From Corynebacterium atrinae (GTDB taxonomy: Bacteria > Actinomycetota > Actinomycetes > Mycobacteriales > Mycobacteriaceae): DNA of 64,000 nt. The notes beneath the pieces were generated by a model. That model was not told where the DNA came from and did no database searches. It worked only from the letters and a program-made list of their open reading frames with translations. The DNA lies in NCBI RefSeq assembly GCF_030408455.1, contig NZ_CP046977.1, forward strand, positions 2,232,001-2,296,000, written 5' to 3'. Shown piece by piece: positions 1 through 64,000 of this stretch. Position 1 is the first letter of the stretch, and each line of letters starts with the position of its first letter. The position numbers and the translations under genes were made by a program.

Positions 1-560
1 GCCGCGTTATCCAGCACCGTTCGTCCCTCCGCCAGGACGGCAGCGGTCAAGATGTTTTCGGTAGCACCCACCGAGGGGAAGTCCAGGGCGATGTGCGCCC
101 CGCGTAGCTGGTCCACTTCCGCTACGACAGCACCGTGGGAGATGCGCGTGGTCGCGCCCAGCTTTTCCAACCCGGATTGGTGCATGTCGAGGGGGCGGGA
201 GCCGATGGCGTCACCACCTGGCAGGGCAACGACGGCGCGACCGCAGCGGGCGGTGAGGGGGCCGAGGACACAGACAGAGGCGCGGAACTGGCGGACCGCA
301 TCAAAGTCGGCGTCGGGAGTCAAGTGCGCGGGAGTGGTGATGTGGACGACGTCCGCATCGATGGACACCGTGCAACCGAGACCTTCAAGGACATCCTTCA
401 TCAGCGGGACGTCGAGAATTTCTGGACAATTTGTCAACGTTGAGGTGCCCTCGGCGAGCAGTGCCGCCGCCATGAGTTTGAGCACGCTATTCTTCGCGCC
501 GCTGACTTTTACAGCGCCCTGCAGGCGGGCGCCTCCGCTGACTAGAAATCGTTCCTTCAC
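1..560 (-). CDS. murA: UDP-N-acetylglucosamine 1-carboxyvinyltransferase (MurA), C-terminus beyond window
   Basis: Transfers enolpyruvate from PEP to UDP-GlcNAc, the first committed cytoplasmic step of peptidoglycan synthesis. The visible 186 N-terminal residues begin [15 protein letters not shown] and include the substrate-binding GAKNS motif (Lys23-Asn24) and the active-site loop. That loop reads [15 protein letters not shown], with Asp117 where most bacteria have the catalytic Cys; this is the mycobacterial arrangement linked to intrinsic fosfomycin resistance. The GTG at 558-560 is chosen because it matches the usual MurA N-terminus; another in-frame GTG lies eight codons upstream. The gene follows ramA on the same strand after 29 bp. 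It is cut by the window edge, not truncated. Confidence 0.95.
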
Positions 561-589
561 GATTTCCGAGCGTAGCCGAGACACAAGAG

Positions 590-1432
590 TTAAGGCAGTG
601 CCCCAATGCGGCGGGCGGCGTTGACTGCCTCGTAACGGGTGTGTGCGCCCAGTTTGCGCATGACGGAGCGGAGGTAAGACTTGACGGTTTCGGCACCGAT
701 GCCCATTTCCTCGGCTGCCTCGACGTTGGTGTGCCCCAGGGCCACGCAAGAGAGGACGTCTAGTTCGCGGGCAGAGAGCTTGGTGGATTGCTTGACGCGG
801 ACGGGGCTAACCATTTGGTCGCAGAGCTGCTCCAGCTCGCGGCGCAGCAAGTCGTCCTCGACGCGATTGGCCAGCATCCGCAGTTTGGAATGGGTGGAGC
901 GAACCTGCTCCCATTCGGCGCCATTCATGACGCGACCGGCCTTGGAGGAGCCAACCTTGCCGCCCTCGAAGCGTCGTAAAGCGGAGTTCACCGCCAGCTC
1001 CTGCTCGAGGGTCCGGGCGGTCATCGTGACCTCCTCTATAACCTTGTCGCCGAGTCGGACGGGCGAGTGGACGCCGACGTAGAGGACGCCGCGGATTTCC
1101 CGCTTGACGATCACCGGCACCGCCACTATCGAATGCAGCCCTTCATCCTGGATGGCGCGGTCATTCTCGTGGGAGATGATGTTGGCGCGCGTGTAATCGG
1201 AGACACCCACGGGCCGACGGGTACTGACGACACGGCCGCCGACGCCCGTGCCGGAATCAATGATGAGATTCTGCAGGGCCGGGGTACGCAGTCCCACCCA
1301 GTGGGTGATCTGCAGGCGGTTATCCGGCAACAGCGAGGCGTACATGGTCACCGGAATCCCGGTGGCTGTTTTCAGAGACGTGAGCGCTGCGCGGACCGCT
1401 TCGTCGTCATCTTTGAGTCGCTGTGCATCCAT
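590..1432 (-). CDS. ramA: LuxR-family acetate metabolism regulator RamA
   Basis: In corynebacteria RamA is a global activator of acetate and carbon metabolism genes and represses its own gene. The 280-residue protein has a GAF-like sensory half (about residues 10-150, including [11 protein letters not shown] and [14 protein letters not shown]) and a C-terminal LuxR helix-turn-helix (about 217-280, starting [11 protein letters not shown]). The start at 1432 (MDAQRLKDD) has an AGAAGGG ribosome site and matches the known RamA length of about 282; an in-frame extension to 1579 lacks family support. It diverges from cysK, as in C. glutamicum. A perfect TATAAT -10 and a leader palindrome lie upstream. 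Its regulon probably includes cat at 12.4 kb (inference). Confidence 0.95.
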
Positions 1433-1463
1433 GGGGTTACCCTTCTGCGGGGACACCCGTCTA

Positions 1464-1482
1464 GGTGTACCCGGGGTATACC
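1464..1482. promoter_or_regulatory. 19-bp near-perfect palindrome in the ramA leader, candidate RamA operator
   Basis: GGTGTACCCGGGGTATACC is a 9-1-9 inverted repeat with one mismatched pair, centred at 1473. It lies between the ramA -10 and start codon, about 25-45 nt into the predicted transcript. Its ACCCCG core (minus strand) fits the loose C-rich motifs reported for RamA, and RamA is known to repress itself, so an autoregulatory operator is the simplest reading. cysK on the other side could also be affected. Binding is inferred. Confidence 0.5.
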
Positions 1483-1513
1483 TGACGGTGGCCACTTTCT
1501 GCTTCAATTGGGC

Positions 1514-1519
1514 ATTATA
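1514..1519 (-). promoter_or_regulatory. ramA -10 box (TATAAT)
   Basis: Reading the minus strand, a perfect TATAAT lies 82 nt before the ramA ATG, predicting a 5' leader of about 75 nt. No good -35 is visible at 17 nt (ATAAAT), which is common in corynebacteria. The rest of the 318-bp divergent gap (1433-1750) holds the palindrome at 1464-1482 and a possible cysK -10 (TACAGT, 1691-1696). Imperfect GTCTA half-sites at 1652-1680 recall, but do not match, the McbR box. Confidence 0.55.
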
Positions 1520-1750
1520 GCGCCGCAGCGGGGGTAATTTATAATCACGCGGCCCAAGAGAGCGCCGATGAATGGACATTTTGAGTTACACGGGGCAGGG
1601 GTGCGAAGACCCGAGTGCCTTTCACCCCCGCTAGCCCGCCAAAACCATCCGGTCTAAACACAACATACCGTCCTGTCTAGTTCGATGGTGTACAGTCGTG
1701 GTACAGACCGAGTTCACTGCACGATCAATGCACCCAAGGAGCTATTCATC

Positions 1751-2683
1751 ATGGCCATCTACAACAACATCCTCGAGACAATCGGCAACACCCCCCTCGT
1801 CCGCCTCAACGGCATCACCGAAGGCCTCGGCGCCACCGTTCTAGCCAAGGTCGAGTTTTTCAACCCCGCCAATTCCGTCAAGGACCGCATTGGTAAAGCG
1901 ATTATCGACGCCGCCGAGGCCGACGGTTCCCTCCGCCCCGGCGGCACTATCATCGAGGCCACCTCCGGCAACACCGGCATCGCCCTCGCCCTCGTCGGCG
2001 CGGCCCGCGGATACAAGGTCATCCTCACCATGCCGGAGACGATGTCCGTCGAGCGCCGCGTCATGCTCCGCGCCTACGGCGCCGAGATCGTCCTCACCCC
2101 GGGTGCCGCCGGCATGCAGGGCGCCGTTGACAAGGCCAACGAGATCGCTGCAAGCGAGGACAACGCCATCCTGGCCCGCCAGTTCGCCAACCAGGCCAAC
2201 CTGCAGGTCCACCGCGACACCACCGCAGAGGAGATCTGGGCCGACACTGAGGGCAATATCGATGCCTTCGTCGCTGGCGTTGGCACCGGCGGCACCGTCT
2301 CCGGCGTCGGCCAGGTGCTCAAGGAGCGCAAGCCAGACGTCACTATCTTCGCCGTCGAGCCGGAGGCTTCCCCGCTGCTCACCGCAGGCAAGGCCGCCCC
2401 CCACAAGATCCAGGGCCTGGGCGCCAACTTCATCCCAGAGATCCTGGATCGCAAGGTGATCGATGACGTCATCACCGTCTCCAACGAAGACGCCATCGCC
2501 ACCTCCCGCGAACTCGCCATCAAGGACGGCATCCTCGGCGGCATCTCCGCCGGGGCCAACGTCAAGGCCGCCCTCGAAGTCGCCGCGCGCCCCGAGTTCG
2601 CCGGCAAGACCATCGTCGTGGTCATCCCCGACTTCGGCGAGCGCTACGTCTCCACCGTCCTCTACGAGGACATCCGCGACTAA
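1751..2683 (+). CDS. cysK: Cysteine synthase A (O-acetylserine sulfhydrylase)
   Basis: PLP enzyme that makes cysteine from O-acetylserine and sulfide in the cytosol. The 310-residue protein has the PLP lysine in NSVKDRIG (Lys44), the substrate loop TSGNTG (71-76), the glycine-rich phosphate loop GTGGT and a C-terminal [11 protein letters not shown] 1751 follows a strong AAGGAG site (1736-1741); this start gives the canonical [20 protein letters not shown] opening. cysE follows 85 bp downstream, so both steps from serine to cysteine are encoded together. In C. glutamicum cysK is under McbR; only weak half-sites are visible here. Confidence 0.97.
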
Positions 2684-2768
2684 TATTCGCTTATCGACGC
2701 CCGCCCCTCCCGCAGCTTTATCTTTCAGCTGCTGGATAGGGCGGGTTTCGCTGTTACACTCTGTACCC

Positions 2769-3335
2769 ATGTACAGCCTTGTGAAGAGAATCCGCGAAGA
2801 CTTGCAAAACGCCCGCGAACACGACCCTGCGGCTCGCGGCGACTTAGAGAATGCGCTCGTCTACTCAGGCTTGCACGCCATTTGGGCGCACCGCGTCGCA
2901 CACTGGCTGTGGCAGCGAGGCCTGCGGGGCCCCGCGCGAATCCTCGCGCAGCTTAATCGCTTCTTCACCGGCATCGAGATTCACCCCGGCGCCACCATCG
3001 GACGCCGCTTCTTCATCGACCACGGCATGGGCATCGTCATCGGCGAGACCACCGAGATCGGCGACGGCGTCATGCTCTACCACGGCGTCACCCTGGGTGG
3101 ACAGGTGCTGACCCAGACCAAGCGTCATCCCACCATCGAAGACAACGTCACCATCGGCGCAGGCGCCAAAGTCCTTGGCCCCATCACCATCGGCACCGGC
3201 TCCGCCGTCGGCGCCAACGCCGTAGTAACCAAGGACGTCCCGCGCGACCACGTCGCAACCGGCATCCCGGCCCAAAACCGCCCCCGGGCCAAAGCCGAGA
3301 AGATTAAGCTCGTCGACCCGGATTACTTCCTGTAA
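2769..3335 (+). CDS. cysE: Serine O-acetyltransferase
   Basis: Acetylates serine with acetyl-CoA to supply the CysK substrate. The 188-residue protein is of the short SAT type: an alpha-helical N-terminus followed by a left-handed beta-helix of hexapeptide repeats (about 65-165), with the active-site segment [16 protein letters not shown]. Typical end residues PDYFL are present. The ATG at 2769 has no ribosome site but sits 8 nt after a TACACT -10 (2755-2760), so a separate, probably leaderless transcript is likely in addition to read-through from cysK. The stop lies 5 bp from the convergent small acetyltransferase gene. Confidence 0.96.
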
Positions 3336-3340
3336 CGCTT

Positions 3341-3631
3341 TTAGGCGACTAGATCCCGGTAGTCCTCATGCTTGGCGATGAAGTGTTGCACTGCCGAGCA
3401 GGACGGACGCACGGTACCGCCCGCCGCGCGGACGTCGTCAAGCGCGGCCTTAATCAAAGGGGCAGACAGACCGCGACCGCGGAACGCCTGATCCACGACG
3501 GTGTGATTGAAATCTAGGACGCCGCCTGAAAGGGGAACGTAGGCTGCATAGCCCGCCTCGCGGCCATCAACCTTGATTTCGTATCGATGCTTCGCTTCGT
3601 TGTGCTCAATTGAGTGCTGCGTGTCAGACAT
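3341..3631 (-). CDS. Small YjdJ-type GNAT acetyltransferase
   Basis: A 96-residue single-domain GNAT-like protein. It contains the acetyl-CoA binding signature QAFRGRGLSAPLIKAALDDVR (about 48-69) and the C-terminal HPSC-like segment VRPSCSAVQHFIAKH typical of this short family (COG2388). The substrate is unknown. It is the expected neighbour of cysE in corynebacteria. It converges with cysE, 5 bp apart. The start ATG at 3631 gives MSDTQHSIEHNEAKHRYEI, matching the family. Confidence 0.85.
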   Translation of the reverse strand: MSDTQHSIEHNEAKHRYEIKVDGREAGYAAYVPLSGGVLDFNHTVVDQAFRGRGLSAPLIKAALDDVRAAGGTVRPSCSAVQHFIAKHEDYRDLVA

Positions 3632-3725
3632 GTCCTTGGCTCCTTGTCAAAAGTTTCTAGGTTCAAACGACAAGTATGCCTTGATATCTAGATTCTGGAC
3701 ACCCATTGATTCTCAGCATGCACAA

Positions 3726-3756
3726 ACCCCCTGCCGAGAAACCTCGAACAGGGGGT
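3726..3756 (-). terminator. Hairpin terminator downstream of tRNA-Phe
   Basis: ACCCCCTG (3726-3733) pairs perfectly with CAGGGGGT (3749-3756), and an inner CGAG/CTCG stem extends it. On the minus strand it is followed by TTTG. It lies just after the 3' end of tRNA-Phe and probably ends the tRNA-Asp/tRNA-Phe transcript. Confidence 0.7.
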
Positions 3757-3761
3757 AATTG

Positions 3762-3834
3762 TGGCCAGAGCCAGGATCGAACTGGCGACCTTCCACTTTT
3801 CAGGCGGACGCTCTACCGACTGAGCTATCTGGCC
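3762..3834 (-). tRNA. tRNA-Phe (GAA)
   Basis: 73 nt, acceptor GGCCAGA pairing with TCTGGCC, discriminator A. D-arm GCTC/GAGC, anticodon stem TCCGC/GTGGA around loop CTGAAAA (anticodon GAA), T-arm GCCAG/CTGGC. CCA is not encoded. It is the distal member of a minus-strand tRNA-Asp to tRNA-Phe group. Confidence 0.97.
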
Positions 3835-3864
3835 GGAAACGGCACTCCGTAGAGACCATTTCAG

Positions 3865-3938
3865 CGACCCTGACGGGACTTGAACCCGCGACCTCCGCCG
3901 TGACAGGGCGGCGCGCTAACCAACTGCGCCACAGGGCC
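3865..3938 (-). tRNA. tRNA-Asp (GTC), copy 1
   Basis: 74 nt, acceptor GGCCCTG/CAGGGTC with discriminator G. The anticodon stem CCGCC/GGCGG flanks loop CTGTCAC (anticodon GTC), and the T-loop is TTCAAGT. It lies 30 nt upstream of tRNA-Phe on the same strand. The sequence is identical to the copy at 4557-4630, including a few flanking bases. Confidence 0.97.
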
Positions 3939-4183
3939 TTATTAACTTTTGTGCTTCTTGACACCCCTCGCGGGCTGCCCTGTTGCACGAGAATTCACTT
4001 TACACAGAGTTGGAATGTTCCCACAAATCTGCAGTTCACACCGCTTTTCGGTGGGCCCCCGGCCCCTGCCGACCCTGATCCCGACTTTCTGATCGCGACC
4101 TGAACCACGCTGCGGCGCTTATATCCACGGATCGCCTTTGACCTTTTGCAGCCGACGGCCCCAAAAGTCGGAAGGACGCCTAA

Positions 4184-4207
4184 TCGCGACGCCCTGATCA
4201 CGACCGG
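4184..4207. repeat. Dispersed 24-bp repeat, copy A
   Basis: This 24-mer beginning TCGCGACGCCCTGATC matches 62877-62900 at 22 of 24 positions. An 11-bp piece (CTGATCGCGAC) also occurs at 4089-4099. Both full copies lie within 200 bp of a long inverted repeat and beside tRNA genes. Confidence 0.65.
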
Positions 4208-4375
4208 AACACCGCGCAGTTCCCAAAACCCCCAGTTCATGCTCCGCGAACAGTCCAATTCGTCGAGATCACGATGGATGTATGCCGCACCAGAGCAATT
4301 TTTTCCCCGTTTAGCAGCGGTGTCCTGCGACGACGCCGAAATCCAGACACACATTTTGCTACTTAACCCGACGGC

Positions 4376-4461
4376 GCAAAAGTGCGATATGACTTCACCC
4401 ATTAATCGAGTTACCGAATGTCCCCACTCGATTAATCGGTCAAGTCGAATTGCACTTTTGC
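4376..4461. repeat. Large imperfect inverted repeat (36-nt arms, 14-nt loop)
   Basis: Left arm 4376-4411 and right arm 4426-4461 pair at 30 of 36 positions. The outer 10 bp (GCAAAAGTGC / GCACTTTTGC) and inner 11 bp (ATTAATCGAGT / ACTCGATTAAT) are perfect. No T-run follows either side, so it does not look like a terminator. It could be a MITE-like element, a structured RNA or a double operator. Confidence 0.7.
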
Positions 4462-4507
4462 ACCTACCGCTCATGGCTCGATCGACACCCCCAACCCCTA
4501 GCACGAC

Positions 4508-4547
4508 AGAAGCGCCGGCTCTGGATTTCTCCGGAACCGGCGCTTCT
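4508..4547 (-). terminator. Hairpin terminator after tRNA-Asp copy 2
   Basis: AGAAGCGCCGG (4508-4518) pairs with CCGGCGCTTCT (4537-4547) and can extend inward through mismatches. It sits 10 nt beyond the 3' end of the second tRNA-Asp on the minus strand and likely ends the tRNA-Glu/tRNA-Asp transcript. Confidence 0.65.
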
Positions 4548-4556
4548 CTGCTTCTG

Positions 4557-4630
4557 CGACCCTGACGGGACTTGAACCCGCGACCTCCGCCGTGACAGGG
4601 CGGCGCGCTAACCAACTGCGCCACAGGGCC
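4557..4630 (-). tRNA. tRNA-Asp (GTC), copy 2
   Basis: Identical over all 74 nt to 3865-3938, with acceptor GGCCCTG/CAGGGTC and anticodon GTC. The identity extends 1-2 nt beyond the gene on each side. tRNA-Glu lies 23 nt upstream on the same strand. Confidence 0.97.
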
Positions 4631-4653
4631 TTGAAACATGAGGTTAAACCTCG

Positions 4654-4726
<73 letters not shown>

Positions 4727-4819
4727 CTGCCAATTTTGGCTGCCTTTGAACAATACTTGATGCTTAGTGAAGAACAAAACGTGCAGCATGTGCCCGGGAA
4801 ACGCTAGTGTGAAGTCATT

Positions 4820-5155
4820 ATGAGCGACACCTTGAATGACGATAACGTGACGTGCTCGTGCCACGAGCCCAACATTCACGGTTACAACGAGAATAAGGCG
4901 AAGTATCTTGCCCGTCTGAAGCGCATCGAAGGCCAGGCCCGGGGCATCCACCGGATGATTGATGAGGATCAATACTGCATCGATATCCTCACTCAAGTCT
5001 CGGCGGTGACGTCAGCACTGGAAAATGTGGCTTTAGCCCTGTTGCAGGATCACATCAAGCACTGCGTGACTGGCGCGGCGCAGGAGAGTGGAGAGGCCGC
5101 GGACCTCAAGATTGAGGAGGCCATGAAGGCCATCCAGAAGCTGGTGAAGTCCTAG
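4820..5155 (+). CDS. csoR: CsoR/FrmR-family metal-sensing repressor
   Basis: A 111-residue all-helical DNA-binding sensor. The copper-sensing fingerprint is present: Cys53 (QYCIDIL), His78 and Cys82 (DHIKHC), spaced as in CsoR. An extra N-terminal CSCHEPNIH stretch (Cys12, Cys14) may bind metal. Such proteins repress export genes until Cu(I) binds. A TAGTGT box (4805-4810) ends 9 nt before the ATG. The neighbours, a DCC oxidoreductase and a CDF transporter with cysteine pairs, fit a metal-homeostasis group, but no copper ATPase is next to it, so the regulated target is uncertain. Confidence 0.85.
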   Translation: MSDTLNDDNVTCSCHEPNIHGYNENKAKYLARLKRIEGQARGIHRMIDEDQYCIDILTQVSAVTSALENVALALLQDHIKHCVTGAAQESGEAADLKIEEAMKAIQKLVKS

Positions 5156-5479
5156 CTAGTTGATGGCGCATGCGGGCGCGCCCACTAGGCGCGAGAGGCG
5201 ATGCCGCTGGCTCGCGATGAGCCGGTAGATGGCCCCGAGGGGCCGGTCGAGCACGTTGGCATTCACAAGCTTGCCGACGCCCCGCAGCACCCGCCCCTCC
5301 GCCCCGTACGCGAGCGCTGCCCCGATAGCGTGATGCCCGAGCCAGTCTTGGCCGCCGTAGCGGAAGATGGCATGGTTGCGCAGGCTCGCTGGCCGAATGG
5401 TGATGCCCGGCGCGAGTCGCTGCAATTGGGTGGCACCGCGTTGGCAGAAGCCACAGTCGCGGTCGTAGAGGAACTCCAT
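5156..5479 (-). CDS. DCC-family thiol-disulfide oxidoreductase (DUF393)
   Basis: A 107-residue protein starting MEFLYDRDCGFC, the DxDCxxC motif (Cys9, Cys12) that defines DCC proteins, with a thioredoxin-like CxxC. A central YGGQDWLGHHAIG-type region and basic C-terminus are typical. The substrate is unknown. Its stop abuts the csoR stop (convergent), and it diverges from the CDF transporter gene with 35 bp between starts. Confidence 0.8.
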   Translation of the reverse strand: MEFLYDRDCGFCQRGATQLQRLAPGITIRPASLRNHAIFRYGGQDWLGHHAIGAALAYGAEGRVLRGVGKLVNANVLDRPLGAIYRLIASQRHRLSRLVGAPACAIN

Positions 5480-5514
5480 GAGCTTGATCTTAGGCGGCGT
5501 AGAGTCAGGTCATC

Positions 5515-6192
5515 ATGAGCACGTCAGTACTGACCACAGAGCGCACGCACCTGCTGCGGCGGCGGATCCGCATCGTTGTTGCCATCACGATCACCTGGAA
5601 CGTGGTCGAGGCCGTCGTCGCCCTCCTCGCGGGTGGGGCGGCTTCCTCCCCCGCTCTCATCGGTTTCGGGCTGGATTCCGTGGTCGAAGTCCTGTCTGCC
5701 GCGGCGGTCGCTTGGCAGTTCGCCTCGCCGGAGCCGGAGAGGCGCGAGAAGGCCGCCCTGCGGTTGATCGCTGTGTCATTCTTCGGCCTCGCCGCCTACG
5801 TCACTATCGACGCCCTCCTATCCCTCACCGGCCTGCGCCAGCCCGAGCATTCCACGGTGGGGATCGTCCTAGCCGCGCTCAGCCTGGCCGTCATGCCTTT
5901 CCTCAGTTGGATCGAGCGGCGCACCGGTCGCGAGCTTGGCTCCGCTTCCGCCATTGCCGATTCCAAGCAGACCCTAATCTGCAGCTACCTCTCGGCAGCC
6001 CTCTTGGTGGGCCTGCTTTTGAACAGCCTCTTCGGCTGGACGTGGGCCGATCCCCTCGCGGCCCTCGTCATCGCTGCCTTTGCCATCCGCGAGGGCAGGG
6101 AGGCGTGGCAGGGCGACGCCTGTTGTGCCACGCCAGTCGGGTCACTCACTGGCGAGCGTCACGATTGCTGCGCTGAGGACGCACCAAGGTAA
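5515..6192 (+). CDS. Cation diffusion facilitator family transporter
   Basis: A 225-residue membrane protein with about five or six predicted helices (WNVVEAVVALLAG, SPALIGFGLDSVVEVLSAAAVAW, FFGLAAYVTIDALLS, and LICSYLSAALLVGLLL). The polar helix motif GFGLDSVVEV and ADSKQT match CDF proteins that exchange divalent metal for protons. The C-terminal tail has two Cys pairs (DACCAT and HDCCAED), likely metal ligands. It is shorter than classic CDF exporters (about 300 residues) and lacks the full cytoplasmic domain. Metal specificity is unknown; proximity to csoR hints at thiophilic metals. A TAGAGT box lies 9 nt before the ATG. Confidence 0.8.
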   Translation: MSTSVLTTERTHLLRRRIRIVVAITITWNVVEAVVALLAGGAASSPALIGFGLDSVVEVLSAAAVAWQFASPEPERREKAALRLIAVSFFGLAAYVTIDALLSLTGLRQPEHSTVGIVLAALSLAVMPFLSWIERRTGRELGSASAIADSKQTLICSYLSAALLVGLLLNSLFGWTWADPLAALVIAAFAIREGREAWQGDACCATPVGSLTGERHDCCAEDAPR

Positions 6193-6298
6193 TCAGGAGC
6201 ATCGGCTCAAGTTCCTCCCCGGCATCGCAGTCTCGCGGACGCTAGTAGTCACCGGGCCTTAGTGGCTCTTTCGCCTGAAGTGGCTGATAATGGGCGGC

Positions 6299-6430
6299 AT
6301 GGGACTACCCGAAGCCTGGTGTAAGGCACAAGCGCCGTGGGCGCTCTATAGGCGAGACCGGACCTCGAAGTTTCACGCCACTGAAACTCGTCTGGCACCC
6401 ACACCTTCCGTGGACGCTACCCTTCAGTAG
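6299..6430 (+). CDS. Possible leaderless 43-residue protein, unknown
   Basis: A 44-codon frame starting MGLPEAWCKAQAPWALYRR and ending at TAG. A good -10 (GATAAT, 6286-6291) sits exactly 7 nt before the ATG, the spacing seen for leaderless genes elsewhere in this window. No -35 or homologue is recognised. An inverted repeat AGTTTC/GAAACT lies inside it, so the region could instead be leader or regulatory DNA for the next gene. Confidence 0.3.
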   Translation: MGLPEAWCKAQAPWALYRRDRTSKFHATETRLAPTPSVDATLQ

Positions 6431-6468
6431 CTCAGTTTCGGGTGAAGATCTGGAGGGAGTTGGAATCA

Positions 6469-6846
6469 GTGGACGACAGAATCCAGCGGCAAGCAGCGGC
6501 ACGGGCCGGTGAACTACCCGGTGCTTACCTCGATCACCCCTTCGGACCGGACTGGGATGTCTTCAAGGTCCGAGAAAAGGTTTTTATGCTGCAGACGAAG
6601 CTCCACGGGAAGCCCCTCGTAACCCTCAAGGCTGACCCGAGTGTGAGCCAATTGCTCCGAAGCAGCCACCAGAGCATCACGCCGGGCTATCACATGAACA
6701 AGAAGCACTGGATCACGCTGCACCCCGGCGGTGATCTCGACCGGCAGTTCGTCGAAGACCTCGTCACCGAGTCTTATTTGCTCGTGATTGAACGCAACCT
6801 GCCCAAGTCGAGGTGGCCGGTCGACCCGGCCACTTTTGGCAGGTAA
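6469..6846 (+). CDS. MmcQ/YjbR-family protein (DUF419)
   Basis: A 125-residue protein of the MmcQ/YjbR fold, which has a CyaY-like alpha/beta structure and is often annotated as DNA-binding with little direct evidence. Typical features are the early PFGPDWDVFKVREKVF segment, LVTLKADP, the basic GYHMNKKHWITL strand and a final ESYLLV helix. GTG 6469 is preferred over GTG 6442 because GGAGGGAG (6452-6459) precedes it by 9 nt and the length then fits the family. A 276-bp gap upstream contains only the possible small ORF. Confidence 0.8.
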   Translation: MDDRIQRQAAARAGELPGAYLDHPFGPDWDVFKVREKVFMLQTKLHGKPLVTLKADPSVSQLLRSSHQSITPGYHMNKKHWITLHPGGDLDRQFVEDLVTESYLLVIERNLPKSRWPVDPATFGR

Positions 6847-6900
6847 CTAAGAATTGTCCAGCCCATTCCGGGCTAGCCTCACCGCTGTTAAGGTTTAGAC

Positions 6901-7575
6901 ATGAATGCCAACGACAGGCCCGAGATCATCCTCCCAAGCGGACGCCCGGCATCTTCCATCTTTGACGCTGACACCTTGGATGGCATGTGGCCGCACCTGC
7001 TCATCCCCCGCCCCACCGACTCCACTGCGTCGCTGCAGGCAAGCATGCTGGAACTGGCGTCAGCCGGGGTTATTCCAGTGCCCGATGAGGGGCCTGAAGT
7101 CTTCGGCGAACTTGCTGAGGCACTGTGGCAGGCTCGGCTCGCCCAGCAAAGCGAGTGGCCGGCTGAAGGCTGGCCCCTCGATCGCATCGCTGGCCGCCTT
7201 CGCGAACAGGGCATCGCAGCCGAGTGGGCGTTGCCCGTCAACAACGAAGCAGACGCCGTCGATGCCCTGGCACCCCATCGGGCAGCCGGGCTACGAGGTG
7301 CAGTCGTGATCTATGAGTCTCAAGCCGTTGAGCTAGCACTCCAACTGGGCGATGCAAGTGTCGTCACTGAAGCATTCGTGACACCCAAGCGCAAGGGTTT
7401 CTTCGGCAAACCGCAGTTCGACGTTCGCGAGTACCAAGCCAGCTGCGAGTTCATCTCGACACAGCTAGTCAACGCCGCCCGAGCTGAAGGAGTCGAAGCT
7501 AGCTGGGACGGGGACTGGGAACGCACTGTCGTGCTCCACAATGTGCAGTACATGGCGCGTTTGCCCCAGAACTAG
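6901..7575 (+). CDS. Conserved hypothetical protein, function unknown
   Basis: A 224-residue soluble protein. The last 100 residues contain charged, alternating strand/helix segments (VVIYESQAVELALQLGD, VREYQASCEFISTQLVNAARAEG, TVVLHNVQYMAR). The pattern is reminiscent of DUF6891-type proteins, but I cannot confirm that. No signal peptide or catalytic motif is seen. It lies 54 bp after the MmcQ gene on the same strand and ends before the variable defence region. Confidence 0.6.
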   Translation: MNANDRPEIILPSGRPASSIFDADTLDGMWPHLLIPRPTDSTASLQASMLELASAGVIPVPDEGPEVFGELAEALWQARLAQQSEWPAEGWPLDRIAGRLREQGIAAEWALPVNNEADAVDALAPHRAAGLRGAVVIYESQAVELALQLGDASVVTEAFVTPKRKGFFGKPQFDVREYQASCEFISTQLVNAARAEGVEASWDGDWERTVVLHNVQYMARLPQN

Positions 7576-7587
7576 CCAAACGCGGGT

Positions 7588-7791
7588 CTAATCAACGTCG
7601 TACTGGTAAGCCCTGGGGTTTCCCGAGTGTTTCGGTCCGCGGACGACGTGACCATTCGCGGCAAAGCCACGGGTACGAGCTCGATCTACCACGGAGGCAA
7701 AGGCTGCTTCGCGCGCCCGAAGACCGAGTCTCCCCGGAGCAGAGGTCGCAAGACTCGCTCGGGTCTCTAGGCTGTCACCCCGGACCAGCAC
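7588..7791 (-). pseudogene. Possible C-terminal gene remnant downstream of ietS
   Basis: A 67-codon minus-strand frame whose last 40 residues (ASVVDRARTRGFAANGHV...) look protein-like, but there is no ribosome site and the first part reads as low-complexity GC-rich sequence. It lies 46 bp beyond the subtilase stop on the same strand. It could be the tail of a decayed gene or a chance frame. The 262 bp between 7576 and 7837 hold nothing else visible. Confidence 0.25.
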
Positions 7792-7837
7792 CGCAGCTGA
7801 CTTCTCTGCAACGGGACGCTCTCGCTGGGCGCGAGCG

Positions 7838-10399
7838 TCAGACCTCGACTACCGTCGCAACCTGTTGATAGACGGGAGTCCAGAGGTCAACATCAACCTC
7901 CGGCGCCTCGATACTGACTACGAGTGAGTAGTTGACGCCCTTTTCGCTCTGGTCCATTTTCGGTCGGTTTTTCCACCACCCCGCGACGGGGTAGACAACA
8001 ACCGCCCCTTTCGCAGCGAGGTCGACCGCGGGCCCCGTCCAGATATCGGTGTGCAGTGAGCCCGTGGAGGTTTGCTGGTCGCGACCGAACAGCCAACCGG
8101 TCTCGGTTTTGAGGCTCAGCGGCTTCTCACCTTCGTTCCGGGCGTGTTTGTTGACGCGTTGGCGGAACGCGACAAGGTTGTCTTCAGGGCGCTTCATTGC
8201 GAAACGCAGCCCGTGGGACGGATACACATATCGGCCCGTCCACCCGCGCCTTGATGGGTTCGGTTCCACAAAGTACGAAAGCGTGACGCGTAGTCGGACC
8301 TCGGTCTCTCCGAGCGCGGACAAAGCGTCGATGGGCCAGGGTAAGTGGTGCAGGTTCATTTCGCGAGCTTTGCCACTGCTGGAGTTGCCCTCGCGCTCAT
8401 AGGGGTGGATCACAGCCTCGTCGACCAGTGTCAGCGCGTTGGTCGCGCTGCGAGTGGCACGTTCCAGGTCAGGTACCCCCATGCCATAGCGGCGGAGCAG
8501 GTTGACTGCGGCGCCCTTATTGGTCGCGGCGTCGATGCGCGCCCGCATCTGAGGTGTCCACTGGGCGGAGTGGACAACAAGTGCGCGAATTGTCTCGGGC
8601 CTTAGGTGAGGGTAAGCCGCGCGGATGTCGGCCGCGATCGATGCAACATGAGCTGTTGCGGCCGAGGTGTCTCGCGTCGTCGTGAAGTAACCCTCGCCCG
8701 GGCGTTGCAGGCGAGTGGTCAGGATCGCGAGGTTCTCAGGAGTATCAACTCCGGTGCCATCCGGAGTGACAGCGAGGTTACCACCTGGTGCAACGACATC
8801 CGGCTTGAACGGCCATCTCTTCTGGTCGAAGGACACCGAGGTGCGGCTGGTTGGTGATAGTTCACCCCGGGCTGCGATCGGCACGTACCCTGTAAAAATG
8901 TCTGGAGCATGATCCATTGCGTCGTGCTCGGCGTAGGCTCCAACTACGAGTGCGTTCCATGCTTGCGCGGGGTCTTCGACGCTCTCTGCATCGCTTCGGT
9001 CGAGGTGATCGTCCTCCGCTCGAACGTCGCGAATGTTTCCCGCTGAAACAACGAATAGTCGGGGCGTCGGAGCCTCGTTTCGATCCAGGTAGGAAAGTTT
9101 AGGGACGCTGTCGTCGATGGCCCGGCCAAAGATCAGAGCGTCCAGTGTGGCTGACCATGCGGTTGGTCGACCCGACTCCTGCTTCGGTCGGTCCTCTACC
9201 CGGTGCCCCGGGTGCGGCGCCGCTGCTGGTGCAGTGATGGCCAGCATGAAAACTCGGGTGCGATTCCGAGCTGAAATCTCTGGTTGATCGACCGCTCGGG
9301 CAGTGACGGCTCCGTATACGTCGGGATCGTTGCCACCGGTGTCGGGGAGGAGCTTCACAGATTCGAGCCGATGTTTAAGTTGAACGCGCTGTTGGGTAGT
9401 GATGGCAGCCTGCATGTCTCCATAGAGCGCGAGGCCGGCCATCTCGGTGCCGTGTCCATGGATCGCAACGTCTTTGCGCCAACTCGGCTCAACCGCATGC
9501 AGGTCAGCGGCTACCAGCGACTCTTCCAGTAGCGGGTGCCCGGCTTGCACGCCGCGGTCGAGGATGCATACGACCGGAGCGTCGTCGCGCGCGTGGTCTA
9601 CACGGGATTGCAGCTCACTCACCCATTCACTCTGCTCGACCGCAGACAGCTCCGGAAGGAACGAGGCTAGTTCGTGGGGGCGTCGCAACTCGGCAATGTC
9701 ATCGATGCTGCGGAAGGTCATTGCGAGTTGTTCACTGGTGGCGCGCAGGAGGACGACGGTTCGGTCGCCAAATCCGAGGTAATGGTCACTCATCGGGAGA
9801 TGATGCTGCCGGGCGTAATCCGCTAACCGAGCGTGTTCCTTGCCGTCAACGGCGCGGAGCCAGACCTCCCACCAACAGGACCGAGTTGGATCGGCGGGAA
9901 ACTCATCTGCAGAGTCGGTCCACAACTCGTGTATCGTCGCACGGCGAATAGACGCGATGCCCTCGATCAGCGTTGCATTCTTCGGTTTCCCGCCCACGGC
10001 TTCAGTCGTCTCGACGTACCGTTCAAGCTTCTTGAGGAAGAACTCCTTCTGCCCATCAGGGATGAAAACCGTCGCGTTCACGACGGTGCCGTGACGAGTT
10101 TCCTCCCTCTGGACGGCCACAAGCTCTGGTTGAGAGCCGAGGCGGCGTGACTCCAGACTCTCGAACATCAAGTCGAGGCCAGGGAAGGACGCGAAGGTGA
10201 GGTACGTACCTGTAGTCTCCGGTTCGTCTATGGGAAGCTTCCAGGCCGCCTCGAACTCTTCATTGAGTTGTTTCCCGTGCTCCTTTCGGCTACCGCTGAA
10301 GCCACCGCCGCCGCTCGTTACCGGGGTACTGTTGGGCGTGAAAGGCTCGGACGCGGGCTGCGTCGACACGAAGATATGCGGGCGGTCTCGTTCAGTCAT
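7838..10399 (-). CDS. ietS: Subtilisin-like serine protease of an IetAS-type defence module
   Basis: An 853-residue S8-family protease without signal peptide, so probably cytoplasmic. Catalytic Asp281 (CILDRGVQAGHPLL), His316 (IHGHGTEMAG) and Ser579 (TTRDTSAATAHVA) are all present, with the oxyanion Asn455 in VVSAGN. About 270 residues precede the protease domain and about 260 follow it; neither part is recognised. It is encoded 5 bp after an AAA-ATPase gene. This pairing is the known IetAS architecture: a plasmid-stability pair from Agrobacterium that is also listed as an anti-phage system. Roles (protease as effector, ATPase as controller) are inferred from that literature. Confidence 0.85.
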   Translation of the reverse strand: MTERDRPHIFVSTQPASEPFTPNSTPVTSGGGGFSGSRKEHGKQLNEEFEAAWKLPIDEPETTGTYLTFASFPGLDLMFESLESRRLGSQPELVAVQREETRHGTVVNATVFIPDGQKEFFLKKLERYVETTEAVGGKPKNATLIEGIASIRRATIHELWTDSADEFPADPTRSCWWEVWLRAVDGKEHARLADYARQHHLPMSDHYLGFGDRTVVLLRATSEQLAMTFRSIDDIAELRRPHELASFLPELSAVEQSEWVSELQSRVDHARDDAPVVCILDRGVQAGHPLLEESLVAADLHAVEPSWRKDVAIHGHGTEMAGLALYGDMQAAITTQQRVQLKHRLESVKLLPDTGGNDPDVYGAVTARAVDQPEISARNRTRVFMLAITAPAAAPHPGHRVEDRPKQESGRPTAWSATLDALIFGRAIDDSVPKLSYLDRNEAPTPRLFVVSAGNIRDVRAEDDHLDRSDAESVEDPAQAWNALVVGAYAEHDAMDHAPDIFTGYVPIAARGELSPTSRTSVSFDQKRWPFKPDVVAPGGNLAVTPDGTGVDTPENLAILTTRLQRPGEGYFTTTRDTSAATAHVASIAADIRAAYPHLRPETIRALVVHSAQWTPQMRARIDAATNKGAAVNLLRRYGMGVPDLERATRSATNALTLVDEAVIHPYEREGNSSSGKAREMNLHHLPWPIDALSALGETEVRLRVTLSYFVEPNPSRRGWTGRYVYPSHGLRFAMKRPEDNLVAFRQRVNKHARNEGEKPLSLKTETGWLFGRDQQTSTGSLHTDIWTGPAVDLAAKGAVVVYPVAGWWKNRPKMDQSEKGVNYSLVVSIEAPEVDVDLWTPVYQQVATVVEV

Positions 10400-10404
10400 C
10401 TCAG

Positions 10405-11403
10405 TTAGACGGTCCCGTCAGCTCGACGGCGTATGCGAGGCCGTTCTTCCAAAGCAATGACAACATCACCGGTCCGCACCCGGGTGCGATCGCTCAGAAT
10501 GGTTCGCTTCGCTGCGTTCTCAGCGGCAGTCGCGATTTCAGCATGACTCAGACCGCGAGCCGCAGGGATGATGCGAGTCCAGCTCAAATTGGAGATTTGG
10601 AACGAGGCGAGCCGGTTCTTGATGACCGACTCGACTGCGGCATCATCTGGAAGCGCGAAGTCCATCACGGTGTCAAATCGGCGGAACAGTGCGTTGTCCA
10701 ACAGGCTCGGGTGGTTGGTGGCCGCGATGATCACACTGTCTGAGGTGTCTTCTTCGAGGAACTGCAAGAACGAGTTGAGTACTCGGCGAATCTCGCCCAC
10801 ATCGTTCTGGGCAGCTCGGTCGCCGCCGAGTGCATCGACCTCATCAAAAAGATATACACCTCGGGTCTCGGCCAGTGCGTCGAACACAAGACGCAGCTTC
10901 GCCGCCGTCTCGCCCATGAACTTGGTCAAAACCGTGTCGAGTCTGATCGAGAAAAGTGGAAGCCCGAGCTCACCCGCGATCACACGCGCAGTGGAAGTTT
11001 TCCCGGTGCCCGGCGGTCCCGTAAGAAGAAGACGGCGGGCAGGAGCAAAGCCGTGACGAGCAAGCGCATCGCGCTGTCTTTGTTCCAGCAGCACATGCGT
11101 TACCCGCTCTCGGAGACCGTCCGCGAGCACGAGATCGCTCAGCCTGGCCTCAGGGTACGAAACGTTTAGCAGCGCCCCGAGTTCTCCCCTCGGCTGAGAG
11201 AACGGAACCACAGCGGCAATGCGCGCTCGCTGTCCAGTTCGATCACGGAGGTCGTTCACGAGATCGCGAAGCTCTTGAGCAAACTTCGACTGCCCGGCAC
11301 GAGCGGCTTTAGCCGCAACTTGCATGGCAACGGCGTAGAACTGGGGATCGTCGCCGTCGGCGTGACTCTTAACGAGTGCCTTGAGCTGATCGTTGGTCGC
11401 CAT
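10405..11403 (-). CDS. ietA: AAA-family ATPase partner of the subtilase (IetA-like)
   Basis: A 332-residue protein with a helical N-terminus (1-90) and one AAA+ domain: Walker A GPPGTGKT (129-136), Walker B YLFDEVD (184-190), sensor-1 ATN (228-230) and arginine finger RRFD (241-244), followed by a small helical lid domain. The ATG at 11403 has a very strong AGGAGG (11411-11416) at 7 nt; an in-frame extension to 11580 has no support. It is translated just ahead of the protease gene in one operon. It probably senses or remodels a target that the protease cleaves (inference from IetAS). Confidence 0.85.
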   Translation of the reverse strand: MATNDQLKALVKSHADGDDPQFYAVAMQVAAKAARAGQSKFAQELRDLVNDLRDRTGQRARIAAVVPFSQPRGELGALLNVSYPEARLSDLVLADGLRERVTHVLLEQRQRDALARHGFAPARRLLLTGPPGTGKTSTARVIAGELGLPLFSIRLDTVLTKFMGETAAKLRLVFDALAETRGVYLFDEVDALGGDRAAQNDVGEIRRVLNSFLQFLEEDTSDSVIIAATNHPSLLDNALFRRFDTVMDFALPDDAAVESVIKNRLASFQISNLSWTRIIPAARGLSHAEIATAAENAAKRTILSDRTRVRTGDVVIALEERPRIRRRADGTV

Positions 11404-11609
11404 CAGGGGACCTCCTTTCAGCGGCACGCCTCCAAAACCTGGTGTTGACACTCCAAGCGTACCGGTCGCGGCCTCACGAGGCGGGGGCAACAGGCAGTAA
11501 GAGGCGAAGTCGCGCCAGAGAGTCTTGTGCTGCAGGTGCGCGACGCGCCCGGTTCGACGACTGTCCCCTTCGCCGACCATCGCCCACGATGGAAGTCACA
11601 AAGGCGGAG

Positions 11610-11751
11610 TGATATGTCCCGTGCTCAATGGAGGGTGCAAACTTGCACATCCTCAAGGAATCTATCAATTCCCAGGAAGTACCCCGACGAGCTCAAAGCA
11701 CGCGCCATCGAATTCGTCATCCACGCCCAATCCGACTCCACCACCGCGCAA
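11610..11751 (+). mobile_element. IS3-family insertion sequence remnant (5' end, start of orfA)
   Basis: The plus strand encodes IPRKYPDELKARAIEFVI, the standard beginning of IS3-family OrfA transposases, then breaks off after 28 codons at about 11751. The usual ATG is ATT here, so the frame is dead. The left end near TGATATGTCCC (11610) is where a terminal repeat would lie; no right end or orfB is present. It interrupts the integrase remnant on the opposite strand, so it arrived after the integrase. Confidence 0.6.
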
Positions 11752-12068
11752 AGTTCATGATTGTTCAGGAGTAGCTTGTTTACGATGTCCGTGTACGTCT
11801 TCAGGGTCGATGGCCGAACATCGGCCCCTGTCAAGGTCAGCCAGTGATCCACCAACTCCCCCACCGTCGGAACAGGCTTAGCAGCCTGGGGAGGCTCCCA
11901 GACCTCAAGATCAATGGATCTTCTTACACCAGCAAGCCAGGCCAGAGCTGCAAGGTCATCCGGGAAAGTGTTTGGCGCCTTGTACGTCTGACCATCCGGG
12001 CCAAGGTACCTTGCCTGAACCCGTCCGCTGGGAAGCTTGCGAGTGGAACCCCAAGAATTCCGTGCCAT
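11752..12068 (-). pseudogene. Phage-type tyrosine integrase, N-terminal remnant
   Basis: Begins MARNSWGSTRKLPSGRVQAR, the AP2-like arm-binding opening of corynephage and mycobacteriophage integrases. It continues through a SAM-like core-binding segment (TVGELVDHWLTLTGADVRPSTLKTYTDIV) to about residue 106, where IS3 sequence takes over. The catalytic domain is absent. It lies 146 bp from tRNA-Lys, a usual attachment locus, and is the trace of an integrative element that may have carried the IetAS pair. Confidence 0.75.
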
Positions 12069-12214
12069 AACCGTGCCTCAACTACCCCTGCTCGGTACCG
12101 GACAGTCGCGCCGGGCAAAGGTGTCGTGCCATAATGGATCTGTCCTTGAGCAGGACATTGACGTTTCTGACTAGTGGCACGAGAGTGTAAAAACACCCTC
12201 TGACCTGGTAATAG

Positions 12215-12287
12215 TGGGCCCCGTGGGGCTCGAACCCACGACCTGCGGATTAAAAGTCCGTAGCTCTACCAACTGAGCTAGAGGCCC
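12215..12287 (-). tRNA. tRNA-Lys (TTT)
   Basis: 73 nt, acceptor GGGCCTC with GGGGCCC (one T-G pair), discriminator A. D-arm GCTC/GAGC, anticodon stem ACGGA/TCCGC with an A-C at its base, loop CTTTTAA (anticodon TTT), T-arm GTGGG/CCCAC. A weak hairpin (12181-12200) follows its 3' end. No second copy of its 3' half is visible nearby, so no intact att pair was found. Confidence 0.96.
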
Positions 12288-12372
12288 GTGATCACAAATA
12301 CTAACGTCTCCCCTCGCCGGGGAGGAAATTGCCCCTTGGACCGTGGGGAACGCGGGGGCGTCGACAAGCAAG

Positions 12373-12404
12373 GACGGACTCCGCTCGAAAGAGCGGAGCC
12401 CGTC
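12373..12404 (-). terminator. Terminator hairpin downstream of cat
   Basis: A 14-bp stem with one mismatch, core CTCCGCTC/GAGCGGAG around a GAAA loop, 17 nt beyond the cat stop. The T-run is short (CCTTGCTTG on the minus strand). It also separates cat from tRNA-Lys. Confidence 0.6.
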
Positions 12405-12420
12405 ACCGTGCCGGGAAGGC

Positions 12421-13923
12421 TTAAACCTTCATGGAACCCGTAGCCAGGAAGCGCTGGTGGAAGGCCAGGGCGGTGTCCAGGTCGTGCGGGGTCTGGTGGA
12501 ACTTGGACTTGTTGGCACGCTCCACGTACTCCTCGAGCAGCGGACGGTAATCCGGGTGCGCGATAGAGATCATCTTGGCCACGCGATCACGCGGAGCCAG
12601 GCCGCGGAGGTCGGCGACACCGTACTCGGTGATAACAACCATGGCGTCGTGCTCGGTGTGGTCGATGTGGGAGGCGAACGGGACGATGGCGGAGATGTCG
12701 CCGCCCTTCGCATCAGCCGGGGAGATGAAGGTGGAGATGCGGGCGTTGCGGGTGAAGTCGCCCGAGCCGCCAATGCCGTTCATGATGCGCTGGCCGGCGA
12801 CGTGCGTGGAGTTGATGTTGCCGTAGATGTCGGCCTCGATCATGCCGTTGGAGGAGATCAAACCAACGCGGCGGATAACCTCCGGGTGGTTGGAGACCTG
12901 CAGCGGGCGGGTGATGATGTACTCGCGGTAGCGCTTGGCCTCGGCGTTCATCTTCTCCGCGTACTCCGGGGAGAGGGAGAAGGAGGTGGCGGAGGCGACG
13001 GTCATCTTGCCAGCGTCGATGAGGTCGACCATGCCGTCCTGGATGACCTCGGTGTAGGCCTCGATCTTCTCGAACTTGGAGTCCAGCAGGCCAGCCATCA
13101 CGGCGTTGGGGACGTTGCCGACGCCGGACTGCATGATGTAGTTGTCATACGTCAGACGGCCGCCCTTGACCTCACCCTCCAGGAAGTCGAGGAAGTAACC
13201 GGCGATCTTCTTGGACACATCATCGATCGGCTTAAAGGGGGCGTTGCGGTCGGGAGCATTGGTCTCCACAATCGCGACAACCTTGCTGATGTCGATGTCG
13301 ATGTAGGTCTTGCCGATGCGGTCACCGGAGTTGATGATGGGAATCGGGGTGCGGTTCGGCAGGTGCTGAATACGGTAGATATCAGCCATGCCCTCTAGGT
13401 CGAGGGACTGCCACTCATTGACCTCGATGATGATCTTTTCAGCGGCATCCAGGTAATCGACGTTATTACCAACACCGGAGGACGGAATGAGGTGGCCTTC
13501 TTCGGTGATGCGGGTGGCCTCAACCACGGCCACGTTCAGCGGGCCGAAGAAACCATGCTCCACGTACTGGCCCGAGTGGGACAGGTGAATATCCTGGTAC
13601 TTCATCTCGCCGGCGTTGATGGCGTTACGCATGATCGGGTCAGACTGGTACGGCATGCGGTAACGGATGGCACCGGCCTCCGCCATCACACCGTCACAGT
13701 CCGGAGCGGTCGAAGCGCCGGTGAAGATATCCACCTGGTAAGTATCGCCCTTAGCCTGTGCCTCCTTGGCACGCTTGGCGATCGCGGTCGGGATTGCCTT
13801 CGGGTAAGCGGCGCCGGTGAACCCGGACATGCCCACCTTGTCACCGTTATCGATGAACTGTGCCGCCTCATCTGCGGACATGACCTTGCCGCGCAGCTGG
13901 GCGTTGGCGATCCGATCGGACAT
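12421..13923 (-). CDS. cat: Succinyl-CoA/acetyl-CoA:CoA transferase (acetyl-CoA hydrolase family)
   Basis: A 500-residue class I CoA transferase, close in length to corynebacterial Cat/ActA (about 502). It moves CoA between succinyl-CoA, acetyl-CoA and propionyl-CoA and acetate or succinate in the cytosol. Visible family segments are VGMSGFTGAAYPKAIP near the N-terminus, SGVGNNVDYLD, YTEVIQDGMVDLIDAG (the Glu is a candidate active-site residue) and NGIGGSGDFTRNA, then ITEYGVADLRG. ATG 13923 has AGGAGG at 7 nt. In C. glutamicum sucCD lies beside this gene; here that space holds tRNAs and accessory genes, so Cat may carry the succinyl-CoA to succinate step of the TCA cycle (inference). Confidence 0.93.
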   Translation of the reverse strand: MSDRIANAQLRGKVMSADEAAQFIDNGDKVGMSGFTGAAYPKAIPTAIAKRAKEAQAKGDTYQVDIFTGASTAPDCDGVMAEAGAIRYRMPYQSDPIMRNAINAGEMKYQDIHLSHSGQYVEHGFFGPLNVAVVEATRITEEGHLIPSSGVGNNVDYLDAAEKIIIEVNEWQSLDLEGMADIYRIQHLPNRTPIPIINSGDRIGKTYIDIDISKVVAIVETNAPDRNAPFKPIDDVSKKIAGYFLDFLEGEVKGGRLTYDNYIMQSGVGNVPNAVMAGLLDSKFEKIEAYTEVIQDGMVDLIDAGKMTVASATSFSLSPEYAEKMNAEAKRYREYIITRPLQVSNHPEVIRRVGLISSNGMIEADIYGNINSTHVAGQRIMNGIGGSGDFTRNARISTFISPADAKGGDISAIVPFASHIDHTEHDAMVVITEYGVADLRGLAPRDRVAKMISIAHPDYRPLLEEYVERANKSKFHQTPHDLDTALAFHQRFLATGSMKV

Positions 13924-14188
13924 AAAGTACCTCCTGGGAACGGGGCCGGCTACTGGGCCCACGGTATGCATTGGGGATGATGTTCACCTCGGGCGCGCGC
14001 ACGAGACCACGTGATCCATCATTGTGACGACCACGGGTGGCGCACGCCGTTTAGTTACGTTGACCACATTAGCGGACATTCGCGCAGTTACGCCGCAAAG
14101 CTGGCGGCAATGTGAAATCCTACGAATCCTGCAAGGTCAATCGACTGAAGTTTGGGTTCCACTACCCCCGCGGGGGAGAATAAGGCCT

Positions 14189-15337
14189 GTGACTGTTGCA
14201 ATCGGCCCCCTGACGTTGAACTCCCCCGTCGTCCTCGCCCCCATGGCCGGGGTAACCAACGTGGCCTTCCGCTCCCTCTGCCGCGAGCAAGAGGTGGAAA
14301 AGACCGGGACCGTCTCGGGCCTCTACGTCTGCGAGATGATCACCGCCCGGGCCTTGGTCGAGCGCAATGAGAAAACGCTCCACATGACAACCTTCGCTCC
14401 TGACGAAAATCCCCGCTCGATGCAGCTGTACACGACCGACCCGTTGTACACCTACAAAGCCGCGAAGATGATCGTGGACGAGAACCTCGCCGACCACATC
14501 GATATGAACTTCGGCTGCCCCGTTCCCAAGGTGACCCGGCGCGGCGGCGGCTCCGCAATCCCGTATAAGCGACGCCTCTTCGCCTCCATCGTCGCCGCTG
14601 CCGTCAAGGCCACAGAAGGCTCGAACATCCCCGTCACCGTGAAGTTCCGCGTGGGCATCGACGACGAGCACCACACGCATCTCGACGCCGGACGGATCGC
14701 CGTCGAAGAAGGCGCGGCCGCCGTGGCCCTCCACGCGCGCACCGCCGCGCAGCGCTATTCCGGTGCCGCTGACTGGTCCGAGATTTCCCGCCTGGTGGAA
14801 CATCTCGACGGCTCCGGCGTCCCCGTCTTCGGCAACGGCGACATCTTCAGCGCCGACGACGCTCGCCGGATGATGGATGAAACCGGCTGCGACGGCATCG
14901 TCGTCGGCCGCGGTTGCCTCGGGCGCCCCTGGCTGTTCGCCGAGCTCTCCGCCGGTCTGCGCGGCGAGGAGCTTCCTCCGCAGCCGACGCTCGGCGAGGT
15001 CACTCGCATCATCATGCGCCACGCTGAACTTCTCGCCGCCCACGATGGCGAAGAGCACGCCTGCCGCGACCTACGCAAGCACATGGGCTGGTACCTGCGT
15101 GGTTTCCCTGTCGGCGGCGAGGTCCGCTCGGGACTGGCCAAGATCACCTCGCTGGCGGAGCTGAGGGGCATGCTCGAGCCATGGAGCGGGTCTACGGCAG
15201 TTGCGGACGACGCCGAGGGTCCCCGCGGCCGCCAAGGTTCCTCCGCCAAGGTGGCACTGCCCGACGGCTGGTTGGATGATCCTCAAGACGAAATGGTTCC
15301 CTCCGCCGGTGCCGAGGCAATGAACTCCGGAGGGTAA
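14189..15337 (+). CDS. dusB: tRNA-dihydrouridine synthase
   Basis: A 382-residue FMN enzyme that reduces uridine in tRNA D-loops. The TIM-barrel motifs are LAPMAGVTNVAFR (about 18-30), the catalytic-Cys segment DMNFGCPVPKVTRRGGGSA, VTVKFRVG, the ALHARTAAQRYSG phosphate region and GNGDIFSADD, then IVVGRGCLGRPWLF. GTG 14189 is chosen because it opens directly with the family start TVAIGPLTLNSPVVLAPMAG; upstream codons look non-coding. A C-terminal tail of about 60 residues rich in Gly/Ser is unusual but common in this genus. It diverges from cat (265 bp of spacer). Confidence 0.93.
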   Translation: MTVAIGPLTLNSPVVLAPMAGVTNVAFRSLCREQEVEKTGTVSGLYVCEMITARALVERNEKTLHMTTFAPDENPRSMQLYTTDPLYTYKAAKMIVDENLADHIDMNFGCPVPKVTRRGGGSAIPYKRRLFASIVAAAVKATEGSNIPVTVKFRVGIDDEHHTHLDAGRIAVEEGAAAVALHARTAAQRYSGAADWSEISRLVEHLDGSGVPVFGNGDIFSADDARRMMDETGCDGIVVGRGCLGRPWLFAELSAGLRGEELPPQPTLGEVTRIIMRHAELLAAHDGEEHACRDLRKHMGWYLRGFPVGGEVRSGLAKITSLAELRGMLEPWSGSTAVADDAEGPRGRQGSSAKVALPDGWLDDPQDEMVPSAGAEAMNSGG

Positions 15338-15396
15338 GCGCACACTTAAGTGCTCATCAAGAGGCGGAATGCTCGGCGACCTCCTATGCTAGACGC

Positions 15397-16134
15397 ATGC
15401 GCATCGCCTTTCGAGAGCACCTAGACAACTTCGCCCATGATCTCATCATCATGTGCGATTCGGTACATTCCATCATGTCTAATGCCTCGGACGCGCTGCT
15501 CAGGGGATCACTGGAGTCCGCTGAGGACGCCCTGTCTTCCGCCGATGCCCTTGAAGAACTGCGGGTTCGATCGGAAGAGCGCGCCGTGCAGCTCCTCGCC
15601 CTTGAGGGCCCCGTCGCCCGCGATCTCCGCCAGGTTGTCTCCTCCATCTACATCGTGGAGGATTTCCAGCGCATGGCAGCCCTGGCAATGCACATCGCCA
15701 AAGCTGCGCGCCGCCGCCACCCCTCCCTGGCCATCCCCCAGGAGACGGTGGGTTACTTCCAAGAGATGGCCCGCCTCGTCTCGGAGATGGCCACCAAGAC
15801 CCGCGACATCCTCGTTGACCCCAACGCCGACGTGGCGCTAGTCCTCGCCGAAGATGATGACGCCGTGGATGACCTCAACGAGTACATGCTCACCCTGCTC
15901 ACCCAGCGTGAATGGGCGCACTCTACCCGGGAGGCTGTCGACGTCGCCCTGCTGGCCCGCTACTACGAGCGATACGCCGATCACTGCGTCAACGTCGCCG
16001 CTCGCATTGTCTACCTCTCTTCCGGCCTCATGCCGGAGCAATACTTGGCTAAGAAGGAAAGCGACCGCGCGGAGGCGGATATGGCGCAGCGCTTCGCGGA
16101 GTTGGAGCGGCAGTTTTCGCGGCGTCGCCAGTAA
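15397..16134 (+). CDS. phoU: Phosphate transport regulator PhoU
   Basis: A 245-residue six-helix protein with two PhoU repeats; metal-binding style motifs include EERAVQLLALEGPVARDLRQV and YYERYADHCVNVA. It links Pst transport status to the phosphate two-component system. The -10 TATGCT (15385-15390) is 6 nt before the ATG, indicating a leaderless mRNA. It converges on pstB with a shared bidirectional terminator, so it is transcribed separately from the pst operon, as in other corynebacteria. Confidence 0.94.
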   Translation: MRIAFREHLDNFAHDLIIMCDSVHSIMSNASDALLRGSLESAEDALSSADALEELRVRSEERAVQLLALEGPVARDLRQVVSSIYIVEDFQRMAALAMHIAKAARRRHPSLAIPQETVGYFQEMARLVSEMATKTRDILVDPNADVALVLAEDDDAVDDLNEYMLTLLTQREWAHSTREAVDVALLARYYERYADHCVNVAARIVYLSSGLMPEQYLAKKESDRAEADMAQRFAELERQFSRRRQ

Positions 16135-16140
16135 AACTCC

Positions 16141-16193
16141 ACAAAAGACCCGCCCGGCGAACTAACAAGCAGTTCGCCGGGCGGGTCTTTTGT
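16141..16193. terminator. Bidirectional terminator between phoU and pstB
   Basis: A perfect 23-bp stem (16141-16163 with 16171-16193) and 7-nt loop, with A-run on one side and T-run on the other. It can stop transcription from both phoU and the pst operon. Confidence 0.97.
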
Positions 16194-16201
16194 AGGGCGC
16201 T

Positions 16202-16975
16202 TTATCCGAAGCGGCCAGCGATGTAGTCCTCGGTCTCTTTCTGATCCGGGTTCTCGAAGATCTTCTTCGTGTCCCCGAACTCCACGAGTCGGCCCGGCTT
16301 ACCGGTGGCCTCGAGGGAGTAGAAGGCGGTCTTGTCAGAGACGCGGGCAGCCTGCTGCATGTTGTGCGTCACGATGACGATGGTGAAGTCCTCCTTGAGC
16401 TCGTGAATGAGGTCTTCGACTGCCAGGGTGGAAATCGGGTCCAGAGCCGAGCAGGGCTCGTCCATGAGGAGTACTTCCGGCTCTACGGCGATCGCGCGGG
16501 CGATGCACAGACGCTGCTGCTGCCCGCCGGAGAGACCGCCGCCGGGCTTATCCAGACGGTCTTTGACCTCTTCCCACAGGTTCGCGCCGCGGAGTGACTT
16601 CTCGGCGACCTCCTTGAGCTTCTTCTTGTTCTTCTCGCCCGAGAGGCGGAGGCCGGCGACTACGTTGTCTTCGATGGACATGGTCGGGAAGGGGTTCGCC
16701 TTCTGGAACACCATGCCGATGGTGTTGCGCACGGATACTGGATCGACCTTGGACCCGTAGATGTCCTCGCCGTCGAGAAGGATCTCTCCCTTGACGTAAG
16801 CGCCGGGGATGACCTCGTGCATGCGGTTGATGGAACGAAGGACGGTGGACTTACCGCACCCCGAGGGGCCGATGAAGGCAGTCACGGCCTGAGCCGGGAT
16901 CTGCATGTTGACGCTCTGCACGGCGTGAAAGTCGCCGTAGTAGATGTTGACGTCATTGAGTGCAAGCTTGGACAT
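16202..16975 (-). CDS. pstB: Phosphate ABC transporter ATP-binding protein
   Basis: A 257-residue ATPase that powers the PstSCAB importer at the inner face of the membrane. Walker [10 protein letters not shown] (about 36-44), signature LSGGQQQR, Walker [14 protein letters not shown] and the H-loop [13 protein letters not shown] are all intact. The PstB hallmark [10 protein letters not shown] is present. It is the last gene of pstS-C-A-B, 48 bp after pstA, and ends at the phoU terminator. Confidence 0.97.
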
Positions 16976-17023
16976 CGTCTAACTCCTGTGAACTTGTGCT
17001 TCGAGTCTTGGGGTGCGGTCGCG

Positions 17024-17950
17024 CTACTGCTTGACCGAGAACTTCGCGGAAATAACGCGGGCGCCAATGTTGAGCAGCGCGATGATGAGGACCAAGGTGA
17101 GGGCAGCACCCCAGAGCTTGTCCAGGACTGCCGGGGAGGTACCGGCCTTGTACATGTCCAGCATCATGAGGGGCAGCGAGGACATCGGACCATTGAAGGG
17201 GTCCGGGTTGAGGGCCTGACTGGATCCCACGAGAATAAGGACCGGTGCGGACTCGCCCATGACGCGGGCGATGGCCAGCATGACACCGGTGACGATGCCC
17301 GACAATGCCGTCGGGAGGACGATTTTCACGATGGTCTTCCACTTGGGCACACCCAGCGCGTAGGACGCTTCCCGCAGGTCCATGGGGACGACGCGGAGCA
17401 TTTCTTCGGTGTTGCGGATGATGACTGGAACCATGAGGATCACCAGCGACAAGGACACGGCCATGCCAGAGCGCTGGAACCCGAACAGCGTGATCCAGGT
17501 GGTGAAGACGAAGAGCGCGGCCACGATCGAGGGGACACCGGTGAGGATGTCCACCATGAAGGTGGTAATGCGGCCCAGACGATTGCCGTTGGAGTACTCC
17601 ACCAGGTAGATCGCGGTGAAGATGCCAATCGGGATGGACAGGACGGAGGTGATTCCCGTCTGGATCAAGGTTCCCTGGATAGCGTGGAGGGCACCGCCGC
17701 CGGGGTTGTGGTACATGACGCCCTGCTGGGAGCGGGTCCACCAGTCGAGCGTGAGCAGCGGGGAAATACCGCGGGAGATGACTTCCCACAGCACCCAGAT
17801 CAGCGGGATCATGGCGATGGCCATGGTGGCGTACACCAGCACGGTCGCGATGGTGTTGGTGGTCTTGCGCCCCTGCGAGATGTGCGAGAAGGAGCTGACG
17901 GAACCGAGCTGGTTCGAGCCCGGGGTGAGTGTATCGACGTTGCTAGTCAT
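17024..17950 (-). CDS. pstA: Phosphate ABC transporter permease PstA
   Basis: A 308-residue inner-membrane permease with six predicted helices after a cytoplasmic N-terminus. The permease EAA loop (LREASYALGVPKWKTIVKIVLPTA) that contacts PstB is clear at about 205-228. It forms the channel with PstC. The start lies 15 bp after the pstC stop, consistent with a single transcript. Confidence 0.96.
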   Translation of the reverse strand: MTSNVDTLTPGSNQLGSVSSFSHISQGRKTTNTIATVLVYATMAIAMIPLIWVLWEVISRGISPLLTLDWWTRSQQGVMYHNPGGGALHAIQGTLIQTGITSVLSIPIGIFTAIYLVEYSNGNRLGRITTFMVDILTGVPSIVAALFVFTTWITLFGFQRSGMAVSLSLVILMVPVIIRNTEEMLRVVPMDLREASYALGVPKWKTIVKIVLPTALSGIVTGVMLAIARVMGESAPVLILVGSSQALNPDPFNGPMSSLPLMMLDMYKAGTSPAVLDKLWGAALTLVLIIALLNIGARVISAKFSVKQ

Positions 17951-17965
17951 GGTGTTTTCCTCCGC

Positions 17966-19024
17966 CTACTTCTTCGAGACGATCGATCGGGCAATGGAGT
18001 TCACCACGAAGGTCAGGAGGAACAGCACCAGACCCGCGGCGATGTACGCGCCAGCGCGGATATCGTCGTTGAACTCGGGGGCAGCGTTAGCGATCGCGGT
18101 AGCGAAGGTCGTGCCGCCATCAAACAGAGAGAACCGGAAGGCCGAGGAGGGCGAGACAACCATGTAGAGCGCCATAGTCTCACCGAGCGCGCGCCCCAGG
18201 CCGAGCATGGATCCGGAGATGTATCCGGACAGGCCAAAGGGCAGGACCGTCATGCGGACAACTTCCCACCGGGTCGCGCCCAAAGCCAGGGCAGCTTCGA
18301 CCTGGCCCTTGGGGGTCTGGATGAACACCTCGCGTGCCGTGGCGGCGATAACCGGGAGGATCATCACTGCGAGGACGATGCCACCGGTCATGATGTTGCG
18401 GCCGGTCGCGAACGAGGGAGAGTTGGCGTAGGTGGTGAAGAGGAAGAAGCCCCCACCCCAACTGTGGATCCATTCGTAGAACTTCTGCAGCGCCGGGCCG
18501 AGCACCTGCCAGCCCCAGAGGCCGTAGACAATCGAAGGGACGGCGGCCAGCATATCCACCAAATATCCGAGCGGCTTGACCATCCGGCGCGGCGCGTAAT
18601 TGGAAAGGAACACCGCGATACCCAGGGCAACGGGCATTGCAATGAGCAGCGCGACCACTGAGATAAGCACGGTGACGGCGAAGAGGTTCGGGATACCGAA
18701 CTGCATCGCCTCGGTGTTGGAGGTATTCCACTGGCCGGAGTAGGTGAAGAAGCCGAGCCAACCATCCGCGTTGCGGTTGAGAGAAGGAACGGCCCGCCAA
18801 ACCAGGAAGGCGCCGATTGCCGCGATGATGACGGTGATCAGGGTGGCAGAGGAGGTGGCGAGGAACTCGAAGAGCCGGTCGCCGGGACGCTTGACTCCGC
18901 CTCCATCTTTGACGATGGGGGCATCTGGTTGGGAGGAGTTGCCGAGGGTGGCCACGGTATGTGGGACTGCCGATTGCTCGGAGCTGGTCACCTGCTCATC
19001 CGCGGTCGGACGGTTGCTTGCCAT
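17966..19024 (-). CDS. pstC: Phosphate ABC transporter permease PstC
   Basis: A 352-residue permease with about six helices; the EAA loop reads VEAALALGATRWEVVRMTVLP. The N-terminal 50 residues are hydrophilic. ATG 19024 (MASNRPTADEQ) follows an AAAGGAAT site; the in-frame extension to 19192 reads through the hairpin-rich spacer and is rejected. It is separated from pstS by 196 bp with two strong hairpins. Confidence 0.95.
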   Translation of the reverse strand: MASNRPTADEQVTSSEQSAVPHTVATLGNSSQPDAPIVKDGGGVKRPGDRLFEFLATSSATLITVIIAAIGAFLVWRAVPSLNRNADGWLGFFTYSGQWNTSNTEAMQFGIPNLFAVTVLISVVALLIAMPVALGIAVFLSNYAPRRMVKPLGYLVDMLAAVPSIVYGLWGWQVLGPALQKFYEWIHSWGGGFFLFTTYANSPSFATGRNIMTGGIVLAVMILPVIAATAREVFIQTPKGQVEAALALGATRWEVVRMTVLPFGLSGYISGSMLGLGRALGETMALYMVVSPSSAFRFSLFDGGTTFATAIANAAPEFNDDIRAGAYIAAGLVLFLLTFVVNSIARSIVSKK

Positions 19025-19093
19025 GAGGCACAGATTCCTTTGAATTGGAGCGGGGAAGGAGATGGCGGGGCACCTGGTAAGTGACGCGCCAGC

Positions 19094-19211
19094 GCCCCCG
19101 AGTGCGAAAGTGAACGCTATCGGGGGCTGCGACGTGGTGGAGAGGGACCAAGCTTGCAGTGCCTTCTCCACCTGGCCGGGGCAGCGGTTCACGTCCCGCT
19201 ATGTCCGGCCA
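19094..19211 (-). other. Two hairpins in the pstS-pstC intercistronic spacer
   Basis: GCCCCCGA/TCGGGGGC spans 19094-19127 and TGGCCGG/CCGGCCA spans 19173-19211. Neither has a T-run. They lie directly after the pstS stop, where such structures usually protect the 3' end of the upstream message or cause partial termination, giving more PstS than PstCAB. Confidence 0.55.
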
Positions 19212-19220
19212 GAGGCGAAC

Positions 19221-20339
19221 TTACTGAATAGCCTCGACAGCCTCGACCAGACGATCGTGGTGGGTGCCGGTGACCGGGATGTAGCCCAGGTCAGCCAGCC
19301 CCTCGTCCTGGTTTGCCAGAGCGACCGTCAGGAAGTCCTTGACCTGGTTGGAGGTGTTCTCGTCGTAGCCAGCGGAGCAGACGATCTCGTAGGTGGTCAG
19401 AATCAGCGGGTAGGAGCCAGCGTCGGTGGAACCGAAGAGAGCCTCGGTGTCGACGACCATGTCGTGTCCGGTGGACTTGAACTCCAGGTTGTCCAGTGCG
19501 ATACCAACGGAGTCGGTGCTCAGCTCGACGGGACCGGACCCGAAATCAAGGTTGGCGATGCCAAGTTCCTGCTGAGTGGCGAAGCCGGACTCGACGTAGG
19601 TGATGCCGCCATCGATCTGGCCGACCTGAGTGGTCACACCGTTGGAGCCGTTAGCACCCTCGCCCACGGCGGAGGGGAACTGCTGACCGGTGGTGTCCCA
19701 CTCCTCGGGAGCCGCAGCCTTGAGGAACTTCTGGAAGTTATCAGAGGTGCCGGACTCATCGGAGCGGTAAACCACGGAAATGGCGGTGTCGGGGAGCTCA
19801 ACGCCCTCGTTCTCAGCGGCGATAGCCGGATCGTTCCACTTGTTGATCTCGCCCTTGAAGATCTTGGCGACAGTCGGGATAGACAGATTTACGTCATCCA
19901 CACCGTCGAGGTTAAAGGCGATTGCAACCGGACCGATAACGAAGGGCAGGTGCCAAGCGTCGTTGCCACCGCAGCGCTCAGCTGCCGGGCCAACCTGATC
20001 TGCGGACAGCGGGGAGTCAGAGCCAGCGAACTTAACTTGGCCGCCAATGAAGTTGGTGCGGCCCGAGCCGGAACCGGACGGGGTGTAGGCGAGGGAGGCA
20101 GCGTTGTTGGTAGCACCCTGGTACTTCACGTTGAAGTAGTCCATCGCGTTTTGCTGCGAGGATGCGCCCTCGGCGACGAGCTGGCCGGAAGCACCCGACA
20201 GGCCTTCCACGGGGGCGCCACCGGTGGCAGAGCCAGCGCCGGAAGTACCGCTTTCAGATTCAGAGCAGGCGACGAGGGCGGCGGAGCCGGCAGCAACGAG
20301 GCCGATGACGGCTGCAGTGCGCTTGAAGTTGCGGGTCAC
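19221..20339 (-). CDS. pstS: Phosphate-binding lipoprotein PstS
   Basis: A 372-residue substrate-binding lipoprotein. The signal peptide ends in the lipobox LVAC (Cys25), so it is lipid-anchored outside the membrane. Phosphate-binding segments GEGASSQQNAMDYF (AEGASSQ) and SDESGTSDNFQ, and GSDSPLSADQ, match PstS. GTG 20339 is chosen because it gives a proper basic n-region (MTRNFKR) and has AAAGG upstream. First gene of pstSCAB. Under phosphate starvation PhoR probably activates it; phoS/phoR are at 52-54 kb. Confidence 0.95.
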   Translation of the reverse strand: MTRNFKRTAAVIGLVAAGSAALVACSESESGTSGAGSATGGAPVEGLSGASGQLVAEGASSQQNAMDYFNVKYQGATNNAASLAYTPSGSGSGRTNFIGGQVKFAGSDSPLSADQVGPAAERCGGNDAWHLPFVIGPVAIAFNLDGVDDVNLSIPTVAKIFKGEINKWNDPAIAAENEGVELPDTAISVVYRSDESGTSDNFQKFLKAAAPEEWDTTGQQFPSAVGEGANGSNGVTTQVGQIDGGITYVESGFATQQELGIANLDFGSGPVELSTDSVGIALDNLEFKSTGHDMVVDTEALFGSTDAGSYPLILTTYEIVCSAGYDENTSNQVKDFLTVALANQDEGLADLGYIPVTGTHHDRLVEAVEAIQ

Positions 20340-20386
20340 GGGGGAACCTTTCCGGTCAAGATCAGTTGGTAGTAGTCCGAGCGTGG

Positions 20387-20459
20387 CTGTGATCACAGTG
20401 GAAATCCCCGACAATTTTCAGCCGGGGAACCTGTCAGTTGCTCACAGAGAACAAACCTA
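20387..20459 (-). promoter_or_regulatory. pstS upstream region with palindrome and possible -10
   Basis: A perfect 12-bp palindrome CTGTGATCACAG (20387-20398) and a TCCCCG/CGGGGA hairpin lie between a TAGGTT -10 candidate (20454-20459) and the GTG start. Two GTTAAC motifs lie further up (about 20469-20510). These are plausible PhoR or GlxR contacts, but the spacing does not fit the GlxR consensus. Confidence 0.35.
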
Positions 20460-20563
20460 AAGGGCGTCGGTTAACCCAAGGACCTGATCAGATGAACGGA
20501 TCGTTAACACTTCGCAAGATTCAGAATAACTTTCTTGTCGCGGACGCTTTTCTGAGATACGCG

Positions 20564-21460
20564 TCACGCGGATTGGGGTACGGAGTAGACCACATGCGCT
20601 TCGACAACGTCAAAGCCGAGGTGATCGTAGGCCTTTACTGCTGCCTCGTTATCAGCTTCCACGTATAGGACGACCCGATCCGCTCCCTTGCCCGCCAGGT
20701 GCTCCAGCCCGACACGTAGGAGGGGGTCACCCAAGCCGCGCCCGCGGAACTCGGAGGACAAACCCACCACGTAAACCTCGCCGAAGGCCGGTGAGACTTC
20801 CGTGTGCCACTTGGTCCAGTGGAAGCCGGCCATCTGCCCGTCGGGGGTCCACAAGAACAGCACGTCGCGCGGCGAGAACCACTCCGCTTCCTGCGCGCGG
20901 CTGAGCCGAGAGCGATCCCAGCCGCCCTGCTCGGGATGCCAGGAAAACGCGTCATTGTTCGCCGCTAGCCACTTCGCTTCGACGTCGTCGCGTCCCCATT
21001 TGGCGATAGATTCTTCCAGGTTGAGGGGGTAGACGTCGTCGCGACCCTGGTAAGAGGCCACCGTTGCCAGGGCCTCGCCTTCCACCGCCATCACCAGCAG
21101 GCGCCGCGTGGGCACCCGATCGAAGGCCGCTGCAAGTGCCTGCGCCGCCGGGAGGTCACCGTGCGCCCACACGTCTGCTTCCCCCGCCGAGGTCAGCAGG
21201 GCTGCACCCACGCCTGCGCGCCGCCGAGCGGGGTCCACCACCATCTCGAAGGCGGAGCCGTCGAAGGCGGCGACGCCGAGCACCTCCTCCTCGTCGACGG
21301 CGACGTGGTGGAGGTGACCCAGGCGGGCGTCGATAAGCCCGAGCAGGAACTGCTCCGACAGAGGTGCCACCCCGTCGATCTCGGTGGCCCGATCGGCGAG
21401 GTCGCGGACGCGGGCGGCGAGGTCGGGGTGGTCGGGCAGGCGAAGCGTCTCAATGAACAT
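20564..21460 (-). CDS. mshD: Mycothiol synthase
   Basis: Acetylates the cysteinyl-amine of Cys-GlcN-Ins with acetyl-CoA, the last step of mycothiol synthesis. The 298-residue protein has two tandem GNAT domains; the acetyl-CoA loops are VDPARRRAGVGAALL (about 76-90) and VGLSSEFRGRGLGDPLL (about 232-248). Further matches to MshD are WFSPRDVLFLW and GFHWTKWH. ATG 21460 lies 7 nt after TACCCT (leaderless). The gene is a marker of actinobacteria and sits next to pst as in C. glutamicum. Confidence 0.94.
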   Translation of the reverse strand: MFIETLRLPDHPDLAARVRDLADRATEIDGVAPLSEQFLLGLIDARLGHLHHVAVDEEEVLGVAAFDGSAFEMVVDPARRRAGVGAALLTSAGEADVWAHGDLPAAQALAAAFDRVPTRRLLVMAVEGEALATVASYQGRDDVYPLNLEESIAKWGRDDVEAKWLAANNDAFSWHPEQGGWDRSRLSRAQEAEWFSPRDVLFLWTPDGQMAGFHWTKWHTEVSPAFGEVYVVGLSSEFRGRGLGDPLLRVGLEHLAGKGADRVVLYVEADNEAAVKAYDHLGFDVVEAHVVYSVPQSA

Positions 21461-21494
21461 GAGATACAGGGTAGGCGCTGGTAGATATAGAGAG

Positions 21495-22253
21495 GTGTCG
21501 ATACCTCGTCTGCCCCTTATTCTCCTCACCGCTCTGGCGGTGATTCTCGGCGGATTGTGGCTGGTCGACACCGTCGCTGCTAGTCGCGTCGAGCGGCGGA
21601 TTTCCTTCGCCGTGGAAAACGCCGCGAACCTGGAGACAAACCCCCCGGTGTACGTCGGCGGTGTGCCCTACCTGTCAGCGTTGGTCACCGACGAAATTCC
21701 CTATGTGGAGGCCCGTGCGCTCGACGTCGATGTCGAAGGTTTGGGCATGATCAACGTAGCAACTCGCTATGAGAAGATCGCGGTCTCGCCCGGCCAGGTT
21801 CTCTCGGGCGATATCTCGGGATCGAAGGCGGAGAAGCGCTCGCGGTCGATCAGCCTCGATGGGGTAGCTCTCGGGCAACTCATCGATATGACGGACCTCG
21901 ATATTTCCAATCCGTATAACATCTCGCCCGCCGGCGGCACGGAAGCGGAAGCCCAGCTCATCGGCACTCCCCCCGGCTTCACCGAGCCCGCCACTGTCAT
22001 CGTCGACCTGCGGCTGGAGGGGTCGATGTTTTACATGACCCCCATTGAGCTTGTCGACGCCCCCGTCGGCCGCGAAGACGACATACTCGAGGCCTTCACG
22101 TACTCACTGGATACCCTCAAGCTTCCGCTGGGCGGGCGCGCCGCCTCGGTCGCCCTCGGCGGCGGTTCCATCTACTTCCAGGCAGAACAGCACAACGTCA
22201 AGGTGCAAATGCGCGGGCTCTCCCCGATCGCGGTGGACAGCGACAAAGATTAA
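21495..22253 (+). CDS. DUF2993 (LmeA-like) secreted or membrane-anchored protein
   Basis: A 252-residue protein with an N-terminal hydrophobic segment (LPLILLTALAVILGGLWLV) acting as signal or anchor, then a DUF2993 domain. The mycobacterial relative LmeA binds phospholipid and supports lipomannan maturation, so a cell-envelope lipoglycan role is plausible. GTG 21495 is preferred because it puts the hydrophobic stretch at the N-terminus; ATGs up to 111 nt upstream would overlap mshD. Its stop overlaps the convergent lipid kinase stop by 4 bp. Confidence 0.75.
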   Translation: MSIPRLPLILLTALAVILGGLWLVDTVAASRVERRISFAVENAANLETNPPVYVGGVPYLSALVTDEIPYVEARALDVDVEGLGMINVATRYEKIAVSPGQVLSGDISGSKAEKRSRSISLDGVALGQLIDMTDLDISNPYNISPAGGTEAEAQLIGTPPGFTEPATVIVDLRLEGSMFYMTPIELVDAPVGREDDILEAFTYSLDTLKLPLGGRAASVALGGGSIYFQAEQHNVKVQMRGLSPIAVDSDKD

Positions 22254-23287
22254 TGCACCCGAATGAAGTCGCGGAGCACCCGGCGCCACGTGCGTGAGCT
22301 GACGGGATAGGCTTCGCGCGGGGCGAAGACTTCTAGGGCATCGGCATGTGAGGAGAGTTCTGCGCGTTGGAACTCGCCCGCGTACTCCCCGTCGGCTTGA
22401 AAGCGCTGCTTGGTGGGGCAGGACATGGTTACCTGGGTGACGTCATCGAAGCGGACCGTGCGCTTTTCCAACCAGTCCCCGATCACCCGGCGATGCCCAA
22501 ATCCGACCAGATGCAGCATGCTCAGGATCCCCCGGAATCCGCGCGTATCGGTGATCCCGAACAAGCCGAGACCGTGCTCGAAGGAGTTACGCGGATTAGT
22601 CACTACCGGCAGTGGCCCAAGGAACGTCCACGGGTTGGTGTTGGAAGCAACGAACATCGGCACGTCGTTGAGCTCTAGCCGCTGTCCCTTGGCATCGGTG
22701 GCTACCACGTCGATGCGGGGCGGTTGACGGCGCGCACGCATCCACACCTGGGTGGCCGTGTTCAGATAGCGCAAGGGGGTAGCGGCGAAACCCAGGCGGC
22801 GGGCCTCATCGACGCGGGCGATCACGTCGGCATCGATACCAAAGCCAGCGTTGACGGCAAACCAGCGCTCGTTCCACGTGCCCAGGTAGATCGTGCGCCG
22901 TAGATCCGCGCGCAGGAGCGTGACCAGCATCGTTGTCGCGGCGACGGGGTCCGGCGGGAATCCCAGGGCACGCGCGAAGACATTGGCCGAACCGGTGGGA
23001 ATGACCGCAACTGCCGGCAGCGTCTGCGGGGTGGGAGTGCCTGAACCCGCGGGGCCCAGCAGCCCGTTAATTACCTCGTTGACGGTCCCGTCCCCACCGA
23101 CCGCCAACACCAGGTCCCATTCCGCGCGGGTCAGGCCCCGGCAGATCTCTTCCGCGTGCCCGGCGTGGTGAGTGAACACTCCCCGCACGCGCAGCCCCCG
23201 TACCGAACGCAGCTGAGGAATGATACGCCGAAAGAGGCCATCCGTCTGGGTGGTCGAATTCGGGTTCATAATCAGCAAGACGCGCAC
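22250..23287 (-). CDS. Diacylglycerol/sphingoid-type lipid kinase
   Basis: A 345-residue DagK-domain protein. The N-terminus MRVLLIMNPNSTT, the ATP-binding GGDGTVNEVINGL motif and PTGSANVFARALG are hallmarks of bacterial lipid kinases that phosphorylate diacylglycerol or similar lipids at the membrane. GTG 23287 follows TAGGCT by 8 nt on the minus strand. The stop shares a TTAA with the DUF2993 gene. The exact lipid substrate cannot be told from sequence. Confidence 0.88.
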   Translation of the reverse strand: MRVLLIMNPNSTTQTDGLFRRIIPQLRSVRGLRVRGVFTHHAGHAEEICRGLTRAEWDLVLAVGGDGTVNEVINGLLGPAGSGTPTPQTLPAVAVIPTGSANVFARALGFPPDPVAATTMLVTLLRADLRRTIYLGTWNERWFAVNAGFGIDADVIARVDEARRLGFAATPLRYLNTATQVWMRARRQPPRIDVVATDAKGQRLELNDVPMFVASNTNPWTFLGPLPVVTNPRNSFEHGLGLFGITDTRGFRGILSMLHLVGFGHRRVIGDWLEKRTVRFDDVTQVTMSCPTKQRFQADGEYAGEFQRAELSSHADALEVFAPREAYPVSSRTWRRVLRDFIRVH

Positions 23288-23327
23288 GGTGAGTCAGCCT
23301 AGCTGGACAACTACTAGGCTGGGGCGC

Positions 23328-23987
23328 ATGACTCAAGAGCACGAAGACACACCCCCGAACTCCCCGGCCGACACTTTGAGCGGTAGTGACGCCGTTAACC
23401 TCGCCGCCGAGCAGTCGAAGACGACGAGCCAGCGCAACATTCCAGCCCTGGATCTTGGCGAGATCCCCGTCGGCGATGACACCGCTAACCTGCGCTATGG
23501 TCCGAACTTGCACGATGGGCTCCTCGCCCTATTGCCCCTCGTTGGTGTGTGGCGAGGCGAAGGTCAGGCAGATACCCCCGATGGCCAGTACGCCTTCGGC
23601 CAGCAGATCATCTTCGCCCATGACGGCGAGAACTACCTCACCTACGAGTCCCGCATTTGGAAGCTCAACGAAGAAGGCGAGCCCGTTGGCGCCGACCACC
23701 GGGAGTCCGGATTCTGGCGCATTTCCCTCAGCGACGAGATCGAGGTGACGTGCACGAATTCTGCGGGAGTTGTCGAAATTTTCTACGGCGAGCCCCTCAA
23801 CGAGCGCGCCTGGCAGCTGGAATCCGCCTCTACGATGGTCACCTCCACCGGCCCCGAATCCCTCGGCCCGGGCAAGCGCCTCTACGGCCTTATGCCCAAC
23901 AACGACCTCGGCTGGGTGGATGAGCGCCTAGTGGATGGTCAGATGCACCCGCGGATGTCGGCGCAGCTGCATCGCGTGGCCGGCTAG
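23328..23987 (+). CDS. Nitrobindin/FABP-like heme-binding beta-barrel protein
   Basis: A 219-residue protein: about 60 disordered, acidic residues, then a ten-strand barrel with the family motif LLPLVGVWRGEGQ (G-x-W-x-G-x-G) and ESGFWR. Actinobacterial nitrobindins bind ferric heme and isomerise peroxynitrite; the distal-histidine region (ESASTMV... MHPRMSAQLHRV) fits. TAGGCT at 23315-23320 is 7 nt before the ATG (leaderless). It diverges from the lipid kinase with 40 bp between starts and converges on pabC with a 4-bp CTAG stop overlap. Confidence 0.82.
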   Translation: MTQEHEDTPPNSPADTLSGSDAVNLAAEQSKTTSQRNIPALDLGEIPVGDDTANLRYGPNLHDGLLALLPLVGVWRGEGQADTPDGQYAFGQQIIFAHDGENYLTYESRIWKLNEEGEPVGADHRESGFWRISLSDEIEVTCTNSAGVVEIFYGEPLNERAWQLESASTMVTSTGPESLGPGKRLYGLMPNNDLGWVDERLVDGQMHPRMSAQLHRVAG

Positions 23988-24883
23988 CGGCCCAACGCTT
24001 TATCCATGAGCTCCCGGATCTCAGCCTCGTGTTTGGGGCTGGGCACTGGGAGCTTCACGCCATCCAACTGGGTGATGCGCGTGGCCACCCGGACGGAGCT
24101 GACGAGCCAGACCGACTCGGCGTCGTAAAGCCTTTCTAAGGTGATGTCCTTGGTTTTGCACCGCCAGTCGTGGCGCTCGGCGTAGTCGAAGAGTGCCGCT
24201 TGGGTGGTGCCGGGCAGAATGTCCGGGCCGGGCGTCGGTGTGCGGAGTTTGCCGCCCTTGCGGACGGTGACCACGGTCGAGGTGGCGCCCTCAAGAACCT
24301 TCCCTGATTCCGGGTCGAGGTAGATGACGTCGTCGAAACCTTGCGCGCGGGCGTAGCGCTGGGCGGCCATGTTAGCGGCGTAGCTCAGCGTCTTCGCTCC
24401 GACGATGAGCCAGGGCGCTGGAGGCTCATCCGAATCTTCCGTATGGAGAGAGTAACCGCGGTGAGCCGTCATGACTTTGATGCCCGTCTCGCGCTGGGCC
24501 ACTACCTGCTCGTCGATGCCGCGCACCGTCAGCCAGGCCGAGGGAATGCCGGTGGATTCGCGGCCGCGCGTGTACGTCCACACACAACGGGCGTCCTCGG
24601 TGGACTGGGCGGTCCATTCCGCCACCGCCGCCGCCGTCGCCTCCGCCCACTGAGCTACCCCAGGGTCGGGCAAGTCCATGAGTTCGGCAGAACTCCGGAA
24701 GCGGCTCATGTGACGGTCGAAGTTAGCTGCCCGCCCCTGCCGCACCAGCAACGTCTCAAACACTCCGTCGCCGCGAGTGACGGCGGCGTCGTCCCAGTAC
24801 ACCATCGGTAGCGTGGGATTATGCCGCCGAATGGACCCCCCAAAGGGCTCGATGACATAGATAATCGGGGCAGAGGACTTCAT
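23984..24883 (-). CDS. pabC: Aminodeoxychorismate lyase, class IV aminotransferase
   Basis: A 299-residue fold-type IV PLP enzyme. RGDGVFETLLVRQGRAANFDRH, the PLP lysine in VGAKTLSYAANM and the EGATSTVV phosphate-binding segment are diagnostic. It most likely releases pyruvate from aminodeoxychorismate to give p-aminobenzoate for folate; branched-chain aminotransferase is less likely because the BCAT signature is absent. It diverges from ygfZ with 42 bp between starts. Confidence 0.82.
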   Translation of the reverse strand: MKSSAPIIYVIEPFGGSIRRHNPTLPMVYWDDAAVTRGDGVFETLLVRQGRAANFDRHMSRFRSSAELMDLPDPGVAQWAEATAAAVAEWTAQSTEDARCVWTYTRGRESTGIPSAWLTVRGIDEQVVAQRETGIKVMTAHRGYSLHTEDSDEPPAPWLIVGAKTLSYAANMAAQRYARAQGFDDVIYLDPESGKVLEGATSTVVTVRKGGKLRTPTPGPDILPGTTQAALFDYAERHDWRCKTKDITLERLYDAESVWLVSSVRVATRITQLDGVKLPVPSPKHEAEIRELMDKALGR

Positions 24884-24925
24884 GACCTTCGATTATGCCT
24901 GGTTTCACGCGCTACCATCGCGAGT

Positions 24926-25999
24926 GTGACCTCTGACTCCGCAACTTATCGTTCCCCCCTCCTCGACTACCCCGGCGCCGCCCCCGCCCAGGGGCCCGAT
25001 TCCTCCGTCGATTCCGCAGGTGTCGCATGGCATTACGGCGATCCGCTGGGCGAGCAGCGCGGCGCGGTCGTGATCGATCGCTCCCACCGGGGGGTGATCC
25101 GGGTCAGCGGCGCGGACGCCGCGGTATTCCTTAATAATCTGCTCTCCCAAAAGCTTGACGACGTCCCGCCCGGCTTCGCCGCCGCCGCCCTCGACCTGGA
25201 CATCCAGGGTCACGTCCTCCACCACGCGGACGTCCTTCGCGTGGGCGAGGATTTCTACCTCGATCTCCCTTCCGCCCAGGCGGCCACCCTTCTGCCGTTC
25301 CTGCAAAAGATGATCTTCTGGTCGCAGGTCACGGTCGATGCGGCGGACGTCGCCGTTCTCACTCTCCTCGCACCGCTTATCGACGTCCCCCTACCCCCCG
25401 CCGTCCTCGCCTTCCGCGAGGTGGCTTGGCCCGTTGGTAGGCGAGACCTGTTGGTGGAGCGTTCCTCCCTCGTCTCGGTGGTGGAGGAGCTGCTGGCCAG
25501 CGGTTACCAGCTGGCTGGCCTCATGACGTTTACTGCTGCCCGCGTCCGTGCCCTGGAGCCCGAGCTCGCCGCCGACTTGGACCACAAATCCATTCCCCAT
25601 GAGGTTCCCGCCTGGATCGGCCGCGGCACCTCCCCCGGTGCCGTTCACCTGGAAAAGGGCTGTTACCGCGGGCAAGAAACCGTCGCCCGCGTAGAAAACC
25701 TCGGACGCTCCCCTCGCGTGTTGGTCATGCTGCAACTCGACGGCTCCGCCCCCACCTTGCCCGCCCCCGGCGCTGATATCACCACCGCTAGTGGTGGCCG
25801 CACGATCGGCCGCCTGGGCACGGTGGTTCACGATCACGACTTCGGACCCATTGCGTTGGCCCTCGTCAAGCGCAGTGCCCTGGGTGGTGAGCTCCGCATC
25901 GGTGATGTCGCCGCCCTCATCGACCCCACCTCTCTTCCCGTCGAGGAAAACGAGCAGGCGGGCCGCGCGGCAATCAACCGATTGCGTGGCGATTCCTAG
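24926..25999 (+). CDS. ygfZ: Folate-binding Fe-S assembly protein YgfZ
   Basis: A 357-residue GcvT-like protein that uses tetrahydrofolate and supports repair or assembly of certain Fe-S enzymes. The YgfZ motif K-G-C-Y-x-G-Q-E is present (EKGCYRGQETVARV, about 244-257). GTG 24926 is 7 nt after a TACCAT -10 (24913-24918), so the mRNA is leaderless. Opposite to pabC, a folate gene, which fits functionally. Confidence 0.88.
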   Translation: MTSDSATYRSPLLDYPGAAPAQGPDSSVDSAGVAWHYGDPLGEQRGAVVIDRSHRGVIRVSGADAAVFLNNLLSQKLDDVPPGFAAAALDLDIQGHVLHHADVLRVGEDFYLDLPSAQAATLLPFLQKMIFWSQVTVDAADVAVLTLLAPLIDVPLPPAVLAFREVAWPVGRRDLLVERSSLVSVVEELLASGYQLAGLMTFTAARVRALEPELAADLDHKSIPHEVPAWIGRGTSPGAVHLEKGCYRGQETVARVENLGRSPRVLVMLQLDGSAPTLPAPGADITTASGGRTIGRLGTVVHDHDFGPIALALVKRSALGGELRIGDVAALIDPTSLPVEENEQAGRAAINRLRGDS

Positions 26000-26209
26000 C
26001 TCTCTCGTTTACCCCCGGCTCACCCCATTATCGACGCACCCATCATCTGTATTTCCTTATAGATCTACCAGAATGGCAGCTCAGGGGTGCGGTGAGGACT
26101 TTTACGTTGGTACAGGCTATTGTGTTCTACAGGAATACACACAGACGTAAAGCCGATGGGGCATCCGAATTCCCTGGATTGCCCTCACATACCTCAAGGG
26201 GGTCAGGCC

Positions 26210-26440
26210 ATGGGACGCGGTCGCGCGAAGGCAAAGCAGACCAAGGTTGCACGCCAGCTCAAGTACAACACGCCCGAGATGGATCTGGACTCGCTCCAGC
26301 GAGAGCTTTCCACGCAGAGCCCTCGTCAATCCTCTTCCGATGATGACGAAGACTATTCCGACGACGACCAGTACGTCGACTACGCACACTGGTCCGATGA
26401 CGAGGAAGATGTGAGCGCACCTTCACGCCGCGCTCGCTGA
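26210..26440 (+). CDS. DUF3073 protein
   Basis: A 76-residue protein with a basic start MGRGRAKAKQTKVARQLKY and an acidic middle (DDDEDYSDDDQYVDY), typical of the actinobacterial DUF3073 family. It has no known function; the charge pattern suggests nucleic-acid or ribosome contact. ATG 26210 has an AAGGGGG site at 7 nt. The 210-bp gap upstream holds short GC-rich inverted repeats and a possible -10 (TATTGT, 26118-26123). A strong terminator follows. Confidence 0.85.
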   Translation: MGRGRAKAKQTKVARQLKYNTPEMDLDSLQRELSTQSPRQSSSDDDEDYSDDDQYVDYAHWSDDEEDVSAPSRRAR

Positions 26441-26471
26441 TAGCCTGTCTGGCTCAGCACGCTTTTCCACC

Positions 26472-26513
26472 AACGCCGCACCCTCTCCCCTTTCCTGGGA
26501 GGGTGCGGCGTTT
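26472..26513. terminator. Bidirectional terminator between DUF3073 gene and purM
   Basis: AACGCCGCACCCTC (26472-26485) pairs perfectly with GAGGGTGCGGCGTT (26499-26512), followed by TTTGT. It serves both convergent genes. Confidence 0.92.
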
Positions 26514-26524
26514 GTGGTGTGCGC

Positions 26525-27604
26525 TTAGAAGCCGGGGTGCTCGCCGATGAGGTTGACGCGCTCGTTCTCCCCTTCACCGGCTGGACGGACCTCGCCAAGC
26601 ACCCAGGCGTCGATGTGACGAGCGGCCAGCATGGCGAGCGCGCGATCGCGGTCCTGCGGTGACACTACGGCGACCATTCCGACACCCATGTTGAAGGTCT
26701 TTTCCATCTCCTCGCGCGATACCTTGCCCAGGTCAGCGATGGTGCGGAAGATCTGCGCCGGCGTCCACGTGCCACGGTTCATCTCCGCGACGACACCTTC
26801 GGGCATGATGCGGACCATGTTGCCGGCCAAGCCACCACCGGTGACGTGGCAGAAGGTGCGCACTTCGCACTCCGCCGCGAGTGCCAGGCAATCCTTGGCG
26901 TAGATGCGGGTGGGCTCGAGCATTTCCTCGCCCAGTGTGCGGCCCAGTTCCTCAACGTAGCCATCGAGCGGCAGGCCAGCCTTTTCCAAGAGGACGTAGC
27001 GAGCCAGCGAGTAACCATTGGAGTGCAGGCCCGAGGAGGCCATGCCGATGATGACATCACCGGCGCGGACCCGATCCGGACCTAACAGCTCATCCGCTTC
27101 GACGATGCCGACCGCCGTGGCGGAGACGTCGTACTCCCCTTCAGCCATGAGGCCAGGGTGCTCCGCGGTTTCGCCACCGAGGAGGGCACAACCGGCCTGG
27201 ATACAGCCTTCGGCAATGCCAGAGACGATTTCGGCGACATGCTCGGGGACAACCTTGCCGATAGCGATGTAGTCCTGCAAGAACAACGGCTCAGCACCGC
27301 AGACGACCAGGTCATCCACGCACATGGCTACCAGATCGATGCCAATCGTGTCGTGTTTGCCCATCGCTTGGGCCACAGCCAGCTTGGTACCCACGCCGTC
27401 GGAACCCGCCGCCAACAGGGGCTCCTTGTACTTGCCCAACGCAAAGAGGCCGGCGAAGCCACCCAGGCTGCCCCGGACTTCGGGGCGGGTGGCCTTCTTC
27501 GCCAGCGGAGCGAATAGCTCAACGGCACGGTCACCGGCTTCGATGGAGACGCCGGCGGCCTCGTAGGACGCACCCTGGCCGTTGTTACCCTGGTTCTCGC
27601 TCAT
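26525..27604 (-). CDS. purM: Phosphoribosylformylglycinamidine cyclo-ligase (AIR synthetase)
   Basis: Fifth step of IMP synthesis: ATP-dependent closure of FGAM to AIR. The 359-residue protein opens with SYEAAGVSIEAGDRAVELF and has the ATP/dimer motifs AGSDGVGTKLAVAQ, LLGGETAEHPGLM and HVTGGGLAGNMVRIMP. ATG 27604 (MSENQGNNGQ) is chosen; upstream in-frame codons lie inside purF. It follows purF by 22 bp on the same strand, so the two are one transcript. Confidence 0.96.
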   Translation of the reverse strand: MSENQGNNGQGASYEAAGVSIEAGDRAVELFAPLAKKATRPEVRGSLGGFAGLFALGKYKEPLLAAGSDGVGTKLAVAQAMGKHDTIGIDLVAMCVDDLVVCGAEPLFLQDYIAIGKVVPEHVAEIVSGIAEGCIQAGCALLGGETAEHPGLMAEGEYDVSATAVGIVEADELLGPDRVRAGDVIIGMASSGLHSNGYSLARYVLLEKAGLPLDGYVEELGRTLGEEMLEPTRIYAKDCLALAAECEVRTFCHVTGGGLAGNMVRIMPEGVVAEMNRGTWTPAQIFRTIADLGKVSREEMEKTFNMGVGMVAVVSPQDRDRALAMLAARHIDAWVLGEVRPAGEGENERVNLIGEHPGF

Positions 27605-27626
27605 AAGTCTCGTGTCTCTTTCGTGT

Positions 27627-29153
27627 TTAATTCTGGGCCTTGAGCAGATTATCAACCAGCTCCGCGTTGGGGTTTCCTTGGGGAAGCCCCAACGGGTACT
27701 TGCCATCGAAGCAGGCGCGGCACAACTGATCGGACGCCTGCTCCGTGGCTTCCACCATCTCCTCGATGGAGACGAAGCCAAGGGAATCCGCACCGATCGC
27801 ACTACGGATCGATTCGACCACCGCCGCCTCGTTATCATCGCTGCCGGTCACGGCGTTGGCGATGAGCTCACCCGGCGAAGCAAAGTCGATGCCATAGAAA
27901 CAGGGCCACTTCACCGGCGGCGAGGCGATGCGAACGTGCACCTCCGCCGCGCCCGCCTCCCGCAGCATGCGGATCAGGGCGCGCTGCGTGTTGCCGCGCA
28001 CGATCGAATCATCGACCACGATGAGCTTCTTGCCAGCGATGACCTCGCGCAGCGGGTTGAGCTTGAGGCGAATACCCAGCTGGCGCAGGGTCTGCGACGG
28101 CTGAATGAACGTGCGCCCGACGTAGGCATTCTTCACCAGGCCCTGGCCGAACGGAATCCCGGACTCCCGGGCGTAACCAACGGCGGCCGGGTTTCCAGAC
28201 TCGGGCACCGGAATGACGATGTCACCGTCGGCCGGGAACTCACGAGCCAGACGGCGACCAATCTCAATGCGCGTCGCATTGACCGAACGCCCACGGATCA
28301 CCGAATCCGGGCGGGCAAGGTAGACGTACTCGAAGATGCAACCCTTGTGATCGGTCTCGGCGAAGCGGATGGTCCGCACCCCGGATTCGTCAATAGCCAC
28401 CAGCTCACCGGGCTCGATCTCACGGACGAAGGCGGCACCAACGATGTCCAGCGCACACGTCTCGGAAGCAACGACCCATCCCCGGTCAAGACGCCCCAAC
28501 ACCAACGGCCGCACGCCCTGGGGATCACGAGCCGCGTACAACGTATGCCCATCCGTAAAGGTCAAACAGAAGGCACCCTTAACGCGGGGCAGCAGGGCCC
28601 GAGCGGCGTCGAGAACCGAACGACCCTCCGCCACGTCTTCCGCCAGCAGCGCCGTAATAGCGGCCGTATCGGAGGAGACGACCGCAGGATCGATGAGGCC
28701 ACGTTCCGCAGCTTCATCATGCAGCTCCACATAATTAATGAGGTTGCCGTTGTGCCCCAGAGCCACATCCGTCCCATCGGGGGAAGTGCGGAACATCGGC
28801 TGGACGTTTTCCCACTTCTTACCCCCGGCGGTGGAATAACGAGTGTGCCCGATCGCTACGTTGCCTTGCAGAGCGTCCAGCGAGCTTTCATCAAAGATCT
28901 GCGACACCAGACCCATGTCTTTGAACACCACGATGCGCTCACCATCGCCCACCGCGATACCGGCTGCCTCCTGGCCGCGGTGTTGCAGGGCAAACAGTCC
29001 GAAATAGGTCAGCTTGGCCACTTCCTCGCCGGGAGCCCAGACTCCGAAAACCCCGCATTCCTCACGGGGCTCGGTCTCACCTTGGTCATCGAAGTCGGCC
29101 CTGGAGGGATCCATGAATACCACGTGCCCAACCTTAGTATGGAACCCGGTCAC
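27627..29153 (-). CDS. purF: Amidophosphoribosyltransferase
   Basis: First committed step of purine synthesis: PRPP plus glutamine to phosphoribosylamine. A short propeptide precedes the catalytic Cys of CGVFGVWAPGEE. The glutaminase (ALQHRGQEAAG, HNGNLINY) and PRTase (VVDDSIVRGNTQR) motifs follow, plus four C-terminal Cys (near CRACFDG and WPCFYG) that may hold a 4Fe-4S cluster. The GTG at 29153 overlaps the TGA of the upstream gene (GTGA), implying translational coupling; ATG 29114 is an alternative that removes 13 residues. Confidence 0.95.
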   Translation of the reverse strand: MTGFHTKVGHVVFMDPSRADFDDQGETEPREECGVFGVWAPGEEVAKLTYFGLFALQHRGQEAAGIAVGDGERIVVFKDMGLVSQIFDESSLDALQGNVAIGHTRYSTAGGKKWENVQPMFRTSPDGTDVALGHNGNLINYVELHDEAAERGLIDPAVVSSDTAAITALLAEDVAEGRSVLDAARALLPRVKGAFCLTFTDGHTLYAARDPQGVRPLVLGRLDRGWVVASETCALDIVGAAFVREIEPGELVAIDESGVRTIRFAETDHKGCIFEYVYLARPDSVIRGRSVNATRIEIGRRLAREFPADGDIVIPVPESGNPAAVGYARESGIPFGQGLVKNAYVGRTFIQPSQTLRQLGIRLKLNPLREVIAGKKLIVVDDSIVRGNTQRALIRMLREAGAAEVHVRIASPPVKWPCFYGIDFASPGELIANAVTGSDDNEAAVVESIRSAIGADSLGFVSIEEMVEATEQASDQLCRACFDGKYPLGLPQGNPNAELVDNLLKAQN

Positions 29154-29533
29154 TGACTAATGATTGGCAGCCACTTCGCAACTTCTGCCGCCCGCGACCC
29201 GGAGGCATCGACGCGACCATCCGCCACGGCGGCGTCGAAAAGCACTACCCCCGTGGCCAACTGCAACCAGGTGAGCGGATCGCACTCGACGACATTCGGC
29301 GGAGTCCCGCGCGTATGCGCGGGCCCGTCGATGCATTGCACCGCCACAAACGGCGGCACCCGCACCTCGACGGCATGCCCCGGCGCATCCTGCGCGAGGG
29401 TGCGGACGGTACGACGGACGGCGTCGGCAAGCATTGCACGGGAAGGCTTTTCGACGCCCGCGGGGTCGACAATCCACGCCCCCACCGCCTCGACGGCGGC
29501 ACGGGTCTCGGCGGGGTCAACGGAGCTTCTCAT
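29150..29533 (-). CDS. Sterol carrier-like family protein (SCP domain)
   Basis: A 127-residue protein like the conserved gene found upstream of purF in mycobacteria (sterol carrier family). RVPPFVAVQCIDGPAHTRGTPPNVVECDP and a final WLPIISQ are typical. The ligand and role are unknown; linkage to purF is conserved across actinobacteria. ATG 29533 lies 8 nt after TAGGAT (29542-29547), so it is leaderless and probably gives the promoter for purF-purM as well. Confidence 0.75.
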   Translation of the reverse strand: MRSSVDPAETRAAVEAVGAWIVDPAGVEKPSRAMLADAVRRTVRTLAQDAPGHAVEVRVPPFVAVQCIDGPAHTRGTPPNVVECDPLTWLQLATGVVLFDAAVADGRVDASGSRAAEVAKWLPIISQ

Positions 29534-29567
29534 GGTGGTCAATCCTAGTGTCGGTAGTCTTGATCCC

Positions 29568-30560
29568 ATGTCTCATACGATGAAATCTCCCAAGCTCACT
29601 CTGCGCTTCCTGGCCGCACCGACAGACGTACTCATGCGCGGTAATCACGGAGTCAGCGGCGGGCGAGTTCTCGAATGGATCGATAAGGCGGCCTACGCAT
29701 GCGCCGTGCAATGGTCATCGACTTATTGCGTGACCGCATACGTGGGTCATATTCATTTCAATCGCCCGATCCCGTCCGGCCACATGGTCGAGGTTCGCTC
29801 CAGCATCGCGATGACGGGCCGTTCATCCATGCACATCGTCAACGAGGTGTTCTCCGCCGATCCCCGCGAGGGCGTATTCACCCGCGCCTGCGATTGCCTC
29901 GTCATCTTCGTGGCCAAGGACACCGCCACCGGAAAGACTCAGGCCGTACCCGAGTTCATTCCCGAGACCGATGAGGAACGCCGAGTTCTCGACGCCGCCG
30001 TCTCCCGCATCGATCTCCGCAAGGCCATCGAGGCCGAAATGGAGGAGCAAACTTACGACGGCCCGTCCGAAGCTCCACGACTGATCAACCGCTTCCTAGC
30101 TAAACCAACCGACATTAACTGGGGAGGCAAGGTTCACGGCGGCACCGCTATGGAATGGATCGATGAGGCCGGTGCGGCCTGCACGATGGAGTGGTCCGGC
30201 GAGCACACCGTCGCCGTCTACGCCGGTGGCATTCGCTTCTACCGTCCCATTTCCATTGGAGATCTCATCGAAGTCGACGCCCGAATGATGCGCACCGATT
30301 CCCGTTCGATGCAGATGTCCGTGCACGTGCGCTCCGGGAATCCCCGCGGAGGTCGAAGTGCCTTGCAAACTGCCATTCATGCCACCATCACCTACCTCGC
30401 GACGGACGACGATGGCGTTGCTCTTCCCGCCCGCCAGTTCATTCCCCGTACCACCGAAGACGTCCGTCTAGCGGAGCATGCCAGCACGCTGCGCAAGCTC
30501 CGTTCCGAGTACGCACCTACTCCCCTAATTCCTCTGAGCCGGCCGCTGCACGTGGATTAG
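29568..30560 (+). CDS. Acyl-CoA thioesterase, double hotdog
   Basis: A 330-residue protein with two hotdog domains (about 8-140 and 165-305). Each carries the G-G-x-x-x-x-W-I-D-x-A signature (SGGRVLEWIDKAA, HGGTAMEWIDEAG) whose Asp is the usual catalytic residue. It hydrolyses acyl-CoA to free acid and CoA; chain-length preference is not visible. TAGTCT is 7 nt before the ATG. It diverges from the SCP-like gene with 34 bp between starts. Confidence 0.88.
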   Translation: MSHTMKSPKLTLRFLAAPTDVLMRGNHGVSGGRVLEWIDKAAYACAVQWSSTYCVTAYVGHIHFNRPIPSGHMVEVRSSIAMTGRSSMHIVNEVFSADPREGVFTRACDCLVIFVAKDTATGKTQAVPEFIPETDEERRVLDAAVSRIDLRKAIEAEMEEQTYDGPSEAPRLINRFLAKPTDINWGGKVHGGTAMEWIDEAGAACTMEWSGEHTVAVYAGGIRFYRPISIGDLIEVDARMMRTDSRSMQMSVHVRSGNPRGGRSALQTAIHATITYLATDDDGVALPARQFIPRTTEDVRLAEHASTLRKLRSEYAPTPLIPLSRPLHVD

Positions 30561-30598
30561 TGGCTGATAGCGGGAAGCACTAGTAGCCGCCTGGGCCG

Positions 30599-31924
30599 TC
30601 ACCTTTCAAGAGGGCGTCCCCATTCGGAGCAGCTAGGACGTTCGCGGGGCGGTGGTGGTGGTGGTTTCTCCGGTTCGCCTTGTTCTCTCTTTTGCGCTTG
30701 GGACTCCGACCTAATCCTCGCCCTGCGCTTGAGGATCCGTTGGGACACCGTCTGCAACCACCGTCTTTCGCTGGGGGCTAGTGGCCCATCACCTTCGGAC
30801 TCTGCCCAGGACCCATCATCAAACAGGAAGTACTTCCGCCTCGTCACCGGATCCATCACATACGTCACCCGGCGGTCTGTCTTGATCGCATGGTGCTTGA
30901 CACACAATGGGGCGAGGTTTGATGCTGTGGTGGGTCCACCATCAGCATGATTAATCCGGTGATCCATCTGTGCTCGATGAGCCGGGGCATCACACCCACC
31001 CACCGCACACGACCCATCAAAGCCGATGACGAGGGAGCGGATATCTGCCGGTGTGGCATACGCCGACGACACCTTTTGGGCGATGGCGTCCAAGTCGATC
31101 TCGATATCAACTCGGTTGAGCAGATCCTCGGTCTGTTGGGCGGTGAGGTAGCCGACCCCGGAGACCCATGCTGGAGCATTCGGGATATCGGATGCTCGGT
31201 AGATGTTGAGCGTGACATTCGTTGACCCCTCACCCCTCATCAAGGCCACGAAGGCGTCTGCCTGGCTGACCCCATGAGTGATCGCGTACTTGCGGATACG
31301 AAGATCAATCTCTTGGGCTGTGATCCCATCAAGATCAGCATGCAGGAAGCCTCGGCCGTCATCGAAGACGATCGAGACACTATCAACCGGTTGTGGGGCG
31401 GGATCCTCGGAGGAGATCGACTCATCGAGCATGGTGATGATCGCATTAAGGCGCAGTTTGATCTTTCCTGGTGTGGGAAGGATCTGATTCACCCGGGTAG
31501 GGGTGAGGAACTTAGCTAGTTCGGTATCAATGAGATCCACATGCTCTGCCACGGTGGTGTCTGCTTTACAGAGGACACTATCGATGACCTTCAGCCGGGG
31601 GAGGTCAAGATGGAAGTAGAACTCCTGGACTTCCTTCAATGCGGGCAGCTCATTAAGGCGGTGGTGGGCGCTGATCGCGGACATGAGGTACTGATCCCCA
31701 CGACCTAGGGAGCGCCGTAGCTTACCGAGGACGATGTCGATGTCGTCATCATCACCGGGCAGGACTGATTGCCACAACTCGTGGTCCTCGCGTCGCATCT
31801 GTGTTCCCCGGCGAGCAACGGGATCATCTGGTGAGCTGACAGCGTAGTAGCACTGGGCCAGGGCTAGTGCCCGTTTGAGGAATGCTTCTACTGGTGAGTA
31901 GTCGGCGTCGAAGGTTGTGGTCAC
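30599..31924 (-). CDS. HNH endonuclease with DUF222 (13E12-type) domain
   Basis: A 441-residue protein: N-terminal DUF222 region (about 10-270) and an HNH nuclease near 325-365 with the motif DHRINHADGGPTTASNLAPLCVKHH, then a proline-rich tail (PPPPPP). This family is multicopy and patchily distributed in corynebacteria and mycobacteria; its biological role is not settled. It is flanked by conserved genes on both sides and has a large palindrome in its leader, which suggests an inserted accessory gene. Confidence 0.85.
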   Translation of the reverse strand: MTTTFDADYSPVEAFLKRALALAQCYYAVSSPDDPVARRGTQMRREDHELWQSVLPGDDDDIDIVLGKLRRSLGRGDQYLMSAISAHHRLNELPALKEVQEFYFHLDLPRLKVIDSVLCKADTTVAEHVDLIDTELAKFLTPTRVNQILPTPGKIKLRLNAIITMLDESISSEDPAPQPVDSVSIVFDDGRGFLHADLDGITAQEIDLRIRKYAITHGVSQADAFVALMRGEGSTNVTLNIYRASDIPNAPAWVSGVGYLTAQQTEDLLNRVDIEIDLDAIAQKVSSAYATPADIRSLVIGFDGSCAVGGCDAPAHRAQMDHRINHADGGPTTASNLAPLCVKHHAIKTDRRVTYVMDPVTRRKYFLFDDGSWAESEGDGPLAPSERRWLQTVSQRILKRRARIRSESQAQKREQGEPEKPPPPPPRERPSCSEWGRPLER

Positions 31925-31953
31925 GTGCGTTCACCCCCTACAGTTTCGCTTGC

Positions 31954-31979
31954 GTGTTCTAACCACAATGTTAGAACAC
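31954..31979. repeat. Perfect 10-6-10 palindrome within a larger nested inverted repeat, upstream of the HNH gene
   Basis: GTGTTCTAAC (31954-31963) pairs with GTTAGAACAC (31970-31979). Outside it, CTTGCGTG (31949-31956) pairs with CACGCAAG (31990-31997), and CCCCTAC (31935-31941) with GTAGGGG (32000-32006). The structure covers about 70 bp, starting 11 bp before the HNH start. It could be an autoregulatory operator or a terminal structure of a mobile unit. The remaining spacer to 32214 shows nothing else. Confidence 0.65.
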
Positions 31980-32214
31980 AGCAGCGAACCACGCAAGGGG
32001 TAGGGGCAATTTTCTTGGAAGAATTCTCGGCGCTTGAAGTCCAGGTGCACCCAAATTGACCAGGTCACATCTGCATGCCTACGTCCATCTCGATCTATGC
32101 TGTCGAAAGCATCGTCACTCGCTACCGCGTGCGACTACACGGTCGGCGGTGAGCAACTGCGATTTTCATCCCCGTCATAGGATGGGACAAAGCCGAGTGA
32201 GCAGGGAGTGTGTC

Positions 32215-32676
32215 GTGCCTGTAGTGAAAATTCGCCCGACCATTGGGGCAGCGGAGTACCCGGAGCTGGTGAAAGTCTGGCGGAGTTCCGTGGATGCGAG
32301 CCACGATTTCCTCTCTGAGCAGGATCGAGATGCGATCGAAGACAAGCTTGCTTCCGACTACTTTCCCGCGGTTGACCTCTGGGTGGCCGAGCACGAAGGG
32401 TGCCCCATTGGATTCTCGGGTGTCGCCGACGGCAACCTGGAGATGCTGTTTATCGCCGCCGAAGAGCGCGGCACCGGGGCCGGCTCCGCACTGTTGGCCC
32501 ACGCGGTCCAAGAACTCGGCGTCCTAAGCGTCGACGTCAACGAGCAGAACGAACTGGCGGCAGCCTTCTATCTCAATCCGGGGTTCGAGGTCACTGGGCG
32601 CAGTGATACGGACGAGGCGGGACGCCCGTATCCCCTCCTGCATTTGAGGATCTCCACGCCCACCAGGTTGAGCTAG
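32215..32676 (+). CDS. GNAT-family N-acetyltransferase
   Basis: A 153-residue single GNAT domain. VKIRPTIGAAEYPELVKVWRSSVDASHDFLS opens it, LEMLFIAAEERGTGAGSALLAHAV is the acetyl-CoA loop (about 78-100), and SVDVNEQNELAAAFYLNPGFEVTGRS is the C-terminal helix-strand pair of YafP/PhnO-like enzymes. The substrate is unknown. GTG 32215 is chosen for its AGGGAG site at about 7 nt. The stop overlaps the convergent trhA-like stop by 4 bp (CTAG). Confidence 0.82.
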   Translation: MPVVKIRPTIGAAEYPELVKVWRSSVDASHDFLSEQDRDAIEDKLASDYFPAVDLWVAEHEGCPIGFSGVADGNLEMLFIAAEERGTGAGSALLAHAVQELGVLSVDVNEQNELAAAFYLNPGFEVTGRSDTDEAGRPYPLLHLRISTPTRLS

Positions 32677-33356
32677 ACAACGACCATCCAGACGGCGATC
32701 TGATGGATTGCTGCGGCGACAATCGTCGCGACGTGGAAGTGTTCGTGATAGCCGATGACCCTTGCATCTCGCCCGGGCCAGCGGAACCCATACATGAGAG
32801 CACCGATCGAGTAGATGAGTCCGCCCGCGAAAAGCAGCCACACCACCGCCGGGCCAGCCGAGGACCACAACTGTGGGATCAAAGGAACGATGAGCCAGCC
32901 AAGAACGAGATAGACCACCACTGCCAGCCAGCGTGGGTGATCGATCCACACTAGGTTGAGCACCACGCCGGCGAGGGCACCGATCCAGGCGGCTCCGAGC
33001 ATCCAAGCCGCTTGAGCCGGCGGCAGGACGATCAGGCACAGCGGCGTATAGGTGGTGGCAATGAAGACAGCGATGGTGGCATGATCGGCCCGTCGCCACC
33101 AAGCTACGGTGCGGATACTGCGCCAATGCCCAAGGTGATAGGCGGCTGACACTCCAAAGAGGACCACGACGCCAACGGCATAGACGTTGACACCTAGGGC
33201 CTGCCACCAGGGCAAGGTCATCCACGCGACAGTGGACAGCACCGACCCGGCGACCACCGACATGATCGCCGCGAAGAAATGAAACCAACCACGGGTGACG
33301 GGGCGCGGACCCCGGTCCAGCACTGTTCGAGTTAGCTCAACATACATTTGGACCAT
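32673..33356 (-). CDS. trhA: TrhA/hemolysin III family membrane protein
   Basis: A 227-residue PAQR-fold integral membrane protein with seven predicted helices. The family metal ligands are visible: Ser/His in SAAYHLGHWRS and His in DHATIAVFIATTYTPLCL, plus the C-terminal HEHFHVATIVAA. TrhA homologues alter membrane energetics or lipid homeostasis; true haemolysin activity is doubtful. TACGCT is 8 nt before the ATG. Confidence 0.85.
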   Translation of the reverse strand: MVQMYVELTRTVLDRGPRPVTRGWFHFFAAIMSVVAGSVLSTVAWMTLPWWQALGVNVYAVGVVVLFGVSAAYHLGHWRSIRTVAWWRRADHATIAVFIATTYTPLCLIVLPPAQAAWMLGAAWIGALAGVVLNLVWIDHPRWLAVVVYLVLGWLIVPLIPQLWSSAGPAVVWLLFAGGLIYSIGALMYGFRWPGRDARVIGYHEHFHVATIVAAAIHQIAVWMVVV

Positions 33357-33521
33357 CTTCCGGGAGCGTAGGCTACGGAACCGTAACGCTACGCCTGCGT
33401 CGTGTCTGCATCAAAGCGAGTCGAGGACTTGAACTGCCCCAATCGCCACTCCTTTCAACGCACTGATATTCTCTACACATTAGCTAGAAGGCATTTATCG
33501 AGGAGGAGAGGAGGCTTGTAC

Positions 33522-33713
33522 GTGGATCACCCAACTGTCATCTGGTCTCAGGTGGAGAAAGACTTTTTCATTGCCAGCACGGGAAGTTCAGTGGTGGGCT
33601 ATGTGCGTGGAAGTGATAGTTCTTCATTTTCAGCCTTCGACACCAGCAGCCACAAACTCGGCCAATACACCAGCTTCGAGGACGCAGCCCGGGCAGTAGC
33701 TATTCATGAATAA
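33522..33713 (+). CDS. Small protein co-encoded with the BLUF gene
   Basis: A 63-residue protein starting VDHPTVIWSQVEKDFFIAS. It is beta-rich with a final helix (FEDAARAVAIHE). GTG 33522 is favoured because a purine-rich AGGAGGAGAGGAGG (33501-33514) precedes it. Its last 8 nt overlap the BLUF start, so the two are translationally coupled. Function unknown; a partner of the photoreceptor is possible. Confidence 0.55.
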   Translation: MDHPTVIWSQVEKDFFIASTGSSVVGYVRGSDSSSFSAFDTSSHKLGQYTSFEDAARAVAIHE

Positions 33714-34185
33714 ACCAGGAGAAAAGCTAAACACACCCTTGCGCTACCTCGTTTACACCAGCATTGCAGCCGGAAAACCGAACAAAGTGGAGCTCGAAGA
33801 GATCCTATTCCGTGCCCGCGCGCACAACGAGAACGCCGGCATCACGGGTTTCCTCCTGTACCGCGATTTCCGTTTCGTGCAGTTTCTCGAGGGGGCACCT
33901 GAGGCCATTAGCTCGTTGATGGAGAGTATCGGACGGGATTCTCGCCACACCGACGTTCGCGTCATCATTGATGAACCCGGTGCGGCGCGATCGTTTCCGA
34001 ATTAGAGCATGGGATTCCGGATTCCGGAGCCCGCCAAAAAGCACCCACTCGCGGATATGCGAGATAGCTTTTCCGATGCCACCACGTCGAATGATCAGGA
34101 CGTTATTTCCCGGGCGATCCGGGAGTTTTCGCTGTGGATCAAGGTTCGGGAGGCGGAGGACGCGGTCGGAGTTCCGGCGTCTTAA
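33706..34185 (+). pseudogene. BLUF-domain blue-light photoreceptor gene interrupted by TAG
   Basis: The reading frame encodes a 159-residue BLUF protein: Tyr17 (LRYLVYTS), Asn41 (HNENAGITG), Gln59 (FRFVQFLEG) and DSRHTDVRVIIDEP. At codon 100 (34003-34005) there is TAG. The frame then continues without interruption for 59 codons (SMGFRIPEPAKKHP...) to TAA at 34183. Using AppA as reference, Tyr21, Asn45, Gln63 and Trp104 all map with a constant offset of 4, so the TAG stands exactly at the conserved Trp (FPN-W-SMGF; TGG to TAG). Either a recent nonsense mutation, a sequencing error or read-through; the 99-residue product would still hold most of the flavin pocket. Confidence 0.85.
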
Positions 34186-34199
34186 CGCTGTGCTCAGCA

Positions 34200-34241
34200 A
34201 AAGGCCCCAGGGTGCAGCGTTCGCTGCATCCTGGGGCCTTT
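34200..34241. terminator. Bidirectional terminator between BLUF gene and purL
   Basis: AAAGGCCCCAG (from 34200) pairs with CTGGGGCCTTT (to 34241); the inner TGCAGCG/CGCTGCA arms extend it around a 3-nt loop. T- and A-runs flank both sides. Confidence 0.95.
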
Positions 34242-34251
34242 CTTAAAAAAG

Positions 34252-36528
34252 CTACTCGACGACCGAGTTAGCTCCCACTGCGTGTCCGAAGAGGTCCGGC
34301 AGCGTGGACTGCCAAGCGGACTTCAGCTCGTCCAGCGATGCGGTGAGGGAGCCGGCGACGAAGTCGCGGCCCGCGGTGGTTGCACCGATGCGAGCGGCGG
34401 GGACACCGAATTCGGCGGCGCGCTCTAGGACGGCGTCGACACAGTCGGCGGTGGTGGCGACGACCGCGCGGGATGCGGACTCAGAGAACAGTGCCACGAA
34501 CTCGTCTTCGTGAACGGCTGTGAGATCCAGCTCGACGCCCAGGTCGGCGCGGATAGCCATTTCGACGACCGTCTGCGCCAGCCCGCCCTCGGAAAGGTCG
34601 TGGGCGGCGGTGAGCAGGGTGTTGCCAGAGAAAAAGTCGGCGAGGCGCTCCTCGTTGGTGAGGTCGATCTTCGGGGGCAGACCGTTGAGGCCGCCACCGG
34701 AGACCTGCTGCCAGATGGAGCCGCCGAATTCGTCGAAGGTCTCGCCCAAGAGGACGAGGACTTCTGGCTCGTTGACGGAGCCGAGGTCGTGTCCGATGGC
34801 CTGGTGGACATCGTCGATAACGCCGAGGACGCCGACGACGGGGGTGGGGAGGATCGGCTCGTCGCCAGTCTGGTTGTAGAAGGAGACATTGCCGCCGGAA
34901 ACCGGGATTCCGAGTTCCTTGGCGCCGTCGGCGAGGCCGTGGACGGACTCGCGGAACTGCCACATGACGTCGGGGTTCTCGGGGGAACCGTAGTTGAGGC
35001 AGTTGGTCACGGCTACCGGGCGGGCGCCGGTGACGGCCACGTTGCGGTAAGCCTCCGCCAGAGCCAAGCGCACGCCAGTGTTGGGATCGAGCTTGGTGTA
35101 ACGGCCGGAAGCATCGGCGGAGATGGCGACGCCGCGGTTGGTCTCTTCGTCAATGCGCAGGACGCCAGCGTCGGAGTACTTTGCCTTGACGGTGTTGCCG
35201 CGGACGTAGCGGTCATACTGCTCGGTGATGAAGTCACGCGAGCACAGCGCCGGGGAAGACACCATGTCCAGCAGGGCTTGCTTGAGGTCGGCGGGGCGCT
35301 CGACGGGGACGTAGACCTGGAGGTCGTCCTGCCAGGCAGGGCGGGCCCACGGGCGATCGTAGACGGGGCCGTCGTCGATGGAGGACGGCGGGGCGTCGAT
35401 AACCACTTCACCGAGGTGAGTGATGATGAGTCGATCATCTTCGTCGGTGACCTCGCCGATCTCCGCGCAGGTGACGTCCCAGTGGGCGCAGATCTCCTTG
35501 AATTTTTCCACATTCTCCGGGGTGACCACGGCGCACATGCGCTCCTGGGACTCGGAGGCGAGGATTTCGGCGGCGGTCATGTTCTCGGCGCGCAGCGGAA
35601 CGGCATCGAGGTTGATGCGCATGCCGCCATCGCCGGAGGCGGCCAGCTCAGAGGTAGCGCAGGCGAGGCCCGCACCGCCGAGGTCCTGGATGCCGACGAC
35701 GACACCTGCGTGATAGAGGTCGAGGCAGCACTCGATGAGGACCTTTTCCGCAAAGGGGTCGCCGACCTGGACGGCGGGGAGCTTGCGCTCGGCGCCGTCT
35801 TCGAAGGTCTCAGAGGCGAGAACGGAGACGCCGCCGATGCCATCGAGGCCGGTGCGGGAGCCGAAGAGCATAACCTTATTTCCGGTGCCGGAAGCGAAGG
35901 CCAACTTGAGGTCTTCGACCTTGAGGGTGCCCACGCACAGGGCGTTGACCAGGGGGTTGCCCGCGTAGGAGGCATCGAAGACGGTTTCGCCGCCGATGTT
36001 GGGGAGGCCGAGGCAGTTGCCGTAGCCGCCGACACCGTGGACGACGCCGGGCAGGACGCGCTGGGTGTCCGGGGCATCGGCAGGGCCGAAGCGCAGCTGA
36101 TCCATGACGGCGATCGGGCGGGCGCCCATGGCCATGATGTCGCGGACAATGCCGCCGACGCCGGTGGCTGCACCCTGGTAAGGCTCGACGTAGGAGGGGT
36201 GGTTGTGGGATTCGACGCGGAAGGTAACGGCGTTTCCGTCCCCGACGTCGACCACGCCGGCGTTTTCACCGATGCCGGCGAGGATCTTCTCAGCCATCTC
36301 GGGAGTGGTGGTCTCCCCGAAGTAGCGCAGGTGCGCCCGGGAAGACTTGTACGAGCAGTGCTCGGACCACATGACGGAATAGACGGTCAGTTCGGCGGCG
36401 GTGGGGCGGCGGCCGAGGATGTTCTTGATGCGCTGGTACTCATCGTCTTTCAGTCCCAGCTCCGCGTAGGGCTGGGGGGCATCCGGATCGGCTTGAGCAG
36501 CGGCGACCGTGTCGTTGTGAACTGTCAT
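34252..36528 (-). CDS. purL: Phosphoribosylformylglycinamidine synthase subunit PurL
   Basis: A 758-residue small-type PurL that forms FGAM with PurQ (glutaminase) and Pur[17 protein letters not shown] holds the catalytic His, [35 protein letters not shown]-type motif pieces hold the ATP site (split here: [14 protein letters not shown]), and [13 protein letters not shown] and HDLSEGGL are further AIR-synthetase-fold motifs. It lies 15 bp after purQ and ends at a strong terminator, closing a purS-Q-L operon. Confidence 0.97.
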
Positions 36529-36543
36529 GGTTTCGAAGGCCTC

Positions 36544-37215
36544 CTAGGCTGCGATCTTGCCGATAGCGGACAGGAACAAACCCAGGCCATCGATGGACGG
36601 GCCGGTGAGCTTTTCCACAGCGTGCTCCGGGTGTGGCATGAGGCCGACCACACGGCCGGTCTCGTTGGTCACGCCAGCAATGGCGTTGACGGAACCGTTG
36701 TAGTTATCGGTGTAGCGGAAGACCACGCGGCCTTCCCCCTCCAGTTCCTCGATGGTGGCCGCATCGGCCTGGAAGCGTCCCTCGCCGTGCTTAGCCGGGA
36801 TGAGGATCTTCTGCCCGAGCTCGAAGTCCGAGGTCCAGGCCGTATCGGCGTTGGTGACCTCAAGGTAGGTATCGGTGCAGTGGAAGTGGAGGCCTTGGTT
36901 GCGGGTCAATGCGCCGGGGAGCAGTCGGGCCTCGGTGAGGACTTGGAAGCCGTTGCAGATGCCGAGGACGGGCATGCCCTTACCTGCAGCCTCAATCACG
37001 GACTGCATCACCGGTGCGAGGGCAGAGATAGCACCCGAGCGCAGGTAGTCGCCGTAGGAGAAACCACCGGGGACGACGACCGCGTCGACGCCGCGTAGGT
37101 CGGCGTCGGAATGCCACAAATCGACTGCCTCGGCGCCAGCGAGGCGGACGGCGCGGGAGGCATCGACGTCGTCAAGCGTGCCGGGGAAGGTAATGACGCC
37201 AATCTTTGCGGTCAC
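36544..37215 (-). CDS. purQ: Phosphoribosylformylglycinamidine synthase subunit PurQ
   Basis: A 223-residue class I glutamine amidotransferase that supplies ammonia to PurL. The nucleophile elbow [10 protein letters not shown] (Cys), and the His-Glu pair in MPHPEHAVE, are present, as is [15 protein letters not shown]. Its ATG overlaps the purS stop by 4 bp, so translation is coupled. Confidence 0.97.
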
Positions 37216-37457
37216 GAAGCGACCTCCACGCCTACGACCTCAAAGTCTTCGATGACGGTGTTAGCGAGAAGCGTCTCGGCGACCTTTTCCAGGTCAGCGG
37301 CGGTGACAGAATCGTCCACCTCCAGTTCGAAGCGCTTGCCCTGGCGGACATCGCTGACACCGGTTACGCCAATGCGTCCCAATGCGCGATGGACAGCCTG
37401 ACCCTGAGGATCAAGGATTTCCGCCTTCGGCATGACATTCACAACAACACGGGCCAC
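37212..37457 (-). CDS. purS: Phosphoribosylformylglycinamidine synthase subunit PurS
   Basis: An 81-residue structural subunit that bridges PurQ and Pur[22 protein letters not shown], then GKRFELEVD. Start GTG 37457 has AAGGGAAA upstream, and a TAGACT -10 lies about 40 nt up (near 37494-37499). First gene of the operon. Confidence 0.95.
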
Positions 37458-37539
37458 AGTTTTCCCTTATCTTCGCCGGATTTGGTCCGCCTTAGTCTAA
37501 CCCCATTCCGGCGGGGAGCCTACCCGTGAGGAGGCCGGG

Positions 37540-38034
37540 CTAACGCGGCAGGTGCGCCTCGATGAGCTTGGTCATCTCGAAGGACGTCGGCTCCACCCGC
37601 GGGCGGATGCGTTCGATGACCTCACCCTCCGGCGAGATGAGGAACTTCTCAAAATTCCATGCCACGTCCCCTGCTTCCCCATCGGCGTCTTCGACCTGGG
37701 TGAGCTCGCGGTAGAGGGGGTGGGCATTCTCGCCGTTGACGTCGATTTTAGCCAACAGCGGGAAGCTAATTGCGTAGGTGAGGGCGCAGAAACTGGCGAT
37801 CTGCTTGTCGCTGCCCGGCTCCTGGCCATTGAACTGGTTGCAGGGGGCGCCGAGGACGGTGAAGCCGCGCGCTCCATAGGTTTCTTGGAGTTTTTGCAGC
37901 CCACGGTACTGCGGGGTGAGCCCACACTCGGAGGCGGTGTTGACTAGGAGAATGAGGCCGTTGGGGGAGATGTCGGCGAGGGAGGATTCGGTGCCCTCGT
38001 TGAGGGTCACGGGAATGTTAAGCAGATCCGTCAT
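37540..38034 (-). CDS. Glutathione peroxidase family thiol peroxidase
   Basis: A 164-residue GPx-fold protein; in corynebacteria such enzymes (Mpx-type) use mycothiol/mycoredoxin or thioredoxin. The catalytic Cys is in VNTASECGLTPQYRGL (Cys, not Sec), with Gln and Trp in NQFNGQEPGS and WNFEKFLI. A second Cys (GAPCNQF) allows a disulfide. ATG 38034 follows TAGTGT by 7 nt (leaderless); the ATG three codons up would sit within the promoter. Confidence 0.88.
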   Translation of the reverse strand: MTDLLNIPVTLNEGTESSLADISPNGLILLVNTASECGLTPQYRGLQKLQETYGARGFTVLGAPCNQFNGQEPGSDKQIASFCALTYAISFPLLAKIDVNGENAHPLYRELTQVEDADGEAGDVAWNFEKFLISPEGEVIERIRPRVEPTSFEMTKLIEAHLPR

Positions 38035-38055
38035 GGCATCCACACTAGCCCCGTT

Positions 38056-38727
38056 TTAGGCCCCATATGAGGACGGCTCGGCCCCATTGTCGCGAGCAAC
38101 GAGTGCCGCCTGCAGGAAGTCGCGCGCCACCTTTTTCTCTTCCAGGTTGCGGCCCGATACCGAGAGCCTAATAGTGTTGCCGCGGTCCGCGCCGCGCTGC
38201 GCCGCCCGGATGACGTTGCGCCGCCACCATTTCGCAGCGCCGAAGCCTTCGCCAACGGACAGGTTGCGGCACTGTTCGAAGGAACCATTTGTGAGATTGT
38301 GCAAGCCACGGGTGGAGGCAACGAGCGTGAAACCAAACGTCGGCGCGACTTCCAGAGTGCCGGGAGACAGCCGCCATCGGGGAGGCGCAAAGATAGTGGT
38401 GGAAAATCCCAGCTTGTCCATCTGCCGCGTTGCCCCCGCCAGGCGGAGACGGGCCTCGTGGGCCTCGAGGCTGGCGAACTCCGCGCGCCGGCCCTGCACT
38501 GCCTGGTCAAAGCCGTTGAGGATGAGCGGACGGCCGGCGTCTTGTTGCTCGCGCAACCACGCGCGGGTGTCTGCGTCCTTGGCCAAATGCCAATTGCCGT
38601 CGATGTGCGGGGCGACGAGGAGGGAGACGGGGATGGCCTCGCGGTCGAGCTCCTGAATCATGGAATCCACCGCAGCCCTGGTGTCGGAGAAGATGCTGGA
38701 TATAGACACCAGGAGTCGGCCGCGCAT
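38056..38727 (-). CDS. DUF2334 / NodB-like polysaccharide deacetylase-fold protein
   Basis: A 223-residue protein. MRGRLLVSISSIFSDTRAAVDSMI and VAPHIDGNWHLAKD look like the metal-binding start of a DUF2334 deacetylase fold, with IFAPPRWRLSPGTLEV and TRGLHNL following. It lacks a signal peptide. The substrate is not apparent. GATAAT is 7 nt before the ATG (leaderless). Confidence 0.7.
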   Translation of the reverse strand: MRGRLLVSISSIFSDTRAAVDSMIQELDREAIPVSLLVAPHIDGNWHLAKDADTRAWLREQQDAGRPLILNGFDQAVQGRRAEFASLEAHEARLRLAGATRQMDKLGFSTTIFAPPRWRLSPGTLEVAPTFGFTLVASTRGLHNLTNGSFEQCRNLSVGEGFGAAKWWRRNVIRAAQRGADRGNTIRLSVSGRNLEEKKVARDFLQAALVARDNGAEPSSYGA

Positions 38728-38771
38728 GACCGCGATTATCGCACGGCCCGCCCGGTCTGTCGCGGCAAGTG

Positions 38772-40880
38772 TCAGGCAGCCCCGGCCGTTCGCACCGTCC
38801 AGGCGTACTCGAAGGCGGTCTGGCGCCAACGGTCGTAGCGGCCGGAGACTCCCCCGTGCCCGGCGGACATCTCGGTCTTGAGCAGGAACTGCCCTCCGGT
38901 GGCGGTGGCACGAAGCTTGGCGATCCACTTGGCCGGCTCGACGTAAAGCACTCGCGTGTCATTGATCGAGGTCACAGCGAGGATGTCGGGATAGTTCTTG
39001 ACCTCGATGTTCTCATAAGGCGCGTAGGAGGCCATGTACTCGTAGACGTCCCGGTCGTGGAAGGGGTTACCCCATTCGTCCCACTCGGTCACCGTTAGCG
39101 GAAGCTCGGGCTTGAGCATGGAGGTCAGCGGGTCGACGAAGGGGACGATCGCTTGGATGCCTGCGAAACGGTCGGCAGCGAGGTTGGCCACCGCGCCCAT
39201 GAGCATGCCTCCCGCGGACCCGCCCTCGGCGACGAGTCGATCAGGGGCGGTGAGGCCATGGGCGATAAGTGTATCGGCGCAGGCAATGAAGTCCATGAAC
39301 GTATTCTTCTTGCTCAGCTGCTTACCGTTGTCGTACCAGCCGCGCCCCATCTCCCCGCCGCCGCGCACGTGGGCCACGGCGAAGATCATGCCGCGGTCTA
39401 GTACTGAAAGGCGGGAGACGGAGAAGCTCGGGTCGATGCTGCTTTCGTAGGACCCGTAGCCGTAGAGCACCGTCGGGCGGGGCGAGGAAAGGTCCAGGTC
39501 TACGCGGTGGACAACGGAGATGGGGACCTGTTCGCCGTCGGGGGCGGTGGCCCAAAGGCGGTAGGCGGTGTACTCGGAGCGGTCGTAGCCGCCGAGGACT
39601 TCCTGCTCTTTGAGCAGGGTGCGCTCGCGGGTGGCGACGCGGTAGTCGTAGATCCGCGCGGGCGTCGTGAAGCTGCCGTAGGACAGACGGATGACGGGGG
39701 CATCCCACTCCGGATTGCCGCCGAAGCCGGCGGTGTAGAGCTCCTCGTCGAAATCGAGTTCCTCGAAGCGGCCGAATGCGCCGTCCACCAGTTCCATGAC
39801 GGACAGGCGTCCGATGGCGCCGCGTCGATAAGCAGCGACGATGAAGTCGCGGTAGGTGTCCACGCCCTCGATGCGGCTGTCCTCGCGGTGCGGGATGAGG
39901 ACGGTGAGTTCGCGCAGCGGCGGCAGGTCAGCCACGCTGCATTCGCCGACCTCGAAGTTCGGGCCGGTCGCATTGTGGGTGACCAGCCAGCGGCTATCTC
40001 CCTCGATGACGGCATGATCGACGCTGTACTCCACGCCCGATTCGCGCGGCCACAGGACCTGGAACTCGCCCTCCGGATTATCCATGGCGAGCACGCGGGT
40101 CTCGGAGGTGACCTTGGACGCAGACTCGATGATGAGGTATTTCTCGCAGCGGGTCGAACCGACGCCGGTGAAGAAGTGCTCATCGTCCTCGCGGAACACG
40201 CAGACGTCCTCCGCGGCGTCCGTGCCGATGCGGTGGCGCCACACGGTGTCCGGGCGCCACGCTTCGTCGACGCGCTGGTAGAACAGGTACTCCTCCCCCG
40301 CCCAGGTCGCGCCGTAGAAAATGCCCGTCAGGCGGTCCGGCAGGAGTTCTCCGGTCTCGAGGTCGAGGACGAACAAGTCGAAGCGCTCGTCGCCAGCGGT
40401 GTCCACGGAGTAAGCCAGGTAGCGCCCCGAGGTCGTCACCGAGGAGGCGCCGAGGGAGAAGAACTCATGCCCCTCGGCGAGTTCGTTGAGGTCGAGGAGA
40501 ATCTGCTCCCCCTCCACCGCGCCCTCCTCCGGGATGACCGGAGCCACCCACGGATCCTGCCCCTCGGAAACGGGAATGCGGCAGCTCAGGCCGTAATTCT
40601 TCCCCTCGATCGTGCGGCCGTAGTACCAATAGTCCCCGGCGCGGACCGGCACCGACATGTCGGTTTCCTTGATCCGCGACTTGATCTCCCCGTAGATCTC
40701 CTCGGTCAGCCCCTCCAGGTCGGCGGTCTGCTGCTTGGTGTAGGCATTCTCCGCCTCTAAGTACTCGGTCGTCTCAGTGGATTCCTTGTCGCGCAACCAC
40801 TCGTAATCATCGACGAACGTGTGCCCGTGGAACTCGCGGGTGACGGGGTGGCGGGGGGCGATGGGCGGCTGCAAACTCAT
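38772..40880 (-). CDS. ptrB: Prolyl oligopeptidase family serine peptidase (oligopeptidase B)
   Basis: A 702-residue cytoplasmic S9A peptidase that cleaves after Arg/Lys in short peptides. An N-terminal beta-propeller (about 1-400) opens with PPIAPRHPVTREFHGHTFVDDYEWLRD. The catalytic domain has the Ser in LVAEGGSAGGMLMGA, the Asp in VTSINDTRVLYVEP and the His in AGHGGVSGRYDRW. ATG 40880 is 8 nt after TACGAT; the GTG at 40886 would be too close to the -10. Confidence 0.93.
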   Translation of the reverse strand: MSLQPPIAPRHPVTREFHGHTFVDDYEWLRDKESTETTEYLEAENAYTKQQTADLEGLTEEIYGEIKSRIKETDMSVPVRAGDYWYYGRTIEGKNYGLSCRIPVSEGQDPWVAPVIPEEGAVEGEQILLDLNELAEGHEFFSLGASSVTTSGRYLAYSVDTAGDERFDLFVLDLETGELLPDRLTGIFYGATWAGEEYLFYQRVDEAWRPDTVWRHRIGTDAAEDVCVFREDDEHFFTGVGSTRCEKYLIIESASKVTSETRVLAMDNPEGEFQVLWPRESGVEYSVDHAVIEGDSRWLVTHNATGPNFEVGECSVADLPPLRELTVLIPHREDSRIEGVDTYRDFIVAAYRRGAIGRLSVMELVDGAFGRFEELDFDEELYTAGFGGNPEWDAPVIRLSYGSFTTPARIYDYRVATRERTLLKEQEVLGGYDRSEYTAYRLWATAPDGEQVPISVVHRVDLDLSSPRPTVLYGYGSYESSIDPSFSVSRLSVLDRGMIFAVAHVRGGGEMGRGWYDNGKQLSKKNTFMDFIACADTLIAHGLTAPDRLVAEGGSAGGMLMGAVANLAADRFAGIQAIVPFVDPLTSMLKPELPLTVTEWDEWGNPFHDRDVYEYMASYAPYENIEVKNYPDILAVTSINDTRVLYVEPAKWIAKLRATATGGQFLLKTEMSAGHGGVSGRYDRWRQTAFEYAWTVRTAGAA

Positions 40881-40910
40881 GGTCACCGATCGTAGCCGCC
40901 GGTGGCCGGG

Positions 40911-41804
40911 CTAGACGCAGGAGCCCACCCAGGTGCAAAACTTACTGCCTGACAGGCGCTCGTAGGCCTCGATGTAGCGCTCGCGGGTCGCCTCGACGAC
41001 AGACCCCGGGAGGGCAGGCGGCAGGGCGTCGCTGTCCACCGACCAACCCGACTTCGGGCCGGTCAGCCAATTACGCACGTACTGCTTGTCAAAGCTCGGC
41101 TGCACCTGACCCTCTTCGTAGGACGCGGCCGGCCAGTAGCGGGAAGAGTCGGGGGTGAGTACCTCATCGGCCAGCACCAACGTGCCGTCCTCGTCCACGC
41201 CGAACTCAAACTTGGTGTCCGCGAGGATGATGCCCTTCGCCTCCGCTAGCGCGGCGGCTTCCTGGTAAATGCGCAGGGTGGCATCGCGGAGTTCCTCCGC
41301 GCGAGTCTCACCGAGCTTTTCGACGACCGCCTCAAAGCTGACATTCTCATCATGGTCGCCGAGCTCCGCCTTGGTGGCCGGGGTAAAGATCGGTTCCGGT
41401 AGCTTCGACGCTTCCGTCAGTCCTTCCGGCAACTCGACGCCGCAGACGGTGCCATTCTCCCGGTATTCCTTCAGCCCCGAGCCGGTGAGGTAGCCGCGCG
41501 CCACGCACTCGAAGGGGAGCATCTTCAGCTTCTTCACCACCAGCGCCCGGCCGAGGACCTCCTCGGGGATCCGCGGATCATCCACGGGGCCCGCGAGGTG
41601 GTTCGGGAAGTCGATGGTGTCAAAGAAGTAGACGCTCATGGCCGTGAGCACCCGCCCCTTGTCCGGGATCTCCGGATCGAGGATGTGGTCGTAGGCAGAG
41701 ATGCGATCAGAGACGACCATGAGAAGGGTGTCGTCGTCGACCTCATAGATTTCCCGGACTTTGCCTGCGGAAAGATGGTTGTACTCGGAAAGCTCAGGGC
41801 GCAT
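40911..41804 (-). CDS. purC: SAICAR synthetase
   Basis: Joins CAIR and aspartate with ATP. The 297-residue protein has [29 protein letters not shown] at the start (ATP site), [28 protein letters not shown] and [17 protein letters not shown] (41813-41818) is 8 nt before the ATG, so the transcript is leaderless. It lies 44 bp after purB and may also be read from it. Confidence 0.96.
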
Positions 41805-41848
41805 GATAAGGCAGTGTAGACCTGCTCCCGTTAGTTGGGAAATGCTCG

Positions 41849-43279
41849 CTACAGGATCTCGCCGGGACGGTAGGAGGCGGCATTCGGGTGCATCTGCACG
41901 AGTGCTTCAACCCGGCTGACCACCCGGGCCACCTGTGATTCCGCCGCACCGATGAAGGCGTGCTTGTCTGCCAGGGCGGCGTCGAGGTCCTCCCGCGTCA
42001 TGGGCAGGCGCTCATCCGCCGCGAGGCGCTCGATGAGGTCCTGTTCACCGCCATTTTCGCGCATGTTCAGCGCCACGGCCACGGCGTTTTCCTTGATCAC
42101 TTCGTGGGCCGTCTCGCGTCCGACCCCGGCGCGGACGGCGGCCATGAGGATGCGGGTCGTGGCCAGGAATGGCAGGTAGCGCTCCAATTCCCGGTCGATC
42201 ATCGCCGGGAATGCTCCGAACTCGTCGAGGACCGTGAGGAAGGTCTCGAACATGCCGTCCAGCGCGAAGAAGGCATCGGGCAGGGCCACGCGGCGGATGA
42301 CGGAGCAGAACACATCGCCCTCGTTCCACTGCTGGCCAGCCAGGTCGGCGACCATCGTGAGGTAGCCGCGCAGGATGACCTGCAGGCCGCCGACGCGCTC
42401 GCAGGAACGTGCGTTCATCTTGTGCGGCATCGCCGAGGAGCCAACCTGGCCTTCCTTGAACCCTTCCGTCACGGTTTCGTTGCCCGCCATGAGGCGGATG
42501 GTGTGCGCCAGTGACGACGGCCCCGCGCCCAGCTGCACCAACGCGGAGACGGCATCGAAGTCGAGGGAACGCGGGTAGACCTGCCCTACCGAATCGAACA
42601 TGCGGTGGAAGCCTAAGTAATCAGAGATAGAGGTCTCCAGCGACGCCAGCTTCGATTCGTTGCCGCCCATGAGGTCCAACATGTCCTGCGAGGTACCCAT
42701 CGGCCCCTTGATGCCGCGCAGGGGGTAGCGCTCCAGCAGGTCCTCGGTGCGTTCGATGGCCAAGAGCATCTCGTCGGCTGCGGTGGCGAAACGCTTGCCC
42801 AAGGTAGTGGCTTGGGCAGCGACGTTGTGGGATCGACCGGCCATGACGAGCGACTGGTACTCGCTCGCACGTCTAGCAATGCGCGCCACCACGGCCACCG
42901 CCTTGCCGTGGACCAATTCCAGCGACTGGAAGATCTGCAGCTGCTCTACGTTTTCGGTGAGGTCGCGGGACGTCATGCCCTTGTGGATATGCTCGTGTCC
43001 GGCGAGGTCATTGAACTCCTCGATGCGGGCCTTGACGTCGTGGCGGGTGATCCGCTCGCGGTCCGCGATGGACTGCAGATCAACCTGGTCAATAACGGCT
43101 TCGTAGGCCGCGATCGCCTCGGCCGGGATATCCACTCCCAAATCGCGTTGCGCCTTCATCACCGCGATCCAGAGCTGGCGTTCGAGAATAATCTTGTGCT
43201 CGGCGCTCCACAGCTCGGTCAGCTCGGCGGACGCGTAGCGATTGGACAGGACGTTGGCGATCTTCTTCTTTTCAGACAC
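41849..43279 (-). CDS. purB: Adenylosuccinate lyase
   Basis: Removes fumarate from SAICAR and adenylosuccinate. The 476-residue fumarase/aspartase-fold protein has the signature [17 protein letters not shown], the active-site [13 protein letters not shown] and [20 protein letters not shown] segments. GTG 43279 is 7 nt after GATAAT (leaderless). Same strand and order as purD-aminotransferase-purB-purC. Confidence 0.96.
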
Positions 43280-43304
43280 GCCCCCGATTATCGCACGGAC
43301 GGAG

Positions 43305-44468
43305 CTAGTCCCGTTCTAAGTAGGCTCCCAGGCGCTTGCATGCCTCCCGGGTGTCTGCCTCCGGCGCGCACAGCGACAAGCGCACCCATTGGTGGCCGTT
43401 GATGGGATCGAAATCGATACCCGGGGCGAAGGCAACGCCAATCTCGTCGACCAGCTGGTGGCACCAGGCCTCCGAGTCGGAGGTGACATGGGAGACATCG
43501 ACCCAGAAATAGAGGCCACCGTCGGGATTAGCAAAGCGAGTGAACCCAAGGCGGGGCAACTCTTCCAGCAGCACCTGGCGCGCGGCAGCGTAATCGGCGA
43601 CGTGCTGGTCGAGCTCCTCCCTAGCAGCGGGTGTGAACGCTGCCCGCCCGGCAACCTGGGAGATGGCCGGCGCACACAGGGCGAGGGAGGACTGGAGGTT
43701 TTCCAGGGGCGTGACCAGCTCGTCGGGGACGATGAGCCAGCCGATGCGCCACCCAGTCATGGAGTAGTACTTCGACAGGGTGCCCACCACGATGGCCTGG
43801 TCGGAAAATTGTCGGGCGGTGGCCAGCGGGCGGCCAAAACTCATGCCGTGGTAGTCCTCGTCAGAGATGAGTGCCGCGCCGTTGGCATCGCACCAGTGAG
43901 CGATCCGCTCCAACTCGTCCGGATCGATGATCGTTCCGGAGGGATTGCCCGGGGAGGTGACGATCACGGCTTTCGGGCGATCCTCGTCCGCCAGCGCCTC
44001 CAGCATCGCGGCGGTCGGCTGGAAGCGAGTGGATTCGTCGCATTCCAGGTCGATGATCCGGGCGCCGAGGGATTCAAGAATGTTTCGGTAGGCGGGGTAC
44101 CCGGGGCAGCTTAGGGCGACGGCGTCACCGTGATCGAGGACCGCAAGGAACGCCGCGACGAAACCGCCCGAGGAACCAGTGGTGACAATGACGTTGTCGG
44201 CGGAGGTGTCCACGCCATAGGTCGCGGAGTGCCACCCAGCGATCGTCTCCCGCAGGTCGCGCTCGCCGACGACCTCGGTGTAACCCAGAGTGGATGACCC
44301 TAATGCCTCCGACGCTGCCTCCACGACCACCCCGGGAGCACCCGTTGCGGGCTGCCCCGCGCACAGCATGATCGTGTCTTTTCCTTCGCGACGCCGCCGG
44401 TGCACGATGTCCAGCATCTGCATGACGCGGAAGGGTTGGACGTGGGCGCGCTGGCTAACGAGGCTCAT
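43305..44468 (-). CDS. Class I/II PLP-dependent aminotransferase
   Basis: A 387-residue fold-type I aminotransferase. The PLP lysine is in [17 protein letters not shown], with [15 protein letters not shown] and the C-terminal VRLSLC (Arg binding the carboxylate). It resembles aspartate/valine-pyruvate-type enzymes; amino donor and acceptor cannot be assigned. Start overlaps the purD stop by 4 bp (coupled), and the gene is conserved between purD and purB in corynebacteria. Confidence 0.88.
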
Positions 44469-45742
44469 ACCTTGATCTCGCCCTGCACGGCGGGCAGCGC
44501 GATATCGCGACGGTAGAACGATCCGTCGAGCTCAATCTCGGCGATGGTGGCGTAGGCATCCGCCCGAGCATCCTCGAGGGTCGGGCCGACGCCGAGGATA
44601 TTAAGCACGCGCCCACCGTTGGACACGAGGGTGCCGTCGTCCACGCGGGCGGTGCCCGCATGGAGGACCCGGGCGGCGTCGATAAGCACTTCTCCACTGA
44701 TCGGATCGCCGGTGCGCGGCGACTCCGGGTACCCTGCGGCGGCGAGCACGACCGTGAGCGCGTAGGAATCCGCCCAGGTCAACGGCGGCAGCTGCGCCAG
44801 GGTGCCATTGGCGACGGCGGCCAGGACAGTAGCCAGCGGGGATTCCAGCAACGCCAGGACCGCCTGGGTTTCCGGATCGCCGAAGCGCGCGTTGAACTCC
44901 ACGACCCAGGGGCCATCGGTATCCCAGGCCAGACCGGCGTACAGCAGGCCCGAGTAGGGAGTGCCGCGCCTGACCATCTCGCGGGCAACGGGCACGCAGA
45001 CCTCGTCGACGATGCGCTGCACGCCGTCAGCTGGCAACCACGGCAGCGGCGTGTACGCACCCATGCCGCCGGTGTTGGGGCCCTCATCGTTGTCATAGGC
45101 GCGCTTGTGATCCTGCGCGGGCAGCAACGGGACGACTGTTTCGCCATCGACCAGGCAGAACAGGGACACCTCGGGTCCGGCGAGGAAGGACTCCAGCAGC
45201 ACGGGATTGCCCAGGGAATGCACGGCGCGGACATGCTCGAGGGCCGCCTCGCGGGAAGGAGTGACCACCACGCCCTTGCCACCGGCCAGGCCATCATCCT
45301 TGACCACCCAGGTCGGGCCGAAACGATCGATCGCGGCCTCGATCTCAGACTCCGATGCGCCCGGCAGGACCTGCTCCGCCTGCGCGGTCTTCACGCCCGC
45401 GGCCTCCATGACCTCCTTGGCGAACTTTTTCGAACCCTCCAGCTGCGCCGCCGCCTTACTCGGGCCGAACACGGCGAAACCGGCCGCACGCAGATCATCC
45501 GCCACGCCCGCCACCAGCGGGATCTCCGGGCCAATGACCACGAGATCGGCGCCAATCGAGGTAGCCAGCGCCACCATCGCCGCACCATCATCCACCGCCC
45601 CGGCCGAAGGATGCACCGTGGCCAAGCCCGCCATCCCAGCGTTTCCGGGAGTGACGTGGAGTTCAGTGGTGGCGGGGTCGGCTGCCAGGCCCTTGAGGAG
45701 GGCGTGTTCGCGGCCGCCCGATCCGATCACGAGAATGCGCAT
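44465..45742 (-). CDS. purD: Phosphoribosylamine-glycine ligase (GAR synthetase)
   Basis: A 425-residue ATP-grasp enzyme, second step of purine synthesis. [70 protein letters not shown] and [13 protein letters not shown] are all hallmark motifs. TAGACT (45750-45755) lies 7 nt before the ATG. It heads the purD-aminotransferase-purB-purC group. Confidence 0.97.
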
Positions 45743-45811
45743 GGGGTGCAGTCTAATCGGTAGCCCTCCCGACCGCGCCGACTACTAACCCACGCAGGTA
45801 GCCTAGGTTCC

Positions 45812-46237
45812 ATGAGTAGCGTGTTCACCAACATCATCAACGGCGAGCTGCCGGGCCGCTTCGTTTACCGCGACGACCAGGTGGTGGCCTTCCTCACCAT
45901 CGAGCCCCTGCGATACGGCCACGTCCTCGTCGTTCCCATCAAGGAGGTCGACCGGTGGACCGATCTCCCGCCCATGCTGTGGATGGCGCTCAATGACGTC
46001 GCCCAGAACGTCGGCCGCGCCGTGCAAGAGGCGTTCGACGCCCCCCGCGCCGGCTACATCATCGCCGGTTTCGACGTCCCCCACGCCCACATCCACGTCT
46101 TCCCTACCGACCAGATGAGCGACTACGATTTCTCCCGCGCCCTGGCCATGGACGCCACCGACCCGGAAGAAATGGACGCCGCCGCCGCCAAGATCCGCGC
46201 GATCCTCGACACCGATGAGAACGGATTCCCCCTCTGA
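45812..46237 (+). CDS. HIT-family protein
   Basis: A 141-residue histidine-triad nucleotide hydrolase/transferase; the HxHxH motif reads HAHIHVF (about 93-99), with IINGELPGRFVYRDD at the start. Likely acts on purine nucleoside phosphoramidates or dinucleotides. TAGCCT is 7 nt before the ATG. The stop codon overlaps the next frame. Confidence 0.9.
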   Translation: MSSVFTNIINGELPGRFVYRDDQVVAFLTIEPLRYGHVLVVPIKEVDRWTDLPPMLWMALNDVAQNVGRAVQEAFDAPRAGYIIAGFDVPHAHIHVFPTDQMSDYDFSRALAMDATDPEEMDAAAAKIRAILDTDENGFPL

Positions 46238-46839
46238 CGTTCCTCCGCTGGGTCCCCCACCGCGGGCGCCTGCCCGAATTCCCTGAGTTCCCCGGCCCGC
46301 CCGTCGTGCTCCTCCACGGCCTCATGGGCTCGCCGGGCAACTTCGAACGCACCGCCCGCGCCCTCGTCGCCCGTCGCATCCCCGTCGTCGCGCCCGCCTA
46401 CGGCCGCCGCGGCACCGTCTCGCTGGATGACTCTTTAACAGAGCTTATCGACGCCCTCCCTCCCGCAACTCACCTCGACATCGTCGGCCATTCCCTCGGC
46501 GCCCTCCTGGGGCTGCGGATCGCCCACCGCTTCCCCGGCCGGGTCCGCACATTGGTCGGCCTGGGCGCCACGTTCCGTGGCTTGCCCACCCCACCCAACC
46601 AGCTCTTTTCCCTGAGCGCCCGGGCCTTCCTGGGCCGCGGCGCCACCGAGTTGATGCGCCCGATCGAGGCCACCGAGCCAGAGGGCACCCGCGTCGTCTC
46701 CATCATCTCCGACCGCGACCACTACGTCCCCCGCTCCTCCAGCGAGCTCGGCGAGATCATCAACGTCCACGGCATACGCCACGAATACCTCCCCGGCCTC
46801 GCCGACGAGATCATCCAGGCCCTGCGATGGACCCCATAG
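46234..46839 (+). CDS. Alpha/beta hydrolase (lipase/esterase-like), probable non-canonical start
   Basis: The hydrolase frame reads LTFLRWVPHRGRLPEFPEF then VVLLHGLMGSPGNFE (oxyanion loop), GHSLGALLGL (nucleophile Ser), an Asp in ISDRDHYVP and His in the VHGIRHEYLPG region. The first usual start codon, GTG 46306, would delete the first strand and begin at the oxyanion motif itself. Upstream in frame, the only options before a stop are CTG 46234 (overlapping the HIT stop as CTGA) and ATT 46225. I place the start at CTG 46234 (201 residues); about half confident in that. The 3' end overlaps the ferredoxin gene by 13 bp. Confidence 0.7.
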   Translation: MTFLRWVPHRGRLPEFPEFPGPPVVLLHGLMGSPGNFERTARALVARRIPVVAPAYGRRGTVSLDDSLTELIDALPPATHLDIVGHSLGALLGLRIAHRFPGRVRTLVGLGATFRGLPTPPNQLFSLSARAFLGRGATELMRPIEATEPEGTRVVSIISDRDHYVPRSSSELGEIINVHGIRHEYLPGLADEIIQALRWTP

Positions 46840-47111
46840 AACACACCGCCCGGGTCGATGGCGTGGAGTACGACTTCACCTGGCCCGCCGACCACACGCT
46901 TCTCGACGCCCTCCTCGACCACGCCATCCCCGCCCACTACTCCTGCATGGAAGGCCACTGCGGCACCTGCCAATGCACCCTCACCGGCGGTGAGTCCACC
47001 ATGGACAACAATGAGGTCCTCTCCCCCTACGAGATCAAGCACGAGGACCAGACACTTGCCTGCCAAACCCGGCGCAAGGACGACGGTCCCTACCGCGTGG
47101 AGTTTGAGTGA
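46827..47111 (+). CDS. Plant-type [2Fe-2S] ferredoxin domain protein
   Basis: A 94-residue ferredoxin with the cluster motif CMEGHCGTCQC (Cys-x4-Cys-x2-Cys) near residue 40 and the fourth Cys in LACQTRR near 78. Stand-alone domains of this kind serve oxygenases or reductases; no partner is adjacent. It overlaps the hydrolase gene. A deleted second copy of it lies at 49626-49682. Confidence 0.85.
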   Translation: MDPIEHTARVDGVEYDFTWPADHTLLDALLDHAIPAHYSCMEGHCGTCQCTLTGGESTMDNNEVLSPYEIKHEDQTLACQTRRKDDGPYRVEFE

Positions 47112-47121
47112 CCGATGTGGG

Positions 47122-47946
47122 CTACCCGAGGATGTCGCGGCGGGACAGCGCCCAGGCGGTGATGCCAATGAGGACTGCCGACAGACCCCACAGGAGTGCT
47201 AGCCCACCCCAGTCGAAGCCCTCAGCGAGCGGGTCTCGGCCAAACGCCCAGTGATAAGGAGAGAAGATCGTCAACCAATCCAGATCTTCGCTCGTGCCGC
47301 CGAGGGTGTCGAGACCGTAGCCGATCACCGCGATGCTTGCACCGGCGCCGATTGCCCAGGAGCGACGCCCCGTCATCGCCCCGAATGCCAGAGCGGCGAG
47401 CCCCGACACGAGACCGAGGGAGACCCAGGCAAGGGTGGTGGCCAGGAGGTTTGCCCCGGACAGATCGAGTTCAGCCGGTGTGTTGATTGCGAGGATCAGC
47501 AGGAATGCCACGGCACCGAGGGCGAGGATTTTTACGATGAGCGCGGCTGCGCTTTCAAGCGCGTACTGCGTGCGTCCGACCGTATGGGCAAGCGTGAGTT
47601 CGAGTCTCCCTGATTCCTCGGTGCCCGCGATGAATGCTGAGCCCCAGGAAATGCTGGCGATCGCGGCGAGCACGAACCCGAGCAGGCCGAAGAACGTCGC
47701 TTGGGTGTAGCCAGTGCCGCTGGCGATCTGATCAAACCCGAGAGTGTTGACCAGTTCCGATGGGAGGCTGTCAATCAACTGCTCGAGATCTGGCGACTGC
47801 AAAGAGGGGAACAGCGGCAGGTACATGCCGATCACCGCCGCGATACCAACCGACCATCCGAGTTGCCCGCGCCATCCGTCCACCAGGTGCCGGGTGAAGA
47901 TCGGAGCTGCCACTTTGGGGACGCGGGTGTTCATGGTTGTGGTCAT
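47122..47946 (-). CDS. ABC transporter permease
   Basis: A 274-residue membrane protein with about six helices, like the ABC-2 type permeases of antibiotic or drug exporters (for example the Tcr/YhaP-like groups). A DLEQLIDSLPSELVNTLGF external loop is recognisable. The start overlaps the ATPase gene stop by 4 bp. Last gene of a TetR-ATPase-permease operon. Confidence 0.8.
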   Translation of the reverse strand: MTTTMNTRVPKVAAPIFTRHLVDGWRGQLGWSVGIAAVIGMYLPLFPSLQSPDLEQLIDSLPSELVNTLGFDQIASGTGYTQATFFGLLGFVLAAIASISWGSAFIAGTEESGRLELTLAHTVGRTQYALESAAALIVKILALGAVAFLLILAINTPAELDLSGANLLATTLAWVSLGLVSGLAALAFGAMTGRRSWAIGAGASIAVIGYGLDTLGGTSEDLDWLTIFSPYHWAFGRDPLAEGFDWGGLALLWGLSAVLIGITAWALSRRDILG

Positions 47947-48869
47947 GTCGTGCCATCCTTTCGTGTATAAAGATCGAGGATCGACTCTTCGAGGTCGGGT
48001 TCTTCGATAGTAAGATCACGCACGTTGAACTGCGCGAGGGTTTTCACGACCGGATCGGCCTCGCCTCGGAGGGTGGCCGTGACTCTCACCAGATCACCCG
48101 AAGCGGTCGGTTCCGTGACCAGTTCATCCAGTGTCGGCACAGCCGACAGCGTCGCCCTCACCGTGTCAGCGGTGGCCTCAGCAAGCACGGCGCGCAGGTG
48201 GGAGACGCTGGAGAGCCGCAGCGACGACACGTCGCCATGGGCGACGATCCTGCCCCCGGCGAGCACCGCCACATCATCGGCGGTGTGCTGTATCTCCGAT
48301 AGAATGTGCGAACTGAGCAGAACCGATTGGCCCGCCTCGCGTGCCTCCCGCACCATCGCTAGGAACTCCCGTTGGATCAAAGGGTCCAGGCCACTGGTCG
48401 GCTCGTCGAGGATCAACAGCTCGGGCCGATGCATGAAGGCTTGGATCAGGCCCAGCTTCTGCCGATTTCCCTTCGACAACGCACGCACTGGCCGGTTGAG
48501 ATCAAGATCCAGCCGTTCAGCCAGCGATTCGATCATGCCCGGCTCGACCGGGCCGCTGATCTGAGCCAGGTGACGCAAGAGGGTGCCGCCCCGGATGCGT
48601 TCGGCCAGCTTCAACTCACCTGGCAGGTAGCCGATCCGACGCCGCAGCGCCGTACCCGAACTCCGCGGTACGCAGCCGAGGACCAACAATTCGCCAGCGG
48701 TAGGACGGATGATGTCTACCAGCATCCGCAACACCGTCGTCTTGCCCGCACCATTCGGGCCAATCAACCCGAACACCGATCCTTGGTCGACGCGCAGGCT
48801 GATTCCGTCGACGGCGAGATGCTTTCCATATTTCTTCTGCAACTCTCGTGTCTCAATAACAGCGCTCAT
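47943..48869 (-). CDS. ABC transporter ATP-binding protein
   Basis: A 308-residue drug-exporter type ATPase (CcmA-like). Walker A GPNGAGKTT (near 36-44), signature LSKGNRQKLG, Walker B LLILDEPTSGLDP and H-loop SSHIL are intact, followed by a C-terminal accessory domain of about 90 residues. Overlaps both neighbours by 4 bp, so the three genes are tightly coupled. Confidence 0.92.
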   Translation of the reverse strand: MSAVIETRELQKKYGKHLAVDGISLRVDQGSVFGLIGPNGAGKTTVLRMLVDIIRPTAGELLVLGCVPRSSGTALRRRIGYLPGELKLAERIRGGTLLRHLAQISGPVEPGMIESLAERLDLDLNRPVRALSKGNRQKLGLIQAFMHRPELLILDEPTSGLDPLIQREFLAMVREAREAGQSVLLSSHILSEIQHTADDVAVLAGGRIVAHGDVSSLRLSSVSHLRAVLAEATADTVRATLSAVPTLDELVTEPTASGDLVRVTATLRGEADPVVKTLAQFNVRDLTIEEPDLEESILDLYTRKDGTT

Positions 48870-49540
48870 GTCTGAGATCCCTTTCCTTCGTCAGGTACGG
48901 CCTCGCTCTGTCCGGCGAGGGCACTTCGAGCTGCCGTCAGCAACTCCGAGTTGGCATAGAGACCCTCGGTGAAGATCTCGAGTGTCGGGAGCGTGAACCG
49001 TGCCGCGCCCTCCGCGGAGAAGGGGTCAGCCCCCAAGGCCTGTGCTAAGCGATCGCGCACAAGGAACTGCGAAATTCCAAACACGGTCACCAGCATCGCG
49101 GTCGCCTCAGGGTCAGACGCAGGCATGATCGCCCCTGCCGCACGCCCATCGGCCAGGTTCCGCTCCGTGCTCGCCACTAGTCGGGTGAACAGTTCGTCAC
49201 CGGCCTTACCCGGTTCGACCAGTAGACGCGCAAGGTAGTTAAACTTCGGCCCCGCGCTCGTCGCTTCGGCCAGTAGCGCCTGCACCAAGTCCGCGGAGGG
49301 AGTCTCCGCTGAGGCGAATCGCTCATCAATCAGCTTCGCGATCACAAACTCGTCGCAGACGCGCCGCAACTCATCCTTCGACCCGAAGTGGTGGATCACC
49401 AGACCAGGACTAACGCCGGCGGCTTCTGCGATCGCCTTCACGCTCGTCTTGTCGAACCCCTGCTCCCCGAATAGCTGGATCGCCGCGTCTCGGACACGGG
49501 CACGCCCCGTCAGATCGGAAGACTCGGATACTGAATGCAT
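48866..49540 (-). CDS. TetR-family regulator of the ABC exporter
   Basis: A 224-residue regulator with an N-terminal TetR HTH (RVRDAAIQLFGEQGFDKTSVKAIAEAAGVSPGLVIHHFGSK split: FDKTSVKAIAEAAGVSPGLV) and a helical ligand domain. First gene of the operon, with its own palindromic operator overlapping the start, so it probably represses itself and the exporter until a drug binds. Confidence 0.9.
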   Translation of the reverse strand: MHSVSESSDLTGRARVRDAAIQLFGEQGFDKTSVKAIAEAAGVSPGLVIHHFGSKDELRRVCDEFVIAKLIDERFASAETPSADLVQALLAEATSAGPKFNYLARLLVEPGKAGDELFTRLVASTERNLADGRAAGAIMPASDPEATAMLVTVFGISQFLVRDRLAQALGADPFSAEGAARFTLPTLEIFTEGLYANSELLTAARSALAGQSEAVPDEGKGSQT

Positions 49541-49568
49541 AGTCAGTAGACTAAACGGTCATTCAGTA
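49529..49568. promoter_or_regulatory. TetR operator candidate at the start of the ABC-exporter operon
   Basis: TACTGAATG (49529-49537) is a perfect inverted repeat of CATTCAGTA (49560-49568). Nested inside is TAGTC-AGTA-GACTA (49540-49553). The structure spans the TetR start codon, which suits repression of the operon. Confidence 0.6.
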
Positions 49569-49625
49569 CATGGTCAAGGCCTCGACCTGTGGCCTGCTTC
49601 GATACCGAAAAACTTGCGTCCATGC

Positions 49626-49682
49626 ACGCTTCTCGACGCCCCTCGGGCACACCATCCCGCCCCCTATCGGGTGGAGTTTGAG
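49626..49682 (+). pseudogene. Internally deleted copy of the ferredoxin gene
   Basis: Nineteen in-frame codons read TLLDAPRAHHPAPYRVEFE. The first five match ferredoxin residues TLLDA at the DNA level (15 of 15 nt, 46896-46910) and the end matches its C-terminus PYRVEFE (17 of 19 nt); the cluster-binding middle is missing. It lies in the same orientation as the intact gene, on the far side of the ABC cassette. Confidence 0.65.
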
Positions 49683-50866
49683 GAGCTGCGGTGTTCGCCG
49701 ATCTCCTGACGGATCAGCGCGTGATTGAAGAAGCGCTCGGCATACCCGATGATGATCTGGTGGGCGCGGCGTGGGCCAATACGGCCAGATAGTCCAACCC
49801 AGCGCGCCCACGGGAACCAATGCGGCGCATCAGTGAAGTCGATGTGGAACATGTCGGGGATGCTGATGAGCCGCCCGGTTCCTGGTGTTTGGCGCGAGAG
49901 TGCGGCCTTCATCGACCCGAGGGTGTTCTCAATGACGGCTTCTGACCAGCCACCTGCGTGTCGACGTTCACGGCGCATATCTTTGACCGGCCGGGTAAGC
50001 CACAGCGCTGCGCACGGGATACCGTGCGCAGCGGCGTCGGCGGGCATCGCCGCATCCATCATGAGACAGGCCGCGATTCTGGCGTCTGCTCGGGCCGCCG
50101 CTGCGGCGACGGTACCGCCCATAGAAACACCCATGACACCCGCACGCGCAGTGGTGCTGATCCGGGCGAGCATCGGGTCTCGGGCAAGTTCGTCGAGCAC
50201 CACGCTGACATCGGCAGCCAGGTGCCCGATGACATCATTCTCGCTGTGCTCGTCGTAGAGATGACCGCGTGGCTTCATCCTCGCCATGCGACCGTCGGCC
50301 AACCGCGTGCACGCGGACACGTAGGGCTGATCTATCCCGACGACGACATAGCCGCGCGAGGCCAGTGCCTCGATAAGAATGGTGTTGGCGGTACGGAAAC
50401 CGCCAAATCCGGAAAGGGCCACAATCACCGGGAACGCCTCCTCTGGCACTGCCGGCGCGTCAACAAACGCGTTTGTCCTGGACCTCGCGAGCTTGCGAAA
50501 GAGGAATGCTGGCGGCGAGGTACGGCCCCCGGTTACCACCCGCAGCGCCTGAAGAAGTGACCGAAAGACTTCCGGTGCGTCGGCAAGGTAGATGCTCCGG
50601 GTACCGCGAGTCATCGTCGTCGGGTACCACACTTGCGCGGCCAGCTCGCGGGCATCACTCGGGTCCGTGGAGAGAATCTCAGACCTGGTGTGATCCCGCC
50701 TCTGTCGGGTCGTCGTACCCACCCCGAATGTGCCTCCCGGCCGAGGGAAGCGCACCGGCCGGAATAACGCAGCACCCATCGCTGACACGGCGATGCCCGC
50801 TCTGAGGAACCAAGCCTCTGCGCTCACCCTGGCCATTGTTTCAGAACTCGCGCTCGAAAGGGCCAC
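49664..50866 (-). CDS. PAF-acetylhydrolase-like alpha/beta hydrolase
   Basis: A 400-residue esterase/lipase. Features: PVIVALSGFGGFRTANTILIEALASRGYVVVGIDQPY fold start (oxyanion region), nucleophile GVMGVSMGGTVAAA, Asp in CLMMDAAMP, His in PDMFHIDFTD. An N-terminal hydrophobic stretch (LRAGIAVSAMGAALF) may anchor it. The last residues (HRSSSNSTR) are read from the ferredoxin remnant, so the native C-terminus has been replaced. GTG 50866 is used; ATG at residue 11 is possible. Confidence 0.8.
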   Translation of the reverse strand: MALSSASSETMARVSAEAWFLRAGIAVSAMGAALFRPVRFPRPGGTFGVGTTTRQRRDHTRSEILSTDPSDARELAAQVWYPTTMTRGTRSIYLADAPEVFRSLLQALRVVTGGRTSPPAFLFRKLARSRTNAFVDAPAVPEEAFPVIVALSGFGGFRTANTILIEALASRGYVVVGIDQPYVSACTRLADGRMARMKPRGHLYDEHSENDVIGHLAADVSVVLDELARDPMLARISTTARAGVMGVSMGGTVAAAAARADARIAACLMMDAAMPADAAAHGIPCAALWLTRPVKDMRRERRHAGGWSEAVIENTLGSMKAALSRQTPGTGRLISIPDMFHIDFTDAPHWFPWARWVGLSGRIGPRRAHQIIIGYAERFFNHALIRQEIGEHRSSSNSTR

Positions 50867-51043
50867 GGAGTTGTCGCGGCCTATCTCCAGTTCGCCTTCG
50901 GTAGGTGCGTTGACAGATCCTTAACCAACCGAGGCCCCCTTATCGTGTGAAATCACCCGAGGCGTCACCGAGCCAACGCCAAATGTAGGGCAAGTTTGCG
51001 AAACCTCCCGTAACCGCCGCTGACCATCCCTATTGTTATATTC

Positions 51044-52378
51044 ATGGACCTCACTCCCCGCCTTCACCCCAATCCCGAGCTAGCGGAGGGCGAAGCCCGC
51101 CCGACGATTCTCAACGCCTACTTCGGTCGATTCGGTGGCCAGTTCGTCCCGCCCATGCTGCTGCCGGTTCTCGATGAGCTGGAACGCGCCTACGCCATAG
51201 CTCTGGAGGATCCCCAGTTCCACGCCGAGTTGGACAAGCTGTACCGCTCCTACCTCGGCCGACCAACTCCAATCACGGAGCTGGTCAACCTCCCTCGGGA
51301 GGGGAAGGCCCGGATTTTCCTCAAGCGTGAGGATCTCGTTCACGGTGGCGCCCACAAGGGCAACCAGGTGATGGCTCAGGCCCTGCTGGCCAAGCGCCTG
51401 GGCAAGACCCGACTCATCGCAGAAACTGGCGCTGGCCAGCACGGCACCGCCACAGCAATGGCGGCCGCCCGCTTTGGCATGAGCTGCACCATCTACATGG
51501 GTGCCCGCGACATTGCCCGCCAAACCGCCAACGTCTACCGCATGCGCTTGATGGGAGCCGAGGTCGTCGCCGTCAACGAAGACGGAGGCAATGGGCTGCA
51601 AAATGCTGTCGACGTCGCCCTCATGGACTGGGTGGAGTCCTACGAGAACACCCACTACCTGCTGGGAACCGCTGCCGGACCGCACCCCTTCCCCAGCTTG
51701 GTCAAGGAGTACCACCGGATCATCTCCAAGGAATCCCGCGCTCAGATCCAGGAGGAGACGGGCAGGCTTCCCGACGCCGTCATCGCCGCGGTCGGCGGTG
51801 GCTCCAACGCCATCGGCGCCTTCGCGGAGTACTACGACGACGAGGACGTTCAACTCATCGGTGTCGAACCCGCCGGCGAGGGACTCGCCAGCGGCAAGCA
51901 CGGCGCCCCGCTGGAGCGCGGCCGCGAAGGCATCCTCCACGGCTCGCGGTCGTATGTCATGCTCGGCGAGGGCGACCAGGACGTGCTCAACTCCCATTCC
52001 ATTTCCGCTGGCCTGGATTACCCGGGTGTGGGACCGGAGCACGCGTGGTTGCTGGAGACCGGCCGGGCACAGTACGTCGGCGCCACGGATGCCGAGGCTC
52101 TCCATGCTTTCCGGCTGCTCACTCGCTACGAGGGCATCATCCCGGCTCTTGAGTCTTCGCATGCTCTAGCGCACGCGCTCAAGCTGGCCGAAGGCTCGAC
52201 GGAGGAGAAGATCTACTTGGTCAATCTCTCTGGGCGCGGCGATAAGGACCTCAACTACGTGCGCCGACTGTTGGGAGACGCCGCAGATGAGGATCCCATG
52301 GTCCACCACGTTGATGCTCCCAACGTCGCGGGTGCTATCGCCGACTTAGAGGCGGAGCTAGAAGCCGAGCAGGGTTAG
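51044..52378 (+). CDS. trpB: Stand-alone tryptophan synthase beta-like protein
   Basis: A 444-residue TrpB homologue. PLP lysine in HGGAHKGNQ (Lys105), catalytic Glu127 (AETGAGQHG), GGGSNAIG phosphate loop and LSGRGDKD are intact, so it should be active. No trpA or other trp genes adjoin, and it carries N- and C-terminal extensions (about 15 residues VDAPNVAGAIADLEAELE at the end). Probably a paralogue outside the trp operon, perhaps using free indole. TATTGT (51031-51036) is 7 nt before the ATG. The stop overlaps the phoS stop by 4 bp. Confidence 0.85.
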   Translation: MDLTPRLHPNPELAEGEARPTILNAYFGRFGGQFVPPMLLPVLDELERAYAIALEDPQFHAELDKLYRSYLGRPTPITELVNLPREGKARIFLKREDLVHGGAHKGNQVMAQALLAKRLGKTRLIAETGAGQHGTATAMAAARFGMSCTIYMGARDIARQTANVYRMRLMGAEVVAVNEDGGNGLQNAVDVALMDWVESYENTHYLLGTAAGPHPFPSLVKEYHRIISKESRAQIQEETGRLPDAVIAAVGGGSNAIGAFAEYYDDEDVQLIGVEPAGEGLASGKHGAPLERGREGILHGSRSYVMLGEGDQDVLNSHSISAGLDYPGVGPEHAWLLETGRAQYVGATDAEALHAFRLLTRYEGIIPALESSHALAHALKLAEGSTEEKIYLVNLSGRGDKDLNYVRRLLGDAADEDPMVHHVDAPNVAGAIADLEAELEAEQG

Positions 52379-53814
52379 TCCGCCAATCGAGGCAGCCGGA
52401 CGACGAACTCGCTGCCTTCCCCGGGAACGGAGCTCACGGAGATGGTGCCGCCGTGGGCTTCGACGAGGGATTTGGTGATGGCCAGACCCAGGCCGGAGCC
52501 GCCGGAGGCTCGGGAGCGGGAGGCATCCTCGCGGTAGAAGCGTTCAAAGATGTGGCTGGCGACGTCCTGGGGCATGCCGCGGCCGTCGTCACGCACGCTA
52601 ACCAGGACGTCGTTGCCATCGAGGGATAGCTCGATGGAGACTGCGGCGGACTCGCCGCCGTGGATGAGCCCGTTGGAGACGAGGTTGAGCAGTACTTGGT
52701 GGAGGCGGGCGGCGTCGCCTTTGACAATGGGGATGGAGGCGGTGGAGTTGGTGACGGCGATGGAGCGGCCGGGGAAGGCAGCGCGCGCGGAGCTGGCAAC
52801 GGAGAGGGAGGTCTCGAGCAGGTCTACCTTGGCGCGTTCGAGGCGGGCACCTTCGGCGCGGGTGAGGGCTAGGAGGTCTTCGACGAGCAGGCTCATGCGT
52901 TGGGATTCGGCGTCGATTTTGCGGAAGACCAGGTCCACGTTGTCGGTGGCGCCAGAGCGGTAGAGCTCGGTGTATCCGCGCACGGAGGTCAGCGGGGTGC
53001 GGAGTTCATGCGAGGCGTCGCCGACGAAGCGGCGCATTTGGGCTTCCTTTTCTTGCGCCGATTCGATGGAGTCTTGGAGTTGGCCGAGCATGATGTTGAG
53101 CGCGTAGGCGAGTTGGCCGACTTCGGTGCTGCGGGGCCATTGGGGGACGCGGCGGTCGATGTCGCCGTCGGCGATGGCTTTGGCGGTGCGTTCCACTTCG
53201 CGCAGGGGTGCCATGGCTTGGCGGATGAAGTAATAGCCCAGGAGCGCGAGGATCGCGAGGACGAGAAGGCTGATCACTGCTTGGACCATCGCCAAACCGA
53301 GCAGGAGGGTGTGTTCGCCTTCCAGGGTGCGGGCCACAACGGTGGTGACCCCGTTTTCGCGGATGGAGATGGCGCGGTAGGTCTCGTTGTTCGAGGAGTA
53401 GATCGTCCGCGGGGGACCTTCGACGGCGAGACCCGTGAGGTCGAGGCTGGGGCCGGGGTCGTTGAAGATGACGCTGGAGCCGTCGTCGAAAAGCTTGATT
53501 ACCACGTAGTCCGAGGGCGGCCGGGGGCCGCGATCGGCGTTGAAGATGCCTTCGTTGCGGGCCCAGCCGCTGGCGGAGTTGATGAGCTCGTCATCGACCT
53601 GGGCGTAGGTCACTTCCCGCATGATGGAGGAAACGGCCACGGAGCTGCCCGCTAGTCCCAATCCGGAGATGAGGACGATAATGATGACGAGCCAGGTCCG
53701 CAGCGGCAGCTCGTGGCGGCCAATGCGGAAGTTCCAGGTGGGTTGTTCTTCTTTCAGGTCGCCGCGCCCGTAGTCGCTTCCCGCCTCGGTGGACGGGTAG
53801 GGCGGGATAGTCAC
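52375..53814 (-). CDS. phoS: Sensor histidine kinase PhoS
   Basis: A 479-residue membrane kinase: two helices ([19 protein letters not shown], about 41-59; [14 protein letters not shown], about 182-195) flank an extracytoplasmic sensor, then HAMP, HisKA with the phospho-acceptor in [16 protein letters not shown], and HATPase with N, G1 (DDGRGMPQD) and G2 (GSGLGLAI) boxes. Position next to the stand-alone kinase/regulator locus matches C. glutamicum phoS, the phosphate-starvation sensor. Its start overlaps the phoR stop by 4 bp. Confidence 0.9.
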
Positions 53815-54527
53815 TGGCGTGGTGTCCGCAGGACGTACCCGACTCCTCGGACGGTCTGGATGAGCGGAACGTCGCCGGTATCGACCTTGCGGCGCAGGTA
53901 GGAGATGTACGACTCGACCACGTTGCCATCTCCACCGAAGTCGTAGTGCCAGACGTTGTCGAGGATCTTCGACTTCGATAGGACAACCTCGGCGTTGAGC
54001 AGGAGGTAGCGCAGCAGGTTGAACTCGGTCGGGGAAAGCTCAACGACCTTGCCTGCCTTGATGACCTCGTGGGTCTCGTCGTTGAGGGTGAGGTCGGCGT
54101 AGCTAATCGTGGCGTCGTCGGAAGCGTTGTCGACGAGGTGGCCCCGGCGCAGAATTACGCGCAGGCGGGTAATCACCTCTTCCAGCGAGAACGGCTTGGT
54201 CACGTAATCATCGGCGCCGATGGTGAGGCCGTGGATGCGGTTCTCCACCGCGTCCTTGGCGGTGAGATAAAGGACCGGCCCATCGAGGCCTTCCGAACGG
54301 AGCTTGCCCAGCAGCTCAAATCCGTCCATGCCGGGCATCATCACATCGAGGATGTAGGCATCGGGGTTGAACTCCCGGGCAATGCGCAGGGCCTCGGTCC
54401 CAGAGCTTGCGGTGCGCACTTCGAAGCCCTGGAACTTGAGGCTTACGGTGAGCAGCTCAACGATGTTGGGTTCGTCATCAACGACGAGGACCTTAACTTC
54501 GGGCTGGATTTCGTTCATGTTCTCCAT
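53811..54527 (-). CDS. phoR: Response regulator PhoR (OmpR family)
   Basis: A 238-residue regulator with receiver (phospho-acceptor Asp61 in YILDVMMPG, Lys111 in TKPF) and winged-helix output domain ending [13 protein letters not shown]. It activates phosphate-starvation genes such as pstSCAB. ATG 54527 is given; ATG three codons later is equally plausible. Confidence 0.9.
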   Translation of the reverse strand: MENMNEIQPEVKVLVVDDEPNIVELLTVSLKFQGFEVRTASSGTEALRIAREFNPDAYILDVMMPGMDGFELLGKLRSEGLDGPVLYLTAKDAVENRIHGLTIGADDYVTKPFSLEEVITRLRVILRRGHLVDNASDDATISYADLTLNDETHEVIKAGKVVELSPTEFNLLRYLLLNAEVVLSKSKILDNVWHYDFGGDGNVVESYISYLRRKVDTGDVPLIQTVRGVGYVLRTPRQ

Positions 54528-54609
54528 TGTCCATCACTTTCACAGTCGATGCCTTGATTGAACTCGATAGCACTTCGACTGCCCTGGGTGAACTCTGGGA
54601 ATTAGCTGA

Positions 54610-55374
54610 CTACCATTCGACCGCTGCCAAATCGACGCCCTCCTTTTCCGCTTGTGCCTCCACCAGCGTCAAGAGGTACTCTGCGTGCCCCTGGTAGGTC
54701 TCGTTGAAGCGCTCGTCGCAGGTGTACATCCGCGCCAGGAGCACCTGCTTCGCCGGCGTCATGTCGTACCATTGCGCAATGCTGGCCCGGTGCTTATCGA
54801 CGATCGCGGTCGCCTCCGCCGTGCCCGGCGCGACGCCGCGGGCGGCGGCGTCGGCAAGCATCGCGACAAACGCGTCATGCTCCTCCTTGACGGCGACCCA
54901 ATCCTCGCGGGTCATCTCCGCCTGCGTGGCTTGGGCCTGCGCCCACTCCGGGGTGTTACCCCAGCGCTCCTCGGCTTCCTGCTGGTAGCCGGGCCACTCC
55001 TTGCCGAACAGCTCGATCTTTTCTTCCATGCTCATGGTGTCTCCTCCTTCGAGAAGGTTGTCCACTGCCCGGACCATCCGGTGCAGGTGACCGATTTTCT
55101 CCACGAGGACCACCCGCTGACGGTGCAGCTTTTCGGTGGCGGTGCCGGGGACGTCGATAAGCTCGGCGATGTCCTTGAGCGACAGGCCCGCCTCGCGGTA
55201 GACGAGGATCTGCAGGGCCCGATCGAGGTCGTCGTCGGTGTAGAGACGGTGGTCGGCGCTGGTGCGCCAGCCGGGGACTAACAGCCCGATGTGATCCCAA
55301 TGCCGCAGCGTGCGGGTGGTGATGTTGAGGATGTCAGCGGCTTCGCTGATGTGATAATCGGTCACAGGAAACAC
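54610..55374 (-). CDS. MerR-family regulator with TipAS-like drug-binding domain
   Basis: A 254-residue protein: MerR HTH (HISEAADILNITTRTLRHWDHIGLL, shown in part: DILNITTRTLRHWDHIGLL), coiled-coil linker, then a TipAS domain (about 115-250) with EWAQAQATQAEMTREDWVAVKEEHD. TipAL homologues bind thiopeptides and other drugs and activate their own gene. GTG 55374 or GTG 55365 could be the start; the latter gives the usual MTDYHIS opening. Confidence 0.85.
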   Translation of the reverse strand: MFPVTDYHISEAADILNITTRTLRHWDHIGLLVPGWRTSADHRLYTDDDLDRALQILVYREAGLSLKDIAELIDVPGTATEKLHRQRVVLVEKIGHLHRMVRAVDNLLEGGDTMSMEEKIELFGKEWPGYQQEAEERWGNTPEWAQAQATQAEMTREDWVAVKEEHDAFVAMLADAAARGVAPGTAEATAIVDKHRASIAQWYDMTPAKQVLLARMYTCDERFNETYQGHAEYLLTLVEAQAEKEGVDLAAVEW

Positions 55375-55382
55375 TCTGGTCG

Positions 55383-55397
55383 TTGACGCCGCGTCAA
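55383..55397. promoter_or_regulatory. Palindrome upstream of the MerR-TipAS gene
   Basis: TTGACGCCGCGTCAA is a perfect 6-3-6 palindrome just upstream of the gene start; both arms supply a TTGACG -35-like element on each strand. MerR regulators usually bind such repeats between -35 and -10, so it is a likely autoregulatory operator. No good -10 was found. Confidence 0.55.
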
Positions 55398-55406
55398 GCG
55401 CAACCC

Positions 55407-56417
55407 CTAGTTTTTCCCGCGGGCGGCGACGACCCAGCGGCTGCCGTCGGAGACCTCGACCTCATCGACGAGGTTGAGCACGGGGCAGACGTGGTTGGGG
55501 ACGACGTCGACCTCCTCGCCGATTGTTGGGAGGGGCTCGCCAGTCGGCCAGGCGACGGTGCCGTGGTGTTCGGACACGGCCGTTAGCCGCGCATCGGGCA
55601 CTCCCATGATCCGGCCGAAACCGCTAGCCCAGGCCGGGCGATCGGCACTCAAGATCTTGGAGCCGGCGTCGAGGATGACCTGGTGGAGATCCGCCCGGCG
55701 CGAGATCACCCGCGCCCGGACTGTCAGGGCGATGTCTTCCCATCCGCAGGTCCCGAGTTCGAGCTGCTGGGCATCGTTGAACACATAGACGCCGGGGCGC
55801 AGCTCGGTGAGCACACTTGCATCCGCCACACGCGCGGAGGGCGTGGAGCCTCCGGAGAGGACTGGGTCACGGATTCCCAGCTCGCGCAGGATCTCGCCCG
55901 CTTGGCTCAGGGCCACGGCTTCGTCCTCGGCCGCGGCGCCCATCTGTCCCGGTTGGTAGGAATGCCCGGGGAAGGTGAAGGCGCCGCGCACCTCCAGGCC
56001 GAGGTCGAGGATTTGGCGGGCCAGCGGCCCTACCCGCTCTACGGGGACACCGGAGCGGTGGTGACCGGAATCGATTTCGATGAGGAGGGGAACGGAGGCG
56101 TCGATAAGCGAGAGGCGGCGGGCCGCCTCGACGGAATCGCAGCCGACGGTGAGCGAGACCCGCCGGGACAGCGCGGCGAGGCGATCGTCGGCCCACACGG
56201 GGTAGGCGATGAAGATGTCGTCGGCGACCTCGGCGAAGACCTCCGCCTCGCCGACCGTGGCCACCGTCAGTCCGCGCGCGCCGGCCGCCAGTTGTAGGCG
56301 GGCGATCTCGGGTATCTTGTGCGTTTTCACATGCGGGCGCAGCGGAATCTCCGAGGCCGCCATGCTGGCGATGTTGGCGCGCAGGCGGTCGAGGTCGATG
56401 CGGACGATGGGGGTCAT
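55407..56417 (-). CDS. DSD1-type PLP enzyme (D-threonine aldolase / D-serine dehydratase-like)
   Basis: A 336-residue alanine-racemase-fold protein. PLP lysine in LRPHVKTHKIPEIAR (near 27-41), VLSGGSTPSA phosphate-binding loop, and the C-terminal metal pair His/Cys in VPNHVCPVLNL with VSEHHGTV. These metal ligands mark the DSD1 family rather than alanine racemases. Starts 4 bp after the pqo stop, so it is cotranscribed with pqo. Substrate (D-serine or D-threonine type amino acid) is not certain. Confidence 0.8.
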   Translation of the reverse strand: MTPIVRIDLDRLRANIASMAASEIPLRPHVKTHKIPEIARLQLAAGARGLTVATVGEAEVFAEVADDIFIAYPVWADDRLAALSRRVSLTVGCDSVEAARRLSLIDASVPLLIEIDSGHHRSGVPVERVGPLARQILDLGLEVRGAFTFPGHSYQPGQMGAAAEDEAVALSQAGEILRELGIRDPVLSGGSTPSARVADASVLTELRPGVYVFNDAQQLELGTCGWEDIALTVRARVISRRADLHQVILDAGSKILSADRPAWASGFGRIMGVPDARLTAVSEHHGTVAWPTGEPLPTIGEEVDVVPNHVCPVLNLVDEVEVSDGSRWVVAARGKN

Positions 56418-56421
56418 GGGA

Positions 56422-58173
56422 CTAGTAGCGCTCGATGGCCGCGGCTGCACCAATGTTGCGCAGGTTGGCGCGGGCGAGGTCGACCATGCGGCCGACGCCA
56501 CCACCGAAGACAGTGCGGGTAGCGGCGCGGGAGAAGCCGATGAGCATCTCCCACGTTATGTTCGGCGGAATGGACAGCGCGTTGGCATCGGTGACGATGT
56601 CGATGAGCACCGGGCCCGGCTCGGCCAACGCCGCCTGGAGCTGCTTGCGCATCTTCTTCGGGTCCTCGATGCGCACGGACTTGATCCCCATGGCGGCGGC
56701 GATGTCGGCGTAATTGACCTGGTCATGATCGGTGCCGAACTCGGGCATTCCGGCGACGAGCATTTCCAGCTTCACCATGCCGAGGGAGGAGTTGTTGAAC
56801 ACGATCGACTTGATCGGCAGCTCATGCAGCTTCACGGTGAGCAGCTCGCCGAGGAGCATGGCTAGGCCGCCATCGCCAGAGAAGGTCACCACCTGGCGAT
56901 CACGGTCGGCGAACTGGGCGCCGATGGCCTGCGGGAGCGCGTTGGCCATGGTGCCGTGGCGGAAGGAGCCAACTTCTTCTCGACGCCCGTTCGGCGTCAG
57001 GTAGCGCGCCGCCCACACGTTGCACATGCCGGTATCAACGGTGAAGATGGCATCCTCGTCCGCCAGCTCATCGATGAGTGAGGCGGCGAACTCGGGGTGG
57101 ATCGGCTTGTGCTTCTCGGCATTGGAGCCATACGCGTCGATGACGCCGCCGAGGATCTTGGCATGGTTGCGCAGCTGCTTGTCCAGGAACTCGCGGCCCT
57201 TCTCCTCCACGTGCGGCAGGATGTTCTCGATCGTGGCCGCGACATCGCCGACGACCGGGTACTTGATGGTCGTGCGGCGGCCGATGTGGGAAGCATCAAT
57301 GTCGACCTGGGCGACATTCTTGGAGGGCAGGAAATCCGAGTAGGGGAAGTCGGTGCCCAGGAGGATGAGCAGATCGGCCTCGTGGGTGGCGTCGTAGCAG
57401 GCGCCGTAACCGAGCAGGCCGGACATTCCAACGTCGAAGGGGTTGTCGTACTGGATGTACATCTTGCCGCCGAAAGCGTGGCCAATGGGGGACTTAATTT
57501 TCTCCGCCAGGGCGAGAACCTGCTCGCGGGCGTTCTTCACGCCGGCGCCGCAGAAAAGGGCGACGGTATCGGCCTCGTTGATGGCCTGGACCAGGGCGGC
57601 GGCCTCGGCGGGGTCGGGGAAGACGATCGGCTGTCCCGTCGCGATCTTCGAATCGAGGAACATCTGATCGCCGGCTTCGGCGGCCGCGATATCGCCGGGG
57701 ATGATGAGGACGGACACGCCCTTGCCCGCCATCGTGGACTGGATGGCATGGTGCAGGATACGCGCGCCCTGGTTCGCCGAGTTCACCATCTCGCAGTAGC
57801 CGGAGCACTCCTGGAAGATCTGCTCGGGGTGGGTCTCCTGGAAGAAGTGGGAGCCGATCTGGTTACTCGGGATGTGCGAGGCGATGGCTAAGACCTTGGC
57901 GCCGTTGCGGTTGGAATCATAAAGGCCCTGAATGAGGTGGGTATTGCCCGGGCCGCAGGAGCCGGCACAGACGGCCAGCTTCCCAGTAATGAGGGATTCC
58001 GCCCCCGCGGCGAAGGCGGCGGCCTCCTCATTGCGAACGTGTACCCATTCGATGTCCGAATCGCGAATCGCGTCGACTATCGGGTTGAGGCTATCGCCCA
58101 CGACTCCGTAGATTCGCTGCACTCCTTCCTTTTCGAGGGTGTTGATGAGCTGTCGAGCGAAGGTGTTTTCCAT
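56422..58173 (-). CDS. pqo: Pyruvate:quinone oxidoreductase
   Basis: A 583-residue TPP/FAD enzyme that oxidises pyruvate to acetate, passing electrons to menaquinone at the membrane. VRNEEAAAFAAGAES (TPP Glu), CAGSCGPGNTHLIQGLYDSNRNG, LLGTDFPYSDFLP and the TPP-Mg motif GDGGLAMLLGELLT are present, as is the C-terminal membrane-binding helix region. ATG 58173 lies 7 nt after TACTTT (58181-58186). It produces acetate that RamA-controlled Cat can use. Locus order matches C. glutamicum pqo next to a TetR and an MFS gene. Confidence 0.95.
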   Translation of the reverse strand: MENTFARQLINTLEKEGVQRIYGVVGDSLNPIVDAIRDSDIEWVHVRNEEAAAFAAGAESLITGKLAVCAGSCGPGNTHLIQGLYDSNRNGAKVLAIASHIPSNQIGSHFFQETHPEQIFQECSGYCEMVNSANQGARILHHAIQSTMAGKGVSVLIIPGDIAAAEAGDQMFLDSKIATGQPIVFPDPAEAAALVQAINEADTVALFCGAGVKNAREQVLALAEKIKSPIGHAFGGKMYIQYDNPFDVGMSGLLGYGACYDATHEADLLILLGTDFPYSDFLPSKNVAQVDIDASHIGRRTTIKYPVVGDVAATIENILPHVEEKGREFLDKQLRNHAKILGGVIDAYGSNAEKHKPIHPEFAASLIDELADEDAIFTVDTGMCNVWAARYLTPNGRREEVGSFRHGTMANALPQAIGAQFADRDRQVVTFSGDGGLAMLLGELLTVKLHELPIKSIVFNNSSLGMVKLEMLVAGMPEFGTDHDQVNYADIAAAMGIKSVRIEDPKKMRKQLQAALAEPGPVLIDIVTDANALSIPPNITWEMLIGFSRAATRTVFGGGVGRMVDLARANLRNIGAAAAIERY

Positions 58174-58217
58174 GTTTCCGAAAGTACCCGCGGTCACATT
58201 CCATCGCATGAAGCCTT

Positions 58218-58247
58218 TTGAAACTGTAACAACCGTTCGGTACAGTT
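58218..58247 (+). promoter_or_regulatory. Promoter with TetR-type operator before the MFS exporter
   Basis: -35 TTGAAA (58218-58223), 17-bp spacer and -10 TACAGT (58241-58246), 8 nt before the GTG. An inverted repeat AACTGTA (58222-58228) / TACAGTT (58241-58247) covers both promoter elements, so a bound repressor would block polymerase. The TetR gene downstream is the obvious regulator. Confidence 0.75.
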
Positions 58248-58254
58248 ACCCGCC

Positions 58255-59640
58255 GTGAGTACCGCAATACAACGATGGACCTTCCTGCTAGTTATCTCGC
58301 TCGGCCTCCTCATGATCGGCGTGGATAACTCGATTCTCTACACCGCTTTGCCGGAGCTGCGCGAGCAACTCCACATGAATGATGCCCAGGGCCTGTGGGT
58401 CATTAACGCCTACCCGCTCGTGCTGGCGGGCCTGCTGCTGGGCACCGGCACGCTCGGCGACCGCATCGGGCACCGCCTCATGTTCATCGTCGGCCTCGTC
58501 GTCTTCGGCGTCGCCTCCCTCGCCGCCGCCTTCGCCCCCGACGCCTGGCTGCTCGTCGCCGCCCGCGCCTTCCTCGGCTTCGGCGCCGCCGTCATGATGC
58601 CCGCCACCCTCGCCCTCATCCGCATCACCTTCACGGATGAGCGCGAGCGCAACACCGCCATCGGCGTGTGGGGCTCGGTCGCCGTCCTCGGCGCCGCGGC
58701 CGGCCCCGTCGTCGGCGGCCTACTCCTCGAGCACTTCTGGTGGGGCTCGATCTTCCTCATCAACGTCCCCATCGTCATCATCGCGCTCGTGGCCACGGTC
58801 ATCGTCGCCCCAGCAAACATGCCCAACCCCAACAAGCACTGGGACACCATCTCCTCGCTCTATGCCCTGTTCGCCCTCTCAGGGCTGGTCATGACCATCA
58901 AGGAGACCGCCAACCCCGATCGGAAGTGGTGGCTGTTGTCCGCGGCATTGGTCATCGGCATCGCCGGTGCCATCGCCTTCACCCGCCGCCAACGCCGCCT
59001 CGACGATCCCCTCCTGGCCTTCGACATCTTCCGCTCACGGATTTTCTCCGGCGGCGTGCTCGCCGCCGGTGGTGCGATGTTCGCCGTCGCCGGGCTGGAG
59101 TTGCTGACCACGCAGCGCTTCCAAATCTCCCTCGGCTACTCACCCCTGGAGGCGGGCCTGCTCGTCATCGCCGTCACCGTCGCCGCGTTCCCCTTCTCCA
59201 TCCTCGGCGGTGCCTTCCTGCACCGGGTCGGGTTCATTCCGCTCATTACCGGCGGATTCGTCGCCGTAGCGCTGGGCGTGAGCCTGGCCATCTACTTCGG
59301 CACCGCCGACATCATGCCCGGCTTCGTCACCTCCCTCGCGCTCGTCGGCGCCGGTGCCGGTTCCATCATGTCGGTCTCTTCCACCGCTATCGTCGGCTCC
59401 GCCCCGGTCCGCCGCGCGGGCATGGCCGCGGGCGTGGAGGAGGTTTCCTACGAGTTCGGCACCCTGCTGTCGGTGGCAATCCTCGGTAGCCTCCTCCCCG
59501 TCCTGACCTTGTCCACGGGTTCCTACGACACGGCGTACTTCCGCATCCTCGTTGTCCTCGCCGCCGTGGCTGCCCTGTGTGCCGCCCTCACCGGTTGGTG
59601 CTTCCGCGGCAACCCCAAGGGAGCAGGTAATGCGCACTAG
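58255..59640 (+). CDS. DHA2-family MFS drug exporter (SmvA/QacA-like)
   Basis: A 461-residue proton-coupled exporter with about 14 predicted helices. The motif A loop GDRIGHRLMF, motif D1 SLGLLMIGVDNSILYTALPEL and motif C (VAVLGAAAGPVVGGLL) are typical of the family. GTG 58255 gives a leaderless transcript. Homologue of the permease gene next to pqo in C. glutamicum. Substrate unknown; QacA-like members export cationic dyes and antiseptics. The TetR gene overlaps its 3' end by 11 bp. Confidence 0.87.
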   Translation: MSTAIQRWTFLLVISLGLLMIGVDNSILYTALPELREQLHMNDAQGLWVINAYPLVLAGLLLGTGTLGDRIGHRLMFIVGLVVFGVASLAAAFAPDAWLLVAARAFLGFGAAVMMPATLALIRITFTDERERNTAIGVWGSVAVLGAAAGPVVGGLLLEHFWWGSIFLINVPIVIIALVATVIVAPANMPNPNKHWDTISSLYALFALSGLVMTIKETANPDRKWWLLSAALVIGIAGAIAFTRRQRRLDDPLLAFDIFRSRIFSGGVLAAGGAMFAVAGLELLTTQRFQISLGYSPLEAGLLVIAVTVAAFPFSILGGAFLHRVGFIPLITGGFVAVALGVSLAIYFGTADIMPGFVTSLALVGAGAGSIMSVSSTAIVGSAPVRRAGMAAGVEEVSYEFGTLLSVAILGSLLPVLTLSTGSYDTAYFRILVVLAAVAALCAALTGWCFRGNPKGAGNAH

Positions 59641-60145
59641 CAAACGCGACGTCATCATCCAGGCCGCCATCGGCATCATCGAGGCCCGCGGGGTGGATGC
59701 CGTCAGCTACGAATCCCTCGCCGAGGCCTCCGGCTTGTCCAAATCCGGCATCATCTACCACTTCCCCTCCCGCCTGGAACTGCTGCGCGGCATCATCCAG
59801 CACTTCATTGATACATGGGAGGCGGAGTTGGAGGAGATCGCCGGGGCACCGGCCTCGGAGCTCAGCGACACCCAGCGCCTGCGGGCCGTCGTCCAGAGCA
59901 TGGGTGGCAACGCCGAGCGCGCCGAGTTGCTCATGTGCATCGAATCTCGAGCCCACGACGGCCTGCCTGACCTGTGGGAAAGCATGGAGAACCAGTGGAT
60001 GACGGTCGCGCCGGAAAGCGAGCTGTACCCGTACCTCCTCATGTCCTACGGCCTGTGGGCGCACGATCACGTGCATCACAACACGCTGACGCTTGAGCAA
60101 CGAACGCATCTCGTGGACTCGATCCTGCGCCAAATCCCGGAGTAG
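59630..60145 (+). CDS. TetR-family repressor of the exporter operon
   Basis: A 171-residue regulator with HTH KRDVIIQAAIGIIEARGVD...LSKSGIIYHF (about 5-45) and a helical ligand domain. ATG 59630 is inside the exporter gene, so translation is coupled. Probably represses the promoter at 58218-58247. Confidence 0.88.
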   Translation: MRTSKRDVIIQAAIGIIEARGVDAVSYESLAEASGLSKSGIIYHFPSRLELLRGIIQHFIDTWEAELEEIAGAPASELSDTQRLRAVVQSMGGNAERAELLMCIESRAHDGLPDLWESMENQWMTVAPESELYPYLLMSYGLWAHDHVHHNTLTLEQRTHLVDSILRQIPE

Positions 60146-60162
60146 CCCCTAAGCTTCCCAGA

Positions 60163-61473
60163 ATGAACCACGTTCGCACCGACCGCGCGACTGTTACCTC
60201 CTGGGCGCTGTGGGATTGGGGATCGGCCGCGTTCAACGCCGTCCTGGTCACCTTTATCTTCGCCGTCTACCTCACCGATTCGGTCGGCGCGACGGTCGAT
60301 TCCTCCTTCACCCCGACCCAGCTCTACGGCTGGGCGATGGCGGTGGCGGGCGTGCTCATCGCGGTCGTTGCCCCCGTTATGGGCCAGCGTTCCGATACCC
60401 GCGGCACCCGCCGCCGCTCCCTCGCGGTGTGGACGTTCGTCACCGTCGCCCTCATGGCCTCACTGTTCGCCGTGCGTAATGATGCCCCCATCTACTTCTG
60501 GCTGGGCCTACTCATCATGGCGGTCGCCTCCGTCGTCTTCGAGTTCGCCGAAGTCAACTACTTCGCGCAGCTCAACCAGATTTCCACGCCCGAGACCGTC
60601 GGCCGAGTCTCCGGCTTCGGCTGGGGCATGGGCTACGCCGGCGGCATAGTGTTGCTGCTGACCTGCTACATCGGCTTCATCGCCGGGGATGGCGGCCTGT
60701 TCCACATCCCCACCGAGGGCGGCCTCAACGTCCGCCTGGTGGCGGTCTTCGCCGCCGTCTGGTTCGGCGTCTTCGCCCTCCCGGTCCTCCTCCGCGTCCC
60801 CGAGATCCCGCCCTCCGGTGCGTCCGAAACCCGCGGCGTCCTCAATGCTTATCGACGTCTCTTCCTCACCATCCGCGACCTCTGGCACGCCGACCGCAAT
60901 GCGGTCTTCTTCCTCGTATCCTCCGCCGTCTTCCGCGACGGATTGGCCGGCGTGTTCACCTTCGGCGCGATCCTCGCCGTCACCGTCTACGGGCTCTCCC
61001 CCGGCGACGTCCTCCTCTTCGGCGTTGCCGCCAACGTCGCCGCCGCCATCGGCGCGATACTCGGCGGCTGGCTCGACGACCTCATCGGCCCCAAACCGAT
61101 CATCCTCGCCTCCCTGGCCCTCATGATCGCCGCCTCCGCCGTGCTCTACTTCGTCGACGGCCCCCGCATGTTCTGGATCTTCGGCCTCGCCCTGTGCCTG
61201 TTCGTCGGCCCCGCCCAATCCTCCGCCCGCTCATTCCTCTCCCGCGTCGCCCCCTTGGGCACCGAGGGCCAGCTCTTTGGACTCTACGTCACTACCGGGC
61301 GCGCGGTGTCCTGGCTCTCCCCCGCCCTCTTCGGACTCTTCGTCTCCCTCGGCGGGGGCAGCGACCGGGTGGGCATCCTCGGCATCGGACTCGTGCTCCT
61401 CGTCGGAGCACTCCTCCTGCTACCAGTGGCGGACCCTACACGTCGCGCGCGACCAGTTCTTCCAGCGGCGTAG
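60163..61473 (+). CDS. UMF1-family MFS transporter
   Basis: A 436-residue membrane protein with about 12 helices. The UMF1/Atg22-like signature WALWDWGSAAFNAVLVTFIFAVYL opens it, followed by PVMGQRSDTRGTRRR (motif A) and GRVSGFGWGMGYAGGI. Substrate unknown; Atg22 relatives move amino acids. TAAGCT is 7 nt before the ATG. The 3' end overlaps the convergent ddh by 38 bp. Confidence 0.82.
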   Translation: MNHVRTDRATVTSWALWDWGSAAFNAVLVTFIFAVYLTDSVGATVDSSFTPTQLYGWAMAVAGVLIAVVAPVMGQRSDTRGTRRRSLAVWTFVTVALMASLFAVRNDAPIYFWLGLLIMAVASVVFEFAEVNYFAQLNQISTPETVGRVSGFGWGMGYAGGIVLLLTCYIGFIAGDGGLFHIPTEGGLNVRLVAVFAAVWFGVFALPVLLRVPEIPPSGASETRGVLNAYRRLFLTIRDLWHADRNAVFFLVSSAVFRDGLAGVFTFGAILAVTVYGLSPGDVLLFGVAANVAAAIGAILGGWLDDLIGPKPIILASLALMIAASAVLYFVDGPRMFWIFGLALCLFVGPAQSSARSFLSRVAPLGTEGQLFGLYVTTGRAVSWLSPALFGLFVSLGGGSDRVGILGIGLVLLVGALLLLPVADPTRRARPVLPAA

Positions 61474-62398
61474 GCGAAATGAGGTAGGGCGCAACCTCGA
61501 GAACCGTGAACGCTCCCGACTGCCCCGCCTCCCTCAGCCGATGCGCCGCCCGCGAATAGGCAAGTGCCACGGCCGCCGTGAAGTCAGGGTTCCGATCCAG
61601 CTCCAACGTGTACTCAATCGTCTCCGTAAACCCGCCCGTATCCCCGGCAGTAATAACGTGCCCACCATGGGGCATGCCAGTGTGCTCGGCATCGAAGGTC
61701 GCCTCGTCGATGAAGTTCACCTCGACCTCATAGCCGACAAAGTAGTCCGGCATCGTGCGGATCTCATGCTCAATGCGCTCTCGATCCGCCTCGTCCGCCA
61801 CCACAAAACAACGCCGCACGTGCGCCTGCTTACCCGTCAATTCCCCGGCCTCGCCCCGCCGCGCAGCGGCGAGGGCCTCGGGAGAAGGAATGGTGTACTG
61901 AACTGCCTTGTGGACACCAGCGATGCGTCGTAAAGCATCCGAATGACCCTGCGACAAACCCGGACCCCAGAACGTGTGCTGCGCCGCGCCCGGCAAAATC
62001 GCCGACGCCATCGTGCGGTTGAGCGAAAACATCCCCGGATCCCAACCCGTAGACACAATCGCGACCGTGCCGTTCTCCCGCGCGATCTCATTCATCTGCG
62101 CCCGGTGCCGCGGCACATCACGGTGATTATCGTAAGTATCCACCGTGTTCGCGTAACGAATGAACTCCGGCGCCTGCTCCGGAATATCCGTCGCAGACCC
62201 CAGGCACAGCACCGCGACATCAAACTCATCGGTGTAATTGCGAAAGTCGGCGACCGGCCACACTTGTGCGTCCGTATCCAACGATTGCCGCCTCGAAAAC
62301 ACCCCCGCAACGCTCATATCCGGCTGCGCCTTCACGAGCTTCTCCACCGATTTGCCCAGGTTGCCGTATCCGACGATCGCGATCCTGATATCTGCCAT
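61436..62398 (-). CDS. ddh: meso-Diaminopimelate D-dehydrogenase
   Basis: A 320-residue NADPH enzyme, same length as C. glutamicum Ddh. It reductively aminates tetrahydrodipicolinate to meso-DAP for cell wall and lysine, bypassing the succinylase route. Rossmann start IRIAIVGYGNLGKSVEKLV, FSRRQ, and CLGSATDIPEQ, ENGTVAIVSTGWDPGMFSLNR and MPHGGHVITAGDTGG are diagnostic. AAGGAG is 6 nt before the ATG. An uncommon enzyme that supports the genus assignment. Confidence 0.96.
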   Translation of the reverse strand: MADIRIAIVGYGNLGKSVEKLVKAQPDMSVAGVFSRRQSLDTDAQVWPVADFRNYTDEFDVAVLCLGSATDIPEQAPEFIRYANTVDTYDNHRDVPRHRAQMNEIARENGTVAIVSTGWDPGMFSLNRTMASAILPGAAQHTFWGPGLSQGHSDALRRIAGVHKAVQYTIPSPEALAAARRGEAGELTGKQAHVRRCFVVADEADRERIEHEIRTMPDYFVGYEVEVNFIDEATFDAEHTGMPHGGHVITAGDTGGFTETIEYTLELDRNPDFTAAVALAYSRAAHRLREAGQSGAFTVLEVAPYLISPTPLEELVARDV

Positions 62399-62476
62399 GT
62401 GCTGCTCCTTGCGGGGAATGCGGACTAGTTTGTCAACTACCAGGATGACACACGTAGTTGCTGCGGCGAGTGGGAA

Positions 62477-62683
62477 CTACAGGCCAAGCCGCTTACGGTT
62501 CCGACGCCTACGCATACCCTCCCGAAAGGGTGCCTGCTCAGCCCCCGACTCCGCATACGCCCGCATTTCTGCCGCCTCCTCCTCAGCGGCCACACCACGC
62601 TCAAGGAGCTAACTTATGAAGTCCGACGCCGAAGCATCCTTGGGCAGGGTGACTGAGATTCGCTCGGGCAATGCGAAGGTCAT
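62477..62683 (-). pseudogene. Small antitoxin-like gene interrupted by in-frame TAG
   Basis: The frame from ATG 62683 reads MTFALPERISVTLPKDASAS then TAG at 62609-62611, and continues open for 43 codons (LLERGVAAEEEAAEMRAY...) to TAG at 62477. The whole 68-codon unit looks like a single ribbon-helix-helix-type antitoxin (strand RISVTLP, helix, basic tail RRRRNRKRL) with one sense codon changed to stop. A TACGCT -10 is 6 nt before the ATG. No toxin gene is next to it. Confidence 0.5.
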
Positions 62684-62787
62684 ACCGTTAGCGTATCCGC
62701 TGGTGAAGCTTTTGCAAGACCTAATTTGCGAGGGCCCACTCCCGATGCATCGCCAAGGGACTGGTTCAGGTGAAGTGACCCGGCAGG

Positions 62788-62876
62788 GTGCCAAAATTCT
62801 CTAGAATGTGTCGAGCCATTTCACGTTTCCGCAGGTCGTGGAGAATCGGGTTGTGCATTCTAGAGAATTTTGGCAC
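62788..62876. repeat. Perfect 21-bp inverted repeat with 47-nt loop
   Basis: 62788-62808 (starts GTGCCAAAATTCTCTAG) is an exact reverse complement of 62856-62876. AT-rich arms in GC-rich surroundings and no T-run argue against a terminator. It abuts the dispersed 24-bp repeat copy B and lies 71 bp from tRNA-Thr. Could be a MITE remnant or structured RNA. Confidence 0.75.
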
Positions 62877-62900
62877 TCGCGACGCCCTGATCGCGACGGG
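62877..62900. repeat. Dispersed 24-bp repeat, copy B
   Basis: Matches 4184-4207 at 22 of 24 positions, starting TCGCGACGCCCTGATC. It begins at the very end of the perfect inverted repeat. Confidence 0.65.
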
Positions 62901-62947
62901 CTCCTCGCGACGCCAGCCCCAGACCCCCGGGCCGCTACTACTCACTG

Positions 62948-63020
62948 AGCTGGAGACGAGACTTGAACTCGCAACCTACGGTTTACAAGACCGTTGCGCT
63001 ACCGATTGCGCCACTCCAGC
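62948..63020 (-). tRNA. tRNA-Thr (TGT)
   Basis: 73 nt, acceptor GCTGGAG/CTCCAGC, discriminator T. D-arm GCGC/GCGC, anticodon stem ACGGT/ACCGT with loop CTTGTAA (anticodon TGT), T-arm GCGAG/CTCGT. Lies 79 bp from thrE on the opposite strand. Confidence 0.96.
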
Positions 63021-63099
63021 ACCGCGAAGCTCTCGCCCCGCTGAGTGGGAATAGTACCGCAGCAGTGGGCGGCGTCGGAAACTGCTAGGGTTGCGCACC

Positions 63100-64000
63100 G
63101 TGTCCACGTTGACTGAGAAGTTCGCGGCTTTCCTCACCGGTTCGGGCCGGATCGCGACAATCGACGCCGCTAAGGCTGCCCCGCCGCCCTCCCCGCTGGC
63201 TCCTATTGATCTGACGGATCACACGCAGGTGGCGGCGGTGATGGATTTGGCGGCGCGGATTGGCGATATTTTGTTGTCTTCGGGGACGTCGAATTCGGAT
63301 ACGAAGGCGCAGATTCATGCGGTGACGTCGGCGTATGGTCTGCATTATTGCCATGTGGACATCACGATGAACACGATCACGATCTTCACCAATATTGGGC
63401 ACACGCGGAAGACTCCGGTGAATGTGTTCCGGGTGGTGCGGAAGATGACGATGGATTTTTCCAAGTTGTCGGAAGTGGACCGGTTGATTCGTTCGATTCA
63501 GGCTGGTGCCACGCCGCCGGAGGTGGCGGAGCGGATTCTCGATGAGTTGGCTGCCGCCCCCGCGCAGTATGGGACGTGGACTTCCATCATGGGGTGGGGG
63601 TTGATGGGTGGCGCGGTCGCGGTCATGCTCGGCGGTGGTTGGTTGGTGGCGGCGACGGCGTTTGCTACGTCGAGCCTCATCATGGCGATGAACACGTGGC
63701 TGGGGCGCAAGCAGCTGCCGACGTTTTTCCAGAATGTGTTTGGCGGGATCGTCGCTACGCTGCCGGCGGCGGTGATCTATTCGCTAGCAGCGGAGTTGGG
63801 TGTGCGGATTACGCCGTCGCAGATCATCGCGTCGGGCATCATTGTTCTGTTGGCGGGTTTGACCTTGGTGCAGTCCTTGCAGGACGGGATTACGGGGGCG
63901 CCGGTGACGGCGTCGGCACGCTTTTTTGAAACGATGTTGTTTACCGGGGCGATCGTCGCCGGGGTGGGTATTGGTATTTCGCTGACGGCGATGATGGGGA
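63100..64000 (+). CDS. thrE: Threonine/serine exporter ThrE, C-terminus beyond window
   Basis: The first 300 residues of ThrE, which exports threonine and serine across the membrane. Conserved stretches DAAKAAPPPSPLAPIDLTDH, RIGDILLSSGTSNSDTKAQ, VDRLIRSIQAGATPPEVAE and LAGLTLVQSLQDGITGAPV match C. glutamicum ThrE closely. The cytoplasmic N-terminal domain precedes the first membrane segments (from about residue 165). GTG 63100 lies 8 nt after TAGGGT (63086-63091), so the mRNA is leaderless. Confidence 0.96.
   Translation, partial: MSTLTEKFAAFLTGSGRIATIDAAKAAPPPSPLAPIDLTDHTQVAAVMDLAARIGDILLSSGTSNSDTKAQIHAVTSAYGLHYCHVDITMNTITIFTNIGHTRKTPVNVFRVVRKMTMDFSKLSEVDRLIRSIQAGATPPEVAERILDELAAAPAQYGTWTSIMGWGLMGGAVAVMLGGGWLVAATAFATSSLIMAMNTWLGRKQLPTFFQNVFGGIVATLPAAVIYSLAAELGVRITPSQIIASGIIVLLAGLTLVQSLQDGITGAPVTASARFFETMLFTGAIVAGVGIGISLTAMMG

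Follow-up and report, generated by a model that had tools for sequence, protein, structure and literature searches.

An intact, horizontally acquired IetAS gene pair on the chromosome of Corynebacterium atrinae

The chromosome of Corynebacterium atrinae carries a pair of genes that, judged from their sequences and those of their relatives, is IetAS, a known kind of system with a presumed role in cell defence or in the stability of mobile DNA, present here as a real, intact and horizontally acquired copy. The pair lies in a stretch of 64,000 nucleotides (hereafter the window), in which ietA, encoding an AAA+ ATPase, is followed on the minus strand by ietS, encoding an S8 subtilase, with 5 bp between the two genes, exactly as an earlier note on this DNA had placed them (Table 1). 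The ATG of ietA comes after the ribosome site AAAGGAGG; the strong site that had been ascribed to the ATPase is indeed its own, and CTGAG, the five bases immediately ahead of ietS, represents a weak site. The longest mechanically derived ORF over ietA, of 391 aa with a start at 11580, was the one used in the PADLOC IetA and Pfam AAA searches; the start at 11403 is common to nine aligned sequences. In an alignment of 16 upstream regions, read by eye with no comparison with chance, 15 show a TANNNT element at one shared position, that of the window included; many actinobacterial promoters have a -10 box of this form. A scan for the sigma-70 consensus found no promoter. The genome holds a single copy of IetS. 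Both genes are under purifying selection, with dN/dS values of 0.04-0.13 relative to the two nearest relatives, Micrococcales bacterium 31B and Propionicicella superfundia, and of 0.065 for ietS relative to the next one (L029).

Table 1. Features of the ietA-ietS pair and its surroundings (positions are those of the window)
Feature	Position	Strand	Remarks
tRNA-Glu	4653-4726		flanking tRNA on the other side of the pair
transferred unit	7812..11608	-	84.8% DNA identity over 3803 aligned columns with Micrococcales bacterium 31B (L030)
ietS, S8 subtilase, 853 aa, full triad	7838..10399	-	PADLOC IetS PDLC02198, 4.4e-36; Pfam Peptidase_S8, 2.4e-55; 39% identity with pTi IetS over 830 aa
C-terminal part of IetS, from about residue 642, after the S8 domain	7838..8476	-	no Pfam domain; common to relatives
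N-terminal part of IetS, first 262 residues	9614..10399	-	no Pfam domain; common to relatives (alignment A5)
ietA, AAA+ ATPase, 332 aa	10405..11403	-	PADLOC IetA PDLC02196, 1.4e-74; Pfam AAA, 1.4e-30; 55% identity with pTi IetA over 324 aa
upstream region shared with L030	11404..11608	-	TANNNT -10-like element (TACGCT in the window); ribosome site AAAGGAGG
IS3-family element, terminal 133-139 bp	11609..11747	+	matches 7 further genomic sites at 82-92% identity
truncated tyrosine integrase, N-terminal 107 aa	11748..12068	-	41% identity with the integrase of mycobacteriophage Piro94, 3e-14
tRNA-Lys, possible attachment site	12214..12287	-	next to the integrase remnant

The assignment to IetAS, which the earlier note had made from the gene pairing and had proposed to check with a profile search, is borne out by matches of both proteins to the respective PADLOC models and by homology over nearly their full length to an AAA+/S8 pair on pTi_GV3101, a record with one matching place for the pair. 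Judging from the strain, derived from C58, and from the gene content, we take this Ti-plasmid pair to be the founding IetAS (Yamamoto 2009). The NCBIfam models NF042959 and NF042956 give the window pair 214.7 bits of the required 510 and 47.8 of 900, respectively, and the C58 Ti pair likewise misses both cut-offs, with 198.8 and 39.9 bits. The cut-offs therefore give no ground for setting the window pair apart from the founding branch, and since the Ti scores are as low as those of the window, the NCBIfam models seem to describe another branch; the window pair belongs with that of the Ti plasmid. The antiphage work of Gao in 2020 may also concern another branch of IetAS. The PADLOC IetS models are matched by all 55 members of an alignment of IetS (A3; the window protein and those of 54 hand-picked loci out of 80 fetched, truncated and interrupted loci being among those omitted), with a best E-value of 4e-44, and no member appears to score as would be expected had a PADLOC IetS model been built on its branch.

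The catalytic residues of IetS occur in the contexts CILD281RGV, IHGH316GTE, SAGN455IRD and RDTS579AAT, and D281, H316, N455 and S579 are invariant across the 55 aligned proteins, so the triad of Asp281, His316 and Ser579 read in the earlier note is complete. IetA contains the motifs GPPGTGKT (129), FDEVDA (186), TNHP (229) and RRFD (241), presumably the Walker A, Walker B, sensor and arginine finger motifs, respectively; the intact triad and the ATPase motifs expected of IetAS are thus both found. IetS is called cytoplasmic here because its N-terminus, judged by eye, lacks a hydrophobic signal-like stretch. The Pfam Peptidase_S8 domain covers residues 273-641 and is the sole domain returned by a Pfam scan for each of the 55 members, leaving the flanking parts unnamed. 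These parts had been proposed to be new, but they are common to the aligned relatives, namely, the 55 sequences of A3 and 30 chosen sequences, including that of the window, in an alignment of the N-terminal 262 residues (A5), and therefore are family domains without a Pfam name rather than additions peculiar to the window protein. In A5, 18 columns are invariant, starting with that of residue 8, and the C-terminal part has many invariant columns in A3, including W688, P713, H783 and D785. Conservation is lower over roughly the first 60 residues, given that 10 of the 80 fetched loci (out of at least 574) match IetS only from residue 61-64 onward. A strand-helix-strand pattern noticed by eye in the N-terminal part had prompted the idea of an I9-type propeptide, and 17 I9 stretches were cut from genomes, the 11 without a long insert being aligned and the resulting profile set against eight pieces, six from IetS (four N-terminal and two C-terminal) and two from IetA. 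The hhalign probability was not significant, at 0.1-1.3% for every piece, and was highest for a C-terminal piece of IetS, the N-terminal pieces being no better than the others, and the assignment was not adopted.

Transfer of the ietA-ietS pair, as proposed in the earlier note, is well supported by sequence comparison. Besides the unit shared with Micrococcales bacterium 31B, a member of another order (Table 1), positions 7837-11519 are 79.5% identical in DNA to the corresponding locus of P. superfundia (L028), and the rest of the window between 2501 and 14500 has no further match to either locus. In a tree of 66 IetS rows, obtained by a quick method without bootstrap, the window protein groups with these two relatives with SH-aLRT values of 99 and 100, and a copy from the same genus (G676) falls outside this group and inside the same 12-row clade. 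Stretches from six relatives were fetched, four of which (L136-L139) span the interval from CsoR to tRNA-Lys (L140 and L141 do not, L141 holding the G676 IetAS elsewhere), and searches with IetA, IetS and the integrase gave no match within this interval in any of the four. The interval is about 1.8-4.3 kb in these relatives versus about 7 kb in the window, which marks it as a variable site. The GC content of 0.585-0.622 in windows covering 7501-11500 does not differ from that of the neighbourhood, so base composition provides no evidence for transfer. The cation efflux, YjbR and DUF6891 genes at 5515-7575 have no tblastn match in the four spanning relatives, so this segment is variable as well; a DCC1-like gene at 5156-5479 is present in three of the four.

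The mobile-element remnants described beside the pair are both real, and the pair does lie between tRNA genes, tRNA-Glu and tRNA-Lys (Table 1). Four of the seven matches of the IS3-family remnant are near-complete copies of about 1.3 kb, one of them with HTH_Tnp_1 and rve domains, and the match of the integrase remnant to Phage_int_SAM_3 is below the cut-off. When up to three mismatches are allowed, the last 23 bases at the 3' end of tRNA-Lys have a single match in the window, giving no second att copy, and hence tRNA-Lys is only suggested as the integration site. The upstream end of the shared unit, at 11608, abuts the IS3 end at 11609 and may mark where the IS element inserted and not where the transferred DNA originally ended. 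Two tRNA-Asp genes at 3860-4632 are 99% identical over 81 nt and are separated by 692 bp, within which lies an imperfect inverted repeat of 39 nt; L137-L139 have the same tRNA-Asp pair at closer spacing.

The earlier note had further expected a defence island at this place; instead, the pair is a lone two-gene unit. A control set of 44 other ORFs, hand-chosen from the 107 window ORFs of at least 150 aa, and thus unmatched and from one genome, matches only one PADLOC model at E<=1e-20, namely, mads_3, in two ORFs that may be ordinary kinases (best E-value 1.5e-34). In the relatives, the 104 nearest of 286 flanking ORFs, from 66 loci, match 132 PADLOC models at the same threshold, overlapping models for one methyltransferase being counted separately, and 24 of the 25 models listed are methyltransferases. 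One type III methyltransferase model matches 6 of these 104 ORFs, compared with another model in 2 of the 44 unmatched window ORFs.

Relatives of IetS were found in at least 574 stretches of genome contigs, belonging to several phyla by record titles, and 80 loci were kept. Of these 80, 76 have the AAA+ gene directly upstream of the S8 gene, as in the window, and the remaining four have an ietS match that starts no more than 576 bases from the end of a contig. Within the genus, the IetAS family is rare. A search of 121 genomes with IetA gave matches at E<=1e-20 in 103, among which only G000, G676 (62%), G669 (53%) and G643 (44%) were clear on reading; G594 and G645 (35%, with IetA-sized frames of 324-326 aa) may be IetA-like, in G692 there are three, at 33-39%, and the bulk of the others (30-37%, in frames of about 670-950 aa) are probably FtsH. 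At the level of the family, 3 of the 201 genomes searched match IetS, one of them only in part, and at that of the phylum 7 of 396, two of them in part. No paper on IetAS together with Corynebacterium was found in the literature collection searched. The copy of G676 (on L141), with IetA and IetS 62% and 54% identical to those of the window, is a second, diverged IetAS of the same genus. At a distance of about 2 kb from it is a paralogue of the CoA-transferase encoded near the window pair, which may be a coincidence. In a Thermoflexaceae MAG (L075, 8670-9784), ietS is broken by about 1.1 kb carrying a transposase frame, presumably IS630-like; in L049, with about 93% identical DNA, it is unbroken. 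P. superfundia encodes a second S8 protein (G724 contig 5, about 149749-150879), which scores 81.2 bits with the NCBIfam IteS model, compared with 35.2 for its IetS.

From these comparisons, we infer a defence function for the pair, and the explanation moderately favoured is a toxin-antitoxin-like module, with IetA holding IetS in check, that also has a role in defence. Under this scheme, ietA would be translated first, from its strong ribosome site, and ietS, with its weak site 5 bp downstream, would be translationally coupled to it, so that the ATPase would be in excess. The ring-forming AAA+ ATPase would bind IetS and hold the subtilase off until an incoming phage or plasmid disturbs IetA and IetS is released or aimed at its substrates; the ensuing proteolysis would stop growth, such that phage spread is blocked or cells that lose the DNA bearing the pair are selected against. 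Besides the profile matches, the homology to the pTi pair, the adjacency of the two genes, the invariant active site and the purifying selection described above, this reading is favoured because, in SgiAT, an IetAS homologue studied in Escherichia coli, the S8 protein acts as the toxin and the AAA protein as the antitoxin (PMC5006074), because synergy of IetAS with Zorya II is reported from antiphage experiments by others (PMC13427033), and because methyltransferase models often match the nearest flanking ORFs of the relatives. The same sources also state that SgiAT expressed from its own promoter gave no post-segregational killing, which counts against the proposed mechanism (PMC5006074), and that IetAS had no non-additive effect with Kiwa (PMC13427033). 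The missed NCBIfam cut-offs, the possible origin of the antiphage work in another branch and the unmatched single-genome control for the flanking genes count against it as well. The mechanism of IetAS is termed unknown or not fully elucidated in two further papers (PMC11878078, PMC12755874).

The pair might instead serve primarily the mobile DNA that carries it, through stability and exclusion of relatives rather than action against phages. A paper title cited in PMC5006074 presents the founding pair as a toxin-antitoxin system that serves the stability and incompatibility of the Ti plasmid, and homologues occur in 484 of the 72,556 plasmid records, including 340 typed as conjugative, as against 2 of 50,697 phage records, although 213 of the 484 are from Klebsiella and therefore redundant, and 21 loci lie on viral contigs. 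This possibility, the main rival, is nevertheless rather unlikely: methyltransferase models are frequent in the nearest flanking ORFs of the relatives, and the window pair stands alone on a chromosome by a truncated integrase and is under purifying selection, although no intact element that it could stabilise was seen at its side.

Alternatively, instead of an antitoxin, IetA could be mainly an unfoldase, which would hand selected proteins to IetS in the manner of ClpX and ClpP, the two forming an ATP-dependent protease. Its AAA core is close to unfoldases of the Cdc48/p97 and FtsH/PAN types, and the two genes keep together in nearly all fetched loci; however, SgiT, the homologous S8 protein, was judged to be the toxin and its ATPase the antitoxin (PMC5006074), so the ATPase seems unneeded for activity, which makes such a protease quite unlikely. 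A related idea, in our view improbable, is that IetS is an ATP-gated cytoplasmic subtilase that docks on the IetA ring through its N- and C-terminal parts, which are conserved but unnamed; if true, it would represent a new AAA+ protease architecture, with a subtilase as the cutter rather than ClpP, HslV or a zinc protease. Finally, TIGR03921 matches IetS weakly (39.2 bits versus a cut-off of 278.75), as might be expected of an unrelated or housekeeping subtilase resembling the mycosins of type VII secretion, but the partner of IetS is IetA-like and IetS is homologous to the pTi protease over nearly its whole length, so that this reading is highly improbable. The toxin-antitoxin-like module with a defence role thus remains the preferred interpretation.

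The window pair is an ordinary but well-founded case, an intact transferred member of a known system, from a branch that is under-called by current annotation models. Because the founding branch misses the NCBIfam cut-offs, counts of IetAS obtained with such models are probably too low. This branch is widespread and moves between orders of Actinomycetota as a compact unit of two genes. Being small, intact and actinobacterial, the window copy offers a usable test object for studies of the mechanism.

Among known systems, the IetAS of the Agrobacterium C58 Ti plasmid shares with the window pair the gene order, the combination of an AAA+ and an S8 protein, and the homology of both products given in Table 1, but is borne by a plasmid, whereas the window copy is chromosomal and belongs to an actinobacterial clade of the IetS tree. 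SgiAT of Salmonella genomic island 1 resembles IetAS in comprising an AAA antitoxin and an S8 toxin and is reported to be homologous to IetA (50%) and IetS (36%) (PMC5006074). The NCBIfam IteA/IteS and PADLOC IetA/IetS models describe the same domains as those of the window pair and match it significantly. The pairs of Micrococcales bacterium 31B and P. superfundia are the closest in sequence, with IetS 88% and 85% and IetA 91% and 94% identical to those of the window, respectively, but their hosts belong to other orders of Actinomycetota, and the DNA similarity ends at the limits of 7812-11608 and 7837-11519.
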